Source: a virus
Length of the DNA: 44,260 nucleotides
Reading direction: 5' to 3' (one strand)
Virus record (IMG/VR): IMGVR_UViG_3300035181_000107
Coordinates: 1-44,260 of that record
Shown: positions 1 through 44,260 of the stretch, piece by piece
How the letters are laid out: every line of letters starts with the position of its first letter
Numbering within the stretch: position 1 is the stretch's first letter
The notes under the pieces: generated by a model
Database searches by the model: none
Told to the model about the DNA's origin: nothing
What the model saw: the letters and a program-made list of their open reading frames with translations, nothing else
Translations under genes and position numbers: made by a program

Positions 1-127
1 AAAGCATATTGCTGCTAGTAGTACTACTTATAATGGTAATATTCTCACTGGTTCCAGATCAGGTTCTACTCTCGAAACTCAATTGGAAGCCAGTCTCATA
101 CCAATCTTCCGAGGAGACGTGGTCACA
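1..127. repeat. Terminal duplication (circular assembly overlap)
   Basis: Bases 1-127 are identical to 44134-44260. An exact 127-bp overlap is what a de Bruijn assembler with k=127 leaves at the ends of a closed circle, so the simplest reading is a circular or circularly permuted genome of 44,133 bp. A true 127-bp direct terminal repeat is less likely, because the overlap lies inside a coding gene that becomes intact only when the ends are joined. Confidence 0.93.
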
Positions 128-226
128 ACAAATCAACTCACACAGAAAACCCCTGCGACTGCGGCGCTAAGTGCGCTAGAGAAGATGAGAGCAAATATGG
201 TAGCTAAACAAGGAGAAAAGAAATGA
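1..226 (+). CDS. Sak4-like RecA-fold ATPase, C-terminal part (continues from 43475)
   Basis: This is the 3' end of the gene that starts at 43475. Joined through the 127-bp duplication, the reading frame enters at base 2, stays open and stops with TGA at 224-226, giving a 294-aa protein. The part seen here is the tail after the ATPase core. It is rich in Thr, Ala and Lys and ends in a basic stretch with little visible structure. The stop overlaps the start of the dNMP kinase gene (ATGA at 223-226), so the two are probably translationally coupled. Motifs and function are described under 43475-44260. Confidence 0.88.
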   Translation, partial: KHIAASSTTYNGNILTGSRSGSTLETQLEASLIPIFRGDVVTTNQLTQKTPATAALSALEKMRANMVAKQGEKK

Positions 227-840
227 ACCAAGAGTTCCCAAATCTAATTGGTATTCATGGCCATGCAGGAGCTGGCAAAGATACAGTAGCTAACTTCCTT
301 GCACTAACCTATAAGGATCATTACATCGAGAGCCTAGCCGGACCGCTGAAAGATTGTGCAGCTGCGGCCTTTGGAGTATCCAGAGAAGTATTTGATTCTC
401 CAGAATTGAAAGAAGAAATCATTCCTTTCTGGGGAGTGAGTGCAAGAAAGATTGTACAGTTCATGGGTACAGAAATGTTCAGGCAGACTGTATCAGGTTT
501 GCTTCCAAATATTGCAGCAAACTTCTGGATCAATCGTCTCGAACTCAGACTTACCAACACATATGAGCCAGATGATGAAGGTCCGTACGAACCACACCAT
601 ACAGTAGTTATTCCAGATGTTCGTTTCCAGAACGAGTATGATTGGGTAATAGGATCTGGTGGAATCATTATTCACTTGACACGACCGGGCGCCGATGGTA
701 TAGTAGGAATTCAAAATCATCCTAGCGAATCCACTCTTAACTTACATAATCATGAAAGGACATACCTATGCGAAAATAATGGAACAATTTCAGATCTTCA
801 TCGAAAGATCGCAAGTCTTATGATCTCTACAAAATACTGA
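223..840 (+). CDS. Deoxynucleoside monophosphate kinase
   Basis: 205 aa. The N-terminus carries a P-loop, GHAGAGKDT at residues 13-21, of the GxxGxGKDT form found in the T4 gp1-like deoxynucleoside monophosphate kinases. Later blocks fit that family: a Gly-Val-Ser helix with FWGVSARK around residue 70, then FMGTEMFR, and a C-terminal strand with PDVRFQNEYD near 131-140, followed by IIHLTRPG. Such kinases phosphorylate dNMPs (including dTMP and dGMP) to dNDPs in the host cytoplasm and feed phage DNA synthesis. The start overlaps the previous stop by ATGA and follows AAGGAGA, a good ribosome-binding site. The gene sits between recombination and replication genes. Confidence 0.87.
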   Translation: MNQEFPNLIGIHGHAGAGKDTVANFLALTYKDHYIESLAGPLKDCAAAAFGVSREVFDSPELKEEIIPFWGVSARKIVQFMGTEMFRQTVSGLLPNIAANFWINRLELRLTNTYEPDDEGPYEPHHTVVIPDVRFQNEYDWVIGSGGIIIHLTRPGADGIVGIQNHPSESTLNLHNHERTYLCENNGTISDLHRKIASLMISTKY

Positions 841-894
841 TTCACAACGTTACGAATTTTTACTTACAAATCTTTTATTAATTGGACAAATCAA

Positions 895-1353
895 ATGAAC
901 GCTACTACACAAACACAAACAGCCGCAGCCGAATTCAACATGGATTCTCTCTTGGATGGTACTCTTGACGATCTGGCAGATGCACCGGAATTTAAGCCAT
1001 TTCCAGCTGGCGCACATAAAGTAACTCTCAAGATTGAGCAAAAGAAGATTGGTACTCACCCAGCTTTTGAAGTGTCCATGACTGCTGTGGAAACTATCGA
1101 GCTGGCTGATGCTACTGAAGCACCGTTGGTTAAAGGAGCTACAACTTCTGTTGCCTACATGATGGATATGGAATTGGGCCAAGGGAATTTCAAGAAGATT
1201 CTGGCATCTCTGTCTGCTCACTTTGGAACAAAGAGTAATCGTGAACTGATTGCAGATGCACAGAACTTGGAATGCTTGGTGGTTACAAAAGTGCGGATGA
1301 ATAAGGATAAGACACAATCTTATACCGATATCGTAGAATTGCAGGTGGCATAA
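895..1353 (+). CDS. Putative ssDNA-binding protein (OB-fold-like)
   Basis: 152 aa. A short polar leader rich in Thr, Gln and Ala is followed by alternating strands from about residue 40 (PFPAGAHKVTLKI) to the C-terminus, with a helical segment GNFKKILASLSAHFG near 100. This order (PAG...V.L.....G.PAF.V..., a short helix, a final strand pair) resembles the compact SSB-like proteins that phages often encode near Sak4-type ATPases. That assignment is by pattern only. The C-terminus lacks the acidic tip of bacterial SSB. Leu codons are mostly CTG and TTG, unlike the CTA/CTT-rich neighbours, which suggests high expression. The stop overlaps the next start by one base (TAATG). Confidence 0.5.
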   Translation: MNATTQTQTAAAEFNMDSLLDGTLDDLADAPEFKPFPAGAHKVTLKIEQKKIGTHPAFEVSMTAVETIELADATEAPLVKGATTSVAYMMDMELGQGNFKKILASLSAHFGTKSNRELIADAQNLECLVVTKVRMNKDKTQSYTDIVELQVA

Positions 1354-1571
1354 TGAACGGAGTTAAAGTTGGCCTCGGCCCAGAAACTTGCTCTGCCAGT
1401 AATTCTTGCAAAGTGCGTGCACAGGAAGTAGAAACTCTTGGTTCCAGTCTTGATCGCCGCATTGCTAATGCACGTCTGAATTTGGAACAACTCTGTATTA
1501 CCAAAGCAAAAGCTGAAGCTATGCAGATGTTAGAGACTCCAATGGAGTTTATGCGACAAGCTACTTGGTGA
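1353..1571 (+). CDS. Hypothetical protein, 72 aa
   Basis: This short protein starts at the TAATG overlap with the SSB-like gene and is probably coupled to it. It has three Cys (residues 13, 19 and 48), the first two in an ETCSASNSCK segment. The C-terminal half is predicted helical and amphipathic (RRIANARLNLEQL, AEAMQMLETPMEFMRQ). No family is recognised. The arrangement suggests an accessory partner of the upstream protein, but nothing in the sequence shows a function. A hairpin follows at 1592-1622. Confidence 0.6.
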   Translation: MNGVKVGLGPETCSASNSCKVRAQEVETLGSSLDRRIANARLNLEQLCITKAKAEAMQMLETPMEFMRQATW

Positions 1572-1591
1572 TCACAGTGGCCTAAGCCTTG

Positions 1592-1622
1592 AGCCTTCTA
1601 AGATTATAAGTCTTGGAGGGCT
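1592..1622 (+). terminator. Hairpin between genes, possible weak terminator or processing site
   Basis: AGCCTTCTAAGA (1592-1603) pairs with TCTTGGAGGGCT (1611-1622), a 12-bp RNA stem with two G-U pairs and the loop TTATAAG. It is followed by TTCTACTT rather than a full U-run, so read-through is expected. Stem order and loop resemble the stronger terminator at 7584-7619. It would separate the abundant SSB-like message from the polymerase genes. Confidence 0.45.
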
Positions 1623-1653
1623 TTCTACTTAGTCTATCATCATAGGAATCTAT

Positions 1654-2097
1654 ATGGCATTCATACTTACAAGACAAAGACTAGCAGTTCTCCAAGAAGT
1701 ATCTCCCGCACCAATCACAGTTAAAGATCTTGCAGAAGTATTGAGACAACAACCCCAAGACATGGATCATAAGCTCCGAGGTTTGAGACTAGAAGGTATG
1801 GTTTATAGGGCTAAAGATCCAACTGCGGCCTACCGAACCAATCATACTACAAAGATTCCTTATCTATATTCCATAACTCCAAAAGGAACTGAGGCATTGA
1901 GAGTAGCTGCGGCTGGATCGAAAATCTCCCAGGAATTATCTCCAGGTAAGAAGTCTACAGATGATCTGGAACTTGCACCCTATGATGCTTGCTGGAGTGC
2001 GCCCCGGAAAGTGAGACTCCCAGAGCTAGTAACTTCCTGCTCCATAGATAATGATATTCTCTATCCACCTAAGACACCAAGAAAGACAACGATATGA
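1654..2097 (+). CDS. Putative winged-helix DNA-binding protein
   Basis: 147 aa. Residues 5-70 read like a MarR/wHTH-type winged helix: LTRQRLAVLQEV, then a helix-turn-helix (ITVKDLAEVLRQQPQDMDHKLRGLRLEGMVY), a wing, and PYLYSITPKGTEALR, which is the typical end of such domains. The remaining 70 residues are Ser/Pro-rich with no clear fold. It may regulate transcription or help load replication proteins. Its stop overlaps the polymerase start (ATGA at 2094-2097), so the two are co-translated. It is the first gene after the hairpin at 1592-1622. Confidence 0.6.
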   Translation: MAFILTRQRLAVLQEVSPAPITVKDLAEVLRQQPQDMDHKLRGLRLEGMVYRAKDPTAAYRTNHTTKIPYLYSITPKGTEALRVAAAGSKISQELSPGKKSTDDLELAPYDACWSAPRKVRLPELVTSCSIDNDILYPPKTPRKTTI

Positions 2098-4436
2098 TTA
2101 GAGGTAATGCTCTCTTCTTAGGTACTCATGATGATACCAAATATGTCCCTTATATCAAAGGAATGTTCAATGGTATCTCCACCTATGTAGTTACTGAACC
2201 TGTAGAACTCTTATCACATTTGGAAATGTACTGTGCGAAAAGACAAGTTACCAGAGTGGTATCCACGAATACCAAAATACTCTCCAAGTTACTTGAGCGA
2301 ATGGGGAATCACAAATCTAACCCCAGCTTATCTGATTATGAGGGTTCAGTTTTTACCCATGCGAACTTGGAGATTGTGTTTATATCTCCACTCAAGCAAT
2401 TGCTCACAGTTTCCTCCGGAAAGTTCATTGCTCAGAGATTTATTAGCAAGGTTACAGCACCATCATCTTGGGCTGAGGCAACAGAATTCAAGTGGGATAT
2501 TCTCACAGCTTCTAATATAGAACAGATATACCAGGAGTATCAGAGTGCTTATGCCATTGCGATTGATATTGAGACTCTTCGCCAGAATCTTGCAATTAGA
2601 TGCATCGGATTCACCGGAGTATTTATCAGCGGCAGTAATCTGCGTACACATTCTTGTGTCCTTCCTATGGATTCTGTCTGGGCTTTAGCTTGGATGCGGA
2701 AATTTTGTGACTTACCAGCTCAAAAGATTTTTCAGAATGGAAAGTATGACTGTTCCTACTTACTGCGATATAACAGTCCTCCTAGAAACTGGCTCTGGGA
2801 CACAGCACATTTCATGCATTCTTGGTATTCAGAGCTACCAAAGGATCTTGCTTTCCTCAATGCCTTCTTCCTGCGCAAAGTGGTATATTGGAAAGATCTT
2901 GCAGAAACAAATGACCTGCATGAATATTACAGATATAACGCCTTGGACACCTGGGCCACAGCAAATGTCTGGATACAACAGATGCTTACCGCTCCTAGCT
3001 GGGCCAATAAGAATTACCAATTGGAATTTCCTCTGGTATATCCCTGCCTGCTGGCGGAACTTACTGGAATCAGGAGAGATTCTGACAAATTGGTGGAAGC
3101 CAGAGCCGAGGCAGATACGAAAGAACAGGAAGAACTAGGCAAGCTGCGGCGAATGATTCCAGCACCGGCCTTTAATCCTGGGAGTCCTATACAGGTTAAA
3201 ACTCTTATGCATATCCTTGGATGCAAAGATCTAGAATCATCCAATGAAAAAGATATTGCGAAAGCAATCCTCCGTCATCCTTTAAATGCGAGAATACTTA
3301 ATGTCATACTCGAAATCCGCGGACTACGAAAACTTGCAACAACTTATCTCAGATTGCAAAGCGATGCAAAACAAACTGGAATCCATGCTGGCGAAGGTGG
3401 AGCAAAAGAGTTACTGGGAAGAATACTCTATGCTCTCAATCCGCACGGAACCGACACCGGAAGGTTGGCAAGTAAGGAGCATCATTTCTGGTGCGGACTT
3501 CAAATCCAAAACATCCCTAGGGGCAAGGAGGTTAAACAAACCATTTGCTCAGATGATGGATTCTATCTTGGAGAGTGTGACTTGGAACAGGCAGAGTCCA
3601 GAGATACTGCTTACATCTCAGGAGACACCAATCTTATTCAAGCTGTGTCAGGAACTAGAGATTTCCACTCAGTTAACGCTTCGGCCTTCTTTGGAGTACC
3701 GTATGAAAGTATCTATGATGACCCCACAGGTAAGACTAAAGATAAGAAACTACGAGACCTTGCCAAACGAGTTAATCATGGAGCTAACTATAATATGGGG
3801 CCAGGCGTACTTATAGATACCATGGGGCTAGATAAGATCTGGGAAGCGAAACGATTGCTCCGACTCTTATTCACCCAGCCCAAAGAGATAGCAATTGAAT
3901 TACTTGGTAGGTTCCACAAGACTTACCCATCAATCAAAGGAGAATACTATGTCAGTGTCATCAATGAAATCGGAACTACTAAGAGACTTGTCTCACGAGC
4001 TTTCCACCACACATCTTACAATCTCTCAAATGGAACTGGAACTACAGAGAGTAAAGCAAACTCCTACATCAATGAGGGGGACTGGACTCGTTACTGCTTT
4101 GGAAGTCCAGATAAAAATAAATCAGACCTTAATAGTTATGTTGCACACTGTCCTCAATCACTTAATGCTAGAACCTTGAATGAGGCTTTCTTAGATGTAT
4201 TTTATACCGTCGCATTACCAAATCCAGCTAGCTTCAGATTGCATGCCCAAATACACGATTCCATTTTGTTCTCCTACACTCCAAACTCTGGACATTCGGA
4301 AGCAGTACGGAAATGTATGGAGATTCCTGTTACAGTCCGTGATGTATCTGGAGTTACAAGAACCTTCACAGTCCCAGCCGCTTTGAAGATAGGTAAGAAC
4401 GGCAAGCTTGCAACATACTGGTCAGAAACAGAATGA
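2094..4436 (+). CDS. polA-like: Family-A DNA polymerase with 3'-5' exonuclease domain
   Basis: 780 aa replicative polymerase. Exonuclease motifs are intact: ExoI AIDIET (D158, E160), ExoII NGKYD (D219) and ExoIII YYRYNALD (Y281, D285). Polymerase motif A is CDLEQAESR (D496, R503). Motif B is RDLAKRVNHGANY with R554, K558 and Y566 at exactly the spacing of E. coli R754, K758 and Y766; the F762 position is His562. Motif C is QIHDSILF (H721, D722), with Ser723 where Pol I has Glu883. About 150 N-terminal residues precede the exonuclease and match no domain I can name. There is no 5'-3' exonuclease domain. The gene is coupled by ATGA to its neighbours on both sides, and the downstream partner is the DUF3987-like ATPase. 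Confidence 0.95.
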   Translation: MIRGNALFLGTHDDTKYVPYIKGMFNGISTYVVTEPVELLSHLEMYCAKRQVTRVVSTNTKILSKLLERMGNHKSNPSLSDYEGSVFTHANLEIVFISPLKQLLTVSSGKFIAQRFISKVTAPSSWAEATEFKWDILTASNIEQIYQEYQSAYAIAIDIETLRQNLAIRCIGFTGVFISGSNLRTHSCVLPMDSVWALAWMRKFCDLPAQKIFQNGKYDCSYLLRYNSPPRNWLWDTAHFMHSWYSELPKDLAFLNAFFLRKVVYWKDLAETNDLHEYYRYNALDTWATANVWIQQMLTAPSWANKNYQLEFPLVYPCLLAELTGIRRDSDKLVEARAEADTKEQEELGKLRRMIPAPAFNPGSPIQVKTLMHILGCKDLESSNEKDIAKAILRHPLNARILNVILEIRGLRKLATTYLRLQSDAKQTGIHAGEGGAKELLGRILYALNPHGTDTGRLASKEHHFWCGLQIQNIPRGKEVKQTICSDDGFYLGECDLEQAESRDTAYISGDTNLIQAVSGTRDFHSVNASAFFGVPYESIYDDPTGKTKDKKLRDLAKRVNHGANYNMGPGVLIDTMGLDKIWEAKRLLRLLFTQPKEIAIELLGRFHKTYPSIKGEYYVSVINEIGTTKRLVSRAFHHTSYNLSNGTGTTESKANSYINEGDWTRYCFGSPDKNKSDLNSYVAHCPQSLNARTLNEAFLDVFYTVALPNPASFRLHAQIHDSILFSYTPNSGHSEAVRKCMEIPVTVRDVSGVTRTFTVPAALKIGKNGKLATYWSETE

Positions 4437-5758
4437 CTCTTCATCTCCTTCCAACACCTCCACCAGTTCCTAAGAATTCTGGAGAGGACTTTCTTTCTGC
4501 CTATCTTGAATACTCTTCGGACACAGAAGTCCCGGCAGTTTTTCATCGATGGGCAGCTATCACATCCATAGGTGCGTTCTTAGGAAGGAGATACTATTTC
4601 AATCATGGACACTTCACTATCTATCCAAATGTATATGCCATGCTTGTCGGTGCTTCAGGAACTAGAAAATCTACAGCTATCAAGTTGTTCAAGAAACTCC
4701 TCGTGCAAGCAGGATATTCCACAATCGCGGCTGATAAAACTACCAAAGAGAAATTCATTCTTGATCTCTCAGGAGAATCTGATATTGAAGAATCCACAAT
4801 TAAGTCCGGTCAGCAGATGGAAGACTTTCTCTCCCAGAATCTTTGGGGCACGGATGAAGAGCAAGCCGCTACCAAACCTGACGCCGAAATGTTTATCATG
4901 GCCGATGAGTTTAATGACTTTTTCGGCAATGGCAATGTGGAATTTATTAGTCTCCTTGGCACTCTTTGGGATTATTCTGGCATTTACCGCAATCGGATTA
5001 AGAATGGTAAGTCAGTTTCTATCTGTAATCCTACAGTTAGCATCCTTGGTGGGAATACTCCTACGGGACTTGCACTTGCTTTCCCGGCTGATGTACTAGG
5101 ACAAGGTTTCTTTTCCCGCCTTCTTTTTATTTACGGAGAACCAAATGGCAAACGAATTACTTTCCCAAAATCCCCTGACCCCTTATCAACTAAAAAACTT
5201 ATTGAAAGTCTCGGAAGAATTAGATCCTCTTGCATCGGCCCAGCTGAACTCACTGCTGGTGCAGAAAAATTACTTGAGACAATCTATCATACAAATTCTG
5301 GACTCTCAGATGTACGATTTGATTCCTACTCCACTAGACGATTCGGTCATCTCCTTAAACTGTGTCTTATTACAAGCGCAGCTAGATTCTCTAAAAGAAT
5401 TGATGAGCATGATGTTATCTATGCAAACACAATTCTTTCACACGCGGAACATTTTATGCCAAAAGCACTCGGAGAGTTTGGAAAGGCCAAGCACTCAGAT
5501 GTCAGCCACAAAATCATCCAGTTAGTAGAACGAGACTATGCGATTGTTTCTTTCAAAGAGATTTGGAAAGAAGTGAATCAGGATCTTGAGAAGATGACAG
5601 ATCTATCCACCTTGTTGCAGAATCTAGTTGCCGCAGATAAGTTGCAGAGTATACCGGGAAAAGGATTTGTAGCGAATCGCAGAGTGATGAAAGAAGAGGC
5701 AGATGGAACAGTTGATTATAGTTTACTAACAGAGGAAGAAAGGAAGATGAAATCATGA
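4433..5758 (+). CDS. DUF3987-like P-loop ATPase, putative replicative helicase or primase-helicase
   Basis: 441 aa. Walker A is GASGTRKST (residues 73-81), with Arg in place of the usual Gly before Lys. Walker B is MFIMADEF (153-160). The N-terminal FLSAYLEYSS...PAVFHRWAAITSIGAFLGRR block and the later GGNTPTGLALAFP...GQGFFSRLLFIYGE block are typical of DUF3987-type proteins found next to phage polymerases. The C-terminus resembles a winged helix (IVSFKEIWKEVNQDL...LLQNLVAADKLQ). Such proteins are thought to act as replicative helicases, or as the helicase half of primase-helicases. No zinc-binding or TOPRIM primase domain is visible here, so the primer source is open. It is coupled by ATGA to polA upstream and to a small HTH gene downstream. 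Confidence 0.78.
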   Translation: MTLHLLPTPPPVPKNSGEDFLSAYLEYSSDTEVPAVFHRWAAITSIGAFLGRRYYFNHGHFTIYPNVYAMLVGASGTRKSTAIKLFKKLLVQAGYSTIAADKTTKEKFILDLSGESDIEESTIKSGQQMEDFLSQNLWGTDEEQAATKPDAEMFIMADEFNDFFGNGNVEFISLLGTLWDYSGIYRNRIKNGKSVSICNPTVSILGGNTPTGLALAFPADVLGQGFFSRLLFIYGEPNGKRITFPKSPDPLSTKKLIESLGRIRSSCIGPAELTAGAEKLLETIYHTNSGLSDVRFDSYSTRRFGHLLKLCLITSAARFSKRIDEHDVIYANTILSHAEHFMPKALGEFGKAKHSDVSHKIIQLVERDYAIVSFKEIWKEVNQDLEKMTDLSTLLQNLVAADKLQSIPGKGFVANRRVMKEEADGTVDYSLLTEEERKMKS

Positions 5759-5976
5759 ACCGCTCTGCCCCGCCAGTTCCACCGAGAACAGTAACTCCTG
5801 AGGATGTTCCTAGGGTTGATGCAATGATAGCTATGGGAATCAAACATCGTTTCATTGCATATCACTTAGACTGCCACCCAAGAACAGTATCAAACATTGC
5901 TTGCAGAAAAGGAGCTTATAAGAATATCCCACCTTACCAACCACCGCAGAAAGTAGAACCAAATGAGCACCAATAG
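5755..5976 (+). CDS. Small HTH-like protein, 73 aa
   Basis: The core MIAMGIKHRFIAYHLDCHPRTVSNIACRKGAY (about residues 24-56, quoted here only to indicate its span as MIAMGIKHRFIA and HLDCHPRTVSNI) has the spacing of a helix-turn-helix of the kind seen in resolvase and small phage regulators. Its neighbouring ends are Pro-rich and probably disordered. It starts at an ATGA overlap with the ATPase gene and its own 3' end overlaps the MazG start by 14 bases. It may be a DNA-binding accessory factor for replication or a regulator. No specific family is recognised. Confidence 0.62.
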   Translation: MNRSAPPVPPRTVTPEDVPRVDAMIAMGIKHRFIAYHLDCHPRTVSNIACRKGAYKNIPPYQPPQKVEPNEHQ

Positions 5977-6346
5977 TTTTGTAAATATCCTAGATGAATC
6001 CGGCCATGTTATGCAAGTCCGGTATGATCTATTCGTAATGCAACTCCTGAAAGCTGATACCCAAGATATGATGCGTATGCATGTAGGTCTAGGCATTGCA
6101 TCAGAGGCCGGGGAAGTTGCAGATTGTATTAAGAAAGAGGTGATATATCGAAAGCCACCAGATCGAAAACATCTTGTGGAAGAGCTAGGAGATCTTAGAT
6201 TCTATATGGAAGCAGCAATGTCTTTGTATGGTATTGAAGACCAAGAAGTCTTGCAGGAGAATGCTAATAAATTATCTAGGAGATACCAGAGTCTCACATA
6301 TTCAGATACTGCCGCCCTTGCTAGGGCAGATAAGTCCCCAACCTAA
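5963..6346 (+). CDS. mazG-like: MazG-like nucleotide pyrophosphohydrolase
   Basis: 127 aa. The MazG signature is visible: GIASEAGEVADCIKKEV (residues 45-61) followed by LVEELGDLRFYMEA (near 72-85), which gives the E-x2-E ... E-x2-D metal-binding set of the all-alpha NTP pyrophosphohydrolase fold. These enzymes hydrolyse (d)NTPs to monophosphates plus PPi. In phages they are proposed to adjust nucleotide pools or to lower ppGpp-like signals. The ATG overlaps the preceding gene. The gene is next to a DEDDh exonuclease, in the nucleotide and DNA metabolism block. Confidence 0.88.
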   Translation: MSTNSFVNILDESGHVMQVRYDLFVMQLLKADTQDMMRMHVGLGIASEAGEVADCIKKEVIYRKPPDRKHLVEELGDLRFYMEAAMSLYGIEDQEVLQENANKLSRRYQSLTYSDTAALARADKSPT

Positions 6347-6360
6347 TATAAGGAAACCAA

Positions 6361-6942
6361 ATGACTAATGTAACTTCACTTACCAAGCCAGAAAAAGAAA
6401 CTATCCGAGTGATGGTAGATACAGAAACCCTAGGACTAAAAGCAGATGCAATCATCTTAGCTATTGGAGCAGTAGTTTGGGATATTGATCGCGATCTAGG
6501 AGATGAGTTCTATGTAGAGATTGATCCAGCTACATATCTAGGAGAGATTGAGATAGAGACAATGAAGTTCTGGATGCTCCAAGCGGCTGCTGGTAATCCT
6601 TGTCCATGCGAAGGAACTATTGGTTTATCTAGTGCTTGGGCTATGTTCTATAACTGGCTCCAGAAAATCTCAGACTACGGAACAAAACGTCTAGAGATCT
6701 GGTCAAATGGAACTGACTTTGATATTCCCAAACTCTACTATGCGGCAGAATCTTTGGGAGAAGAAATTCTCTGGGCTTATAATGATGTGCGAGACTATCG
6801 GACTATTGCAAAAGAATTTGGGAAGTATGGAGAGAAGCCGGAGAAAGCATGCCATCACAATGCTCTGAGCGATGCAATCTGGCAAGCTAAGCATTTGATT
6901 AGTATCCTGGGAAATCTTAAGGAGAGACTCAATGCATTCTGA
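6361..6942 (+). CDS. DnaQ-like (DEDDh) 3'-5' exonuclease
   Basis: 193 aa single-domain exonuclease. Motif I is VMVDTET (D20, E22), motif II is NGTDFDIPKL (about residues 118-127) and motif III is HHNALSDA, giving the H-x4-D pair of the DEDDh subclass. Size and order resemble T4 DexA-like and short 3'-5' exoribonuclease-like proteins that degrade single-stranded DNA or RNA. Because the polymerase already carries its own proofreading domain, this stand-alone enzyme is more likely to process recombination ends, recycle host nucleic acid or act on RNA. It has a clear ribosome-binding site (AAGGA, 8 bases upstream) and overlaps the next gene by 11 bases. Confidence 0.87.
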   Translation: MTNVTSLTKPEKETIRVMVDTETLGLKADAIILAIGAVVWDIDRDLGDEFYVEIDPATYLGEIEIETMKFWMLQAAAGNPCPCEGTIGLSSAWAMFYNWLQKISDYGTKRLEIWSNGTDFDIPKLYYAAESLGEEILWAYNDVRDYRTIAKEFGKYGEKPEKACHHNALSDAIWQAKHLISILGNLKERLNAF

Positions 6943-7294
6943 TTCCCCCAAACCTAAAAATCCAGACCAAGAACTCTATGACCAGCTCCCTCAGACTACC
7001 TATGGGGAACAGAAAGAATTCTCACTAGGCAAACTCACAGTACAGATGTTTCCAGAAGGATACATTGCATTGAACAAGGAGCTTGCTACAGATCTCCATC
7101 CGAAACTCGTGGCCCTACTAGCAAATCATCCTGCTGATGAAGTAGATATTCGACTGATGGAAATATGTACTTACTGTTCCATTGCTGTGGATGGAGAGTA
7201 CACATTAGCAGAGCGAGATAAGCTCTGTTTCATTCTAGCTGGTAGACTAGAAGCATTGAGAGAACTACCATCCCTGCAGATAGTGATTCAATAA
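6932..7294 (+). CDS. Hypothetical protein, 120 aa
   Basis: An acidic soluble protein with a Pro-rich start (SPKPKNPDQELYDQLPQTTY) followed by a mixed alpha/beta body. It overlaps the exonuclease gene by 11 bases, so it is probably co-translated. The last 50 residues look helical (LMEICTYCSIAVDGEYTLAE, DKLCFILAGRLEALREL). I recognise no family, and the sequence shows no catalytic motif. Confidence 0.62.
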   Translation: MHSDSPKPKNPDQELYDQLPQTTYGEQKEFSLGKLTVQMFPEGYIALNKELATDLHPKLVALLANHPADEVDIRLMEICTYCSIAVDGEYTLAERDKLCFILAGRLEALRELPSLQIVIQ

Positions 7295-7309
7295 ACTTAA
7301 GGAGTTAAT

Positions 7310-7564
7310 ATGATAGAGTTCAAAGCATATGATAGCAAGCCAGTTATTCGCTGGGCGTTTCAGATTACAGACCAACATGACTTTGCAAAAATAGGAGAGG
7401 CTAAATATATGATTATGGAAAAGACTCAGCATACTACAAATATGATTCGATTTAAAGCTCACGAAGAAGTTAAGGTAGGAGATTGGGTAGTTAAACTAAC
7501 TGAGTCTGATACCTATCACTGTACCGATGCAGTGTTCCGAGAGCGAAATATAATTACAAACTAG
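7310..7564 (+). CDS. Hypothetical protein, 84 aa, last gene of the plus-strand block
   Basis: A small protein rich in beta-type residues (VIRWAFQITDQHDF, MIRFKAHEEVKVGDWVVKL). The VKVGDWVVKL segment suggests a small barrel or SH3-like fold, but this is a guess. It has a strong ribosome-binding site (AAGGAG) eight bases before the ATG. It lies just ahead of the bidirectional terminator and ends the early transcription unit. No family is recognised. Confidence 0.62.
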   Translation: MIEFKAYDSKPVIRWAFQITDQHDFAKIGEAKYMIMEKTQHTTNMIRFKAHEEVKVGDWVVKLTESDTYHCTDAVFRERNIITN

Positions 7565-7583
7565 TCTCCGAAACAATAGAAAA

Positions 7584-7619
7584 AGCCCCAAGGACTTATA
7601 ATCCAAGGGGCTATTTTTT
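7584..7619. terminator. Bidirectional Rho-independent terminator
   Basis: AGCCCC (7584-7589) pairs with GGGGCT (7607-7612), with an inner GGA/TCC stem across a 2x2 internal loop and the apical loop CTTATAA. TTTTTT follows at 7614-7619 on the plus strand. The preceding AAAAA supplies a U-run for transcription from the other side. It lies between the converging early (plus) and virion (minus) blocks, where a two-way terminator is expected. Confidence 0.9.
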
Positions 7620-7652
7620 CGTCTGGAGATTTTGGAAACTATCTCATCCTAC

Positions 7653-7892
7653 CTACCACATAGCAATAATTAAAGTAGCTGTGGTATTCGTGGCCAGCAC
7701 TTTAGTTCCTCGAATCGGAATGATACTTCCTACCGGCGGCGCAGTGAAAGTAACTACATTTCCATTCACTGTAGTAACTGCCACATTACCAGCGCCACCA
7801 ATATATAACTGCTGAAAGGGTGGAAGTATCGTAGTATCTGATGGAACTACTACTGCCGCATTGTCACAAGGAGCCGAATTATACATACCCAT
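7653..7892 (-). CDS. Spike base protein (RCAP_Rcc01079-like)
   Basis: 79 aa. The pattern PSDTTILPP..QLYIGGAGNVAVTT, then V.FTAPPVGSIIPIRGTKVLATNTTATLI, closely follows the short beta-rich proteins annotated as the spike base protein RCAP_Rcc01079 family in gene transfer agents and phages. The family is tied to the base of head spikes or tail appendages. It is the last gene of the minus-strand block, just before the terminator, which is a usual place for small structural additions. Identification rests on the recognisable GGAGNVAV and VLATxTTAT blocks. Confidence 0.75.
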   Translation of the reverse strand: MGMYNSAPCDNAAVVVPSDTTILPPFQQLYIGGAGNVAVTTVNGNVVTFTAPPVGSIIPIRGTKVLATNTTATLIIAMW

Positions 7893-7920
7893 TTTGAATT
7901 ACCTTTCCCCATTCCTGGGA

Positions 7921-10900
7921 TCAATTAGTGATATAGGGATCACCGCCCATAAGAACCTGAACCTTCTTAGCAAATGGATTCTGAAGCTGTGCAGTAATCT
8001 TCTGAGCCTCATTCGTATTTGCATTTTTCATTTCATTAAGCATCCACTTATTAAAGTTCTGTTGCTTACCTCCATTCTTTGCATACTCTGCGGCAAATTG
8101 TCCTACCTGATCTTCGGACGGAACTAGCCCATTAATTGCAGATGCTTTCACTGCCTCACCAATCTTATTCAGATGGTCATGATCTGCTTGTTGGTAAGAA
8201 TGGATACGAAACATTCCATCATTCACAAGAGCTTCATCAAGAGGGCGGCCACCAGAAAGTCTACTAAGGCTAGCCAAAGAAACCAAGTCATTAGAGAACA
8301 GGATTGATCCCTTGGTAGTTGTAGAATATACCTGACCAGCTGGCCCAGTAGCTTCCAATACTTGTGCCATTCCTGCAAGCGGTCTTGATATACCATTGTG
8401 TTCCATCCCTTGTAAAAATGAGGACCAAACATCTGCACCATTCGCCATCTTACTCATTGTCTCTTTAATTCCACCAAGTACGTTGGTGAATCCAGAAACA
8501 AATGGTACATCCTTAATTGCTGTAGGAACCACAGTCAAAGATCTTGGATTAATATCTCCACGAGAATACAGATTGGTCCGCAAGAGATCAGAGGGTAAGC
8601 CATACATGATGAGATCGCCCATCTGTTTACCTGCAGCCCCATAAGTTGCATCATATAAGTCAACATGGTTTGTATTTCCTGAAGCAGTTCCAACAATGTG
8701 AGAGTTAATGAATTGGAAACCTGGCAATCCATTCAAGCCAAAGAGAGTTCCCTGCAAGCCCATGAGCATGGCAGTATCTTTCTTCGCACCCTCTGCGGAA
8801 TACCGGAATAGATTCTGCATCATGTTGAACTGATAAGATTGGAATAAACCAATAGCATTACCAATTGGACCTTGGAACATCAGAGGTCTCTGAGATGCTA
8901 CAGTATTTCCATCCACCCGATTCACGAAAGTATTGATGTATGAATGGCTCTCTTGCCGAGTAAGCAGCCCGCCGGACTCTGCTAGATCTGTCAATTGGCG
9001 CATCACATCAGCAGAAATGAATCGGTTATAATCTTCAGCAAAGTTATTACCAGTGTATTTGCGACCAAGCGCACTGAGTTCTTTTGCAGTAGCAAATGCT
9101 CTATTCAGTCGAGAGTCCAGATCTGCTACAGTCTCAGTTCCTTTCAATGCAAAATCATCCATAATGTTATGGAACTTCTGGGCATCACCAGTAATATAAC
9201 CTGCATCCTTATACCGTTTCGCCAAGACTCCATCACCTTTCCAGCCATCCTCAAAGAAGTTCTTCTGAGCCTGACCATAAAGTTTCAGCGGAGATAAAAC
9301 TAGATCACCTTGGCCAGTCATGTCGATCTTAGCAAGATCTGCAAGCTTACCTGCAAGTTTCTTATCTCCAGCATTGATTGCATCTACTAACTGTTTAGTC
9401 TCTGTTCCCCGCAAGACATTAGCACCTATCGCATTTACCAAACCATTGAGAGGGTCTAGTCCCAGGGTGAATGTGGACATGATTCCATTAGCCGCCCGAA
9501 CGAACTTGGTAAGTTCCCCTTTTGGTGCTGTGTGATTTACCAGTAGGTCCAAAGCCGCATCCCGATACCCGGTCTTCATACCATACTTCTCAATGGTATC
9601 ATTAATTCTGGCCGCATCATAAGGTGTGCGAGTATTATTCCATACATCCTTAACTGCACCAACCGCGCGCGAAACCGACTCATCCAAGAATTTATTGAAC
9701 CCATAAAGCATCTGGGACTCAGGAGCTTTTGAGATATCAAGTGCAGTCTTGATGTAATCCAGATATGGATTCTTCCCAGAAGCTTCGATGCGAGCGGTAC
9801 TGGTAGCTCCAAGTGTAGAACCTTCCACCCGAGAGTATGCCTTGCCCTGATCTTCTAGGAAATCAAATCCTTTCTGATTCTTAGCACGCATCAGTTCCAT
9901 TGCAAGTACATCATCCTCGCGCAGATGCTGTTGCACCACATCATTTACAATCTTCTGTGGATCAGTCTTAGTAAAATGCTCGCTATATATCCCCTTGTTC
10001 TTCAGTTCCGAATCAATGTAAGATTCATTCAGAGTGCGCGAATATTCATAATCTCCGTAAGCTCGATGGAACTCTTCTGTGTCAGATTTCATATGAACCC
10101 GATAGCCAGATTGCTCTGCGCTAGATGCAAGCTCTTGGAGTTTCCCAGGTGTGTTAGCAAAGATCATTGTGGTATGACCTTGGCCTCGAACCTTATCATC
10201 TTTCACGAAAGCAAAGTATGGATAATCTTTTGGGTTCGGGCGAACTGGCCGAAATACGGCAGGATCTTTTGCATCTACCATTCCCTGAGCGGCGCGGATC
10301 TCAGAGAAAGTTCCCTGTCTTGCGCCAGATCTTGCAAGCATAGCATCCACAAGCTGATGAGTTTCTGGATTATTGAACTTGATATTATCGCCTCCAGCAA
10401 CCACATCATCCAGAACTAGACCATCAGCCTTGCCTTTTTCCAAAGCAAGTTTCACATCTTTGGTAATCAGATACTCTTCACCATTCTCAGTATGACGAAC
10501 CCACTGTTTGGCACTCCGAGTAACCTGCTGGTTCATAGCAGAGAATTCTATTGAGGCATCTAGATTTTTTCCTAGCGCTGCCAATGGACCTTGCAAAGTA
10601 TCACTGGTAGTTTGGCGGAAAGCTTGCTTAAGTTTCGAGGTGACTGCTCCATAGCCTTGTACAATACTCTCCATTGTCCCATAACCACCAGTAGCAAATG
10701 CACCAATCTTTGCACCAGCGCCACCACGATTAGCAGACCAGAGTTGATCTTCAGTAAATTGTGGGATGGCAGAATTAAGTTCTCCAGTAGCTTTCGCAAT
10801 TACTGCATCCATGCGATCTTGGAAGAGTTTCTCTTGAGTCTTAATCCAAGTAGCTCCATCCATCACATGGCCGTTAGCATCTGCAAGCATATCTTCCGGA

Positions 10901-12771
10901 ACCCTACGAGCAACTTTCGCATAGGTAGGAAGGAAACGAGGATCAGCATCAGCGGCGCCGGGAAGTTTGCGAGACTCTTTATATGCCTGATAGTCTGATT
11001 TCGCTGTCTGCCACGCCAGATAATCTTTTGCATCATCTCCCATAGCTGTGCGATCAAGTCTAGAGACTTTGGTATTAACAATCTTCCCTACTGATTCCGC
11101 CACTACATCAACATCTTCCCCCTCAGATTTAAATGCACGCTTCATCATCATCTGATTAGCAACTTCTTCTTTAGTCTCTACCAGCGTCTTCCACAGTTCT
11201 TCCCTAGAAGTGAATCCATCTTTGACTATCTGTCCTGTATTGTCTGCAAGTTTCACATCTAGCCGTCCCATCCGATAGGCAGTTTCCAGGAGTGGAATAT
11301 CGTTCATATGAATAACTGGTGCTTCTTTTCCCAGATCTTCCAGTTTACTTGCCCAGATATATCGAGCCTCAGCTTCTGTGTGTGCAGTAGTCCCAAGCTT
11401 GGTAGACGCATCCCAGAGCTTACCTTGCTTGAACTTATAAGATTCAACCTTATTAAGCACAGCAGCTTGCAGATCTTTCATACCTCCCAAGCCTACTGAG
11501 TCTGCAATGGATTTCACCAAAGGCTCGCCAGCTTGCACTGAGCCAGATCCCTCACCTGTGAGTTTCACATAATTAACTTGTAGCCCTTCTGGCACAGGCT
11601 TACCTGCCTTAACTGCTGCGGCAATCTCAGTCTCTACCTTTGTCATAACTCCTGGACGAACCAGTTGATCTGCATGGAGTATTCCTTCCATGATCTGCCC
11701 AGAAGAGAGACCTACATAAGAATCCGCAACCATGTTGGTAACAGAAAGATCTGCACCCTTAGCTAGAGAATTAGTATCAGCTCGCATATCATTCAATATT
11801 CGAGTCTGCTTCTGTTCTAGATTCTTGACAGAATTATTGTATAGAGTTACTTGCTCTTGTGTGGCCCCGGGACCTGGAGGAAGAATAGATACAGCAGTTT
11901 CCAGATCTTGCTGGTTCCGAATGATGTTCAGATCTGGCCGAGAGAGTTCCTGCTGAAGAGCCCTGGCAGTTTCAAACTTGGACTCCCGCTCAAAGATCTT
12001 AACTTTCCCCAGGATCTTTCCATACGTAGAAGCTCCCTCAAGAACTCCTCCAATGGCGCCGCCGAGAATACCTCCCATCAAAAGATTCTTAGCAATGTCT
12101 CCTGGAGTTTGATTCTCCAAGATAGGAGACTTGAACATAGTTGCTTGCACAGCTGTTTCAAATGCTACACCTTCGAGAGCCTGCTGCCAAGTTCCACTAG
12201 CAAGAGCTTTGATGCCAGCTTGATTAATTGCACTAAAAGTAGCGGAGGCTGCATTAATATCATGCGCAGCCATATCAATGTACGCTGCAGTTTTCGGAAC
12301 TAGCAGACCCGTGGCACGCGCAAGATTAGTACCAATGATTCCAGTACTCTGGGCTCCTTTGAGCATAGCTTGCCCAGCATTCAGAACTTTAATACCTCCA
12401 AGCCCAGGAAGGAAAGAGCTGGCAATGAATCCTACCAGATCTGCCGACTCACGATTCTGATCATAATACGCACCCAAATTAGAATCAAGAGCCGTAGTCA
12501 CTTTAGATGTATCAACTTCTTCCGCACCAAGACCTGCCATGTTACCAATAGCAACTCCAGAGTTATAAAGCTGCGCACCGCCGGAGATTATAGAGACTGC
12601 TGCAAATTTCAGCCCATTCTCAACACGATCTCCCCAAGTAGTTGGATCGAACCAAGAGGAGTTCTGGTTCCCTAGGTTATGATTATCTGCAGCTAGGAGA
12701 TAGGAAGGGACTTCTGCTTCAGTTCCAGCTGGGCCAAGACCAGTTTCTTGGTTAAATAGATTAGGCATCAA
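7921..12771 (-). CDS. Giant internal virion (ejection) protein candidate, 1616 aa
   Basis: This is the longest gene in the genome. The N-terminus has alternating Gly/Ala-rich hydrophobic stretches (AAVSIISGGAQL, SSFLPGLGGIKVLNAGQAML, LLMGGILGGAIGGVLEGAS) with long polar helices between them. The middle is charged and helical. The C-terminal quarter (about 1250-1500) again alternates hydrophobic stretches with polar text such as GLFQSYQFNMMQNLFRY. This resembles the very large proteins that podoviruses carry inside the capsid and eject to form a trans-envelope channel (T7 gp16 and N4-type analogues). I see no clear lysozyme, transglycosylase or protease motif. Its position after two other large candidates (12778 and 14382) supports a three-protein ejection set. 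Confidence 0.65.
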   Translation of the reverse strand: MMPNLFNQETGLGPAGTEAEVPSYLLAADNHNLGNQNSSWFDPTTWGDRVENGLKFAAVSIISGGAQLYNSGVAIGNMAGLGAEEVDTSKVTTALDSNLGAYYDQNRESADLVGFIASSFLPGLGGIKVLNAGQAMLKGAQSTGIIGTNLARATGLLVPKTAAYIDMAAHDINAASATFSAINQAGIKALASGTWQQALEGVAFETAVQATMFKSPILENQTPGDIAKNLLMGGILGGAIGGVLEGASTYGKILGKVKIFERESKFETARALQQELSRPDLNIIRNQQDLETAVSILPPGPGATQEQVTLYNNSVKNLEQKQTRILNDMRADTNSLAKGADLSVTNMVADSYVGLSSGQIMEGILHADQLVRPGVMTKVETEIAAAVKAGKPVPEGLQVNYVKLTGEGSGSVQAGEPLVKSIADSVGLGGMKDLQAAVLNKVESYKFKQGKLWDASTKLGTTAHTEAEARYIWASKLEDLGKEAPVIHMNDIPLLETAYRMGRLDVKLADNTGQIVKDGFTSREELWKTLVETKEEVANQMMMKRAFKSEGEDVDVVAESVGKIVNTKVSRLDRTAMGDDAKDYLAWQTAKSDYQAYKESRKLPGAADADPRFLPTYAKVARRVPEDMLADANGHVMDGATWIKTQEKLFQDRMDAVIAKATGELNSAIPQFTEDQLWSANRGGAGAKIGAFATGGYGTMESIVQGYGAVTSKLKQAFRQTTSDTLQGPLAALGKNLDASIEFSAMNQQVTRSAKQWVRHTENGEEYLITKDVKLALEKGKADGLVLDDVVAGGDNIKFNNPETHQLVDAMLARSGARQGTFSEIRAAQGMVDAKDPAVFRPVRPNPKDYPYFAFVKDDKVRGQGHTTMIFANTPGKLQELASSAEQSGYRVHMKSDTEEFHRAYGDYEYSRTLNESYIDSELKNKGIYSEHFTKTDPQKIVNDVVQQHLREDDVLAMELMRAKNQKGFDFLEDQGKAYSRVEGSTLGATSTARIEASGKNPYLDYIKTALDISKAPESQMLYGFNKFLDESVSRAVGAVKDVWNNTRTPYDAARINDTIEKYGMKTGYRDAALDLLVNHTAPKGELTKFVRAANGIMSTFTLGLDPLNGLVNAIGANVLRGTETKQLVDAINAGDKKLAGKLADLAKIDMTGQGDLVLSPLKLYGQAQKNFFEDGWKGDGVLAKRYKDAGYITGDAQKFHNIMDDFALKGTETVADLDSRLNRAFATAKELSALGRKYTGNNFAEDYNRFISADVMRQLTDLAESGGLLTRQESHSYINTFVNRVDGNTVASQRPLMFQGPIGNAIGLFQSYQFNMMQNLFRYSAEGAKKDTAMLMGLQGTLFGLNGLPGFQFINSHIVGTASGNTNHVDLYDATYGAAGKQMGDLIMYGLPSDLLRTNLYSRGDINPRSLTVVPTAIKDVPFVSGFTNVLGGIKETMSKMANGADVWSSFLQGMEHNGISRPLAGMAQVLEATGPAGQVYSTTTKGSILFSNDLVSLASLSRLSGGRPLDEALVNDGMFRIHSYQQADHDHLNKIGEAVKASAINGLVPSEDQVGQFAAEYAKNGGKQQNFNKWMLNEMKNANTNEAQKITAQLQNPFAKKVQVLMGGDPYITN

Positions 12772-12777
12772 AGATTC

Positions 12778-14382
12778 CTAGTTGAATATGAATGGATTGG
12801 TACGGCCGCGAGCAAGAGCAGTGTTGAGAGCCCTAGATACATCAGCTGGTTTAGTAAGATCCACAATGGCAGTTCCGCCAAGGATGACATCAGGTGTGAG
12901 TTGGATCTTAGTGTTATAAGATTTCATTGATTCAGTAGGAACAATACCGAACTTAGGCAAATCCTTAGTTGCTAGATTGGTAAGAACTCCCTTCTGATAC
13001 AGAGCCGTAATTCCTTGGGATGCCTCATCAATTGTAAGTTTCTTTGAGTTTACTCCAGCCAAAGCTGCAGCAAATACATCAGCCCCGGAGTTAAGTTTAG
13101 CCCCTGCAGCAACAGCAGGTACCAGAACTTCTTGAGCTAGTTTGGTATCAAAAACCGCAGGCAGAGAGAGAAGCTCAGATGTAGCTCCAATATTAAATAG
13201 ATTCGAGGAACCTGGCTCAATGTCTTTAAGCATTGCAGATACTTTCTTATTTATAGTCTGATTCAACACTGTAACTTTCTGATCCTTAGGAATTACTTGA
13301 TTATCTGATACTTCTTGGTAAGTTATATCAAAGAGAGTTTTAATTCCTTGTTGAGCAGGAGTGAAAGATAGCTTGATATTATTTTGCAGTGTATCAATCA
13401 CCTGAGATGGAGAACCTCCCAGAACTCCGGACTGACCTGCCATATATGCTTCAGATGCTTCCTTACCTGCAGGAGAATTCAATCTCAGCAGCATCAAGTA
13501 TTGGCGAGCCACCTTTGGAGATGCTGTTAAATCTGGAGCATTTGCCCCATACATAACTTTCAATCCTTGTTGCATACGATCAATAAAGAACTCATCTCCT
13601 TCTTTGGCATGGAGTTTCTCTTCTCTATTCCAATCGAATTCCTGCTTATGCAAAGCATAGGTATCCATAGCAAGTCTCAAATGTTCCTGAGCATTCTGCG
13701 CCCCAAGAGCCTGAAACTGCAAAGCCATCTTCTCACGAGTCGCCTGGATAGCTTCAGTCAATCCTTGGATATTATATCCCAATCCATCCACAGTAGACTT
13801 ATTTGCAGCAACTTGCGCCGCATCCAAAGTATTCTTAGCATTCGCATCGATGGAAGCTTGAGTTATACTCTGGGTAAAATTCGCTTGATTCTTCGCACTC
13901 GTATTTGCAATCTCATTCAGTTCATCAATATGAGCTTTCGTTTCCCGCTCAATATTATCGGCAGCATTGTACTGACGAATGTCATCATTGATTGTGAACT
14001 GATTAAGAATATGTTGCAGAGGGTTATCCATGAATCCAACAGATTGTTTCTCTTGCATTCCCTGCAACAACTGCGCCTTCTGCTTATATGCGCCATTCAG
14101 AGTATCTACCAGACCGGTTAGAACTTCCCCTTGCTGGTTCATATCGGTACCTGTGATCGCACCAATCATTAGCCGCGCATTCTGTGTTGCCAAATCTGCA
14201 GAATCTTTCTGTTCTTGAATGATTGTATTATTCAGGCCAATATCAAGTTGCGCCGAAGCAGTAGCATCCATCAATTTCTGTTGGCTACTCCGACCTTGCT
14301 GGATCTGAGTGGATGCAGAATCAATAGAAGCTTCTGCTGATTTCGAAGCTGCCAAGATTGGATTAAGATTTGGGAGTCCCAT
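12778..14382 (-). CDS. Internal virion protein candidate, 534 aa
   Basis: An almost wholly helical protein rich in Gln, Ala and Asn. Residues 10-260 look like long coiled-coil helices (AQLDIGLNNTIIQEQKDSAD, NQFTINDDIRQYNAADNIER). A more globular C-terminal half ends in ALNTALARGRTNPFIFN. No enzymatic motif is visible. The stop is six bases before the start of the 1616-aa gene, and the start overlaps the stop of the preceding 530-aa gene by one base, so the three are co-translated. Composition and context suggest a T7 gp14/gp15-like ejection component; sequence homology is not claimed. Confidence 0.58.
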   Translation of the reverse strand: MGLPNLNPILAASKSAEASIDSASTQIQQGRSSQQKLMDATASAQLDIGLNNTIIQEQKDSADLATQNARLMIGAITGTDMNQQGEVLTGLVDTLNGAYKQKAQLLQGMQEKQSVGFMDNPLQHILNQFTINDDIRQYNAADNIERETKAHIDELNEIANTSAKNQANFTQSITQASIDANAKNTLDAAQVAANKSTVDGLGYNIQGLTEAIQATREKMALQFQALGAQNAQEHLRLAMDTYALHKQEFDWNREEKLHAKEGDEFFIDRMQQGLKVMYGANAPDLTASPKVARQYLMLLRLNSPAGKEASEAYMAGQSGVLGGSPSQVIDTLQNNIKLSFTPAQQGIKTLFDITYQEVSDNQVIPKDQKVTVLNQTINKKVSAMLKDIEPGSSNLFNIGATSELLSLPAVFDTKLAQEVLVPAVAAGAKLNSGADVFAAALAGVNSKKLTIDEASQGITALYQKGVLTNLATKDLPKFGIVPTESMKSYNTKIQLTPDVILGGTAIVDLTKPADVSRALNTALARGRTNPFIFN

Positions 14383-15974
14383 TAGATTCTTCCTTGTATT
14401 TTTTGTGCTTTGGCTGCAATTGGATTGAACTTTTGTTCCATCTTGTTGAATACATCATCACCAAACATCTTACGCATCATCTCAGTTGTCTGGGCTGTAA
14501 TAACAGTTTCACCATTGGAGACTTTAAGATTGATAGAATCAGATGTTCCAGTTCCAGGTCCTGAGATATTACCTCCAGTAGCAGCTACTCCAGCAGAACC
14601 TTCTCCACTACCTAGTCCAGAAGAATCTCCTAGACCGTCTCCAGCTCCCAGACCTAAGCCAAGTCCTAGACCATCTCCAATAGATCCTGCATCTGTAGCA
14701 TCTTGTGCGATAGCATCATTCACTGCTTGCATAGAAAGAGTTCCTGTAGGATCTGTATCATCAGGAGTTGCCATAGATGAGATATCTTGTGGAGTAGAAT
14801 TCACTGCATTGTTCACAGTAGATAGCATTCCAAGTACAGAAGGTGCATGACCTAGTGCCATTCCAAGAGCTATTCCTGCAATGCCGCTACCAAATCCCCC
14901 AAGAGTTCCATTAGATGGGCCTCCTCCAGCTCCTGTACTTCCAGCATCCTGACTTACTACATCATAAGCTTTAGAAGTTGCTGTCCTAGCTACAGTAGGA
15001 GTAGCAGATGTGGTAGAGGTAGTAGTTCCAGTAGATCCTGGCATTGATCCTGTTGCCATCGAACTTCTGGGACTTGTATCAACTGCGCCATTCGCAGAGA
15101 TAATTGGATTCACAACTGGAGTTGGATTAATGGCGGCCGGAGTCCTATCAACTCCTGTAATTCCTACAACTCCACCAGTTGCATATCCTGGAGCGCGTAC
15201 CATTCCACCGTTCTTAAGGCCAAAGAGAGAACTGAAGAAATCTCCAATTCCTCCACCGCCAGAATCTGCTAGATCCAATGCATCAGAAACTCCTGGCTCA
15301 AGAGTACTTGCAGCATCTATACCTGCACCAGTCCCTAGATCCAGGAGAGAGGATCCAAGATCAGAAGAACCGAAAAGATTATCTAGTCCTTCAGTTCCAT
15401 AGTTTGCACCAATGTCACTGGCAGTTCCGGTGGTAAGAGTTGTGCCAAGATTAGAGTTACTAAATGGATCTGTAACTGAATCAGCCATTGATCCCATCCC
15501 GGTGAATCCGCTTCCACCGCCCATTGCTGAATCTATCCAAGAGGTTGGATCTACCTTATTGCCTAGTTTCTTCAACAGGGGCGCACCGACTTGAGTTAGC
15601 AACAGACTCTTGGCAGTATCTCCGAGTCTGGAACTACTCAATGGACCTGGATTAGAAGTAGTCCTAGTTCCCCCAGAGGTAGTTTCAGTTGTTGTACTTC
15701 CTGCTGCCTTTGCCAGAATGTTCCCTGCTACCTGTGAACGTCCTAGCTGCAGTGTTGTATCTCCATATCCAGAGATTCCTGCAGAATGTCCTGCCATCGC
15801 AAGCGGTAGCATTTCCTGGGAAATCAGTTGATTCAACTGTTCCGCAGTAAGATTAGACTTAGTTGTAGAAGTACGAGTAGTAGGAGAATCAACAGTCTGC
15901 GTTTCTTTCCCATTGAACAAGTCCAGTATGTTAGTTAGATTTGCAATAGGATCTGTTAAAGGTAACTGTGCCAT
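14382..15974 (-). CDS. Gly/Ser/Thr-rich internal virion protein candidate, 530 aa
   Basis: Very low complexity: Thr/Ser/Gly-rich linkers surround short repeats such as FKNGGMVRAPGYATGGVV (near residue 255) and a hydrophobic Gly/Ala stretch (GFGSGIAGIALGMALGHAPS). The C-terminus carries GGNISGPGTGTSDSINLKVS followed by NGETVITAQ, a form of the GPGTGTSDSI...LSNGE(F/Y)V motif that recurs in phage internal or tail proteins of otherwise unrelated sequence. The gene lies between the holin and the 534-aa candidate and is probably part of the same ejection set. No catalytic site is seen. Confidence 0.58.
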   Translation of the reverse strand: MAQLPLTDPIANLTNILDLFNGKETQTVDSPTTRTSTTKSNLTAEQLNQLISQEMLPLAMAGHSAGISGYGDTTLQLGRSQVAGNILAKAAGSTTTETTSGGTRTTSNPGPLSSSRLGDTAKSLLLTQVGAPLLKKLGNKVDPTSWIDSAMGGGSGFTGMGSMADSVTDPFSNSNLGTTLTTGTASDIGANYGTEGLDNLFGSSDLGSSLLDLGTGAGIDAASTLEPGVSDALDLADSGGGGIGDFFSSLFGLKNGGMVRAPGYATGGVVGITGVDRTPAAINPTPVVNPIISANGAVDTSPRSSMATGSMPGSTGTTTSTTSATPTVARTATSKAYDVVSQDAGSTGAGGGPSNGTLGGFGSGIAGIALGMALGHAPSVLGMLSTVNNAVNSTPQDISSMATPDDTDPTGTLSMQAVNDAIAQDATDAGSIGDGLGLGLGLGAGDGLGDSSGLGSGEGSAGVAATGGNISGPGTGTSDSINLKVSNGETVITAQTTEMMRKMFGDDVFNKMEQKFNPIAAKAQKIQGRI

Positions 15975-15976
15975 TA

Positions 15977-16495
15977 TTAATTCCTCTCAACCATTGAAAT
16001 AGAACTGGCGCTAGAAGAGTTCTTAGCTTTAAGCATATCAGTAACAAAGGGCATTACATTCATAACTGCTCGCTCCCCGAATAGGAATCCTAACACCAGG
16101 AAATTAACTACCCAGAATGCATTAGATACAATCGGATCAGTCAACTTCCACATTCCAGAGAACACACCATAGTCGAGATAGATTGTTGCATATCCCCAGA
16201 TTGGCCTTTGGGCGCCTCGTAGGAATAGCATGATCGGACCAACCAATGGAAGGGATTTCAAATCTGAAGCAGTTCCCTCATACATCTCAATCCTGGCATT
16301 AAGATCTTTCTCAGCCTCTTGCTGGGCCCGAGAGAACTCAATAGTCTTCTGCAGTTCTATCTGCTGAGCCGCCAATGCAATATTAGCTTTCTGCTCAGGA
16401 GTCATGTCAGGAGGAAAGTAATCTTTGATCCCATCCAGAATCACTTTACCAAGACCACCCGTTGCCACATTAGCAAGAGAATCAAAGAAGCTCAT
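15977..16495 (-). CDS. GTA-type three-TM holin
   Basis: 172 aa. A charged amphipathic N-terminal half (PEQKANIALAAQQIELQKTI, EFSRAQQEAEKDLNARIEMY) is followed by hydrophobic segments around LPLVGPIMLFLRGAQRPIW, GYATIYLDYGVFSGMW and NAFWVVNFLVLGFLFGERAV. The RPIWGY and FLFGERAV landmarks are typical of the holin family first described in gene transfer agents. It would act in the inner membrane, releasing the endolysin or collapsing membrane potential. The start overlaps the end of the M15 peptidase gene by ATGA, so holin and peptidase form a coupled lysis pair. Confidence 0.78.
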   Translation of the reverse strand: MSFFDSLANVATGGLGKVILDGIKDYFPPDMTPEQKANIALAAQQIELQKTIEFSRAQQEAEKDLNARIEMYEGTASDLKSLPLVGPIMLFLRGAQRPIWGYATIYLDYGVFSGMWKLTDPIVSNAFWVVNFLVLGFLFGERAVMNVMPFVTDMLKAKNSSSASSISMVERN

Positions 16496-16974
16496 AGTGG
16501 ATTACCTTTCTTATCAGTTAGCCCTCGGGCGTATTCACGAGTTTCAAGTAAGGATAGCACTTCATTCTTCTGAGTGGCACCGGGGAGACTGTTGAATGAT
16601 ATATGAACCCACGTGTGTTCTAGGATCAGTTGATCGAAGGCTATATATTTAACCATGCCAATTAGACTCTTACAGATCTTTAGAGGATCTCCAAAAGGAG
16701 GACAAATAAAATCTACTGCCTCTCCTCGTACATGTTGGGAAGTTGGCTTAGCTCCAAGATGAGAGTTAACAGCTAGGGATCGATACCAAGAATTAATTGT
16801 GAGTGGTCTAGAGCCGAGAAGGGATCTCACTCTTTCCATTCCTTCTGCAGTGTTCATCACTTTCTCTAAGAGTTCTACTGGTAAGGAGTTATCATACCCA
16901 AATCTGGAAGCAGTTTCTGAGTGCTCTACCTCTGCAAGGGAGAAATGTTCTGTGAGTCTAGAAGGCAGTGCCAT
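16492..16974 (-). CDS. M15-type peptidase, endolysin candidate
   Basis: 160 aa. The zinc-binding motif of Peptidase_M15 (D-Ala-D-Ala carboxypeptidase-like) is clear: TSQHVRGEAVDF (H81, D88) and WVHISF (H124), with EHTWVH offering E119 as the catalytic base. NSWYRSLAVNSHLGAKPTSQ is the usual lead-in. It should cleave peptide cross-links of peptidoglycan. No signal peptide is present, so it depends on the holin encoded immediately downstream with an ATGA overlap. It could also be a virion-carried muralytic enzyme, since virion genes surround it, but the coupling to the holin favours an endolysin. Confidence 0.88.
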   Translation of the reverse strand: MALPSRLTEHFSLAEVEHSETASRFGYDNSLPVELLEKVMNTAEGMERVRSLLGSRPLTINSWYRSLAVNSHLGAKPTSQHVRGEAVDFICPPFGDPLKICKSLIGMVKYIAFDQLILEHTWVHISFNSLPGATQKNEVLSLLETREYARGLTDKKGNPL

Positions 16975-16996
16975 AATAGTTTCCTAGGGTTGGGAC

Positions 16997-17545
16997 TTAT
17001 ACAAGATCAGGACGGAAAATAAGGGCAGTTTGTCCAACTGCAAAACCAACTCTCTGAAGCACAGTTCCAGCCCCTGCAGCAACTAAGCCAGCAGTATTGG
17101 ATAGATAGTATGTAGTTCCTGGAGTTAGGCCGCCGATAAGCCTGCAAACTCCCTCACCTACAAACTCTCCAAAGGCTCCAGATTTAACAGAGGTAGTAGC
17201 AAACCCATGAGCTGGTTTACCTACAGCAGTTGCATTAGCTAGGCGGATTCTTGGATCTCCTGCAGAGGAGTAAACATTAATAAGTTGACCTGCATTTATA
17301 TCTTCTGTAGCTAGCGCATATCCCCTAGTTAGATACTGCAAGCGATACTTGGAAATCTCAAGAGTTCCCCATGTAGATGGATCTGGAGAATCCGCGCCAC
17401 AATAGATATCAATAGCATTTTGCAATACCTTGATAGCATTCCTGATCTTTAGATTGTCTGTATAAACATCTGGATATTTGGTGGCATCCACTTCTGGCGC
17501 TGCCGAGAGTCCTGTGTTTGTACTATAGCCTTGTCTACTTGCCAT
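16997..17545 (-). CDS. Hypothetical virion protein, 182 aa
   Basis: Mostly beta. The segment from about residue 75 to the end (GYALATEDINAGQLINVYSS ... GFATTSVKSGAFGEFVGEGV ... GLTPGTTYYLSNTAGLVA ... VGFAVGQTALIFRP) matches the pattern of small beta-barrel modules in phage tail or decoration proteins that end with GxAVG.T.L.F.P. The first 70 residues are helical. It follows the nozzle-like gene with a gap of two bases. Structural, probably a tail or head appendage; no exact family is assigned. Confidence 0.62.
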   Translation of the reverse strand: MASRQGYSTNTGLSAAPEVDATKYPDVYTDNLKIRNAIKVLQNAIDIYCGADSPDPSTWGTLEISKYRLQYLTRGYALATEDINAGQLINVYSSAGDPRIRLANATAVGKPAHGFATTSVKSGAFGEFVGEGVCRLIGGLTPGTTYYLSNTAGLVAAGAGTVLQRVGFAVGQTALIFRPDLV

Positions 17546-17547
17546 AC

Positions 17548-19302
17548 TTATCTCTTTCCGTGAATGTTAAATGTTAGCACCAGAGAGTTCAGCATGAATG
17601 CTCCTTGGAAAAGCAGAGAATGATTTATACCTGTAGCTCTACAACCATACTCTCTTGCTATATCATAAGTACCAATTAGATCTGGAGTAGAGTTAGTAGT
17701 GGTCTTTCCATCTAGAGAGGTCATTACAGTAAGATTCATTACTTGTCCTGACCTCACAGATTCCATAGAAATCTGATCTAGTGTCATCAAGCGGGCGCGA
17801 ACATACTGGTACTTTCCGAGTATAAGAGTTCCAGTGAGACCAAGAGATGCAATATCGAAATCTACTGTATATACAGAACCATCCGTTTTGAGAAAGGCAA
17901 ATGTCTGCCGCGGCACTTCCAGATTTAACTCCCCTGGAAAATGCACGGTGAAACATTGAGTATGATCTATCTTCAGTTTCCCATACCGTTTAGATATCAG
18001 ATCCAGAACAATCGCATGAGTAAGACTATTCACTCCATAAGACATTACCAGATAGCGATCAGCAATCACTGCAAGTTTCTTCTGCATTGGTCCAGTAAGT
18101 TCTTGCCGAATGAATACCTTATTCACATCATCGAAATCTTCGAAATTTGTACCGGAGATGAAATCAGTAATCTCAGTGTATACTGTCTGAGTCTGCTGGG
18201 TATTAATCAGTTGGAGACCAGAGGTAGTATAGGCATAGAGACCTGCAGAATTAGCGTCCCAAGTTACCAAGTCTAGGGTTGTCATTCCGCCGGAATTAAC
18301 TAACTCCCGGAATTGGAACGGATACTGTGAGTTATTCTGATACAGTGCTGCGATACAATTATCTGCCGTACCAATAATAAACCCGAGAGTATGTGGAACA
18401 CAGTAGTTAATAACACCTTTGGCAGCTTCAACTGGTCCGCCTCCTGCACCTGTTAACAAAGAAGGTGTGAAATCTGTTGGGTCAATTGCAGATGACCAAA
18501 GTACGGCAGAAGGTAAAGGATCACAACTAAAGAGAACAGATGTTCCTGCAGTAGTAATTGCTTGAGAAATTGTGATCAGATGAGTAGTATAGTCAACTGC
18601 TGTGATGATTGTAGATACTGGGATACCTATACCATTAATAACCTGACCAACTGCGAATCCTGTGATACTGCCGATGGCAAGAGTTGTATCTCCAATAGAT
18701 ACTGTTGCTGTGAAACTAACTGCCTTCACCCCTTTAGTCCATGCAATAAGATATCCAGCTGCGGCGCAGATACCTGTTACATTAGCGATTGCTAGTCCTG
18801 TAAGAGTCACTGGCTCAAAGTATGTTGAAGTAAAGTTGTAATAATAACAGCCATAGCCCTCGATGAAGAAATATGCTAGGCCACTAATATATGCGACAGT
18901 TACTAATCCCGGCGCGCCATGTTGCTTAAACACCCAAGGTCCGCCAACGCCATCACAGATATAAGTATCATTAGTTGTAGGTGTAGATACTACACCAAGA
19001 TACGCTTTGTTATCTGCGAAATCTCGGAGCAAGAATACTTGGCTAAATCCAGTTGCACCTGCTGGAGCCACTGGAAGAATCTGTTTATATCCTACTGCCT
19101 GCAATCCCTCTTGGTGAGGCATCACATTATGGCAATAATAGATCTGCGGGATTCCCTTATCTTTATCTAGATCTTCTGTTGAGAATGCAGTGCGCACGTA
19201 GTTCTGATCCTGCCCTGGAACAATGACAGTTCTGCCAAAGTTATGAGACAAGAAAGGGAAAGATTTAGCTGAAAGATTTCCTCGATATATAACTTGTGCC
19301 AT
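17548..19302 (-). CDS. Nozzle-like tail protein, beta-propeller type, 584 aa
   Basis: The start MAQVIYRGNLSAKSFPFLSH and then GRTVIVPGQDQNYVR is a recurrent opening of podovirus-like tail proteins. The body consists of repeated short strands with Trp/Tyr-Gly turns (AYLGVVSTPTTNDTYICDGV, FIEGYGCYYYNFTSTYFEPV, NSAGLYAYTTSGLQLINTQQ), compatible with a beta-propeller like T7 gp12, which forms the tail nozzle. Near residues 198-265 there is an inserted small domain (SIGDTTLAIGSITGFAVGQV ... ITISQAITTAGTSVLF), similar in pattern to one in the 225-aa decoration-like protein. It lies between fibre and lysis genes. Confidence 0.6.
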   Translation of the reverse strand: MAQVIYRGNLSAKSFPFLSHNFGRTVIVPGQDQNYVRTAFSTEDLDKDKGIPQIYYCHNVMPHQEGLQAVGYKQILPVAPAGATGFSQVFLLRDFADNKAYLGVVSTPTTNDTYICDGVGGPWVFKQHGAPGLVTVAYISGLAYFFIEGYGCYYYNFTSTYFEPVTLTGLAIANVTGICAAAGYLIAWTKGVKAVSFTATVSIGDTTLAIGSITGFAVGQVINGIGIPVSTIITAVDYTTHLITISQAITTAGTSVLFSCDPLPSAVLWSSAIDPTDFTPSLLTGAGGGPVEAAKGVINYCVPHTLGFIIGTADNCIAALYQNNSQYPFQFRELVNSGGMTTLDLVTWDANSAGLYAYTTSGLQLINTQQTQTVYTEITDFISGTNFEDFDDVNKVFIRQELTGPMQKKLAVIADRYLVMSYGVNSLTHAIVLDLISKRYGKLKIDHTQCFTVHFPGELNLEVPRQTFAFLKTDGSVYTVDFDIASLGLTGTLILGKYQYVRARLMTLDQISMESVRSGQVMNLTVMTSLDGKTTTNSTPDLIGTYDIAREYGCRATGINHSLLFQGAFMLNSLVLTFNIHGKR

Positions 19303-19304
19303 GA

Positions 19305-19643
19305 TTACTTTCCTCCTGGGGGTGGGAGATTATGGTAGATTGCCACAATTGCCCCTAGCCCGGCTCCAATAGATGCAACCCACTTGAATATTTTACCAAG
19401 AATACTTAGGAACTTAAAGAATGTTTTACCTAGATCAAGAATTTCTTTAATCTCTTGCAAGAGTTCTGCATTACCAGTAGTAACTTCAGTATTCTCTTTA
19501 ATCAATGTTTCCATGTTATTCATTCTATCATCTCCTACACGTAGGCGAAGTTCTATTGATTCATGTTCTTGATTATGTTCATCAGGAGTTTGATCTGTAT
19601 AACGGCGCAGGATCAATGGTTCTGGGAGTTGAGTATGTGGCAT
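19305..19643 (-). CDS. Coiled-coil plus TM protein, XhlA-like lysis accessory candidate
   Basis: 112 aa. A polar N-terminus with a Glu-rich heptad stretch (IELRLRVGDDRMNNMETLIK, TGNAELLQEIKEIL) leads to a basic hinge and one membrane span near residues 84-104 (FKWVASIGAGLGAIVAIYH), ending PPPGGK. This layout is that of haemolysin XhlA-like phage proteins, which associate with holins and endolysins. It is more than 2 kb from the holin pair and sits among fibre genes. A membrane-anchored virion or appendage role is the alternative. The sequence does not decide. Confidence 0.55.
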   Translation of the reverse strand: MPHTQLPEPLILRRYTDQTPDEHNQEHESIELRLRVGDDRMNNMETLIKENTEVTTGNAELLQEIKEILDLGKTFFKFLSILGKIFKWVASIGAGLGAIVAIYHNLPPPGGK

Positions 19644-19672
19644 CTATGTCTCACTGGGGTTAAATATATGGA

Positions 19673-20803
19673 CTATCGGAGTGCTAGCATTCCACACCCC
19701 AGATCACTTGCTCCACCAGAAGTAGTTACTGTTCTAGTTCCAGTAGTTCCAGAAGCAGAGAGCTGTTGATAGTATGCACTGATCGGAGGATTAGAAGTAT
19801 TATCTACCTGAGTCATCCCAGAGATACCATTGAATGTAACTCCGGCAATAGAGCCAAAAGCTGCTACAAGCATATCAGTTGCATAAGTGGTAGTAACTGC
19901 TGGGGCCGCAATACTTGTTACAGAAGCAACTGCATTGAATGAGCCAATCACATCTATACTAGAAACATTCCGGAATACCAGAATGACCATGTCATTGAAA
20001 GATGCTCCATTGGAGTAGTTATAAGAAGCTGGCTCACTAGCTCCTGCAACTTTATAGCAAGCTCCTTGATTACCTGGCCCACCGAATAGATCTGTGAATC
20101 CTGATGGAGGTGTATAAGTACCTGAGGTATTTCCAGTGCCAAAGATAAGAATCATATCTCCGGCAGCAGTACCTGTTGGTTTCGTGGCAGAGGTAGTTCC
20201 AGTAGAAGAAGCTACAAAAGTTATTGGATCATTCGCCCATACACCTGCAGTGTAACCTGAAGGAGGAGAATACACTTGAGCAGTTGCTCCAAAATTCGCC
20301 GTACCTGTAGTTGCAGCACTGGTAAAGTTTCCATAAGCTGCAAACATTGGCCAGGTAATAGAGCCTGGAGTTCCTTGAAGAGTATTGTTCTTATAGAAAG
20401 TTACATTACCAGTTCCCGCATCAAATGCAACACCAATCACATCTCCTGTTGTATAAGATGCATAAGTAGCAATTGATACTCCATTCTTATAGATTCCTCC
20501 AGATGGATAGTAACTTATACCTTGAGGAGCAGATTCAAGGCCAGCATTCTTACTCTGAGTACCATTCTCAACACCAACAACATGGAAATTTGCAGTGGAT
20601 GGAGTAAACTCATAGTACCACTTACCAGAAGATTTACCTGCAATGCTTCTAACCATTTGATGGAAAGAGCTGGGAGTGTCTACTGTAAGATTTCCTCCAG
20701 ATAAGGTAATGTTCAAACCTTTATCTAGAGGATTCCAGGTAGTATAAGAAGCAGCAGCCGCACCTACTCCAGTTGCTGCAAGCATTTGTTGTAGTGCGCC
20801 CAT
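19673..20803 (-). CDS. Tail fibre or adhesin with SPRY domain, 376 aa
   Basis: Residues 15-185 form a SPRY/concanavalin-like domain. Its landmarks are visible: a start DKGLNITLSGGNLTVD, then KWYYEFTPS...FHVVGVENG, GGIYKNGVS, GDVIGVAFDAGTGNVTFYKN and GTANFGA. The C-terminal 180 residues are a second beta-rich adhesin module (ITFVASSTGTTSATKPTGTA, VAGASEPASYNYSNGAS) ending GCGMLALR. SPRY domains bind proteins or glycans; in phages they occur on host-recognition fibres. The gene is followed by a two-base gap from the collagen-like fibre gene upstream and belongs to the receptor-binding block 19673-23537. Confidence 0.78.
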   Translation of the reverse strand: MGALQQMLAATGVGAAAASYTTWNPLDKGLNITLSGGNLTVDTPSSFHQMVRSIAGKSSGKWYYEFTPSTANFHVVGVENGTQSKNAGLESAPQGISYYPSGGIYKNGVSIATYASYTTGDVIGVAFDAGTGNVTFYKNNTLQGTPGSITWPMFAAYGNFTSAATTGTANFGATAQVYSPPSGYTAGVWANDPITFVASSTGTTSATKPTGTAAGDMILIFGTGNTSGTYTPPSGFTDLFGGPGNQGACYKVAGASEPASYNYSNGASFNDMVILVFRNVSSIDVIGSFNAVASVTSIAAPAVTTTYATDMLVAAFGSIAGVTFNGISGMTQVDNTSNPPISAYYQQLSASGTTGTRTVTTSGGASDLGCGMLALR

Positions 20804-20804
20804 A

Positions 20805-21932
20805 TTATGTAAGTCCTGTACCAGAGATGATCCAGCGTGTGGAAGTTACTTTGATTGCAGTGGCAACACCATTTGCCGCCAGTGTTCTAGATCCTGTAGT
20901 TCCTGCTCCTGCAAGTACCAAAGTATCAGCTGTGATCGCAATAGTAACTACGCCGGCCGATGTATCATTCACAAATGTAATTGCGGTTCCTATTGGATAT
21001 GCTACATTTGCATTCGAATCTATCGTAAAAGTCCGCGCCGTGGTGTCTGCAGATGGATGGTATAGATGTTTACCTTGATCTGCAAGTACGGTTGTATATG
21101 CAGCAGATTGTGAATTCTGGGGGATGTTGATATATCCAAGAGCGCCGGAAACTGGGAAAGTTACTGAGGTATTCGCAGTGAGTGTACCTGTGAAAGTAAA
21201 TGCGCCTGAGTAAGTTACATTACCCCCAGCTACCCAAGTCTCGGTAGACCAGGTTGGTGCTGCAGTTCCGCCACCAGATTTAAGAATCTGATTTACAGAA
21301 CCATTAGCAAGGAAAGATGTTACATCAACAGCAGATTGATAATGAATCTGTCCACCCGCACCACCTGCAACTGCAGCAACCTTACCAGAGGGAATTACAT
21401 AATCAGTACCAGCAGCGGCAACTTGTAAAGCTGTACCATTACCTTTTAAGAGACCTGTAAGAGAGGTAGTAAGGGTGATTGCAGGAGTGGAACTTGGCGT
21501 GGCCACAGTACCTGCGAAACCATTGGCAGTTGCTACAGACACTCCAGTAACTGTACCTGTACCACCTACTGCAATGTCCCCAGCACCTATGATGGATACT
21601 CCGCCAATTGTTTTAAGATCTGTACCTGAAACTGCTGCAGATATTGCAGTTCCATTACCTTTAAGAACTCCTGAAATCGTAGTTCCAACTGAAATAGCCG
21701 GAGTTGAAGAAGGAGTAGCAACTGAACCATTGAATCCATTAGCTACTGCCACAGAGACGGAGGTAACTGTTCCTGCACCAGCTGAGATACCTAGATTAGC
21801 TCTAGCTCCTGCAGCATCTGTAGCTCCTGTTCCTCCATTAGTAATTGGTATCGTATCTCCAGATACAAATTCTCCTACAGCTACTGCATTAGCACCGGTG
21901 AAGAAAGCTTTAAGTGGTAGTTTATCAGCCAT
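20805..21932 (-). CDS. Tail fibre protein with Gly-rich shaft repeats, 375 aa
   Basis: The N-terminus (MADKLPLKAFFTGANAVAVG, then GDTIPITNGGTGAT) is shared with the spike gene next to it and is the probable anchor to the virion. GGTGATDAAGARANLGI is a common tail-fibre hinge. The centre has repeats of the form V..G....V...VA.ANGF.G.VATPSSTPAI..., seen at about residues 57-80 and 130-155, which look like shaft repeats. The C-terminal part is beta-rich with TRWIISGTGL at the end. Likely a trimeric fibre. The repeats share several bases and could recombine. Confidence 0.75.
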   Translation of the reverse strand: MADKLPLKAFFTGANAVAVGEFVSGDTIPITNGGTGATDAAGARANLGISAGAGTVTSVSVAVANGFNGSVATPSSTPAISVGTTISGVLKGNGTAISAAVSGTDLKTIGGVSIIGAGDIAVGGTGTVTGVSVATANGFAGTVATPSSTPAITLTTSLTGLLKGNGTALQVAAAGTDYVIPSGKVAAVAGGAGGQIHYQSAVDVTSFLANGSVNQILKSGGGTAAPTWSTETWVAGGNVTYSGAFTFTGTLTANTSVTFPVSGALGYINIPQNSQSAAYTTVLADQGKHLYHPSADTTARTFTIDSNANVAYPIGTAITFVNDTSAGVVTIAITADTLVLAGAGTTGSRTLAANGVATAIKVTSTRWIISGTGLT

Positions 21933-21944
21933 GCTAATTTCCTT

Positions 21945-23537
21945 TTAAGGCGAAGATACTTGTGGAACATCAAGAGTAAACATGAATGAACAGTCTACAT
22001 AAGCATTAGCTGCATTCCTCATACCAATACTGATAGTATTGGAAGTTACACCAATGATATAAGAAGTAGCTACAAATCCTGGATCAAGAATCTGGGTAAG
22101 CATCACAGGTGCTGCAGATCCAAGATTATGTGTGAGTGTATAGTTACCTGTGGAGTTATATACGACTGTCCAACCTACTGGAATGTTTGATGCACCTACA
22201 TTGATTGCTCCCCCAGTGATGGAGACGGAACCATAGTAAGTTCCTTTAGTTTGCATGGAAGGAAGTCCGGCAGCTTCAACACTATGGCTCCAAGTGCAGC
22301 CGATTGGTACAAAGATGGTATTAGCATCTCCACTCAAATATGGTCTAGCAGCATTCGCAGCATATGTATTATACCCACGGAAGGAACATCCGATAAGAAG
22401 GATTATGTTCTTACCCACCGATTTGATATTATTCGTAGTATAATTTGCGCTAGAAGTGCGGTTGAAGTTACAGTTCTGGATCGTATGAACAATGGGGAAA
22501 GAGCCAGTATTTGTCAGTTTAATATCTGCATCACCATTATTTGCCTCGAAGTAGCAGTTGGCGATGTGACAACCATTAGCTCCCTCAGCTCCAGTGAAGT
22601 TGAAGTTCAGGCCAGCTGTTCCACCAACTCCCATAGTTCCAGAATTAGCTACAGATCCACCAGTAAAGTTCACGTTGGATGCATTGTCGATGATACGAAT
22701 ACCATTCGAAGTGTTCCTATCTACCAGGCAGTCTTGGAAAGTAGTTGCATTCAGATGGGTGAATCCACCAGCACCAAGTTCCGCAATCATTCCATTAACA
22801 TTTCCTTCAAAGAGGCACTTGCGGAAAGTTGCATATTCTACCGAGTTTGCATAAACTCCTGTATTGAGTTGCTCAAAACGGAGGTTCTCCATCGTGCACA
22901 TTTCAACAACTTCTAGGTACAAACCATTAACAGTTCCAATATGGTTTCGTCCAGAAATACAGAAGTCTTTGTATGTGACTTCCATAATCGAGGCAGTTGG
23001 GATTGATGTAGCCTGAATTCCATACATACCAACTGTATCTGGAACTATAATAGTATTCTGAGGTCCAGCACCAAATAGCGATCCTACTGGAGAACCATCA
23101 TATGCGTACATACCACCTGTAGAATAATTTAGGTGGATTGCGCCAACTCCTGTAATACCAGAAACTACAAACTTACCTGATGGAATATATCCAATGTAAC
23201 TAGGTAGGCCAGTGGCAAAGTTGGTAAATGCAGTAGCATTATTAGCCACACCATTACCAACTGCTCCATAGTCTGCAACTGCATTCTTGTAGATAGATCC
23301 GCCACCGCCACCAGATCCTGCTAGTTTGAAGATCGCATTACCTGTGGCTGTATCTTTGGTAAGGACATACTCGTTAGTTGCAGAACCTGCATTGGTAAGA
23401 GCATTGATAGCAGCTTGTGCCGTGGCCGCCCCAGTGCCTCCATTAGCAATTGGAACTGTATCTCCTGCTTGCATTTGTCCCAAAGAACTTGGAAGTCCTG
23501 AAACGAAATTCGTCTTGATTGGAATTTGATCTGCCAT
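21945..23537 (-). CDS. Tail spike, right-handed beta-helix (pectate-lyase-3-like), 530 aa
   Basis: The start was chosen at MADQIPIKTNF (23537), because it matches the start of the neighbouring fibre; a longer open frame to 23702 would add 55 residues that fit neither relative. After the anchor and GGTGAATAQAAINAL comes AVADYGAVGNGVANNATAF (from about residue 90), the classic opening of Pectate_lyase_3 beta-helix domains in phage spikes. Repeated short strands follow (FRKCLFEGNVNGMIAE, NGCHIANCYFEANNGDADIK, TIQNCNFNRTSSANYT). The C-terminal part is a small beta domain ending SFMFTLDVPQVSSP. Such spikes cut or bind surface polysaccharide; the active-site residues cannot be located by eye. Confidence 0.85.
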   Translation of the reverse strand: MADQIPIKTNFVSGLPSSLGQMQAGDTVPIANGGTGAATAQAAINALTNAGSATNEYVLTKDTATGNAIFKLAGSGGGGGSIYKNAVADYGAVGNGVANNATAFTNFATGLPSYIGYIPSGKFVVSGITGVGAIHLNYSTGGMYAYDGSPVGSLFGAGPQNTIIVPDTVGMYGIQATSIPTASIMEVTYKDFCISGRNHIGTVNGLYLEVVEMCTMENLRFEQLNTGVYANSVEYATFRKCLFEGNVNGMIAELGAGGFTHLNATTFQDCLVDRNTSNGIRIIDNASNVNFTGGSVANSGTMGVGGTAGLNFNFTGAEGANGCHIANCYFEANNGDADIKLTNTGSFPIVHTIQNCNFNRTSSANYTTNNIKSVGKNIILLIGCSFRGYNTYAANAARPYLSGDANTIFVPIGCTWSHSVEAAGLPSMQTKGTYYGSVSITGGAINVGASNIPVGWTVVYNSTGNYTLTHNLGSAAPVMLTQILDPGFVATSYIIGVTSNTISIGMRNAANAYVDCSFMFTLDVPQVSSP

Positions 23538-23568
23538 GGTTTTCTTTCTTTGCCAAAGTTGGTAGGAT

Positions 23569-23988
23569 TTATATGATAGGAATAGGACTACTGGTGCTAT
23601 CAGCTTTATAGAAGGGTAATCTGCCAGTAGAGTCGAGAGGGATGTTATTTTGATTTCCATCTGTAGTAAAGAATGGGAAAGAGTGAAAGATTGTATTATC
23701 AATGACAGTCACTGCAGTGATAGGAAATCCTACAACATCTATCTTATCCCCAACTGTTGCAGGGGTAAGTAGGGTAAAACTCCCTGGAGATGTTTCTGTG
23801 TAATCAATACCAAGAATCAATTTCAAACGATTCTTAAATACCCACAAAGATTTCGTGCCTGGGACGTATGTGAATGTAACCAGAGTGAATAGAGTTTGGG
23901 AAGCTGCAGCAGTAAACTGTTCCTCTGCAAGAGAGGAAGAAGTATTAAGTGCAATGTTTCCACCAAACCCAAATAATGAAGCTGTCAT
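23569..23988 (-). CDS. Virion-associated beta protein, 139 aa
   Basis: Start at MTASLFGFGGN (23988), which directly follows the stop of the adaptor gene and has an AAGG site 8 bases upstream; an extension to 24006 is possible. The centre, QFTAAASQTLFTLVTFTYVP followed by VFKNRLKLILGIDYTETSPG and VGDKIDVVGF, is a common phage tail or fibre module (a short beta-sandwich with a Gly-Asp-Tyr-Thr-Glu landmark). It lies between the head-tail adaptor and the spike and may link fibres to the tail. Its functional part is not known. Confidence 0.68.
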   Translation of the reverse strand: MTASLFGFGGNIALNTSSSLAEEQFTAAASQTLFTLVTFTYVPGTKSLWVFKNRLKLILGIDYTETSPGSFTLLTPATVGDKIDVVGFPITAVTVIDNTIFHSFPFFTTDGNQNNIPLDSTGRLPFYKADSTSSPIPII

Positions 23989-23989
23989 C

Positions 23990-24583
23990 TTAGTAACCTT
24001 CGGCAAGTATATTGGACATTCTGACCATAGCTATTTGTTCTGCTACTAGCCCACGCATAGCAGCAGCTTCTTCGTCCTTACCAATTGCTTTAAAAACTGT
24101 GGCAGCTGCATCATACACAATTGCGAATGGATGATCTAATGCTACCCAAGAGTTATACCCAGCAACTGTAATGTCTGGATTTACATAAGCCCCGATAAGA
24201 AAATACTGTTGTGGACTAGAGCATTTGATAGTAAGTTCTGCTCCTGCAGCATAGTAGATATCATCTTTCTCTACTTGATACCGATCCATTACTTGTGCAG
24301 GAGTTATCAGATCAAGGAACTTTCCAGGTGTTCCAGTACCTGTATTATCCCATTTACGAAGATATTTCACGGAGCGCCAAAGTGGTATCAGAGTTCTATA
24401 ATCCAGATTCTGAACAAATTCGGCTGTGGTAAAACCTACTCCGGACTCAAAAATATCTTTGTAAAAGAAATCACATTGATGGGCTTTGAGAGTCGCAGAT
24501 TTAATAGCCGAAGCTGTTTCAGCTACTCGGTCAGGACGACCAGTAAGAGTATAAACTTCAACGATTAATTCTGCGAGTGTCAT
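23990..24583 (-). CDS. Head-tail adaptor protein candidate, 197 aa
   Basis: A helical protein opening MTLAELIVEVYTLTGRPDR, with a later strand-turn region (YRTLIPLWRSVKYLRKWDNT), a PAQVMDRYQVEKDDIYYAAG block, and a C-terminal helical bundle (HPFAIVYDAAATVFKAIGKD followed by EEAAAMRGLVAEQ). This order is that of podovirus gp4-like and T7 gp11-like adaptors that sit under the portal. It lies at the boundary between head genes (24590 onwards) and fibre genes. Function is inferred from pattern and position. Confidence 0.68.
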   Translation of the reverse strand: MTLAELIVEVYTLTGRPDRVAETASAIKSATLKAHQCDFFYKDIFESGVGFTTAEFVQNLDYRTLIPLWRSVKYLRKWDNTGTGTPGKFLDLITPAQVMDRYQVEKDDIYYAAGAELTIKCSSPQQYFLIGAYVNPDITVAGYNSWVALDHPFAIVYDAAATVFKAIGKDEEAAAMRGLVAEQIAMVRMSNILAEGY

Positions 24584-24589
24584 GATGGA

Positions 24590-24994
24590 TTATTTCTTTG
24601 CGGAGATATTAAGCAAGCGGGCGGCCAAACCTGTGCCAGATCCGCCGGCTGCAGCAGTTGCAATATCTTGGGAGTTAGTAGGCTTGAGCGGCTCTTGCAC
24701 TGTACTACCCATATCATTGGCTGGATCGTTAGCTTTCTCGGCAGCCGCCAGATACTCTGCAATGATCTTTTCGCGCAATCCAGCGATTGGGTCAAGCACA
24801 GCAGAATCGGCAACAGCATCATTAGGGTCAATGAAAATATGGGGATGGCCAAGTTTCACTTCATATTCAAGTTCTGAGATTTCCGCAGGGATATCAGTGC
24901 AGAATCGTCCTTGGACAAAAATCGCAGGCTTGCCATTACCAAAGATGTAATTGATCGAAGGAATGGTTGATTTGAAAACAGCGAATTGAGACAT
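24590..24994 (-). CDS. Hypothetical head-associated protein, 134 aa
   Basis: The N-terminal half is beta-rich (FAVFKSTIPSINYIFGNGKP, AIFVQGRFCTDI) and is followed by SELEYEVKLGHPHIFIDPND. The C-terminal half is helical, then Gly/Ala-rich, and ends with a Lys-rich tip. It lies between the capsid-side terminator and the adaptor, so it is likely a head-completion or connector accessory protein. No exact family is recognised. Confidence 0.62.
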   Translation of the reverse strand: MSQFAVFKSTIPSINYIFGNGKPAIFVQGRFCTDIPAEISELEYEVKLGHPHIFIDPNDAVADSAVLDPIAGLREKIIAEYLAAAEKANDPANDMGSTVQEPLKPTNSQDIATAAAGGSGTGLAARLLNISAKK

Positions 24995-25015
24995 GATTGT
25001 TTTTCCTAGGTTAAT

Positions 25016-25048
25016 AAAAAAGGTATGTTTTTATATGCAGAACATACC
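25016..25048 (-). terminator. Rho-independent terminator downstream of the capsid genes
   Basis: Read on the minus strand, GGTATGTT (25048-25041) pairs perfectly with AACATACC (25029-25022) and is followed by TTTTTT (25021-25016). It lies just after the 72-aa gene that follows the major capsid gene. It would set a high capsid message level relative to the downstream tail genes, with read-through supplying the rest. Confidence 0.85.
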
Positions 25049-25073
25049 AGAAACTGCAGCCCTAGGAAGGATC

Positions 25074-25292
25074 CTAGCCAGTAACTAGCCGGATCTGTTG
25101 ACCCGGATTACCATTACCACCCTGGCCTTGGCCACCAACTAAACGAGTTGCAGCAGGAGGCAACATCGTAATCTGGTTATTACCATCAGGAGTCAGAATG
25201 CTGGTACCACCAGCGTTCCGAATTGAGATAGAAGAGATATAACCTTCGTCAGTAGAAACCATGCCAGGAGGATTGAGTTGGATAACTGCCAT
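25074..25292 (-). CDS. Small head protein candidate, 72 aa
   Basis: A 72-aa protein, 24 bases after the major capsid gene and immediately before the terminator. It is beta-rich (GYISSISIRNAGGTSILTPD, NQITMLPPAATRLV) with a Gly/Gln/Asn-rich flexible tail. The start has a good ribosome-binding site (AGGAGT). Coupling to the capsid gene in a shared high-output transcript suggests a structural cement or decoration role; no family is recognised. Confidence 0.62.
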   Translation of the reverse strand: MAVIQLNPPGMVSTDEGYISSISIRNAGGTSILTPDGNNQITMLPPAATRLVGGQGQGGNGNPGQQIRLVTG

Positions 25293-25316
25293 CTTAATAC
25301 TCCTGGTGTTAGGTGA

Positions 25317-26549
25317 TTAACCTGCAGCAGCTGCTGTCAAGTTATAGACAATCGAATTAGCTGGAGGATTCTTAACAACACAAGTCAGCTCGGTTGTCAA
25401 GGTTCCACCAACTGCGTCGATACCGTTATCTGCAGCGTCCATATCACCAGCTTCAGGATTGTTGAATTCCTTGTTCTGAGTCTTACGATCGCCTAGATAA
25501 GCCACACGGAAAGTCGATAGATCGATTGCCATTGCTTGCTTGCTCCAAGAAGTATTGGAGTTAAACAGTGGGTGCTCAATCATGCGGAAAGTTCCACGAG
25601 CAGTCTTGAATGTGGAGAATTGCAGACCATAAGAAGTCTGACCATCCACAATCATGTAAGTACCATTCAAGCGACCAATGTTATTGATCACACGTTTGGC
25701 AGTACCGCCTACGAACAGAACACGTTCATTGGCAACTTTGGGATCAGTAGCCTGATTGAACACTGGATCTAGGAAACCTTCCAGCTGTGTGTAGTTGGTT
25801 GTGGAACCAGCTGTATTCACGTTAACAGCTGAGTAGTAGCTAGGATAGTAGGAGAGATTACCAACAATGTTTACCAAACCATCCATTGTACGGAAAGGTT
25901 GGCCATTGCGAGTTCCTTGAGATTTCTGTCCAAAGAACAGAGCTTTCTCAATATCTGCCGCATGGAAAGCTGCACAATCTTGACGACTTTCTGCAACATT
26001 GGTCTCACCTGCGATCATCATCGTAGCACGAACAGTATCGCTGATTGCCCAAGTATTACGGAAAATCTGTGTGAAGTTCGTAACACGTACTGGGTTGATA
26101 ATCAGAGACTGAGGACGCAGCGAAGATTCTTCGAAAGCATTACCAACTTGGTAAAGATTCACAGAAGCAGCAATGAGCTGAGCAGCCACAGTACCGACAG
26201 CACGCTGTACAGAAACACTGGTACCAGAGATAACTGCATTCACCAAGATGTTTTCGCCAGTTGTATCTACGCGCATCAACATGCCTGGGAGCACGTTAGA
26301 AGTGGAGAGAACTGTGAATACTGTATCAGCAGCAGTTTGGCCAGCAGCAGAGAGAGTCAGCTGAGGAAAGAGCATGGTCTTGGTAAAGAAACCATGTTCA
26401 GTTTGTACAGCTGTATCTGAGGCAAGCATGGAAGTCAGGCCGAAAAGTGGCGCAGTTCCATTTGGCATCAGGCGCGTAATCATGGCAGCGAAAGATTTCT
26501 TTGCCAGATCTTGGGTCAGTTGACCACTATTGAAAATACCGACGGACAT
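25317..26549 (-). CDS. Major capsid protein (SU10/DUF5309-like HK97-fold candidate)
   Basis: 410 aa. Its size, position after a scaffold-like and a decoration-like gene, and strong CTG/AAC-type codon bias all fit the major capsid protein. Landmarks include the N-arm (SGQLTQDLAKKSFAAMITRL), TEHGFFTKTMLFPQLTLSAA, a small inserted beta module (TVFTVLSTSNVLPGMLMRVD), RVTNFTQIFRNTWAISDTVR, then SYGLQFSTFKTARGTFRMIE and FRVAYLGDRKTQNKE. The TQIFRNTW.I.DT and F.T..GTF.M..HP blocks are those of the DUF5309/SU10-type capsid proteins. No N-terminal protease site is obvious, although a scaffold-like gene and a zincin gene are encoded upstream. Confidence 0.85.
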   Translation of the reverse strand: MSVGIFNSGQLTQDLAKKSFAAMITRLMPNGTAPLFGLTSMLASDTAVQTEHGFFTKTMLFPQLTLSAAGQTAADTVFTVLSTSNVLPGMLMRVDTTGENILVNAVISGTSVSVQRAVGTVAAQLIAASVNLYQVGNAFEESSLRPQSLIINPVRVTNFTQIFRNTWAISDTVRATMMIAGETNVAESRQDCAAFHAADIEKALFFGQKSQGTRNGQPFRTMDGLVNIVGNLSYYPSYYSAVNVNTAGSTTNYTQLEGFLDPVFNQATDPKVANERVLFVGGTAKRVINNIGRLNGTYMIVDGQTSYGLQFSTFKTARGTFRMIEHPLFNSNTSWSKQAMAIDLSTFRVAYLGDRKTQNKEFNNPEAGDMDAADNGIDAVGGTLTTELTCVVKNPPANSIVYNLTAAAAG

Positions 26550-26591
26550 TTTGAGTTCCTTAGAGAGTTAGAAGATTATTGAATCTGAGTC

Positions 26592-27269
26592 TTACAGGAG
26601 CATTTGGCCCATGGAAGTAATCGAGACAGTAGGAGCGAATGTCACAGCAACCAAAGTACCTGTAGCAGATGCATTGGCAGACAAAGTAACACCAACACCA
26701 GGCTGGATACTAATGATATTACCAGACACGCCAGTACCAGTAACAAGCATACCAACAGATAACTGCGAAGTCTGGAACTGGGTCATACCAGTAATGACTG
26801 CGGAAGCATTGGTAGTAGTAACTGCAAATACCTGAGTCGGCGTACCATTAGTAACCGTGATCAGATAATCTTTAATCGAGGAAGCAGCAATTGTGGTAGT
26901 ACCAACCAAAGTCACACCAGTTCCTGCAACCATCGTTAGAACGAAGGCAACAGTATTAATAATCTTCAGACGGAAAGTTGTACCATTAGGTACAGCAGTT
27001 CCTGCAGAGATACCAGTAGTTGGTGCTTGCGAGAAGTTATACTGTGCCATGATAGCATTGATGATATTCTGAGCAGTGTCAGTTGTATCATTATATGCGC
27101 CACCAGGGCCAGTACGGTTGATGATACCAGATACCATCAATGCAGCAGTTAAGGTTCCAGCACCAGCAGTTGTGAGAGCATTTAGAAACTCACCACCTGC
27201 AAGTACGTCACCTGGGAAGGCTTGACGTTGCAAACCTCCATCGTAGACAACAGGACGAACAATAGCCAT
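26592..27269 (-). CDS. Capsid decoration or head fibre-like protein, 225 aa
   Basis: The opening MAIVRPVVYDGGLQRQAFPG followed by DVLAGGEFL is usual for small phage head-decoration or spike proteins. The middle (KIINTVAFVLTMVAGTGVTL, VGTTTIAASSIKDYLITVTN) is beta-rich. Residues 145-212 form a separate module with QLSVGMLVTGTGVSGNIISI and VTLSANASATGTLVAVTF, similar in pattern to an insert in the 584-aa nozzle-like protein. It lies between the scaffold-like and major capsid genes. The role in the head is inferred from position. Confidence 0.65.
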   Translation of the reverse strand: MAIVRPVVYDGGLQRQAFPGDVLAGGEFLNALTTAGAGTLTAALMVSGIINRTGPGGAYNDTTDTAQNIINAIMAQYNFSQAPTTGISAGTAVPNGTTFRLKIINTVAFVLTMVAGTGVTLVGTTTIAASSIKDYLITVTNGTPTQVFAVTTTNASAVITGMTQFQTSQLSVGMLVTGTGVSGNIISIQPGVGVTLSANASATGTLVAVTFAPTVSITSMGQMLL

Positions 27270-27311
27270 TTAAGACTCCTATAGATTAAGAAAGATCCCA
27301 GAAGGGAAAGA

Positions 27312-28070
27312 TTATTGCAAGAACGAAGACCAATCATCTGACTTTGCTGCCGAAGCTGCCGCACGAGATTGCGGAGTTTCAGGTGCTTTAGGAGCAAAGG
27401 CTGTTCCTAGAGCTGAAAGATAATCCATCACCTGTGTTTGAAGTTCTGCAGAACTCGCATTAGGATTTTTAAGTACCAGTTGCGATTGCAAAGCTTCTAC
27501 TAACGGAACGATGGCAGGATTGGAAAGCAGGGGATTTGTTGATGTAAGACCTTCATTCACTGAATGACGCTTAATCATGGTTGGGAGTTGTGCATCAAAG
27601 CTGGCTTTGTTCCTTGTCATCGCTTCATCTACAATTTTGGTAGCAGCAAAAGCGGACTGAGCATAAACCTGTTGTGCAACTTGATTCATTGATTCTGTAA
27701 ATGCTTTCATAGCACCTTCACCACCTGCTGCAATTGCTTGCAAACTTGCTGGGGTAATGGTCTTTGAAAAATCTACATTTCTTGCTGATTCCAGAAGTTT
27801 CTTAGGATCAACATTAGCAAACATTGGTCCGGAGTTATCTGGTTGAGCATTTTTAGGAGTTTGCCAGATATCCTTAAAATTGTCGAATGGGGTTTCCAGT
27901 TGCTGTGGCTGGGTAGGAACCACACCATTAGAACCAGTCGCAGGAGTTTGTTGGGTTCCAGGTAGAGCAACTCCTGGGTTAGCAACTCCTGTAGGTCCAG
28001 TGGGTACAGGATTTTGCGCAGGTGGAGTAGAGGAGCCAGAGAAAAGAGACATAATATTTGCAAGTGACAT
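27312..28070 (-). CDS. Capsid scaffold-like protein, 252 aa
   Basis: The first 65 residues are Pro/Gly/Gln-rich and disordered; the rest is helical and Gln/Ala-rich (LQAIAAGGEGAMKAFTESMN, QVAQQVYAQSAFAATKIVDE), ending with a flexible Pro-Ala region and SDDWSSFLQ. Lying between portal and capsid genes, this is typical of a scaffolding protein. I see no protease domain in it. It is followed by a short gap and the decoration gene. Confidence 0.68.
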   Translation of the reverse strand: MSLANIMSLFSGSSTPPAQNPVPTGPTGVANPGVALPGTQQTPATGSNGVVPTQPQQLETPFDNFKDIWQTPKNAQPDNSGPMFANVDPKKLLESARNVDFSKTITPASLQAIAAGGEGAMKAFTESMNQVAQQVYAQSAFAATKIVDEAMTRNKASFDAQLPTMIKRHSVNEGLTSTNPLLSNPAIVPLVEALQSQLVLKNPNASSAELQTQVMDYLSALGTAFAPKAPETPQSRAAASAAKSDDWSSFLQ

Positions 28071-28079
28071 GATTGTTTC

Positions 28080-28370
28080 CTAGGATTGAGATGAGTTGTG
28101 TTCGGCCAGGTTACGAAGAGTTGCTTCAGATTCATCGGATCTTAGCAACATCACACGAAGAATAGACATTTGGCCTTTCAAGAATGCCTGATCTTGTGCG
28201 AATCTAGTAGGATTAACTTGGTCATAATCCAAATTAGTAATGTTCTCTGCAACCATTGCAAGCTCATTTTGAAGAACTTGTTTCTGTGGATTGGAGAGAA
28301 TGCCACCTTCTAAGATCTCTTGACGAGAAAGTTTCCAGTGGGTGAATGTGCCAATTTCTTGTGTTGCCAT
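28080..28370 (-). CDS. Hypothetical helical head protein, 96 aa
   Basis: Mostly helical: FTHWKLSRQEILEGGILSNP, then QKQVLQNELAMVAENITNLD, and FAQDQAFLKGQMSILRVMLL. It lies between portal and scaffold-like genes with 9-13 base gaps and good ribosome-binding sites. It may be a small scaffold or portal accessory protein. The sequence does not show which. Confidence 0.65.
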   Translation of the reverse strand: MATQEIGTFTHWKLSRQEILEGGILSNPQKQVLQNELAMVAENITNLDYDQVNPTRFAQDQAFLKGQMSILRVMLLRSDESEATLRNLAEHNSSQS

Positions 28371-28383
28371 GATGGTATGCTAA

Positions 28384-30414
28384 TTAGGTTGCAGCTGCTG
28401 GTGAGCCTGAAGGAACTCCTGCTGTTCCAGAACTTGCTCCTTGTGCCTGCGCAGCTTCTCCTTGTGCCGCAGTCATTCCAGGAGTATATCCATACTGTTG
28501 TGGTAAAGGTTGGGGAGTTCCAAACTGAGTACCTTTCTCAACTGCTAGTTGCGCCATTTGTTGCCACTGTCCCATAGCTTGTTCGTAAGCCATTTGTTGG
28601 GGAGATTTTTCAAACTGCGCAAGATCACAGTTACGAGTTTTCATCAGATAAGAAAACAGTGGAGCAACATTGTATCCTGCACCAATCTGCGGAGAAGAGC
28701 CAATAGTTTGCAAGGCTACTGTCAGATCATCACCTGAGATCATCTTATCTGTAGGAGTCAGACCATCAGTAACTTTAAACACTGCCTGAGACTGCCGAAG
28801 TTTCACCGGATCAATCTGTACAGATTGTTTAGCAGAAGGAGAGTAGAGAGATACTCCACCTTGGTACTGCATAATATTCAGTTTCAGAATATGTTTAAGT
28901 GGTGTGAATACTTGCGCTTCCAAAAGCATGGCAGTCATCTGATCGCGACCATTTGCATTGTTCATAACATCAGCATATTCGTGCTGAGTCTTATTTCCCT
29001 TAACAAACTGACCTTGCTTGGCATTGTTCTGTCCATTTACAGAATTGGCCATTTGCATCATCTGTGGAAGTTCCTGGAAAGCTACAGCAGATTGATCGTC
29101 ACGATAGGGAAATGCATATACTGCATCATTAACTGGTTTACCATAAGCTGCCGGCCGCACTGGGATTTTCGCAGATGGGTTATCTGAATTGATATGTTCT
29201 GCAGATACGCGCGAAGGATCATAGAGAGTTCTATCTGAGATAGCACGACGGCGAGATGCCATTGCAGAATTTACAAGGGCGGATCCAATTGCTTGGAATG
29301 GTTCTGCATTATCACCAAGAGATTTTGTTTGGAATCCTAAACCATCTTCATTTGACTGTCCAAATAGAACCGGAAGATACCCATGTGCGTTTGTTTGACG
29401 TTCAGCATAGATTAGTACTTGGTGATTAACAATGATAAACTTCCACACTTGGGGAGTATTGGAAGAAGGAACTCGCAGATTGAAATCTGATGGAATGATT
29501 CGCGCGTAGAGAGTTGTTACTTCATAAAGATTCTTATATTGGATCTGTCCTGGTGGGTGCTCAAGCATACCAGCCCAGCTCATCCAATCAGTTGTCCTCT
29601 TAGGATCAATCTGCATTAGTGCTTGTGGGTTGATCTGAGGGATATAGTAAGATTCGATTCCGCCAGTTCCAGAACCTCCCTGAGTTCCCATACCAGATTC
29701 GAATGCAGCTTTCACATTCGAGATCATCTTATCTGGCAACTCATTGATGAACTTCTTCAGATGAATTCGGCTCATCAATTCAGTAGTTCCTACAAATTCC
29801 CCGTCCTTGTACATTTGGGTAGGTTTGTATCGAGTATCAAAGAAAGTGTTATACAAGTCCCAACGCTTTATTTTGTTACCTTCCCAGATAACTTGCTTAG
29901 GCTTGCCTTGGGTAGTTGAGAATCCTACATCAGTTTCGATAGCTTCAGTAACTTCTCGGTCCCAGGAGACTTCTACAGCTCCAAGATTATATTTGAAAAT
30001 ATCACGGAAGAAGATCTGGAACTGCTGAACCCATCCACCACGAGTTGAGTTCTCTTCCAGAATACTTTGAAACTGCAGAGCTGTATCTTCCTCAGCCGCC
30101 GGAGCAACAAACCCAAATAGAGGAGTTCCAGTGAGGAATACAGAAGATTGATAAGTAACTGCGGCCTCTACTTGAGGCATTACAATTGGGACTGTTACAT
30201 TCTGAAACTTGGTAGGATCACCATATCTATTAGCAAGTTTCGCCCGCCAGTTCTCTTGTGTCCAATCATTCTCACGATTATAAGCAAGATCACGCAAACG
30301 CATCTGTCCACGAAGATTCCACTGCTGATTGAGCATGGAATAACATTGTTTATGGAACTGGATTAGAGCTGCCTGAGATTTTTCTGGAATGATTGTCGGT
30401 GTTGCGCTTGCCAT
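28384..30414 (-). CDS. Portal protein, 676 aa
   Basis: The N-terminal helical part (YSMLNQQWNLRGQMRLRDLA, then YNRENDWTQENWRAKLANRY) leads into VTVPIVMPQVEAAVTYQSSV and FLTGTPLFGF, followed by the wing and stem region (FRDIFKYNLGAVEVSWDREV). This is the recognisable order of large podovirus and related portal proteins. The C-terminal 80 residues are Gln/Pro/Gly/Ala-rich. It forms the dodecameric ring through which the terminase pumps DNA. It follows the terminase and protease-like genes, as expected. The length is at the upper end of portals, consistent with a long C-terminal barrel or tail. Confidence 0.87.
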   Translation of the reverse strand: MASATPTIIPEKSQAALIQFHKQCYSMLNQQWNLRGQMRLRDLAYNRENDWTQENWRAKLANRYGDPTKFQNVTVPIVMPQVEAAVTYQSSVFLTGTPLFGFVAPAAEEDTALQFQSILEENSTRGGWVQQFQIFFRDIFKYNLGAVEVSWDREVTEAIETDVGFSTTQGKPKQVIWEGNKIKRWDLYNTFFDTRYKPTQMYKDGEFVGTTELMSRIHLKKFINELPDKMISNVKAAFESGMGTQGGSGTGGIESYYIPQINPQALMQIDPKRTTDWMSWAGMLEHPPGQIQYKNLYEVTTLYARIIPSDFNLRVPSSNTPQVWKFIIVNHQVLIYAERQTNAHGYLPVLFGQSNEDGLGFQTKSLGDNAEPFQAIGSALVNSAMASRRRAISDRTLYDPSRVSAEHINSDNPSAKIPVRPAAYGKPVNDAVYAFPYRDDQSAVAFQELPQMMQMANSVNGQNNAKQGQFVKGNKTQHEYADVMNNANGRDQMTAMLLEAQVFTPLKHILKLNIMQYQGGVSLYSPSAKQSVQIDPVKLRQSQAVFKVTDGLTPTDKMISGDDLTVALQTIGSSPQIGAGYNVAPLFSYLMKTRNCDLAQFEKSPQQMAYEQAMGQWQQMAQLAVEKGTQFGTPQPLPQQYGYTPGMTAAQGEAAQAQGASSGTAGVPSGSPAAAT

Positions 30415-30428
30415 GGATTTTCCTAAGT

Positions 30429-30752
30429 TTACTTTGCAGTTCCACCAGTACCAATACCATATTTCTTAGAATAGAAATCTTGGAGGTTGGAAAGAAGGGA
30501 GAGATGATTTTTCTGATGGATAGCTAGACGAGATGCATCTGCAAGAGAGGCATTGTTACCAGCATCTACAATATCTTCAGGACCATCATCTTTAGATTTC
30601 TGAATCGCCGCAATAATCTGATTCACAACTTCTTTCTTTTTCGGATCGAATCCTTCCACAGCAGCATTGCCTGCCATAGAAACATTGGAATCGGCGCCAA
30701 CAAGATCTTTCAGGAAATCTGTTAGAGAAGTACCTAAATCTTTATCTGCCAT
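30429..30752 (-). CDS. Hypothetical protein in packaging block, 107 aa
   Basis: Acidic to neutral and helical, with a flexible Gly-rich end. Segments such as FDPKKKEVVNQIIAAIQKSK and ASRLAIHQKNHLSLLSNLQD suggest two amphipathic helices. It lies between the zinc-protease-like gene and the portal with two-base and fourteen-base gaps. No domain is recognised. A role as inhibitor or partner of the upstream protease-like protein is possible but not shown. Confidence 0.62.
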   Translation of the reverse strand: MADKDLGTSLTDFLKDLVGADSNVSMAGNAAVEGFDPKKKEVVNQIIAAIQKSKDDGPEDIVDAGNNASLADASRLAIHQKNHLSLLSNLQDFYSKKYGIGTGGTAK

Positions 30753-30754
30753 GA

Positions 30755-31339
30755 TTATTTCTTTCCAATCATTTGTTTTAATCCCCGTAAAAATAGTTCT
30801 GACTGCACCATAAAATCCTGAGCTCTGGAAGCATCTAGATGGTTTATAGGTCTAGTGGGAGAATAACCTAGTTGACTTCCTAAAGTATTTCCTACACCAA
30901 AAGCTCCGGACTCGTCCAGTCTAGCTCTGTAAGAATCATCATCAGTTTTGGCAGCTAACTCTTTCTGAGCTGCATCTGCTGAATCATTTAACCAAAACTT
31001 TTTTATTTGAGTACCTAAATCTGAGGGGAAATTTTTATCTGTATAGACAGTCTTTACCATCCTTGCATCCGCTGCATGAGTAAGTTCATGAGCTAAAACT
31101 TGTCCAGATTTTGGGCGTTGGGAAATACCTCCCCACCCTGTAAGATCAAGGTTAGGGCTTATATTAACTATTCCAGTATCTAGACTATATTCTCCATTAG
31201 TATCTTCATCAAGTCTTTTTGACGTATCAATCTCAGGCAATTTTCCTGTAGCGGTTAGTATAGATACTAAGTACCTGCCAATATCAGTATCTTGGATCTT
31301 ATCTAATAATTTTGGTACGTCTATTGAAGAGTCTGCCAT
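30755..31339 (-). CDS. Zincin-like metallopeptidase, 194 aa
   Basis: A zinc-protease signature HELTHAAD is present (H84, E85, H88 in this numbering), preceded by SGQVLA, and a candidate third ligand lies in RARLDESGAFG (E143). YSLDTGIVNISPNLDL just before is the strand found ahead of such helices. I chose the ATG at 31339 because GGAG lies six bases before it. An ATG at 31351, coupled to the terminase stop (TAATG), would add four residues. No signal peptide is seen. It may process a head protein, act inside the host, or be structural with a relic motif. Its place between large terminase and portal is unusual. Confidence 0.78.
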   Translation of the reverse strand: MADSSIDVPKLLDKIQDTDIGRYLVSILTATGKLPEIDTSKRLDEDTNGEYSLDTGIVNISPNLDLTGWGGISQRPKSGQVLAHELTHAADARMVKTVYTDKNFPSDLGTQIKKFWLNDSADAAQKELAAKTDDDSYRARLDESGAFGVGNTLGSQLGYSPTRPINHLDASRAQDFMVQSELFLRGLKQMIGKK

Positions 31340-31350
31340 TTCCGGCTCCA

Positions 31351-32889
31351 TTAAAAAGGTGAAGTTTCATATATTCCTGGAATTCTAATTGTGGAGAACT
31401 CTTGCTCTTCGATGATTGTAGATGCGAGTAAAATGTTCCCATATAGTTCAATTACTTTCGGCGCATAAGTTAGACAATCCAAGATGCCATCTGTATTATC
31501 CCTGCGCAGTGGATTAAATTGAGTTATTTGGATATTAACTTGCGCTTTGCAGTCTGGGGCAACATAGATTTCTCCAGCCAAGAGTTGCTTGAACATACCG
31601 AGGATTCGAGAGTTTTTGCTATATGCTCCAGAATAAACTTCCACTGCTTCGATCCCAATAATTCCTCTTTGGGTGCAGATAAATTCGAACCAGTATTTAA
31701 GAGTGTATTGGTAAGCATTTGATTCAATTGCAATTACGCGACAGTTCCTAGTAAGTGCTATCTTAAGGGATTCTGCGATTGTGTCTCCTGGGGATAGTCG
31801 TCCTTCTATGATTTCTTTAGCTACTGGATAACCATTATGTATTTCAAAATATGCAATTGTAACTGCATCAGCTCCTGGCTTATCTGTTGCAGGATCAATT
31901 AAGATGAAATTACCAAAGTGTATATCATCTTCTTGGAAAGGATACTCTGGAAGTTTGTTTAGATCAATAAGATTATTAACACTGGCATTCTCATCATTCA
32001 GAACTTCTGCGAAAAATACTTCTGGGCGGCCCATTGCCAGATCGTTCTCATACTCTTTAGCAAGTTGTTCTACTGGCTGCAATTCTTCCCAAAGAGATGT
32101 ACCATCAGAAAGAATACCACCTGCAATGAACTTCATCCATGTTGGATTATGTTTGAGTTTGCGTAGAAGGGAATGTTTGGTAGGGTACATATTAGCAATG
32201 AAAATAAATAAGCACCCATGAGGGCTCTTAGCTTTCATTGCAGTTCCTACCATCCAAGTTTCTAGCTTGGCAGATACAACCTCAGAATCAGCATCTTCGC
32301 GAGTTTGTATATCATCAAATATCATTACATCTGGCCGCTCATTCTCTAGTGTGATTCCTCGAATATCAGATTCTGCTCCGGCTCCCATGATGATAACATT
32401 TCTACCACGAAAACCAAAACGCTTCAGATCCTGTCTGTCAGTTTCTGCCCCTAATTTCCAATCTCCAAATACTTTCTTAATATTCTGCTCACCTAGCATG
32501 GACATAATATCTGAGATGATATTATTTGCTTTGGTCTGTGTACCACAGATTATTAGAATGAATCTCTTTTTGGTGAATAGTACACAATAGAGAATAAAGA
32601 TCTTGATAAGCATGGTCTTGCCAAATCCGCGTGGCAGACCAATAGCTAGTTGTGAGAAATCACGAGTTTTAGAGACGAAGGAAAGCAGCCAAGTCCAGAT
32701 AGATTTGAATACCGGAGGAAATAGATAGCGAAAAACTACAGGCATAGCAAGAGCTGCTAGAAAATCTAATGAGTTCCTGGCTAGATCTTCTACCTGGGAA
32801 GTTTCAAAGGTAGATTCACGAATTGGATCTTCTAGAAGTTCTGGGGTCGGTTCAATTAACCCTAGAGTTTCCGCATTTATTGTTGCCAT
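31351..32889 (-). CDS. terL: Terminase large subunit
   Basis: 512 aa packaging motor. Walker A is GLPRGFGKT (84-92), Walker B is VMIFDD (188-193), with the coupling segment IANMYPTKHS (231-240). The C-terminal RNase-H-like nuclease starts at FILIDPATDKPGADAVT (D332) and ends with ILDCLTYAP. Together with the small subunit it cuts and pumps DNA into the procapsid. The start is six bases after the stop of the 46-aa gene, and its stop overlaps the zincin gene frame. The ends of the assembly do not reveal the packaging type; the circular overlap is compatible with headful packaging. Confidence 0.94.
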   Translation of the reverse strand: MATINAETLGLIEPTPELLEDPIRESTFETSQVEDLARNSLDFLAALAMPVVFRYLFPPVFKSIWTWLLSFVSKTRDFSQLAIGLPRGFGKTMLIKIFILYCVLFTKKRFILIICGTQTKANNIISDIMSMLGEQNIKKVFGDWKLGAETDRQDLKRFGFRGRNVIIMGAGAESDIRGITLENERPDVMIFDDIQTREDADSEVVSAKLETWMVGTAMKAKSPHGCLFIFIANMYPTKHSLLRKLKHNPTWMKFIAGGILSDGTSLWEELQPVEQLAKEYENDLAMGRPEVFFAEVLNDENASVNNLIDLNKLPEYPFQEDDIHFGNFILIDPATDKPGADAVTIAYFEIHNGYPVAKEIIEGRLSPGDTIAESLKIALTRNCRVIAIESNAYQYTLKYWFEFICTQRGIIGIEAVEVYSGAYSKNSRILGMFKQLLAGEIYVAPDCKAQVNIQITQFNPLRRDNTDGILDCLTYAPKVIELYGNILLASTIIEEQEFSTIRIPGIYETSPF

Positions 32890-32894
32890 CAGGA

Positions 32895-33035
32895 TTATGT
32901 GGTACGTTTTGAGAGCATGAGTTGGATACGCAGAAGTTGCTCACGAGCAGCTTGCTTGTTTTTCTCCAGAAGTTCTGCTTTTTTAAGAACTTGCTGAAGC
33001 AGGAGAATTTCCTGATTCGAGGGTAGTGCCGACAT
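32895..33035 (-). CDS. Small coiled-coil protein, 46 aa, between terminase genes
   Basis: This short gene overlaps the 3' end of the small-terminase-like gene by 53 bases in another frame and ends six bases before the large terminase start. It has a strong ribosome-binding site (AAAGGAGCGCGAA before the ATG). The product is helical with heptad spacing (NQEILLLQQVLKKAELLEKN, then KQAAREQLLRIQL). Position and coiled coil suggest a terminase accessory or leader for translation of terL. No family is recognised; the strength lies in the ribosome-binding site and tight packing. Confidence 0.7.
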   Translation of the reverse strand: MSALPSNQEILLLQQVLKKAELLEKNKQAAREQLLRIQLMLSKRTT

Positions 33036-33534
33036 TTCGCGCTCCTTTCATTTGAGCAATTAAACCAGTCATTGCAGAAGATTGTACAGTTACCAGGTCT
33101 TGTGAACCTGCTTTGATAACCTGGTTGTTAATATTTGTTGTAAAATTTTGGAAAATTTGCGTAGGTAAGACAAGTTGCACAACAGTTTGTTGGGAAAGTA
33201 TCTGTTCTGGTGCTGAACTTCCACGCCGCTTCGCCTGATTTATCACCTGAATGGACTTTAGGATCTCCATAGGTCTCATCATGTATGGAATACAATCTTC
33301 CAATTTCTGAATTAGCGTATCTTCTAGAGAATCATACTTGTTATCTCTGGTATTATGCTTTGCAAGAGATTCGAATCTTGCCTCGGCAACTTTTGCAGAA
33401 AATTCTGGATCGGATAGGAGTTGTGAAATCCTAGAAACTGATACACCTACTGCCGCCGCTACCGATTCTGGTCCCAGCCCTTGTCCTAGCAAGACTAGTG
33501 CGCGCTCTTCTGTTGATGTGGTAGTAGATGACAT
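32983..33534 (-). CDS. Terminase small subunit candidate, 183 aa
   Basis: First gene of the virion block. Residues 10-50 are a helix-turn-helix (LVLLGQGLGPESVAAAVGVS, then VSRISQLLSDPEFSAKVAEA), followed by a helical region (YDSLEDTLIQKLEDCI). It has a hydrophobic linker rich in Gln and Val and a disordered C-terminus. HTH plus helical oligomerisation domain immediately upstream of terL is the usual layout of small terminases that recognise the packaging site. A transcription regulator is the alternative reading. Start follows a GGGG-type site with a TATAAT -10 element about 40 bases upstream. Confidence 0.72.
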   Translation of the reverse strand: MSSTTTSTEERALVLLGQGLGPESVAAAVGVSVSRISQLLSDPEFSAKVAEARFESLAKHNTRDNKYDSLEDTLIQKLEDCIPYMMRPMEILKSIQVINQAKRRGSSAPEQILSQQTVVQLVLPTQIFQNFTTNINNQVIKAGSQDLVTVQSSAMTGLIAQMKGARNVGTTLESGNSPASASS

Positions 33535-33801
33535 AATTCTTTGCCCCTTTTGGCTTCTTAGAGATGTCTAGATTATAAGATCTATAAGATTCTGCAACAT
33601 CTGGGGATAGTCCAATTCTATATCTACCGTTCTATTCTACATCTTGCCAACTTCTTGGGGCTAGTTTTGGAAAAGTTTAGTAAAATGGTTAAGTTGCAAT
33701 AGGATAACAGCGCCACCGACACCTAAAAAGGCCCTTACCCCTCCCCTGATTGCGAATCATTCTCATTTGCATTTAGTTTGTTGATTGATTCTTATTTAGG
33801 T

Positions 33802-33936
33802 ATGGTTCTGGCCTATACTTCAGGATGTGATATGGTAGCAGGTGTAAGATTCTCCGACAAAAGACTGTGGATGCATACAGTGGTTTTATTAGGGTTTACC
33901 CTTAGTTTTTCAGGTTTTCTTTACACTTGGAGTTAG
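33802..33936 (+). CDS. Possible small membrane protein, 44 aa
   Basis: An ATG preceded by TTTAGGT opens a 44-codon frame that ends in TAG at 33934-33936; a second in-frame ATG at 33832 has AGGA seven bases upstream and would give 34 residues. The C-terminal half is one hydrophobic span (HTVVLLGFTLSFSGFLYTW) after a short basic stretch (VRFSDKRLWM). It would be the first plus-strand gene after the divergent promoter region, a common site for host-takeover peptides. Its small size keeps confidence low. Confidence 0.4.
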   Translation: MVLAYTSGCDMVAGVRFSDKRLWMHTVVLLGFTLSFSGFLYTWS

Positions 33937-33949
33937 AGAGAGTTTCATA

Positions 33950-34021
33950 ATGCGGGATGATTGGGCTAAGTTGTTGATTCATATAGATTTTTTGGATTGG
34001 TGGAAATGTTGGCATGGATGA
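33950..34021 (+). CDS. Possible Trp-rich 23-aa leader peptide
   Basis: ATG at 33950 follows GGAGTTAGAGAGAG and opens 23 codons ending TGA at 34019-34021. The product ends DFLDWWKCWHG, with four Trp in 23 residues. It lies 53 bases before the 224-aa gene and could be a leader that senses translation. It may equally be a chance frame. No terminator/antiterminator pair is obvious in the gap. Confidence 0.25.
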   Translation: MRDDWAKLLIHIDFLDWWKCWHG

Positions 34022-34074
34022 TGCTTATATAGTAGTGTCGCTGATTTTGGCGGCTGATTCTAGGAGTATCCCAA

Positions 34075-34749
34075 ATGTCAAATGTATCTACCGCGCACAA
34101 TGTTACAGCTTTTGATTCTGCCAAGTCACAAGCTCTCAGTGGGCAACGACTGGTGAAAGCTAAATATAAGACTACTGCCAAGGTTCCAGCTAAGTATCCT
34201 AATATTTGCGCCTCTATCCCATTCTTGCAAGATGCACAGATTGCAGAAAAAATCCCGCAACTAATGGGTTGCATTCGTGCAATGCTTGAGACTGCACAAG
34301 ACGGTGTATTTAAGTCTTTGTACGAGTCTGGTCAGGGAGTGTTGTCTATTGTCACTGATACTGATCTAAGTATCGACGCATGTATCGGGTATCTGGAAGC
34401 AGAATCTACCGGCTCAAGGCTTACTAAAGAGTTTCTCGACGCGTGGTTTATTCGGGAACTACATGAGACAACCTATGCACTGATTGCAGAGAAACTCGGA
34501 TATGGTGGAGTGGATGGAACTATTGAACTTACGGCTGAACAAGATGCTACGATTCTGAAGCATGTATCAGGGTATAAGGATATGTATTCTGCTCTTGCAG
34601 GTGGAAAAACAATGTATCAGCCGCATCAAATTAATGGATTGCGGAAAGTTCTAGGGCACATTGATCTGGATGATACTGGAATGAAACTGGACAAGAAGCT
34701 GGAAAAGATGCTGGAGAGTTCACAGAAGGTTGTCGAGATGATTCTATAA
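34075..34749 (+). CDS. Unknown early protein, 224 aa, stand-alone
   Basis: First sizeable plus-strand gene after the divergent region, with a good site (TAGGAG) nine bases upstream, and then cut off from the rest of the block by 574 non-coding bases. The protein is soluble and largely helical after residue 50 (IPFLQDAQIAEKIPQLMGCI, AMLETAQDGVFKSLYESGQG, KEFLDAWFIRELHETTYALI). The C-terminus has YQPHQINGLRKVLGHIDLDD and a basic amphipathic helix (KLDKKLEKMLESSQKVVEM). No family or catalytic motif is recognised. Gene position suggests immediate-early expression and a possible role at the adjoining repeat region. It shares a loose pattern with the 211-aa protein at 40100. Confidence 0.72.
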   Translation: MSNVSTAHNVTAFDSAKSQALSGQRLVKAKYKTTAKVPAKYPNICASIPFLQDAQIAEKIPQLMGCIRAMLETAQDGVFKSLYESGQGVLSIVTDTDLSIDACIGYLEAESTGSRLTKEFLDAWFIRELHETTYALIAEKLGYGGVDGTIELTAEQDATILKHVSGYKDMYSALAGGKTMYQPHQINGLRKVLGHIDLDDTGMKLDKKLEKMLESSQKVVEMIL

Positions 34750-34836
34750 GAGTGATCCATTAATAGGCATTGATTAGTTTCAGTGTCTATTAGTTTGATT
34801 ATTCATTGGGAGATTATGAATTGGGTTTACAGTCTA

Positions 34837-34861
34837 CTAGACCGCTAGACCGCTAGACTGT
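34837..34861 (+). repeat. Long-range inverted repeat, left arm
   Basis: This 25-base unit begins CTAGACCGCTAGACCG and ends AGACTGT. Its reverse complement recurs at 35197-35221 with 23 of 25 bases matching (the differences are CT versus TC in the centre). Within the left arm the 8-base unit CTAGACCG occurs twice in tandem. TACAGTCTA (34828-34836) and TAGACTGTA (34854-34862) around it form a local 9-bp inverted repeat. Likely a binding site for a dimeric phage protein. Confidence 0.85.
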
Positions 34862-34963
34862 ACAGCCCTCGACCCCCATTCCACCGACCCCCATATGCAC
34901 TGTATGATCTATCTATGTAGATAGGTAGGTAGATAGATAGATAGCAGGGTATGTGTATGAGAG

Positions 34964-34992
34964 TATAGATAGATATAGATAGATATAGATAG
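34964..34992 (+). repeat. Tandem 10-bp repeat (TATAGATAGA)x3
   Basis: Three in-phase copies of TATAGATAGA, the third ending GG, lie inside a wider GATA-rich tract (about 34907-35012). Ten-base spacing puts each unit on the same face of the helix, which suits cooperative protein binding or bending. Slippage during replication is the alternative origin. Confidence 0.85.
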
Positions 34993-35072
34993 GGGTATAG
35001 GTATATAGGTATATTAATTTTAAAGTGGGGTAGTAATACATACATATCACCAAGACTCCTAGAAACTCCTAT

Positions 35073-35118
35073 ATATACCTAGATAGTTCTAGGTATATCA
35101 GATACTATCTAGGTATAT
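35073..35118. repeat. 15-bp inverted repeat with extra direct copy
   Basis: ATATACCTAGATAGT (35073-35087) and ACTATCTAGGTATAT (35104-35118) are perfect inverse copies. A further direct TCTAGGTATAT lies at 35088-35098, exactly 20 bp from the one at 35108-35118. This gives three copies of an 11-base unit, one inverted. In RNA the outer arms would form a hairpin; in DNA the copies resemble iterons or operators. Confidence 0.87.
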
Positions 35119-35160
35119 GGAACTAAGAAGACTATGGAACTAAGCTCTATGGCCCAAGGG

Positions 35161-35189
35161 TTGACAAGGCGGCCATATAGGGATACCCT
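35161..35189 (+). promoter_or_regulatory. Sigma70-type promoter for the small-gene operon
   Basis: TTGACA (35161-35166), a 17-base spacer and TACCCT (35184-35189). The -35 is perfect and the -10 is partial. The inverted repeat TATAGGG/CCCTATA (35176-35182/35186-35192) overlaps the -10, and the 25-base inverted element begins eight bases downstream. Both look like operator positions. It would drive 35324 onward. Confidence 0.65.
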
Positions 35190-35196
35190 ATACCTT

Positions 35197-35221
35197 ACAG
35201 TCTGACGGTCTAGCGGTCTAG
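35197..35221 (-). repeat. Long-range inverted repeat, right arm
   Basis: The inverse copy of 34837-34861, with 23 of 25 bases matching. It reads ACAGTCTGACGGTCTAGCGG on the plus strand, then TCTAG. It covers the likely transcription start of the promoter at 35161-35189, so a protein bound here could repress that promoter and could loop to the left arm 335 bp away. Confidence 0.85.
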
Positions 35222-35323
35222 ATACTCACTTTTTAGAAACTAAGAATTTATTACCTATTATCTCAATAGTCTACTATCTTATATATCTCAATTGTGGGGT
35301 ATATAAACCTAGGAGATTCTATC

Positions 35324-35485
35324 ATGTCAACAATGGCTAAACATATCGGACAATATGCACATAAACTAGCATGGCATAGGAAAGAATGGCTAAGATTAGC
35401 TAAATATCATTTTCAGAATCAGGATGAAACTAACATGTATATTGCATTATTTATACTTGTGTCAAATGATGGAGAATTAAAATGA
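35324..35485 (+). CDS. Small basic protein, 53 aa
   Basis: The start at 35324 was chosen because AGGAG lies nine bases upstream; an earlier in-frame ATG at 35294 lies in the promoter leader. The product is basic and aromatic (HIGQYAHKLAWHRKEWLRLA) and then ends in VSNDGELK. It overlaps the next gene by ATGA. First of a run of tiny early genes of unknown function that are typical of host-takeover regions. Confidence 0.6.
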   Translation: MSTMAKHIGQYAHKLAWHRKEWLRLAKYHFQNQDETNMYIALFILVSNDGELK

Positions 35486-35727
35486 ATCACTGGAATAATC
35501 TAGTTACTACCATTAATAATGGAGATAATATCCAACTCTGGCCAATAATCCAAGAGATTGTTAATCATCCAGCAAGTGATATTATCTATTATCAAATCCT
35601 GTATGGTCTTCTATATAAAGAATATAGAAAGACAGACGTAGGTAAGATAGACCATGGAAAAGTATTATTTAATAAAGCAATGGCACTGTGCCAAGTATTT
35701 GATTATATGAAGGAGTTTAGAAAATGA
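35482..35727 (+). CDS. Hypothetical protein, 81 aa
   Basis: Coupled by ATGA at both ends to its neighbours. The sequence is mostly helical and soluble (WNNLVTTINNGDNIQLWPII, then DIIYYQILYGLLYKEYRK). No motif is recognised. It is part of the small-gene run under the promoter at 35161. Confidence 0.6.
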   Translation: MNHWNNLVTTINNGDNIQLWPIIQEIVNHPASDIIYYQILYGLLYKEYRKTDVGKIDHGKVLFNKAMALCQVFDYMKEFRK

Positions 35728-35858
35728 GTGGAATTATGCAACACCTAGGTTATATCCTACACTGTCACCGGATGAAGAAACTGGGAGTGATACCGGTATC
35801 TTATAAGACATATCTGATAATGACAGATAAATATGGTATGACCAATACTACAATCTGA
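35724..35858 (+). CDS. Hypothetical protein, 44 aa
   Basis: A short frame that begins at an ATGA overlap with the 81-aa gene and ends TGA at 35856-35858. The product is MSGIMQHLGYILHCHRMKK, then a small hydrophobic-basic C-terminal part. Its coupling to the previous gene is the only support; there is no homology I recognise. A hairpin follows at 35892. Confidence 0.5.
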   Translation: MSGIMQHLGYILHCHRMKKLGVIPVSYKTYLIMTDKYGMTNTTI

Positions 35859-35891
35859 CAGATATTATCTAGATCAGCTAGATCATAAGCT

Positions 35892-35925
35892 AATAGCTCT
35901 GAGATATACCAATCTCGGGGCTATT
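35892..35925 (+). terminator. Hairpin between small genes, partial terminator or mRNA processing site
   Basis: AATAGCTCTGAGAT (35892-35905) pairs with ATCTCGGGGCTATT (35912-35925) as a 14-bp RNA stem with two G-U pairs and a six-base loop. No U-run follows (GTCGTATG). The GGGGCTATT arm repeats the arm of the terminator at 7584-7619. The 136-base gap around it holds no gene. Confidence 0.55.
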
Positions 35926-35994
35926 GTCGTATGTACCCTAGAGCTAGATAATCCCATCTAGTCTTAGATCATACTATCCCAAGGAGTTTATATA

Positions 35995-36207
35995 ATGAAC
36001 TTTGAAACTATAATCCCTAAACTAGAACCTAAACCAACATCTGCGCCAATCAAGATGTCTATCCAAGATACCTTAGATTTTATCTGGAAACACCAATATG
36101 AAGCATTCTCTAATGTAATCATCATGCTTAAGAAACATGATGTTAATTCCCGAGATATAAAGATCGCAATTGATGCTTATGTATTTGATGTGAAAGTAAT
36201 TAGGTAA
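35995..36207 (+). CDS. Hypothetical protein, 70 aa
   Basis: It has a strong ribosome-binding site (AAGGAG) ten bases before the ATG. A Pro-rich leader (PKLEPKPTSAPIKMS) is followed by a helical body (QDTLDFIWKHQYEAFSNVII). Acidic N-terminal half, mixed C-terminal half. No family is recognised. Confidence 0.62.
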   Translation: MNFETIIPKLEPKPTSAPIKMSIQDTLDFIWKHQYEAFSNVIIMLKKHDVNSRDIKIAIDAYVFDVKVIR

Positions 36208-36218
36208 GGAGACCTAGA

Positions 36219-36596
36219 ATGTCTAATCAAAAGTTTCGACCGTACTTCACAGCTTCTGAGCTAACTGAAGTAATTAGATGCCTAAAAACTGGATCAGCTA
36301 ATAAAGCCTTGATCCGATACCTAGAAACTTTCGCAATCAAAATCGAACATGGAGTAATGGCAGCTAATATTACTCTGAAACCAACTATTGCAGAAAAACT
36401 AGGGATGGCTGATAGACTTCCCGGAACTAGAACATTGCAAGAGCAAAGAGCTGATGCTTATACTAAATGGTCTCAAGATCCTAGCAAGTGTACATCCCAA
36501 GAGATAGCAAGATGCCTAATGTATCGATATGAGAATGATCTAATGTCGGAATCAGAAGAAAGAGAATATGAACAAAAGATCGAACGCGGTTATTAA
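36219..36596 (+). CDS. Hypothetical protein, 125 aa
   Basis: AGGAG lies ten bases before the start. The protein is charged and helical (YFTASELTEVIRCLKTGSAN, then DAYTKWSQDPSKCTSQEIAR), ending EREYEQKIERGY. The 3' end overlaps a short membrane-protein frame at 36568. No family is recognised; a nucleic-acid-binding role is possible from its charge but not shown. Confidence 0.62.
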   Translation: MSNQKFRPYFTASELTEVIRCLKTGSANKALIRYLETFAIKIEHGVMAANITLKPTIAEKLGMADRLPGTRTLQEQRADAYTKWSQDPSKCTSQEIARCLMYRYENDLMSESEEREYEQKIERGY

Positions 36597-36663
36597 TCTA
36601 GGACTTTTTATCCTGATCTGTATCCTATTCTTCATTGCCCAACTCCCAATATTTAATACTTGA
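36568..36663 (+). CDS. Small membrane protein candidate, 31 aa
   Basis: ATG at 36568, preceded by AGAAAGAGAAT, overlaps the end of the 125-aa gene by 29 bases in another frame. The product has a basic start (MNKRSN) and one membrane span (LGLFILICILFFIAQLPIF), giving an N-in single-span topology by the positive-inside rule. The stop TGA at 36661-36663 is 17 bases before the next start. Single-span peptides of this type act on host membrane complexes in many phages, but no function can be read here. Confidence 0.45.
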   Translation: MNKRSNAVINLGLFILICILFFIAQLPIFNT

Positions 36664-36680
36664 AAGAAAGAATCTATATC

Positions 36681-36869
36681 ATGGCTACTAGACAAACACC
36701 TACCAATCCAAAGAAACCTTTGGTAATCATAACCACCCGGAAACTTTCTTGGCTAGATCATGCAGAGAGACATTATAAAGATGGAGCAATTACAGAAACA
36801 ATCATTCATTCTCCAGATGAAGCATTAATGTATCTGTGCCTATTCTCCTATGTAGGTATGTTTGATTAG
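36681..36869 (+). CDS. Hypothetical protein, 62 aa
   Basis: The start was taken at MATRQTP (36681); a TTG at 36660 would add seven residues but no better site. The product is basic at the N-terminus (TPTNPKKPLVIITTRKL), then AERHYKDGAITETIIHSPDE and a Leu-rich end. No family is recognised. Followed by a short tandem repeat. Confidence 0.55.
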   Translation: MATRQTPTNPKKPLVIITTRKLSWLDHAERHYKDGAITETIIHSPDEALMYLCLFSYVGMFD

Positions 36870-36874
36870 CATAC

Positions 36875-36900
36875 TATGCTCCTATGCTCCTATGCTCCTA
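36875..36900 (+). repeat. Tandem 8-bp repeat (TATGCTCC)x3
   Basis: Three consecutive TATGCTCC units and a partial fourth lie just after the 62-aa gene stop and 37 bases before the next gene. The unit contains ATG and near-anti-Shine-Dalgarno text. It may be slippage-derived. Confidence 0.8.
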
Positions 36901-36936
36901 GATTCTAAACCAACCAAATGATCCTAAGGTGATTCT

Positions 36937-37932
36937 ATGAAAATACTCTGCTCAATATCTGGCATTGAATATGAATGCCAACACTTCCCAGCTTATCTAA
37001 CATCTAGAGAAGTATCTCACCCAATATTCCACTTACCCCAGAAGAAACTCTTATCTTATCTAGGTAAATGGGCCGGATCAGAACTAACACCTACTGATTC
37101 TTACCTTCTATTCCTAGCTCTACTCAATTCCTCGGAACTAATCGAATGGAGAGTACCAGCATCAAGAAACGAACATACTGATTCAATAGTTGCCCAGAAC
37201 ATGGAACATCTAGCTCTTATTGTATCCCGGCTTAACGCAGTTACTAATCCTCGTGTAATCTTCCCACATTATGCAGTAGGCCCAGAAACTAAGTTCCTAA
37301 CCAATATCAAACACTGGATAGAGAATTGGAATCAATCTTACCAAGACTTCCAAGATGGATATTCTAAAGAGTATGAATCTCGTAAGTTGATTACCAGAGA
37401 GACTGCACTAGAACGAATGATTAAGAATCCTCATTTGCCTATCTCTGCTTATGCATCTAAGATAGCAGATTGGGCTAGTATTGCAGGGGCTTTCCCAGAG
37501 TATAAAACAATCTCTCCATTCTCTAGCCTTCCAGTCTTAATGACAGACTATTGGAAAGAAGTCATAATCAAATGTACCAAGGAAGAATCTCTATTCCTAG
37601 TCCCACAAGTAGATCTCCAAGATTTGCTAGAGCATTGTGAACAGAACATATCTATCGGCACAATCTATTCTAATGCACTATTCAAAGTCTTGCGCCATGC
37701 ACTAGAAAGACAAAGAAACTTTCTAGGTCTAGGAGATATGGATCTTACGCGCGGCAAGTATCAGATACTCCCAGAAGATTCTACTACTGAAACCGCAAAT
37801 CTTAAAGCAATGGTAGATTCTGCCCCAGATCATGAACCATCCCAGGCAGAGTATCCTACCAAGCTAGCTTATCTAAAAGCTAAGATGCGTTGGCAGCTTT
37901 CTCGCAAGTATGCTAATGGAGTACCAGAATGA
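36937..37932 (+). CDS. Hypothetical protein, 331 aa, next to the helicase
   Basis: A largely helical soluble protein (HLPQKKLLSYLGKWAGSELT, LIVSRLNAVTNPRVIF, FKVLRHALERQRNFLGLGDM) with an acidic Thr/Glu linker at about 285-305 and a basic C-terminal helix (YLKAKMRWQLSRKYANG). No catalytic motif is recognised. The stop overlaps the next gene by ATGA, and that gene abuts the helicase. A role as helicase loader or partner is a context inference. Confidence 0.7.
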   Translation: MKILCSISGIEYECQHFPAYLTSREVSHPIFHLPQKKLLSYLGKWAGSELTPTDSYLLFLALLNSSELIEWRVPASRNEHTDSIVAQNMEHLALIVSRLNAVTNPRVIFPHYAVGPETKFLTNIKHWIENWNQSYQDFQDGYSKEYESRKLITRETALERMIKNPHLPISAYASKIADWASIAGAFPEYKTISPFSSLPVLMTDYWKEVIIKCTKEESLFLVPQVDLQDLLEHCEQNISIGTIYSNALFKVLRHALERQRNFLGLGDMDLTRGKYQILPEDSTTETANLKAMVDSAPDHEPSQAEYPTKLAYLKAKMRWQLSRKYANGVPE

Positions 37933-38246
37933 TTCAAGATACTATTACCCCAACAGTTTCTCAGCTTATTGTCCGGGAAGTATATGCAAGATGGTTCACG
38001 CTACCTCCTCAATTCATCCCACTTGCAGAGAAATACTATCTCTTACATTGGTCTGGATCTTATCTAGCACAGAAGATTAAGGAAGATTCTCCTGATCCCT
38101 ATTCTCCTAATATAGAGCATCAAGGTTTCCAATATCTAGTACTAGGTATGCCATACTTTGATCCTACTAAACAATATGCTCTCTCTTTCCGTAAACTCCC
38201 AGATCAAGCCAAAGGCTATGTTCTAATAAAATCTCTAGGAAACTAA
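37929..38246 (+). CDS. Hypothetical protein, 105 aa
   Basis: Coupled by ATGA to the 331-aa gene and one base before the helicase start. Mixed alpha/beta with many aromatic residues (LIVREVYARWFTLPPQFIPL, then AEKYYLLHWSGSYLAQKIKE). It is probably expressed in fixed ratio with the helicase. Family not recognised. Confidence 0.65.
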   Translation: MIQDTITPTVSQLIVREVYARWFTLPPQFIPLAEKYYLLHWSGSYLAQKIKEDSPDPYSPNIEHQGFQYLVLGMPYFDPTKQYALSFRKLPDQAKGYVLIKSLGN

Positions 38247-38247
38247 T

Positions 38248-39939
38248 ATGTCCACCTCTCCTTCCACTTCTCCAATCTCCAAAGATAGACTCGCCCAATT
38301 ACTAGCTAATATGCGAGCTAAGAAAGCAGAAGCATTAGCAGTAGCTGCACCTACAGTAGAACCATCTGGACCGACCCCAGAACATTCAGAAGCTCTTGGT
38401 GATTCTGCTTATCAACTAGATAAACATGGCCAGATAATCCATTATAATACCAAGCAGCAAGAATTTGTCACTCTAGCAGGTTCTGGTAAAGATGCTATCT
38501 TAATTGGTGCAGCAGGTACAGGTAAGACTACTTGTATGAAAGGCACAGTACAAGCATTGATTCAGAATGGTATTGTAGGTATCTTGCAAGCAGCCGGACA
38601 TAAGCATCTATTAGATGGAACTCCTGGCCTAGTAATCTGCGCTTATACTCGCCGCGCAGTTAATAATATACGAAAGAACCTATCTACCGATGTACAAGCT
38701 AATTGCATCACAATTCACAAACTCCTAGAATACCAACCAGTGTACTATGAAGTATCTGATCCAATGACAGGAGATACAAAAACCAAGATGAATTTTGAAC
38801 CTACTAGGAATCAAATGAATCCATTGCCTAGTTCCATCCGCACAATCATATTTGAAGAATCTTCTATGATTGGCACAGATCTTTATAAGGAAGTTATAAA
38901 TGCTTGTCCTCATAATCCTCAGCTTATTTTCCTTGGAGATATTCAACAACTCTCGCCAGTATTTGGTCCAGCAATTCTGGGATTTAAACTTCTTAGCCTT
39001 CCCGTAGTCGAACTTACAGAAGTATATCGGCAAGCTCTTGAGTCTCCAATTATCTCTCTAGCCCACCGGATTCTATCTGGAAATACAATTCCATTATCCG
39101 AATTTGAGAAATGGAAATTCCCACAACAACTAACTATCCATCCTTGGAAAAAGAAAATCACTCCAGATCTAGCACTAAACACTGCGGGCCAATTCTTCAT
39201 AGCAGCCCAGAAATCAGGAGCTTATGATCCAGAGGAAGATATGATCCTTCTCCCATTCAATAAATCCTTCGGAACAATTGAACTGAATAAGATCATAGCT
39301 AACCAACTGGCCAAGAATCGAGAAGCTATGGTGCATGAAGTAGTTTCTGGATTCATGAAACATTACTTCTCTATCGGAGATAAGGTGCTGTTTGATAAGG
39401 AAGATGCAGTGATTATAAACATCGAGGCGAATCCTGCATATACTGGAGCTAAAGCCTTACCTGCTTCTACAACATTAGATTACTGGGGATATGATCCAGT
39501 AGTTCATGAGGTGGATCAATCATCTGATGTAGATATGGACTTCTTACTATCCCAAGTTGCATCATCTAGCGATGCAGATAGAGTTCACCAAGCATCGCAT
39601 ACTATAACTCTCCGAATGCTTGATTCTGAAGTAGAAATTAAAGTAGATAAAGCATCTGCACTGAATGCCATGCTCCTTGGTTATGCACTTACCGTACATA
39701 AATCACAAGGTTCTGAATGGAGAAAGGTATTCTGTGTATTCCACCAATCCCATGCAACTATGTTACAACGAGAACTTCTATACACCGCAATTACGCGGGC
39801 CAAAGAGGAACTTTATATAATCTGTGAACCAGAGACCTTTGTTAATGGAATAAATAGCCAGAAGATTAAGGGAGAAACCATCGCAGAGAAAGCTGAGTTC
39901 TTCAAGGGCAAAGTAACAGAAGGAGTTGATTATGAATAG
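38248..39939 (+). CDS. SF1 DNA helicase, Dda/RecD-like
   Basis: 563 aa. A disordered Ser/Thr/Ala-rich N-terminus is followed by a Q-type motif (YNTKQQEFV, 66-74), Walker A GAAGTGKTT (87-95), motif II IIFEESSMIG, motif III FLGDIQQLSPVFG, motif V LTVHKSQGSEW and motif VI LYTAITRAKEEL. These mark the SF1B family with Dda, RecD and Pif1-type members (5'-3' translocation). The Walker B has EES rather than DEA/DES. It would open duplexes in replication or recombination. The segment from about 370 to 450 is an insert with an acidic loop. The gene is followed by a 160-base gap with a strong promoter. Confidence 0.9.
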   Translation: MSTSPSTSPISKDRLAQLLANMRAKKAEALAVAAPTVEPSGPTPEHSEALGDSAYQLDKHGQIIHYNTKQQEFVTLAGSGKDAILIGAAGTGKTTCMKGTVQALIQNGIVGILQAAGHKHLLDGTPGLVICAYTRRAVNNIRKNLSTDVQANCITIHKLLEYQPVYYEVSDPMTGDTKTKMNFEPTRNQMNPLPSSIRTIIFEESSMIGTDLYKEVINACPHNPQLIFLGDIQQLSPVFGPAILGFKLLSLPVVELTEVYRQALESPIISLAHRILSGNTIPLSEFEKWKFPQQLTIHPWKKKITPDLALNTAGQFFIAAQKSGAYDPEEDMILLPFNKSFGTIELNKIIANQLAKNREAMVHEVVSGFMKHYFSIGDKVLFDKEDAVIINIEANPAYTGAKALPASTTLDYWGYDPVVHEVDQSSDVDMDFLLSQVASSSDADRVHQASHTITLRMLDSEVEIKVDKASALNAMLLGYALTVHKSQGSEWRKVFCVFHQSHATMLQRELLYTAITRAKEELYIICEPETFVNGINSQKIKGETIAEKAEFFKGKVTEGVDYE

Positions 39940-39982
39940 TCCCTAACTAACATATACCTGATCCATTCTCTATAGAACCCCC

Positions 39983-40011
39983 TTGACAGCGATCCCAGTC
40001 TGTGGCATACT
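39983..40011 (+). promoter_or_regulatory. Strong sigma70-type promoter
   Basis: TTGACA (39983-39988), a 17-base spacer and CATACT (40006-40011). It lies 89 bases before the 211-aa gene. The leader has a small hairpin (GAGAGT/ACTCTC, around 40028-40055) that could stabilise the message. This is the best single promoter match in the window. Confidence 0.8.
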
Positions 40012-40099
40012 AGCTGTTCTGGTGTGGGAGAGTACCAGTTTTAAACTCTCTCAGTCTCGAAACTTTCTTTTCACAATCCTAACCTAGGAATTTTAAATC

Positions 40100-40735
40100 A
40101 TGAATGATACAACCAACACCGCAACTCCCGTTACCGCAAACTTTGATGTGAACACTGATACCAAAGACTTTGCTTTCCACTTCAAGAAAGACAAGCTGGG
40201 TAACAAGCGTGCCTCAGTTGAACTGAAACTGCCAGTCCCCAGCGTAGAAGGTATTGTTGCTATCCTTACCAAAGGTGGCAAAGAACTGGAACTGTTGCAA
40301 GATGCAATGTATGATGTGATTCGTTCACAAGCTGCAAGCATTGTTTCTGACGACGAGAAAGCTTCGCAAGCTAACTTTGATCTGTCAAAGGTAACTTGGG
40401 ACTTCATTGCCAATATGCCTAAGGCTGATCGTCGCTCTTCTAGCATCGACTCTGCTGTCTGGGAAGCATTTGCTAAGGACTACATTGAAGTTATGCCAGC
40501 TGTTACTAACAAGTCTGTGGAAGCTGTTACTAATGCAACTGTTGTGTACCTCAAGAAGTTCTCCATTGTGAAAACCAACAAGGATGTTTTGGCCAAGCTG
40601 AAAGATCAATTGGGCCTGTATATTGAACATTCCAAGAATGCAGATCAGTTCTCGGATATTCTGGAACTGTTGGTTTCTAAGGTTGATGCCTATCTGGGTG
40701 CCAATGATGTGGAACTGTTGGTCTCGAATCTGTAA
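40100..40735 (+). CDS. Unknown, probably highly expressed early protein, 211 aa
   Basis: Leu codons are mainly CTG and TTG, with AAG/AAC/TTC preferences, unlike the CTA/CTT/ATA-rich genes on either side, and the gene has its own consensus promoter. Together these suggest an abundant protein. The N-terminal 55 residues look like strands (FAFHFKKDKLGNKRASVELK, then LPVPSVEGIVAIL), the rest is helical (KELELLQDAMYDVIRSQAAS, VWEAFAKDYIEVMPAVTNKS, QFSDILELLVSKVDAYL). No family is recognised. An ssDNA-binding or nucleoid-like role would fit abundance and context, but is inference. A structured non-coding stretch follows the stop. Confidence 0.75.
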   Translation: MNDTTNTATPVTANFDVNTDTKDFAFHFKKDKLGNKRASVELKLPVPSVEGIVAILTKGGKELELLQDAMYDVIRSQAASIVSDDEKASQANFDLSKVTWDFIANMPKADRRSSSIDSAVWEAFAKDYIEVMPAVTNKSVEAVTNATVVYLKKFSIVKTNKDVLAKLKDQLGLYIEHSKNADQFSDILELLVSKVDAYLGANDVELLVSNL

Positions 40736-40742
40736 TCCAGAT

Positions 40743-40938
40743 CTTGGTCCTGATTATGACCTAAGGTAAAACTAATCATTTCCCTAGACTTCGAATCCCC
40801 ATGGGTAAGATGATCTAGGGATCTTAATTGAGTCTACTAGCTGGTAACTTAGCACACCGTTGCCAAAAGCGGTCGGGTTTCACTTCATGTACCTAAGTTG
40901 CTAAGATCAATGCAGAAATCTAGTAGATTCAATTAAGA
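40743..40938 (+). ncRNA. Structured intergenic RNA candidate with nested hairpins
   Basis: Three successive foldable elements fill the gap between two genes: a small bulged hairpin (40743-40765); TCCCTAGA/TCTAGGGA (40781-40788/40814-40821); and a large element closed by a 19-bp stem with one G-U (40822-40840/40920-40938). Inside the last is a second 11-bp stem with two G-U (40842-40852/40893-40903) and a smaller ACCG/CGGT stem (40856-40859/40870-40873). A 16-base asymmetric strand (40904-40919) lies between the two main stems. No U-run follows, so it is not a plain terminator. It may be a stable RNA, a processed 3' end of the abundant message or a cis-regulator of the gene at 40952. No known class is recognised. 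Confidence 0.6.
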
Positions 40939-40951
40939 CTCCCCTAACGGC

Positions 40952-41251
40952 ATGAAAGAATCTGAGTACACACCTCTCTGGGAAGCTCTTAAGGCATCCA
41001 CCAAGTCTCCCAAGCAGGTTTCAGTAGCTGCTAATAGACTTCTTCACCCACGAATCGTGAAAGCAATTGCGAAAAGAAAGTGGCTTGATGTAGGATACAA
41101 GTTACAGATAGAGCCGGAGAAAGCAATACTTTATTTTGCTCAGGATGGTTCCAAGCTCACACTGATTCTTGAACAGTTGAAGGGAACTTTTGCTGATCGA
41201 GAGAAAGAAGAGAAGAAGAAACAAAGAGAGTCTTTGATAAATAATCTATAG
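40952..41251 (+). CDS. Hypothetical basic protein, 99 aa
   Basis: The ATG lies 13 bases after the end of the structured element and has no good Shine-Dalgarno match (CCCCTAACGGC before it), which is unusual for this genome and suggests control by the structure or low output. The protein is basic and helical (LLHPRIVKAIAKRKWLDVGY, then the C-terminal FADREKEEKKKQRESLI). No family is recognised. Confidence 0.6.
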   Translation: MKESEYTPLWEALKASTKSPKQVSVAANRLLHPRIVKAIAKRKWLDVGYKLQIEPEKAILYFAQDGSKLTLILEQLKGTFADREKEEKKKQRESLINNL

Positions 41252-41276
41252 GCCAAGGCCGAGAAAGGAATTCCCA

Positions 41277-41546
41277 ATGGCAAACAAACTGATCCAAGAT
41301 CCTATCTATCTAATCTGTGGAAAGCTTCTGAAAGAAACTCCGAAAGCAGTATATATTAGAGTGGACTCAGTAGAAGATAATGAACTAACAGTTCCTCAGA
41401 ATGAGTGGTTCCCAAAATCTCAGATCGTAGATCAAAGGTTAGCTGATCCAGTCTTTGAACCAGATACGCTGGATAGATTCAATGCCAAGCGTTGGATTAT
41501 GCAAGAGAAAGGTCTATTGAAATATGCAGAAGGGAAGATCCAATGA
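41277..41546 (+). CDS. Hypothetical protein, 89 aa
   Basis: It has a good site (AAAGGAA) and overlaps the next gene by ATGA. The product begins with beta-like text (YLICGKLLKETPKAVYIRVD) followed by NEWFPKSQIVD and a charged helical end. The 'GKLLKETPKAVYI...E.WFPKSQI' pattern recalls small barrel proteins found in phage replication blocks, but I cannot name a family. Confidence 0.62.
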   Translation: MANKLIQDPIYLICGKLLKETPKAVYIRVDSVEDNELTVPQNEWFPKSQIVDQRLADPVFEPDTLDRFNAKRWIMQEKGLLKYAEGKIQ

Positions 41547-41860
41547 CAGAATCTACTCAGCTCCAAGATCCAACTGGCCCAGCTTACCAGCTTCGAGAGA
41601 AAGTTGCAGCTCTTGCAGATACCATCTTGAGCAAACATCCTTCAATGCCTACATTGCTCCGAGAGATACATACCACACTGAGTAAGTATCCTGAGCAAGT
41701 CTCCTTGCTAGAAGAATCAGAGATCCAGATCATTGTATCTGGCCTATCTGTACAAACCAATGTAGCATTTGCGGCCGCTGCAACTAAGGCGCCGGCAGTG
41801 AAGAATCTTACATCGAAACTCAAAAGTCTTGGCGGCAAAGCTGCTGCCGATATGTTCTAA
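41543..41860 (+). CDS. Hypothetical protein, 105 aa
   Basis: Start at 41543 by the ATGA overlap with the 89-aa gene; an upstream ATG at 41492 lies inside that gene and is ignored. The protein is helical (YQLREKVAALADTILSKHPS) and has LLREIHTTLSKYPEQVSLLE, then an Ala/Lys-rich C-terminus (LTSKLKSLGGKAAADMF). No family is recognised. Confidence 0.62.
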   Translation: MTESTQLQDPTGPAYQLREKVAALADTILSKHPSMPTLLREIHTTLSKYPEQVSLLEESEIQIIVSGLSVQTNVAFAAAATKAPAVKNLTSKLKSLGGKAAADMF

Positions 41861-41877
41861 GGAAGAAGGAATCTATC

Positions 41878-42096
41878 ATGTCCATAGAAACTCTCAAGGT
41901 AAAAGCCGCGATGCACCCAACCAATCGCGATCCCAAATATAAACCAAACCAGCATCCATCCCAGATCTTTCCTCTTTCCCAAATGGCATTGTTCTATGGA
42001 GTCTATACCAAACACTACCATGAACTCCATAAATACTGGAACATTACAGGTAATCTCGGGAAAGCAGGGTCTAGTTCTCCAATTCCTACTCTGTAA
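41878..42096 (+). CDS. Hypothetical protein, 72 aa
   Basis: Preceded by GAAGGAA. Polar and aromatic (MHPTNRDPKYKPNQHPSQIF, then MALFYGVYTKHYHELHKYW), ending abruptly SSSPIPTL. A +1 frame stays open past the stop, so a frameshift extension is conceivable but not supported by a slippery site. No family is recognised. Confidence 0.55.
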   Translation: MSIETLKVKAAMHPTNRDPKYKPNQHPSQIFPLSQMALFYGVYTKHYHELHKYWNITGNLGKAGSSSPIPTL

Positions 42097-42116
42097 ACTT
42101 TCCTATTCCAAGTATA

Positions 42117-42178
42117 AAATCCTCCGAGACTGGTTGAATCTAGACCCAAATCTAGAAACTCTCCAAGCCGGAGGATTT
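42117..42178 (+). other. Inverted repeat in the gap before the Cas4-like gene
   Basis: AAATCCTCCG (42117-42126) and CGGAGGATTT (42169-42178) are perfect inverse copies 42 bases apart. Between them TCTAGA occurs twice around CCCAAA, forming a second small stem. The 126-base gap (42097-42222) holds no gene in the expected frame. The element may fold in the message ahead of the nuclease start at 42223. Confidence 0.55.
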
Positions 42179-42222
42179 GACGCATCTGGAGTTTACTCCC
42201 CACTATTACAAGAGATTCTATT

Positions 42223-43278
42223 ATGTCTGCCAACGAATTCTCATTCGACGCATTTCTATCAGATCTGGCAGTTGACGAGTCTAGTCCTATCGGACTTGGT
42301 TCTTCAGGAACAGAAGGAACTACTGGAGATACTTGGCAAGAGCCAGGCTATGAAGGAAAGATTGATTACCGCATTCGCCAATTATCATATTCCTCAACGC
42401 TCACACTTCATAACTGCCCAAGAAAGTTCCAGCTCTATAAACTACGAAGTACCCACAGAGCAGCAGAAGCAGAGAAATCTACCATCACCTTCGCTTACGG
42501 TCACATCGTCGGAGAAGCTATCCAACTTGCTCTTGAAGATAAAAGCGAGCAAGAAATAATCTGGCGAATGTTTCTTGGTTGGCATACAGATCTATTTGCA
42601 GAAGATCCGAAACTAAATAAGAGTTTTTGGGGGGCTGTAATTGCCTTGCGTAGATTCATTGCTATGCGAGAGGCTGGATTTCTTAAGGAGTATGAACTTG
42701 TCTACTACCAAGGTAAACCTGCAACCGAACTTTCCTTTGCCATCATATTCCCTGATGGCTTTAGATTGCGGGGCTTTGTTGATGGAGTTCTCAGGCACAG
42801 AGAAACAGGGAAAGTTATCGTACTTGAGTGTAAGACAACTGGTGCAGCTACCATTAATCCAGCATCTTACAAGAACTCAGCACAAGCCATTGGATATTCC
42901 ATAGTTCTTGATGCAATCTTCCCAGATTTGTCGTCTTATGAGGTTCTCTATCTAGTGTACAATACAAAGTCTGGGGAATATACACCAATCCCATTTCATA
43001 AGACTTATCTTCAACGAGCACTCTGGATCAGAGAGTTGCTTCTAGATATTGAAATGATTAAACTATATGAGGAAGCAGAAGTCTATCCGATGCATGGAGA
43101 ATCCTGTTACTCATTCTTCCGCGAGTGTGAGTATCTTAATACTTGTCAGCTCTCAACACAATACCTTACTAAACCCTGTACTGCTGAAGAGGAGGATACT
43201 GAAGAGTATCAGGTGGTACTGAGTTTGGAAGATCTTCTTAACACACAACTAGAGAAAGCAGAGGCCGGAATATCATGA
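42223..43278 (+). CDS. Cas4/RecB-like PD-(D/E)XK nuclease with Fe-S cysteines
   Basis: 351 aa. The nuclease core is visible: GHIVGEAIQ (H94), GFVDGVL (D187), VLECKTT (E202, K204) and AQAIGYS (Q221, Y225). Cys65 in NCPRKF and the C-terminal cluster Cys295, Cys302 and Cys308 (ESCYSFFRECEYLNTC) have the 1+3 layout of the 4Fe-4S cluster in Cas4 and AddB-type nucleases. The first 45 residues are acidic and disordered. In phages such nucleases usually pair with a Sak4-like ATPase, as here (43475), and resect DNA ends for recombination. No cas1, cas2 or CRISPR array is nearby. It is coupled by ATGA to the next gene. Confidence 0.9.
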   Translation: MSANEFSFDAFLSDLAVDESSPIGLGSSGTEGTTGDTWQEPGYEGKIDYRIRQLSYSSTLTLHNCPRKFQLYKLRSTHRAAEAEKSTITFAYGHIVGEAIQLALEDKSEQEIIWRMFLGWHTDLFAEDPKLNKSFWGAVIALRRFIAMREAGFLKEYELVYYQGKPATELSFAIIFPDGFRLRGFVDGVLRHRETGKVIVLECKTTGAATINPASYKNSAQAIGYSIVLDAIFPDLSSYEVLYLVYNTKSGEYTPIPFHKTYLQRALWIRELLLDIEMIKLYEEAEVYPMHGESCYSFFRECEYLNTCQLSTQYLTKPCTAEEEDTEEYQVVLSLEDLLNTQLEKAEAGIS

Positions 43279-43478
43279 GCGCACCACTTCAACCTACAAA
43301 TACATTCTGTATTGAGTTTAATGTAGATAAAAAATCTGGCTATATTAAAGCAACTCAAATTACTATAGAACATACAGTCATGGATTCAATGGACGCAGCT
43401 AGAATTGATTTAGCGGATCATCCTTTGTATAAATCTTTGCAACAATATGTATTAGCTAACCCAAGGAAATACAAATGA
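43275..43478 (+). CDS. Hypothetical protein, 67 aa
   Basis: Coupled by ATGA to both the Cas4-like and the Sak4-like genes. A beta-like centre (FCIEFNVDKKSGYIKATQIT) is followed by a helix (MDAARIDLADHPLYKSLQQY). Given strict coupling, it probably works with the nuclease and ATPase. No family is recognised. Confidence 0.65.
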   Translation: MSAPLQPTNTFCIEFNVDKKSGYIKATQITIEHTVMDSMDAARIDLADHPLYKSLQQYVLANPRKYK

Positions 43479-44260
43479 AACTATCTAAACGCGTAGCATC
43501 TAAGTCCCACAGGGTTCTTCTATTTGGCCCGCCGAAATCAGGAAAGACCCAGCTTGCAGGACAGTTATCAGCTGAGTTTAATCTCATCTGGTTTGACCTA
43601 GAGAATGGTGTTGATACCTTACTCAAATTACCTGAAGAACAAAAGGAGCGCATCGATGTCATATCCCTACCAGACACAAGATCTTTCCCCATTGGCATTG
43701 AAACTTGCCTCAAAGTCATTAAAGGAGGAAAATGCGAGATTTGCGAGAGACATGGTAAAGTTAGTTGTTCCAGTTGTAAGAAAGACAATGAACCAACTAC
43801 AGTCGTGGAGTTATCTACTCTTCCTCTTGATACTATTGTTGTGTTCGACTCGCTTACCCAGCTTACTCAATCTGCAATATCACACATCACTAAGAATCAG
43901 GCGGAAGATTACAAACTTAATTATGACGACTGGGGGAATCTCGGGAAACTAATGGATACTTTCCTTAGCCATGTCCAACAGTCTGGATTCCATGTAGTTT
44001 GTATCTCACATGAGACAGAAACTGAGATGGAAGATGGCAAGATGAAACTTGTACCTACCGCAGGAACTCGGGCATTCTCCCGGAATACTGCTAAATACTT
44101 TGATGAGGTAGTCTACTGTGAAGTTAAAAACAAAAAGCATATTGCTGCTAGTAGTACTACTTATAATGGTAATATTCTCACTGGTTCCAGATCAGGTTCT
44201 ACTCTCGAAACTCAATTGGAAGCCAGTCTCATACCAATCTTCCGAGGAGACGTGGTCACA
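43475..44260 (+). CDS. Sak4-like RecA-fold ATPase with zinc-knuckle insert (continues at base 1)
   Basis: N-terminal 262 of 294 residues; the rest is at 1-226. Walker A is GPPKSGKT (18-25) and Walker B is IVVFD (121-125), followed by LTQLTQSAI. The order and size fit the Sak4/AAA_24 group of phage recombinases, which anneal or pair single strands with help from an SSB. Between the P-loop and Walker B there is a Cys4 knuckle, CEIC...CSSC (C87, C90, C98, C101), an insert not expected of a minimal RecA core. The start overlaps the 67-aa gene by ATGA. Neighbours (Cas4-like nuclease, SSB-like protein at 895, dNMP kinase) support a role in recombination and replication. Confidence 0.85.
   Translation, partial: MKLSKRVASKSHRVLLFGPPKSGKTQLAGQLSAEFNLIWFDLENGVDTLLKLPEEQKERIDVISLPDTRSFPIGIETCLKVIKGGKCEICERHGKVSCSSCKKDNEPTTVVELSTLPLDTIVVFDSLTQLTQSAISHITKNQAEDYKLNYDDWGNLGKLMDTFLSHVQQSGFHVVCISHETETEMEDGKMKLVPTAGTRAFSRNTAKYFDEVVYCEVKNKKHIAASSTTYNGNILTGSRSGSTLETQLEASLIPIFRGDVVT
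44134..44260. repeat. Terminal duplication, right copy
   Basis: Exact copy of 1-127. It lies within the Sak4-like ATPase gene; removing one copy joins the gene without a frame change. Confidence 0.93.

Follow-up and report, generated by a model that had tools for sequence, protein, structure and literature searches.

Genomic Setting of the Repeat-Rich Gap

The window analyzed here is an entire 44,260-nt stretch of viral DNA (IMG/VR record IMGVR_UViG_3300035181_000107). Its first and last 127 bases are identical, a length typical of an assembler k-mer, and the window is therefore a phage genome that closes into a circle of 44,133 bp. For comparison, the Pseudomonas phages PaP2, 119X, and PaMx41 (Fredfastierviridae, Jamesmcgillvirus), the Polaromonas phage Tiera, and the Aeromonas phage P5 were used, with which the window phage displays identities of 33-35% for TerL and 30-33% for DNA polymerase. 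Homologues of TerL, DNA polymerase, primase, and helicase are common to the window and Fredfastierviridae, as is the order of modules, and judged from these genes the phage is a distant relative of that family. No DNA-level relatives of the window were found in the INPHARED phage collection; many relatives closer than the isolates were found in IMG/VR.

In the window, late genes run leftward from approximately 33.5 kb and early genes run rightward from 35.3 kb. A repeat-rich gap, 34750-35323, is located between the gene for a 224-aa protein (p224) and the first early gene. It is non-coding except for spurious-looking ORFs; for a 63-aa ORF that opens with GTG at 35294, the true start is most likely the ATG at 35324. 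No tRNA was found. Family-wide neighbors of the gap are p331, p224, p125, TerS, the Dda-like helicase p563, p211, and p99. The gene for p224 lies directly upstream of the gap, always on the + strand, in 35 of the 37 loci that carry p331, and it is present in 29/30 near-complete relatives. In the early region of one relative (L152:970-1590), a 206-aa ORF composed mostly of tandem Cys/Asn/Asp repeats (NYCNHCDNCDSC...) was observed. The features of the locus are collected in Table 1.

Table 1. Features in and around the gap between p224 and the early genes (positions in the window).
Feature	Position	Strand	Remark
p224, conserved, fold unassigned	34075..34749	+	just upstream of left arm
Left arm, three 8-nt units	34837..34862	-	24/26 complementary to right arm; pair recurs in relatives
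C-rich stretch CCCTCGACCCCCATTCCACCGACCCCCA	34866..34897	+	adjoins left arm
GATA/TATA-rich low-complexity stretch	34907..35015	.	contains 10-bp GATA units
AT-rich core then G-run (TTAATTTTAAAGTGGGG)	35014..35032	+	central element common to relatives
Perfect 15-bp inverted repeat, 16-nt spacer	35073-35087/35104-35118	.	sequence
Early promoter: TTGACA 35161-35166, 17 nt, TACCCT 35184-35189	35161..35189	+	sequence
Right arm, three 8-nt units	35196..35221	+	begins at expected transcription start
First early gene, 53 aa	35324..35485	+	ORF behind promoter; not conserved in relatives
p125, conserved small early protein	36219..36596	+	32/37 loci; 26/31 near-complete genomes
p331, conserved early protein	36937..37932	+	adjoins Dda-like helicase gene; 36/37 loci

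Repeat Architecture

A first-pass annotation had described the gap as a cluster of repeats bracketed by two inverted sites, and all of the elements it listed were found in the sequence. The outer inverted pair is real, with corrected dimensions: the arms are 26 nt long and 333 nt apart, in place of the 25 nt, 23/25 matches, and 335 bp given originally. As also described there, each arm is built of tandem units. Those of the left arm read CTAGACCG CTAGACCG CTAGACTG, while the right arm is the inverse with one unit varied, and exact matches to RGTCTN3RGTCTN3RGTCT occur only in the two arms within the whole window. The best 25-nt inverted pair scores 23, whereas 200 first-order Markov resamplings yielded 20 at most.

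Between the arms, the AT-rich zone is present, as are the three 10-bp GATA units (approximately 34964-34995); TATC/GATA runs occur in several relatives too. Stretches resembling GACCCCC or CACCCCCTCGG adjoin the left arm in most relatives. The direct copy reported 20 bp from the perfect 15-bp inverted repeat corresponds to a part of it, CTAGGTATAT, at 35089 and 35109; this inverted repeat is not conserved as such in relatives. Two copies of TATGGAACTAAG start at 35116 and 35133, and the early promoter is overlapped by two palindromes, TATGGCC/GGCCATA (35148-35154/35171-35177) and ATAGGG/CCCTAT (35177-35182/35186-35191). The repeat density was likewise correctly judged to be far above that of the rest of the genome: the gap ranks highest in 10-mer direct and inverted repeats, with 55 repeat pairs against a genome median of 1. 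Strong tandem repeats denser than the array region were observed elsewhere in the early regions of some relatives, approximately 1.2 kb (G017) and 7.3 kb (G005) downstream of p224, and at L138:3785-4216.

An RNA hairpin between the arms was considered and rejected. No Rfam match was found for the region, and mismatches between the arms on the + strand comprise 31 G.U and 46 A.C pairs, so that G.U is not in excess, which speaks for double-stranded DNA sites over an RNA stem.

Conservation of the Paired Arms

The arms were sought in loci carrying the conserved 331-aa early protein p331, in which the 900 nt after p224 were scored for ungapped inverted pairs 120-650 nt apart. The threshold of 13.5 was set from the null, where not one of 60 stretches of 900 nt taken at random from related genomes reached it (mean 10.0, maximum 12.5). 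An arm pair scoring at least 13.5 was present in 30 of 38 sequences, namely the window, 119X, and 28 IMG/VR loci; several loci come from near-identical phages and the relatives are phylogenetically dependent, so these counts do not represent independent events. Arm pairs were also found in the further near-complete relatives L191, L196, L205, L206, and L207, with quite different or unrelated unit letters. Tiera carries the inverted pair TCGATGTACGGGATGTTCGTTAT / ATAACGAACATTGAGTACATCGA, 427 nt apart, scoring 15.5 against a shuffle maximum of 11. By the ungapped score, some relatives, among them L144, L153, PaMx41, and PaP2, remained within noise; PaMx41 and PaP2 have CAAGGT and ACCTTG repeats at the right places, and the CAAGGT/ACCTTG arrays of 119X and PaMx41 are weak. 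No arm pair was found in either of two gaps tested in P5. In Tiera (L127), a 74-bp tandem duplication was observed beside the left arm of the equivalent gap, at approximately 43.9-44.1 kb of the record.

The order across the family is the 224-aa gene, left arm, AT-rich core, early promoter with right arm, and early genes, and the arms of relatives are separated by 230-500 bp. The letters of the units vary by class (AGTCNNNN, TGGCANNN, ATGATT, and unrelated ones). The period is 8 nt in the GACTNNNN/NNNNAGTC class (9 nt in L131 and 7 nt in L158), 8 nt in the TGGCANNN class, and 6 or 12 nt in the ATGATT class; the arms of L151, L164, and L165 lack a clear tandem unit. Within every genome, the two arms resemble each other more closely than either resembles those of other classes, and in the close pairs L164/L165 and L133/L134 the intervening sequence has diverged but the arms are retained. 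The first-pass annotation had proposed conservation of the 25-nt unit in relatives as a check; its sequence is not conserved, and it is the paired inverted layout that is, in approximately 30 relatives. Between the arms, an AT-rich stretch is followed by GTGGGGG or ACCCC and then by ACCG or GACCG, an arrangement which recurs across classes and in the Pseudomonas isolates; a core of the TTTTAAGTGGGGG or TTTTGATACCCC type is located there in approximately two thirds of relatives and in PaMx41, PaP2, and 119X.

Early Promoter and Right Arm

In the window, 6 nt lie between the -10 hexamer TACCCT and the right arm, which spans approximately +1 to +26 of the predicted transcript. Of 30 sequences, 23 have a perfect TTGACA that ends 1-35 nt before the right arm, against an expectation of 1.4 based on TTGACA word counts, and none has one beside the left arm. 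Where the units are of the TGGCA or ATGATT class, the array extends over the spacer and the -10 element itself; an ATGATT array, for example, contains TTGACA-N17-TATAAT or TATGAT. Since the right array lies on the early promoter, a protein bound there would compete with RNA polymerase. A general promoter scan did not show promoter-like sites to be enriched here, since TACCCT deviates from the consensus, and the case for the promoter rests on its conservation.

Candidate Array-Binding Protein

To identify neighbors that vary together with the arrays, pairwise array similarity was compared with protein divergence in Mantel-type tests, with p331 as the phylogenetic control. The divergence of p125 follows the arrays with a partial r of 0.36 (p 0.001) when p331 is controlled, although Mantel tests under shared ancestry overstate significance and several proteins were tested. 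The signal is concentrated at the N-terminus: with p331 and p224 controlled, the partial r is 0.41 for residues 1-50 (p 0.001), 0.20 for residues 51-85, and 0.04 for residues 86-125. Without the TGGCA clade it amounts to 0.43-0.44. Control windows of p331 and p224 reach an r of at most 0.29, with some p331 windows at 0.2-0.3. For p563, an r of 0.22 (p 0.011) vanished with other controls, and no co-variation with the arrays was detected for p211 and p99. p125 thus offers a lead, being the only neighbor in which the first 50 residues clearly vary with array similarity once phylogeny is controlled, and on this co-variation it is the best candidate for the array-binding protein.

It should be noted that p125 has no Pfam, PHROGs, or PDB sequence match, and no repressor or DNA-binding domain was recognized in it. 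Read by eye, its first 50 residues (KYRPYFT followed by a helix-turn-helix-like alternation) might form strand-helix-helix, which is a guess. p125 is not detectable in L164, L165, L167, and L169, four loci with ATGATT-type or TTAATCG-type arrays, an absence that speaks for the link with the arrays and probably represents two evolutionary events; in G019 and G020, it is encoded 10-12 kb away from p224. No homologue of p125 was found in PaMx41, PaP2, 119X, Tiera, or P5, so that another protein would be needed there.

Two other binders had been suggested at the outset, and neither is favored. The 224-aa protein, encoded beside the terminase genes, is adjacent and conserved, but its divergence does not track the arrays (partial r -0.09) and no DNA-binding fold was recognized in it: its confident AlphaFold model (pLDDT 86.5) has no PDB or BFVD match at E<=0.001. 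The wHTH protein (1654-2097) has a weak MarR/HTH_20 match, and no similar protein was seen at that place, just upstream of the polymerase gene, in relatives. TerS was also rejected as array binder, its partial r being -0.12 to -0.13. For p331 (AlphaFold pLDDT 72), the fold search returned no PDB match, and profile comparison of p331 and p224 with gp54, gp01, and gp55 of PaMx41 gave no significant match.

A Proposed Two-Site Early Operator

On the basis of the anatomy, its conservation, the overlap with the promoter, the paired turnover of arm sequences, and the statistical link with p125, we propose, at about even probability, that the region is a two-site operator which represses early transcription and is probably bridged by a loop. 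The region would then be the master control site of the early operon, with the left arm as the distal and the right arm as the proximal operator half. A phage-encoded DNA-binding protein, most likely p125, would bind cooperatively to the tandem 8-nt units in both inverted arrays. The right array, which covers the early promoter from -10 to approximately +25, would block RNA polymerase, while the left array, 230-500 bp upstream in relatives, would act as an auxiliary site; bridging to the right array would raise local occupancy and loop out the AT-rich core. As p125 is made from the operon it would control, the proposed circuit would be autoregulatory.

The first-pass annotation had offered a control region with looping as one of its two readings. 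The control part gains from arms kept in approximately 30 relatives, from the position of the right arm on the early promoter, and from arms that change together. Looping, however, is inferred, and arm spacing displays no phasing at the 10.5-bp helical repeat (R 0.11); six periods were tried, the p of 0.008 obtained at 11 bp is unconvincing, and helical phasing was rejected. Tandem 8-nt units would not need such phasing, but its absence lends looping no support. The AT-rich/G-run core also counts against the operator reading, since it is strongly kept and would not be needed for a simple operator.

Such a repressor could turn off early transcription in the course of infection, and could keep a genome of the same specificity silent, whether incoming or resident. 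Shea, a PaP2-like phage of Fredfastierviridae, forms turbid plaques and superinfection-resistant colonies with a non-integrated genome, described as pseudolysogeny (PMC13348215). Silencing by the proposed repressor would fit these three properties, and pseudolysogeny may in this way be linked to the region. A further step, tentative and rather unlikely in our estimate, is that p125 and the paired inverted arrays co-evolve throughout the family as a rapidly changing lineage "password" at the early promoter, which would define immunity groups and a non-integrating carrier state; such immunity would then exist in phages thought to be without a lysogeny switch. Should the operator reading hold, environmental podoviruses of a large and hardly studied group carry a dedicated early-promoter switch that is absent from annotation, by analogy present also in the Pseudomonas phages PaP2, 119X, and Shea, and Shea-like pseudolysogeny and superinfection resistance become testable at one promoter. 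Three conserved proteins without known relatives, p125, p224, and p331, are also named.

Alternative Explanations

The main rival, somewhat unlikely in itself, is a replication origin that overlaps the operator and can coexist with it. The inverted arrays, one on each side of an AT-rich unwinding core, would be sites for an initiator, which might be p125 or p331, and transcription from the adjacent promoter may help to open that core. The conservation of the AT-rich core plus G/C-run between the arms in most relatives is consistent with an origin, and a bidirectional origin near the gap would place the leftward late genes and the rightward early genes on the leading strand. Nevertheless, no initiator homologue was recognized, and almost all relatives have the right array positioned on the promoter, a placement for which an origin has no need.

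GC skew, proposed earlier as a check, proved ambiguous as a test of origin. The detrended cumulative skew has an extreme within 1.7 kb of the p224 stop in 8/13 relatives, and in P5 the skew minimum lies beside the equivalent gap. However, where a minimum at the region would be expected for an origin, the minimum of the window lies elsewhere and the extreme at the region is a maximum, the usual sign of a terminus, as it is in 7/12 other near-complete relatives. For the Pseudomonas isolates, the boundary of early and late genes is also where the skew has its maximum, so that gene orientation explains it; the sign at the region is reversed in these isolates, whose minimum is approximately 2.2-2.6 kb from the equivalent gap. 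In the 14-18 kb interval of the window, the detrended cumulative skew minimum was observed near 16.5 kb, inside the leftward late operon and with no change of orientation.

A terminus or packaging site, in which arrays bound by the small terminase flank a cleavage site or terminal repeat, is improbable. The gap does sit between the terminase genes and the early genes, and contig ends cluster 0.8-2.9 kb upstream of TerL in 22/37 loci (IMG/VR L010-L043), which may reflect a physical end near TerS/p224, strain variation, or repeats that are hard to assemble. These ends are, however, scattered across 2 kb, and among 29 near-complete contigs only 2 stop no more than 600 bp beyond p224. PhageTerm indicated terminally redundant ends for Shea (PMC13348215), but the end overlaps found here are only k-mer-sized (114-127 bp), with no longer terminal repeat. 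The records of PaMx41, PaP2, and 119X are opened in the equivalent gap, while those of Neko, TF17, and FBPa48 are opened elsewhere, and record start points of isolates were discarded as uninformative about the terminus; that of Tiera, whose ends were examined with PhageTerm, begins 228 bp before TerS and not between the arms. The divergence of TerS does not follow the arrays, and it is this result, together with the lack of terminal repeats, that makes a packaging site less likely.

The remaining two explanations are both very improbable. Inverted repeats flanking a promoter-bearing segment of 230-480 bp might serve as recombination sites at which the segment flips on and off, but TTGACA stands beside the right arm, pointing right, in 23/30 sequences and beside the left arm in none, so that only one orientation is seen and the fixed promoter orientation disfavors inversion; moreover, no invertase-like protein was present among the scanned neighbors, and the arms are tandem arrays that match imperfectly in many genomes. 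A centromere-like partition site of the parC type, serving a plasmid-like carrier state, would suit the resemblance of tandem repeats flanking a promoter to plasmid parS/parC layouts and the persistence of Shea without integration (PMC13348215), but no ParA/ParM-like partner was recognized among the scanned proteins.

Relation to Known Systems

Of the known systems, the proposed operator resembles OL/OR of lambda and pR of phage 186 with its flanking sites, where an operator at the early promoter is likewise accompanied by a second operator at a distance, and where the operators of one phage match each other but are distinct from those of phages with another specificity. Here, in contrast, tandem units of 6-9 nt form inverted arrays at a distance of 230-500 bp from each other, and no CI-type repressor, lysogeny module, or lysogeny functions were recognized. 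Short-repeat arrays also lie beside the terminal repetition of T7 and at pacL/pacR of SPP1, flanking a few hundred bp near early promoters or terminase genes as in the present gap; in this family, however, the small terminase does not co-vary with the arrays and there is no evidence of a terminal repeat.

With regard to the unit itself, MetJ is a ribbon-helix-helix repressor that acts on 8-bp met boxes. The omega repressor heptads of pSM19035 represent another ribbon-helix-helix repressor on tandem short repeats (PMC9499535). These systems share with the arrays the tandem arrangement, at a promoter, of 7-8-nt units in direct or inverted orientation and the logic of a cooperative array, and p125 read by eye might similarly be a short strand followed by two helices, but p125 has no sequence or profile match to the fold and the unit here differs among genomes. 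PaMx41, PaP2, 119X, and Tiera resemble the window phage in genome plan, in TerL/DNA polymerase sequence (30-35% identity), and in a similar gap with an AT-rich core; unlike in the window phage, p125 was not detected there, and no homology was detected between p224 and the gene that takes its position. If the operator reading is right, arrays with fixed position and inverse match but changing letters would offer a natural series for following joint changes of specificity in a DNA-binding protein and its sites.
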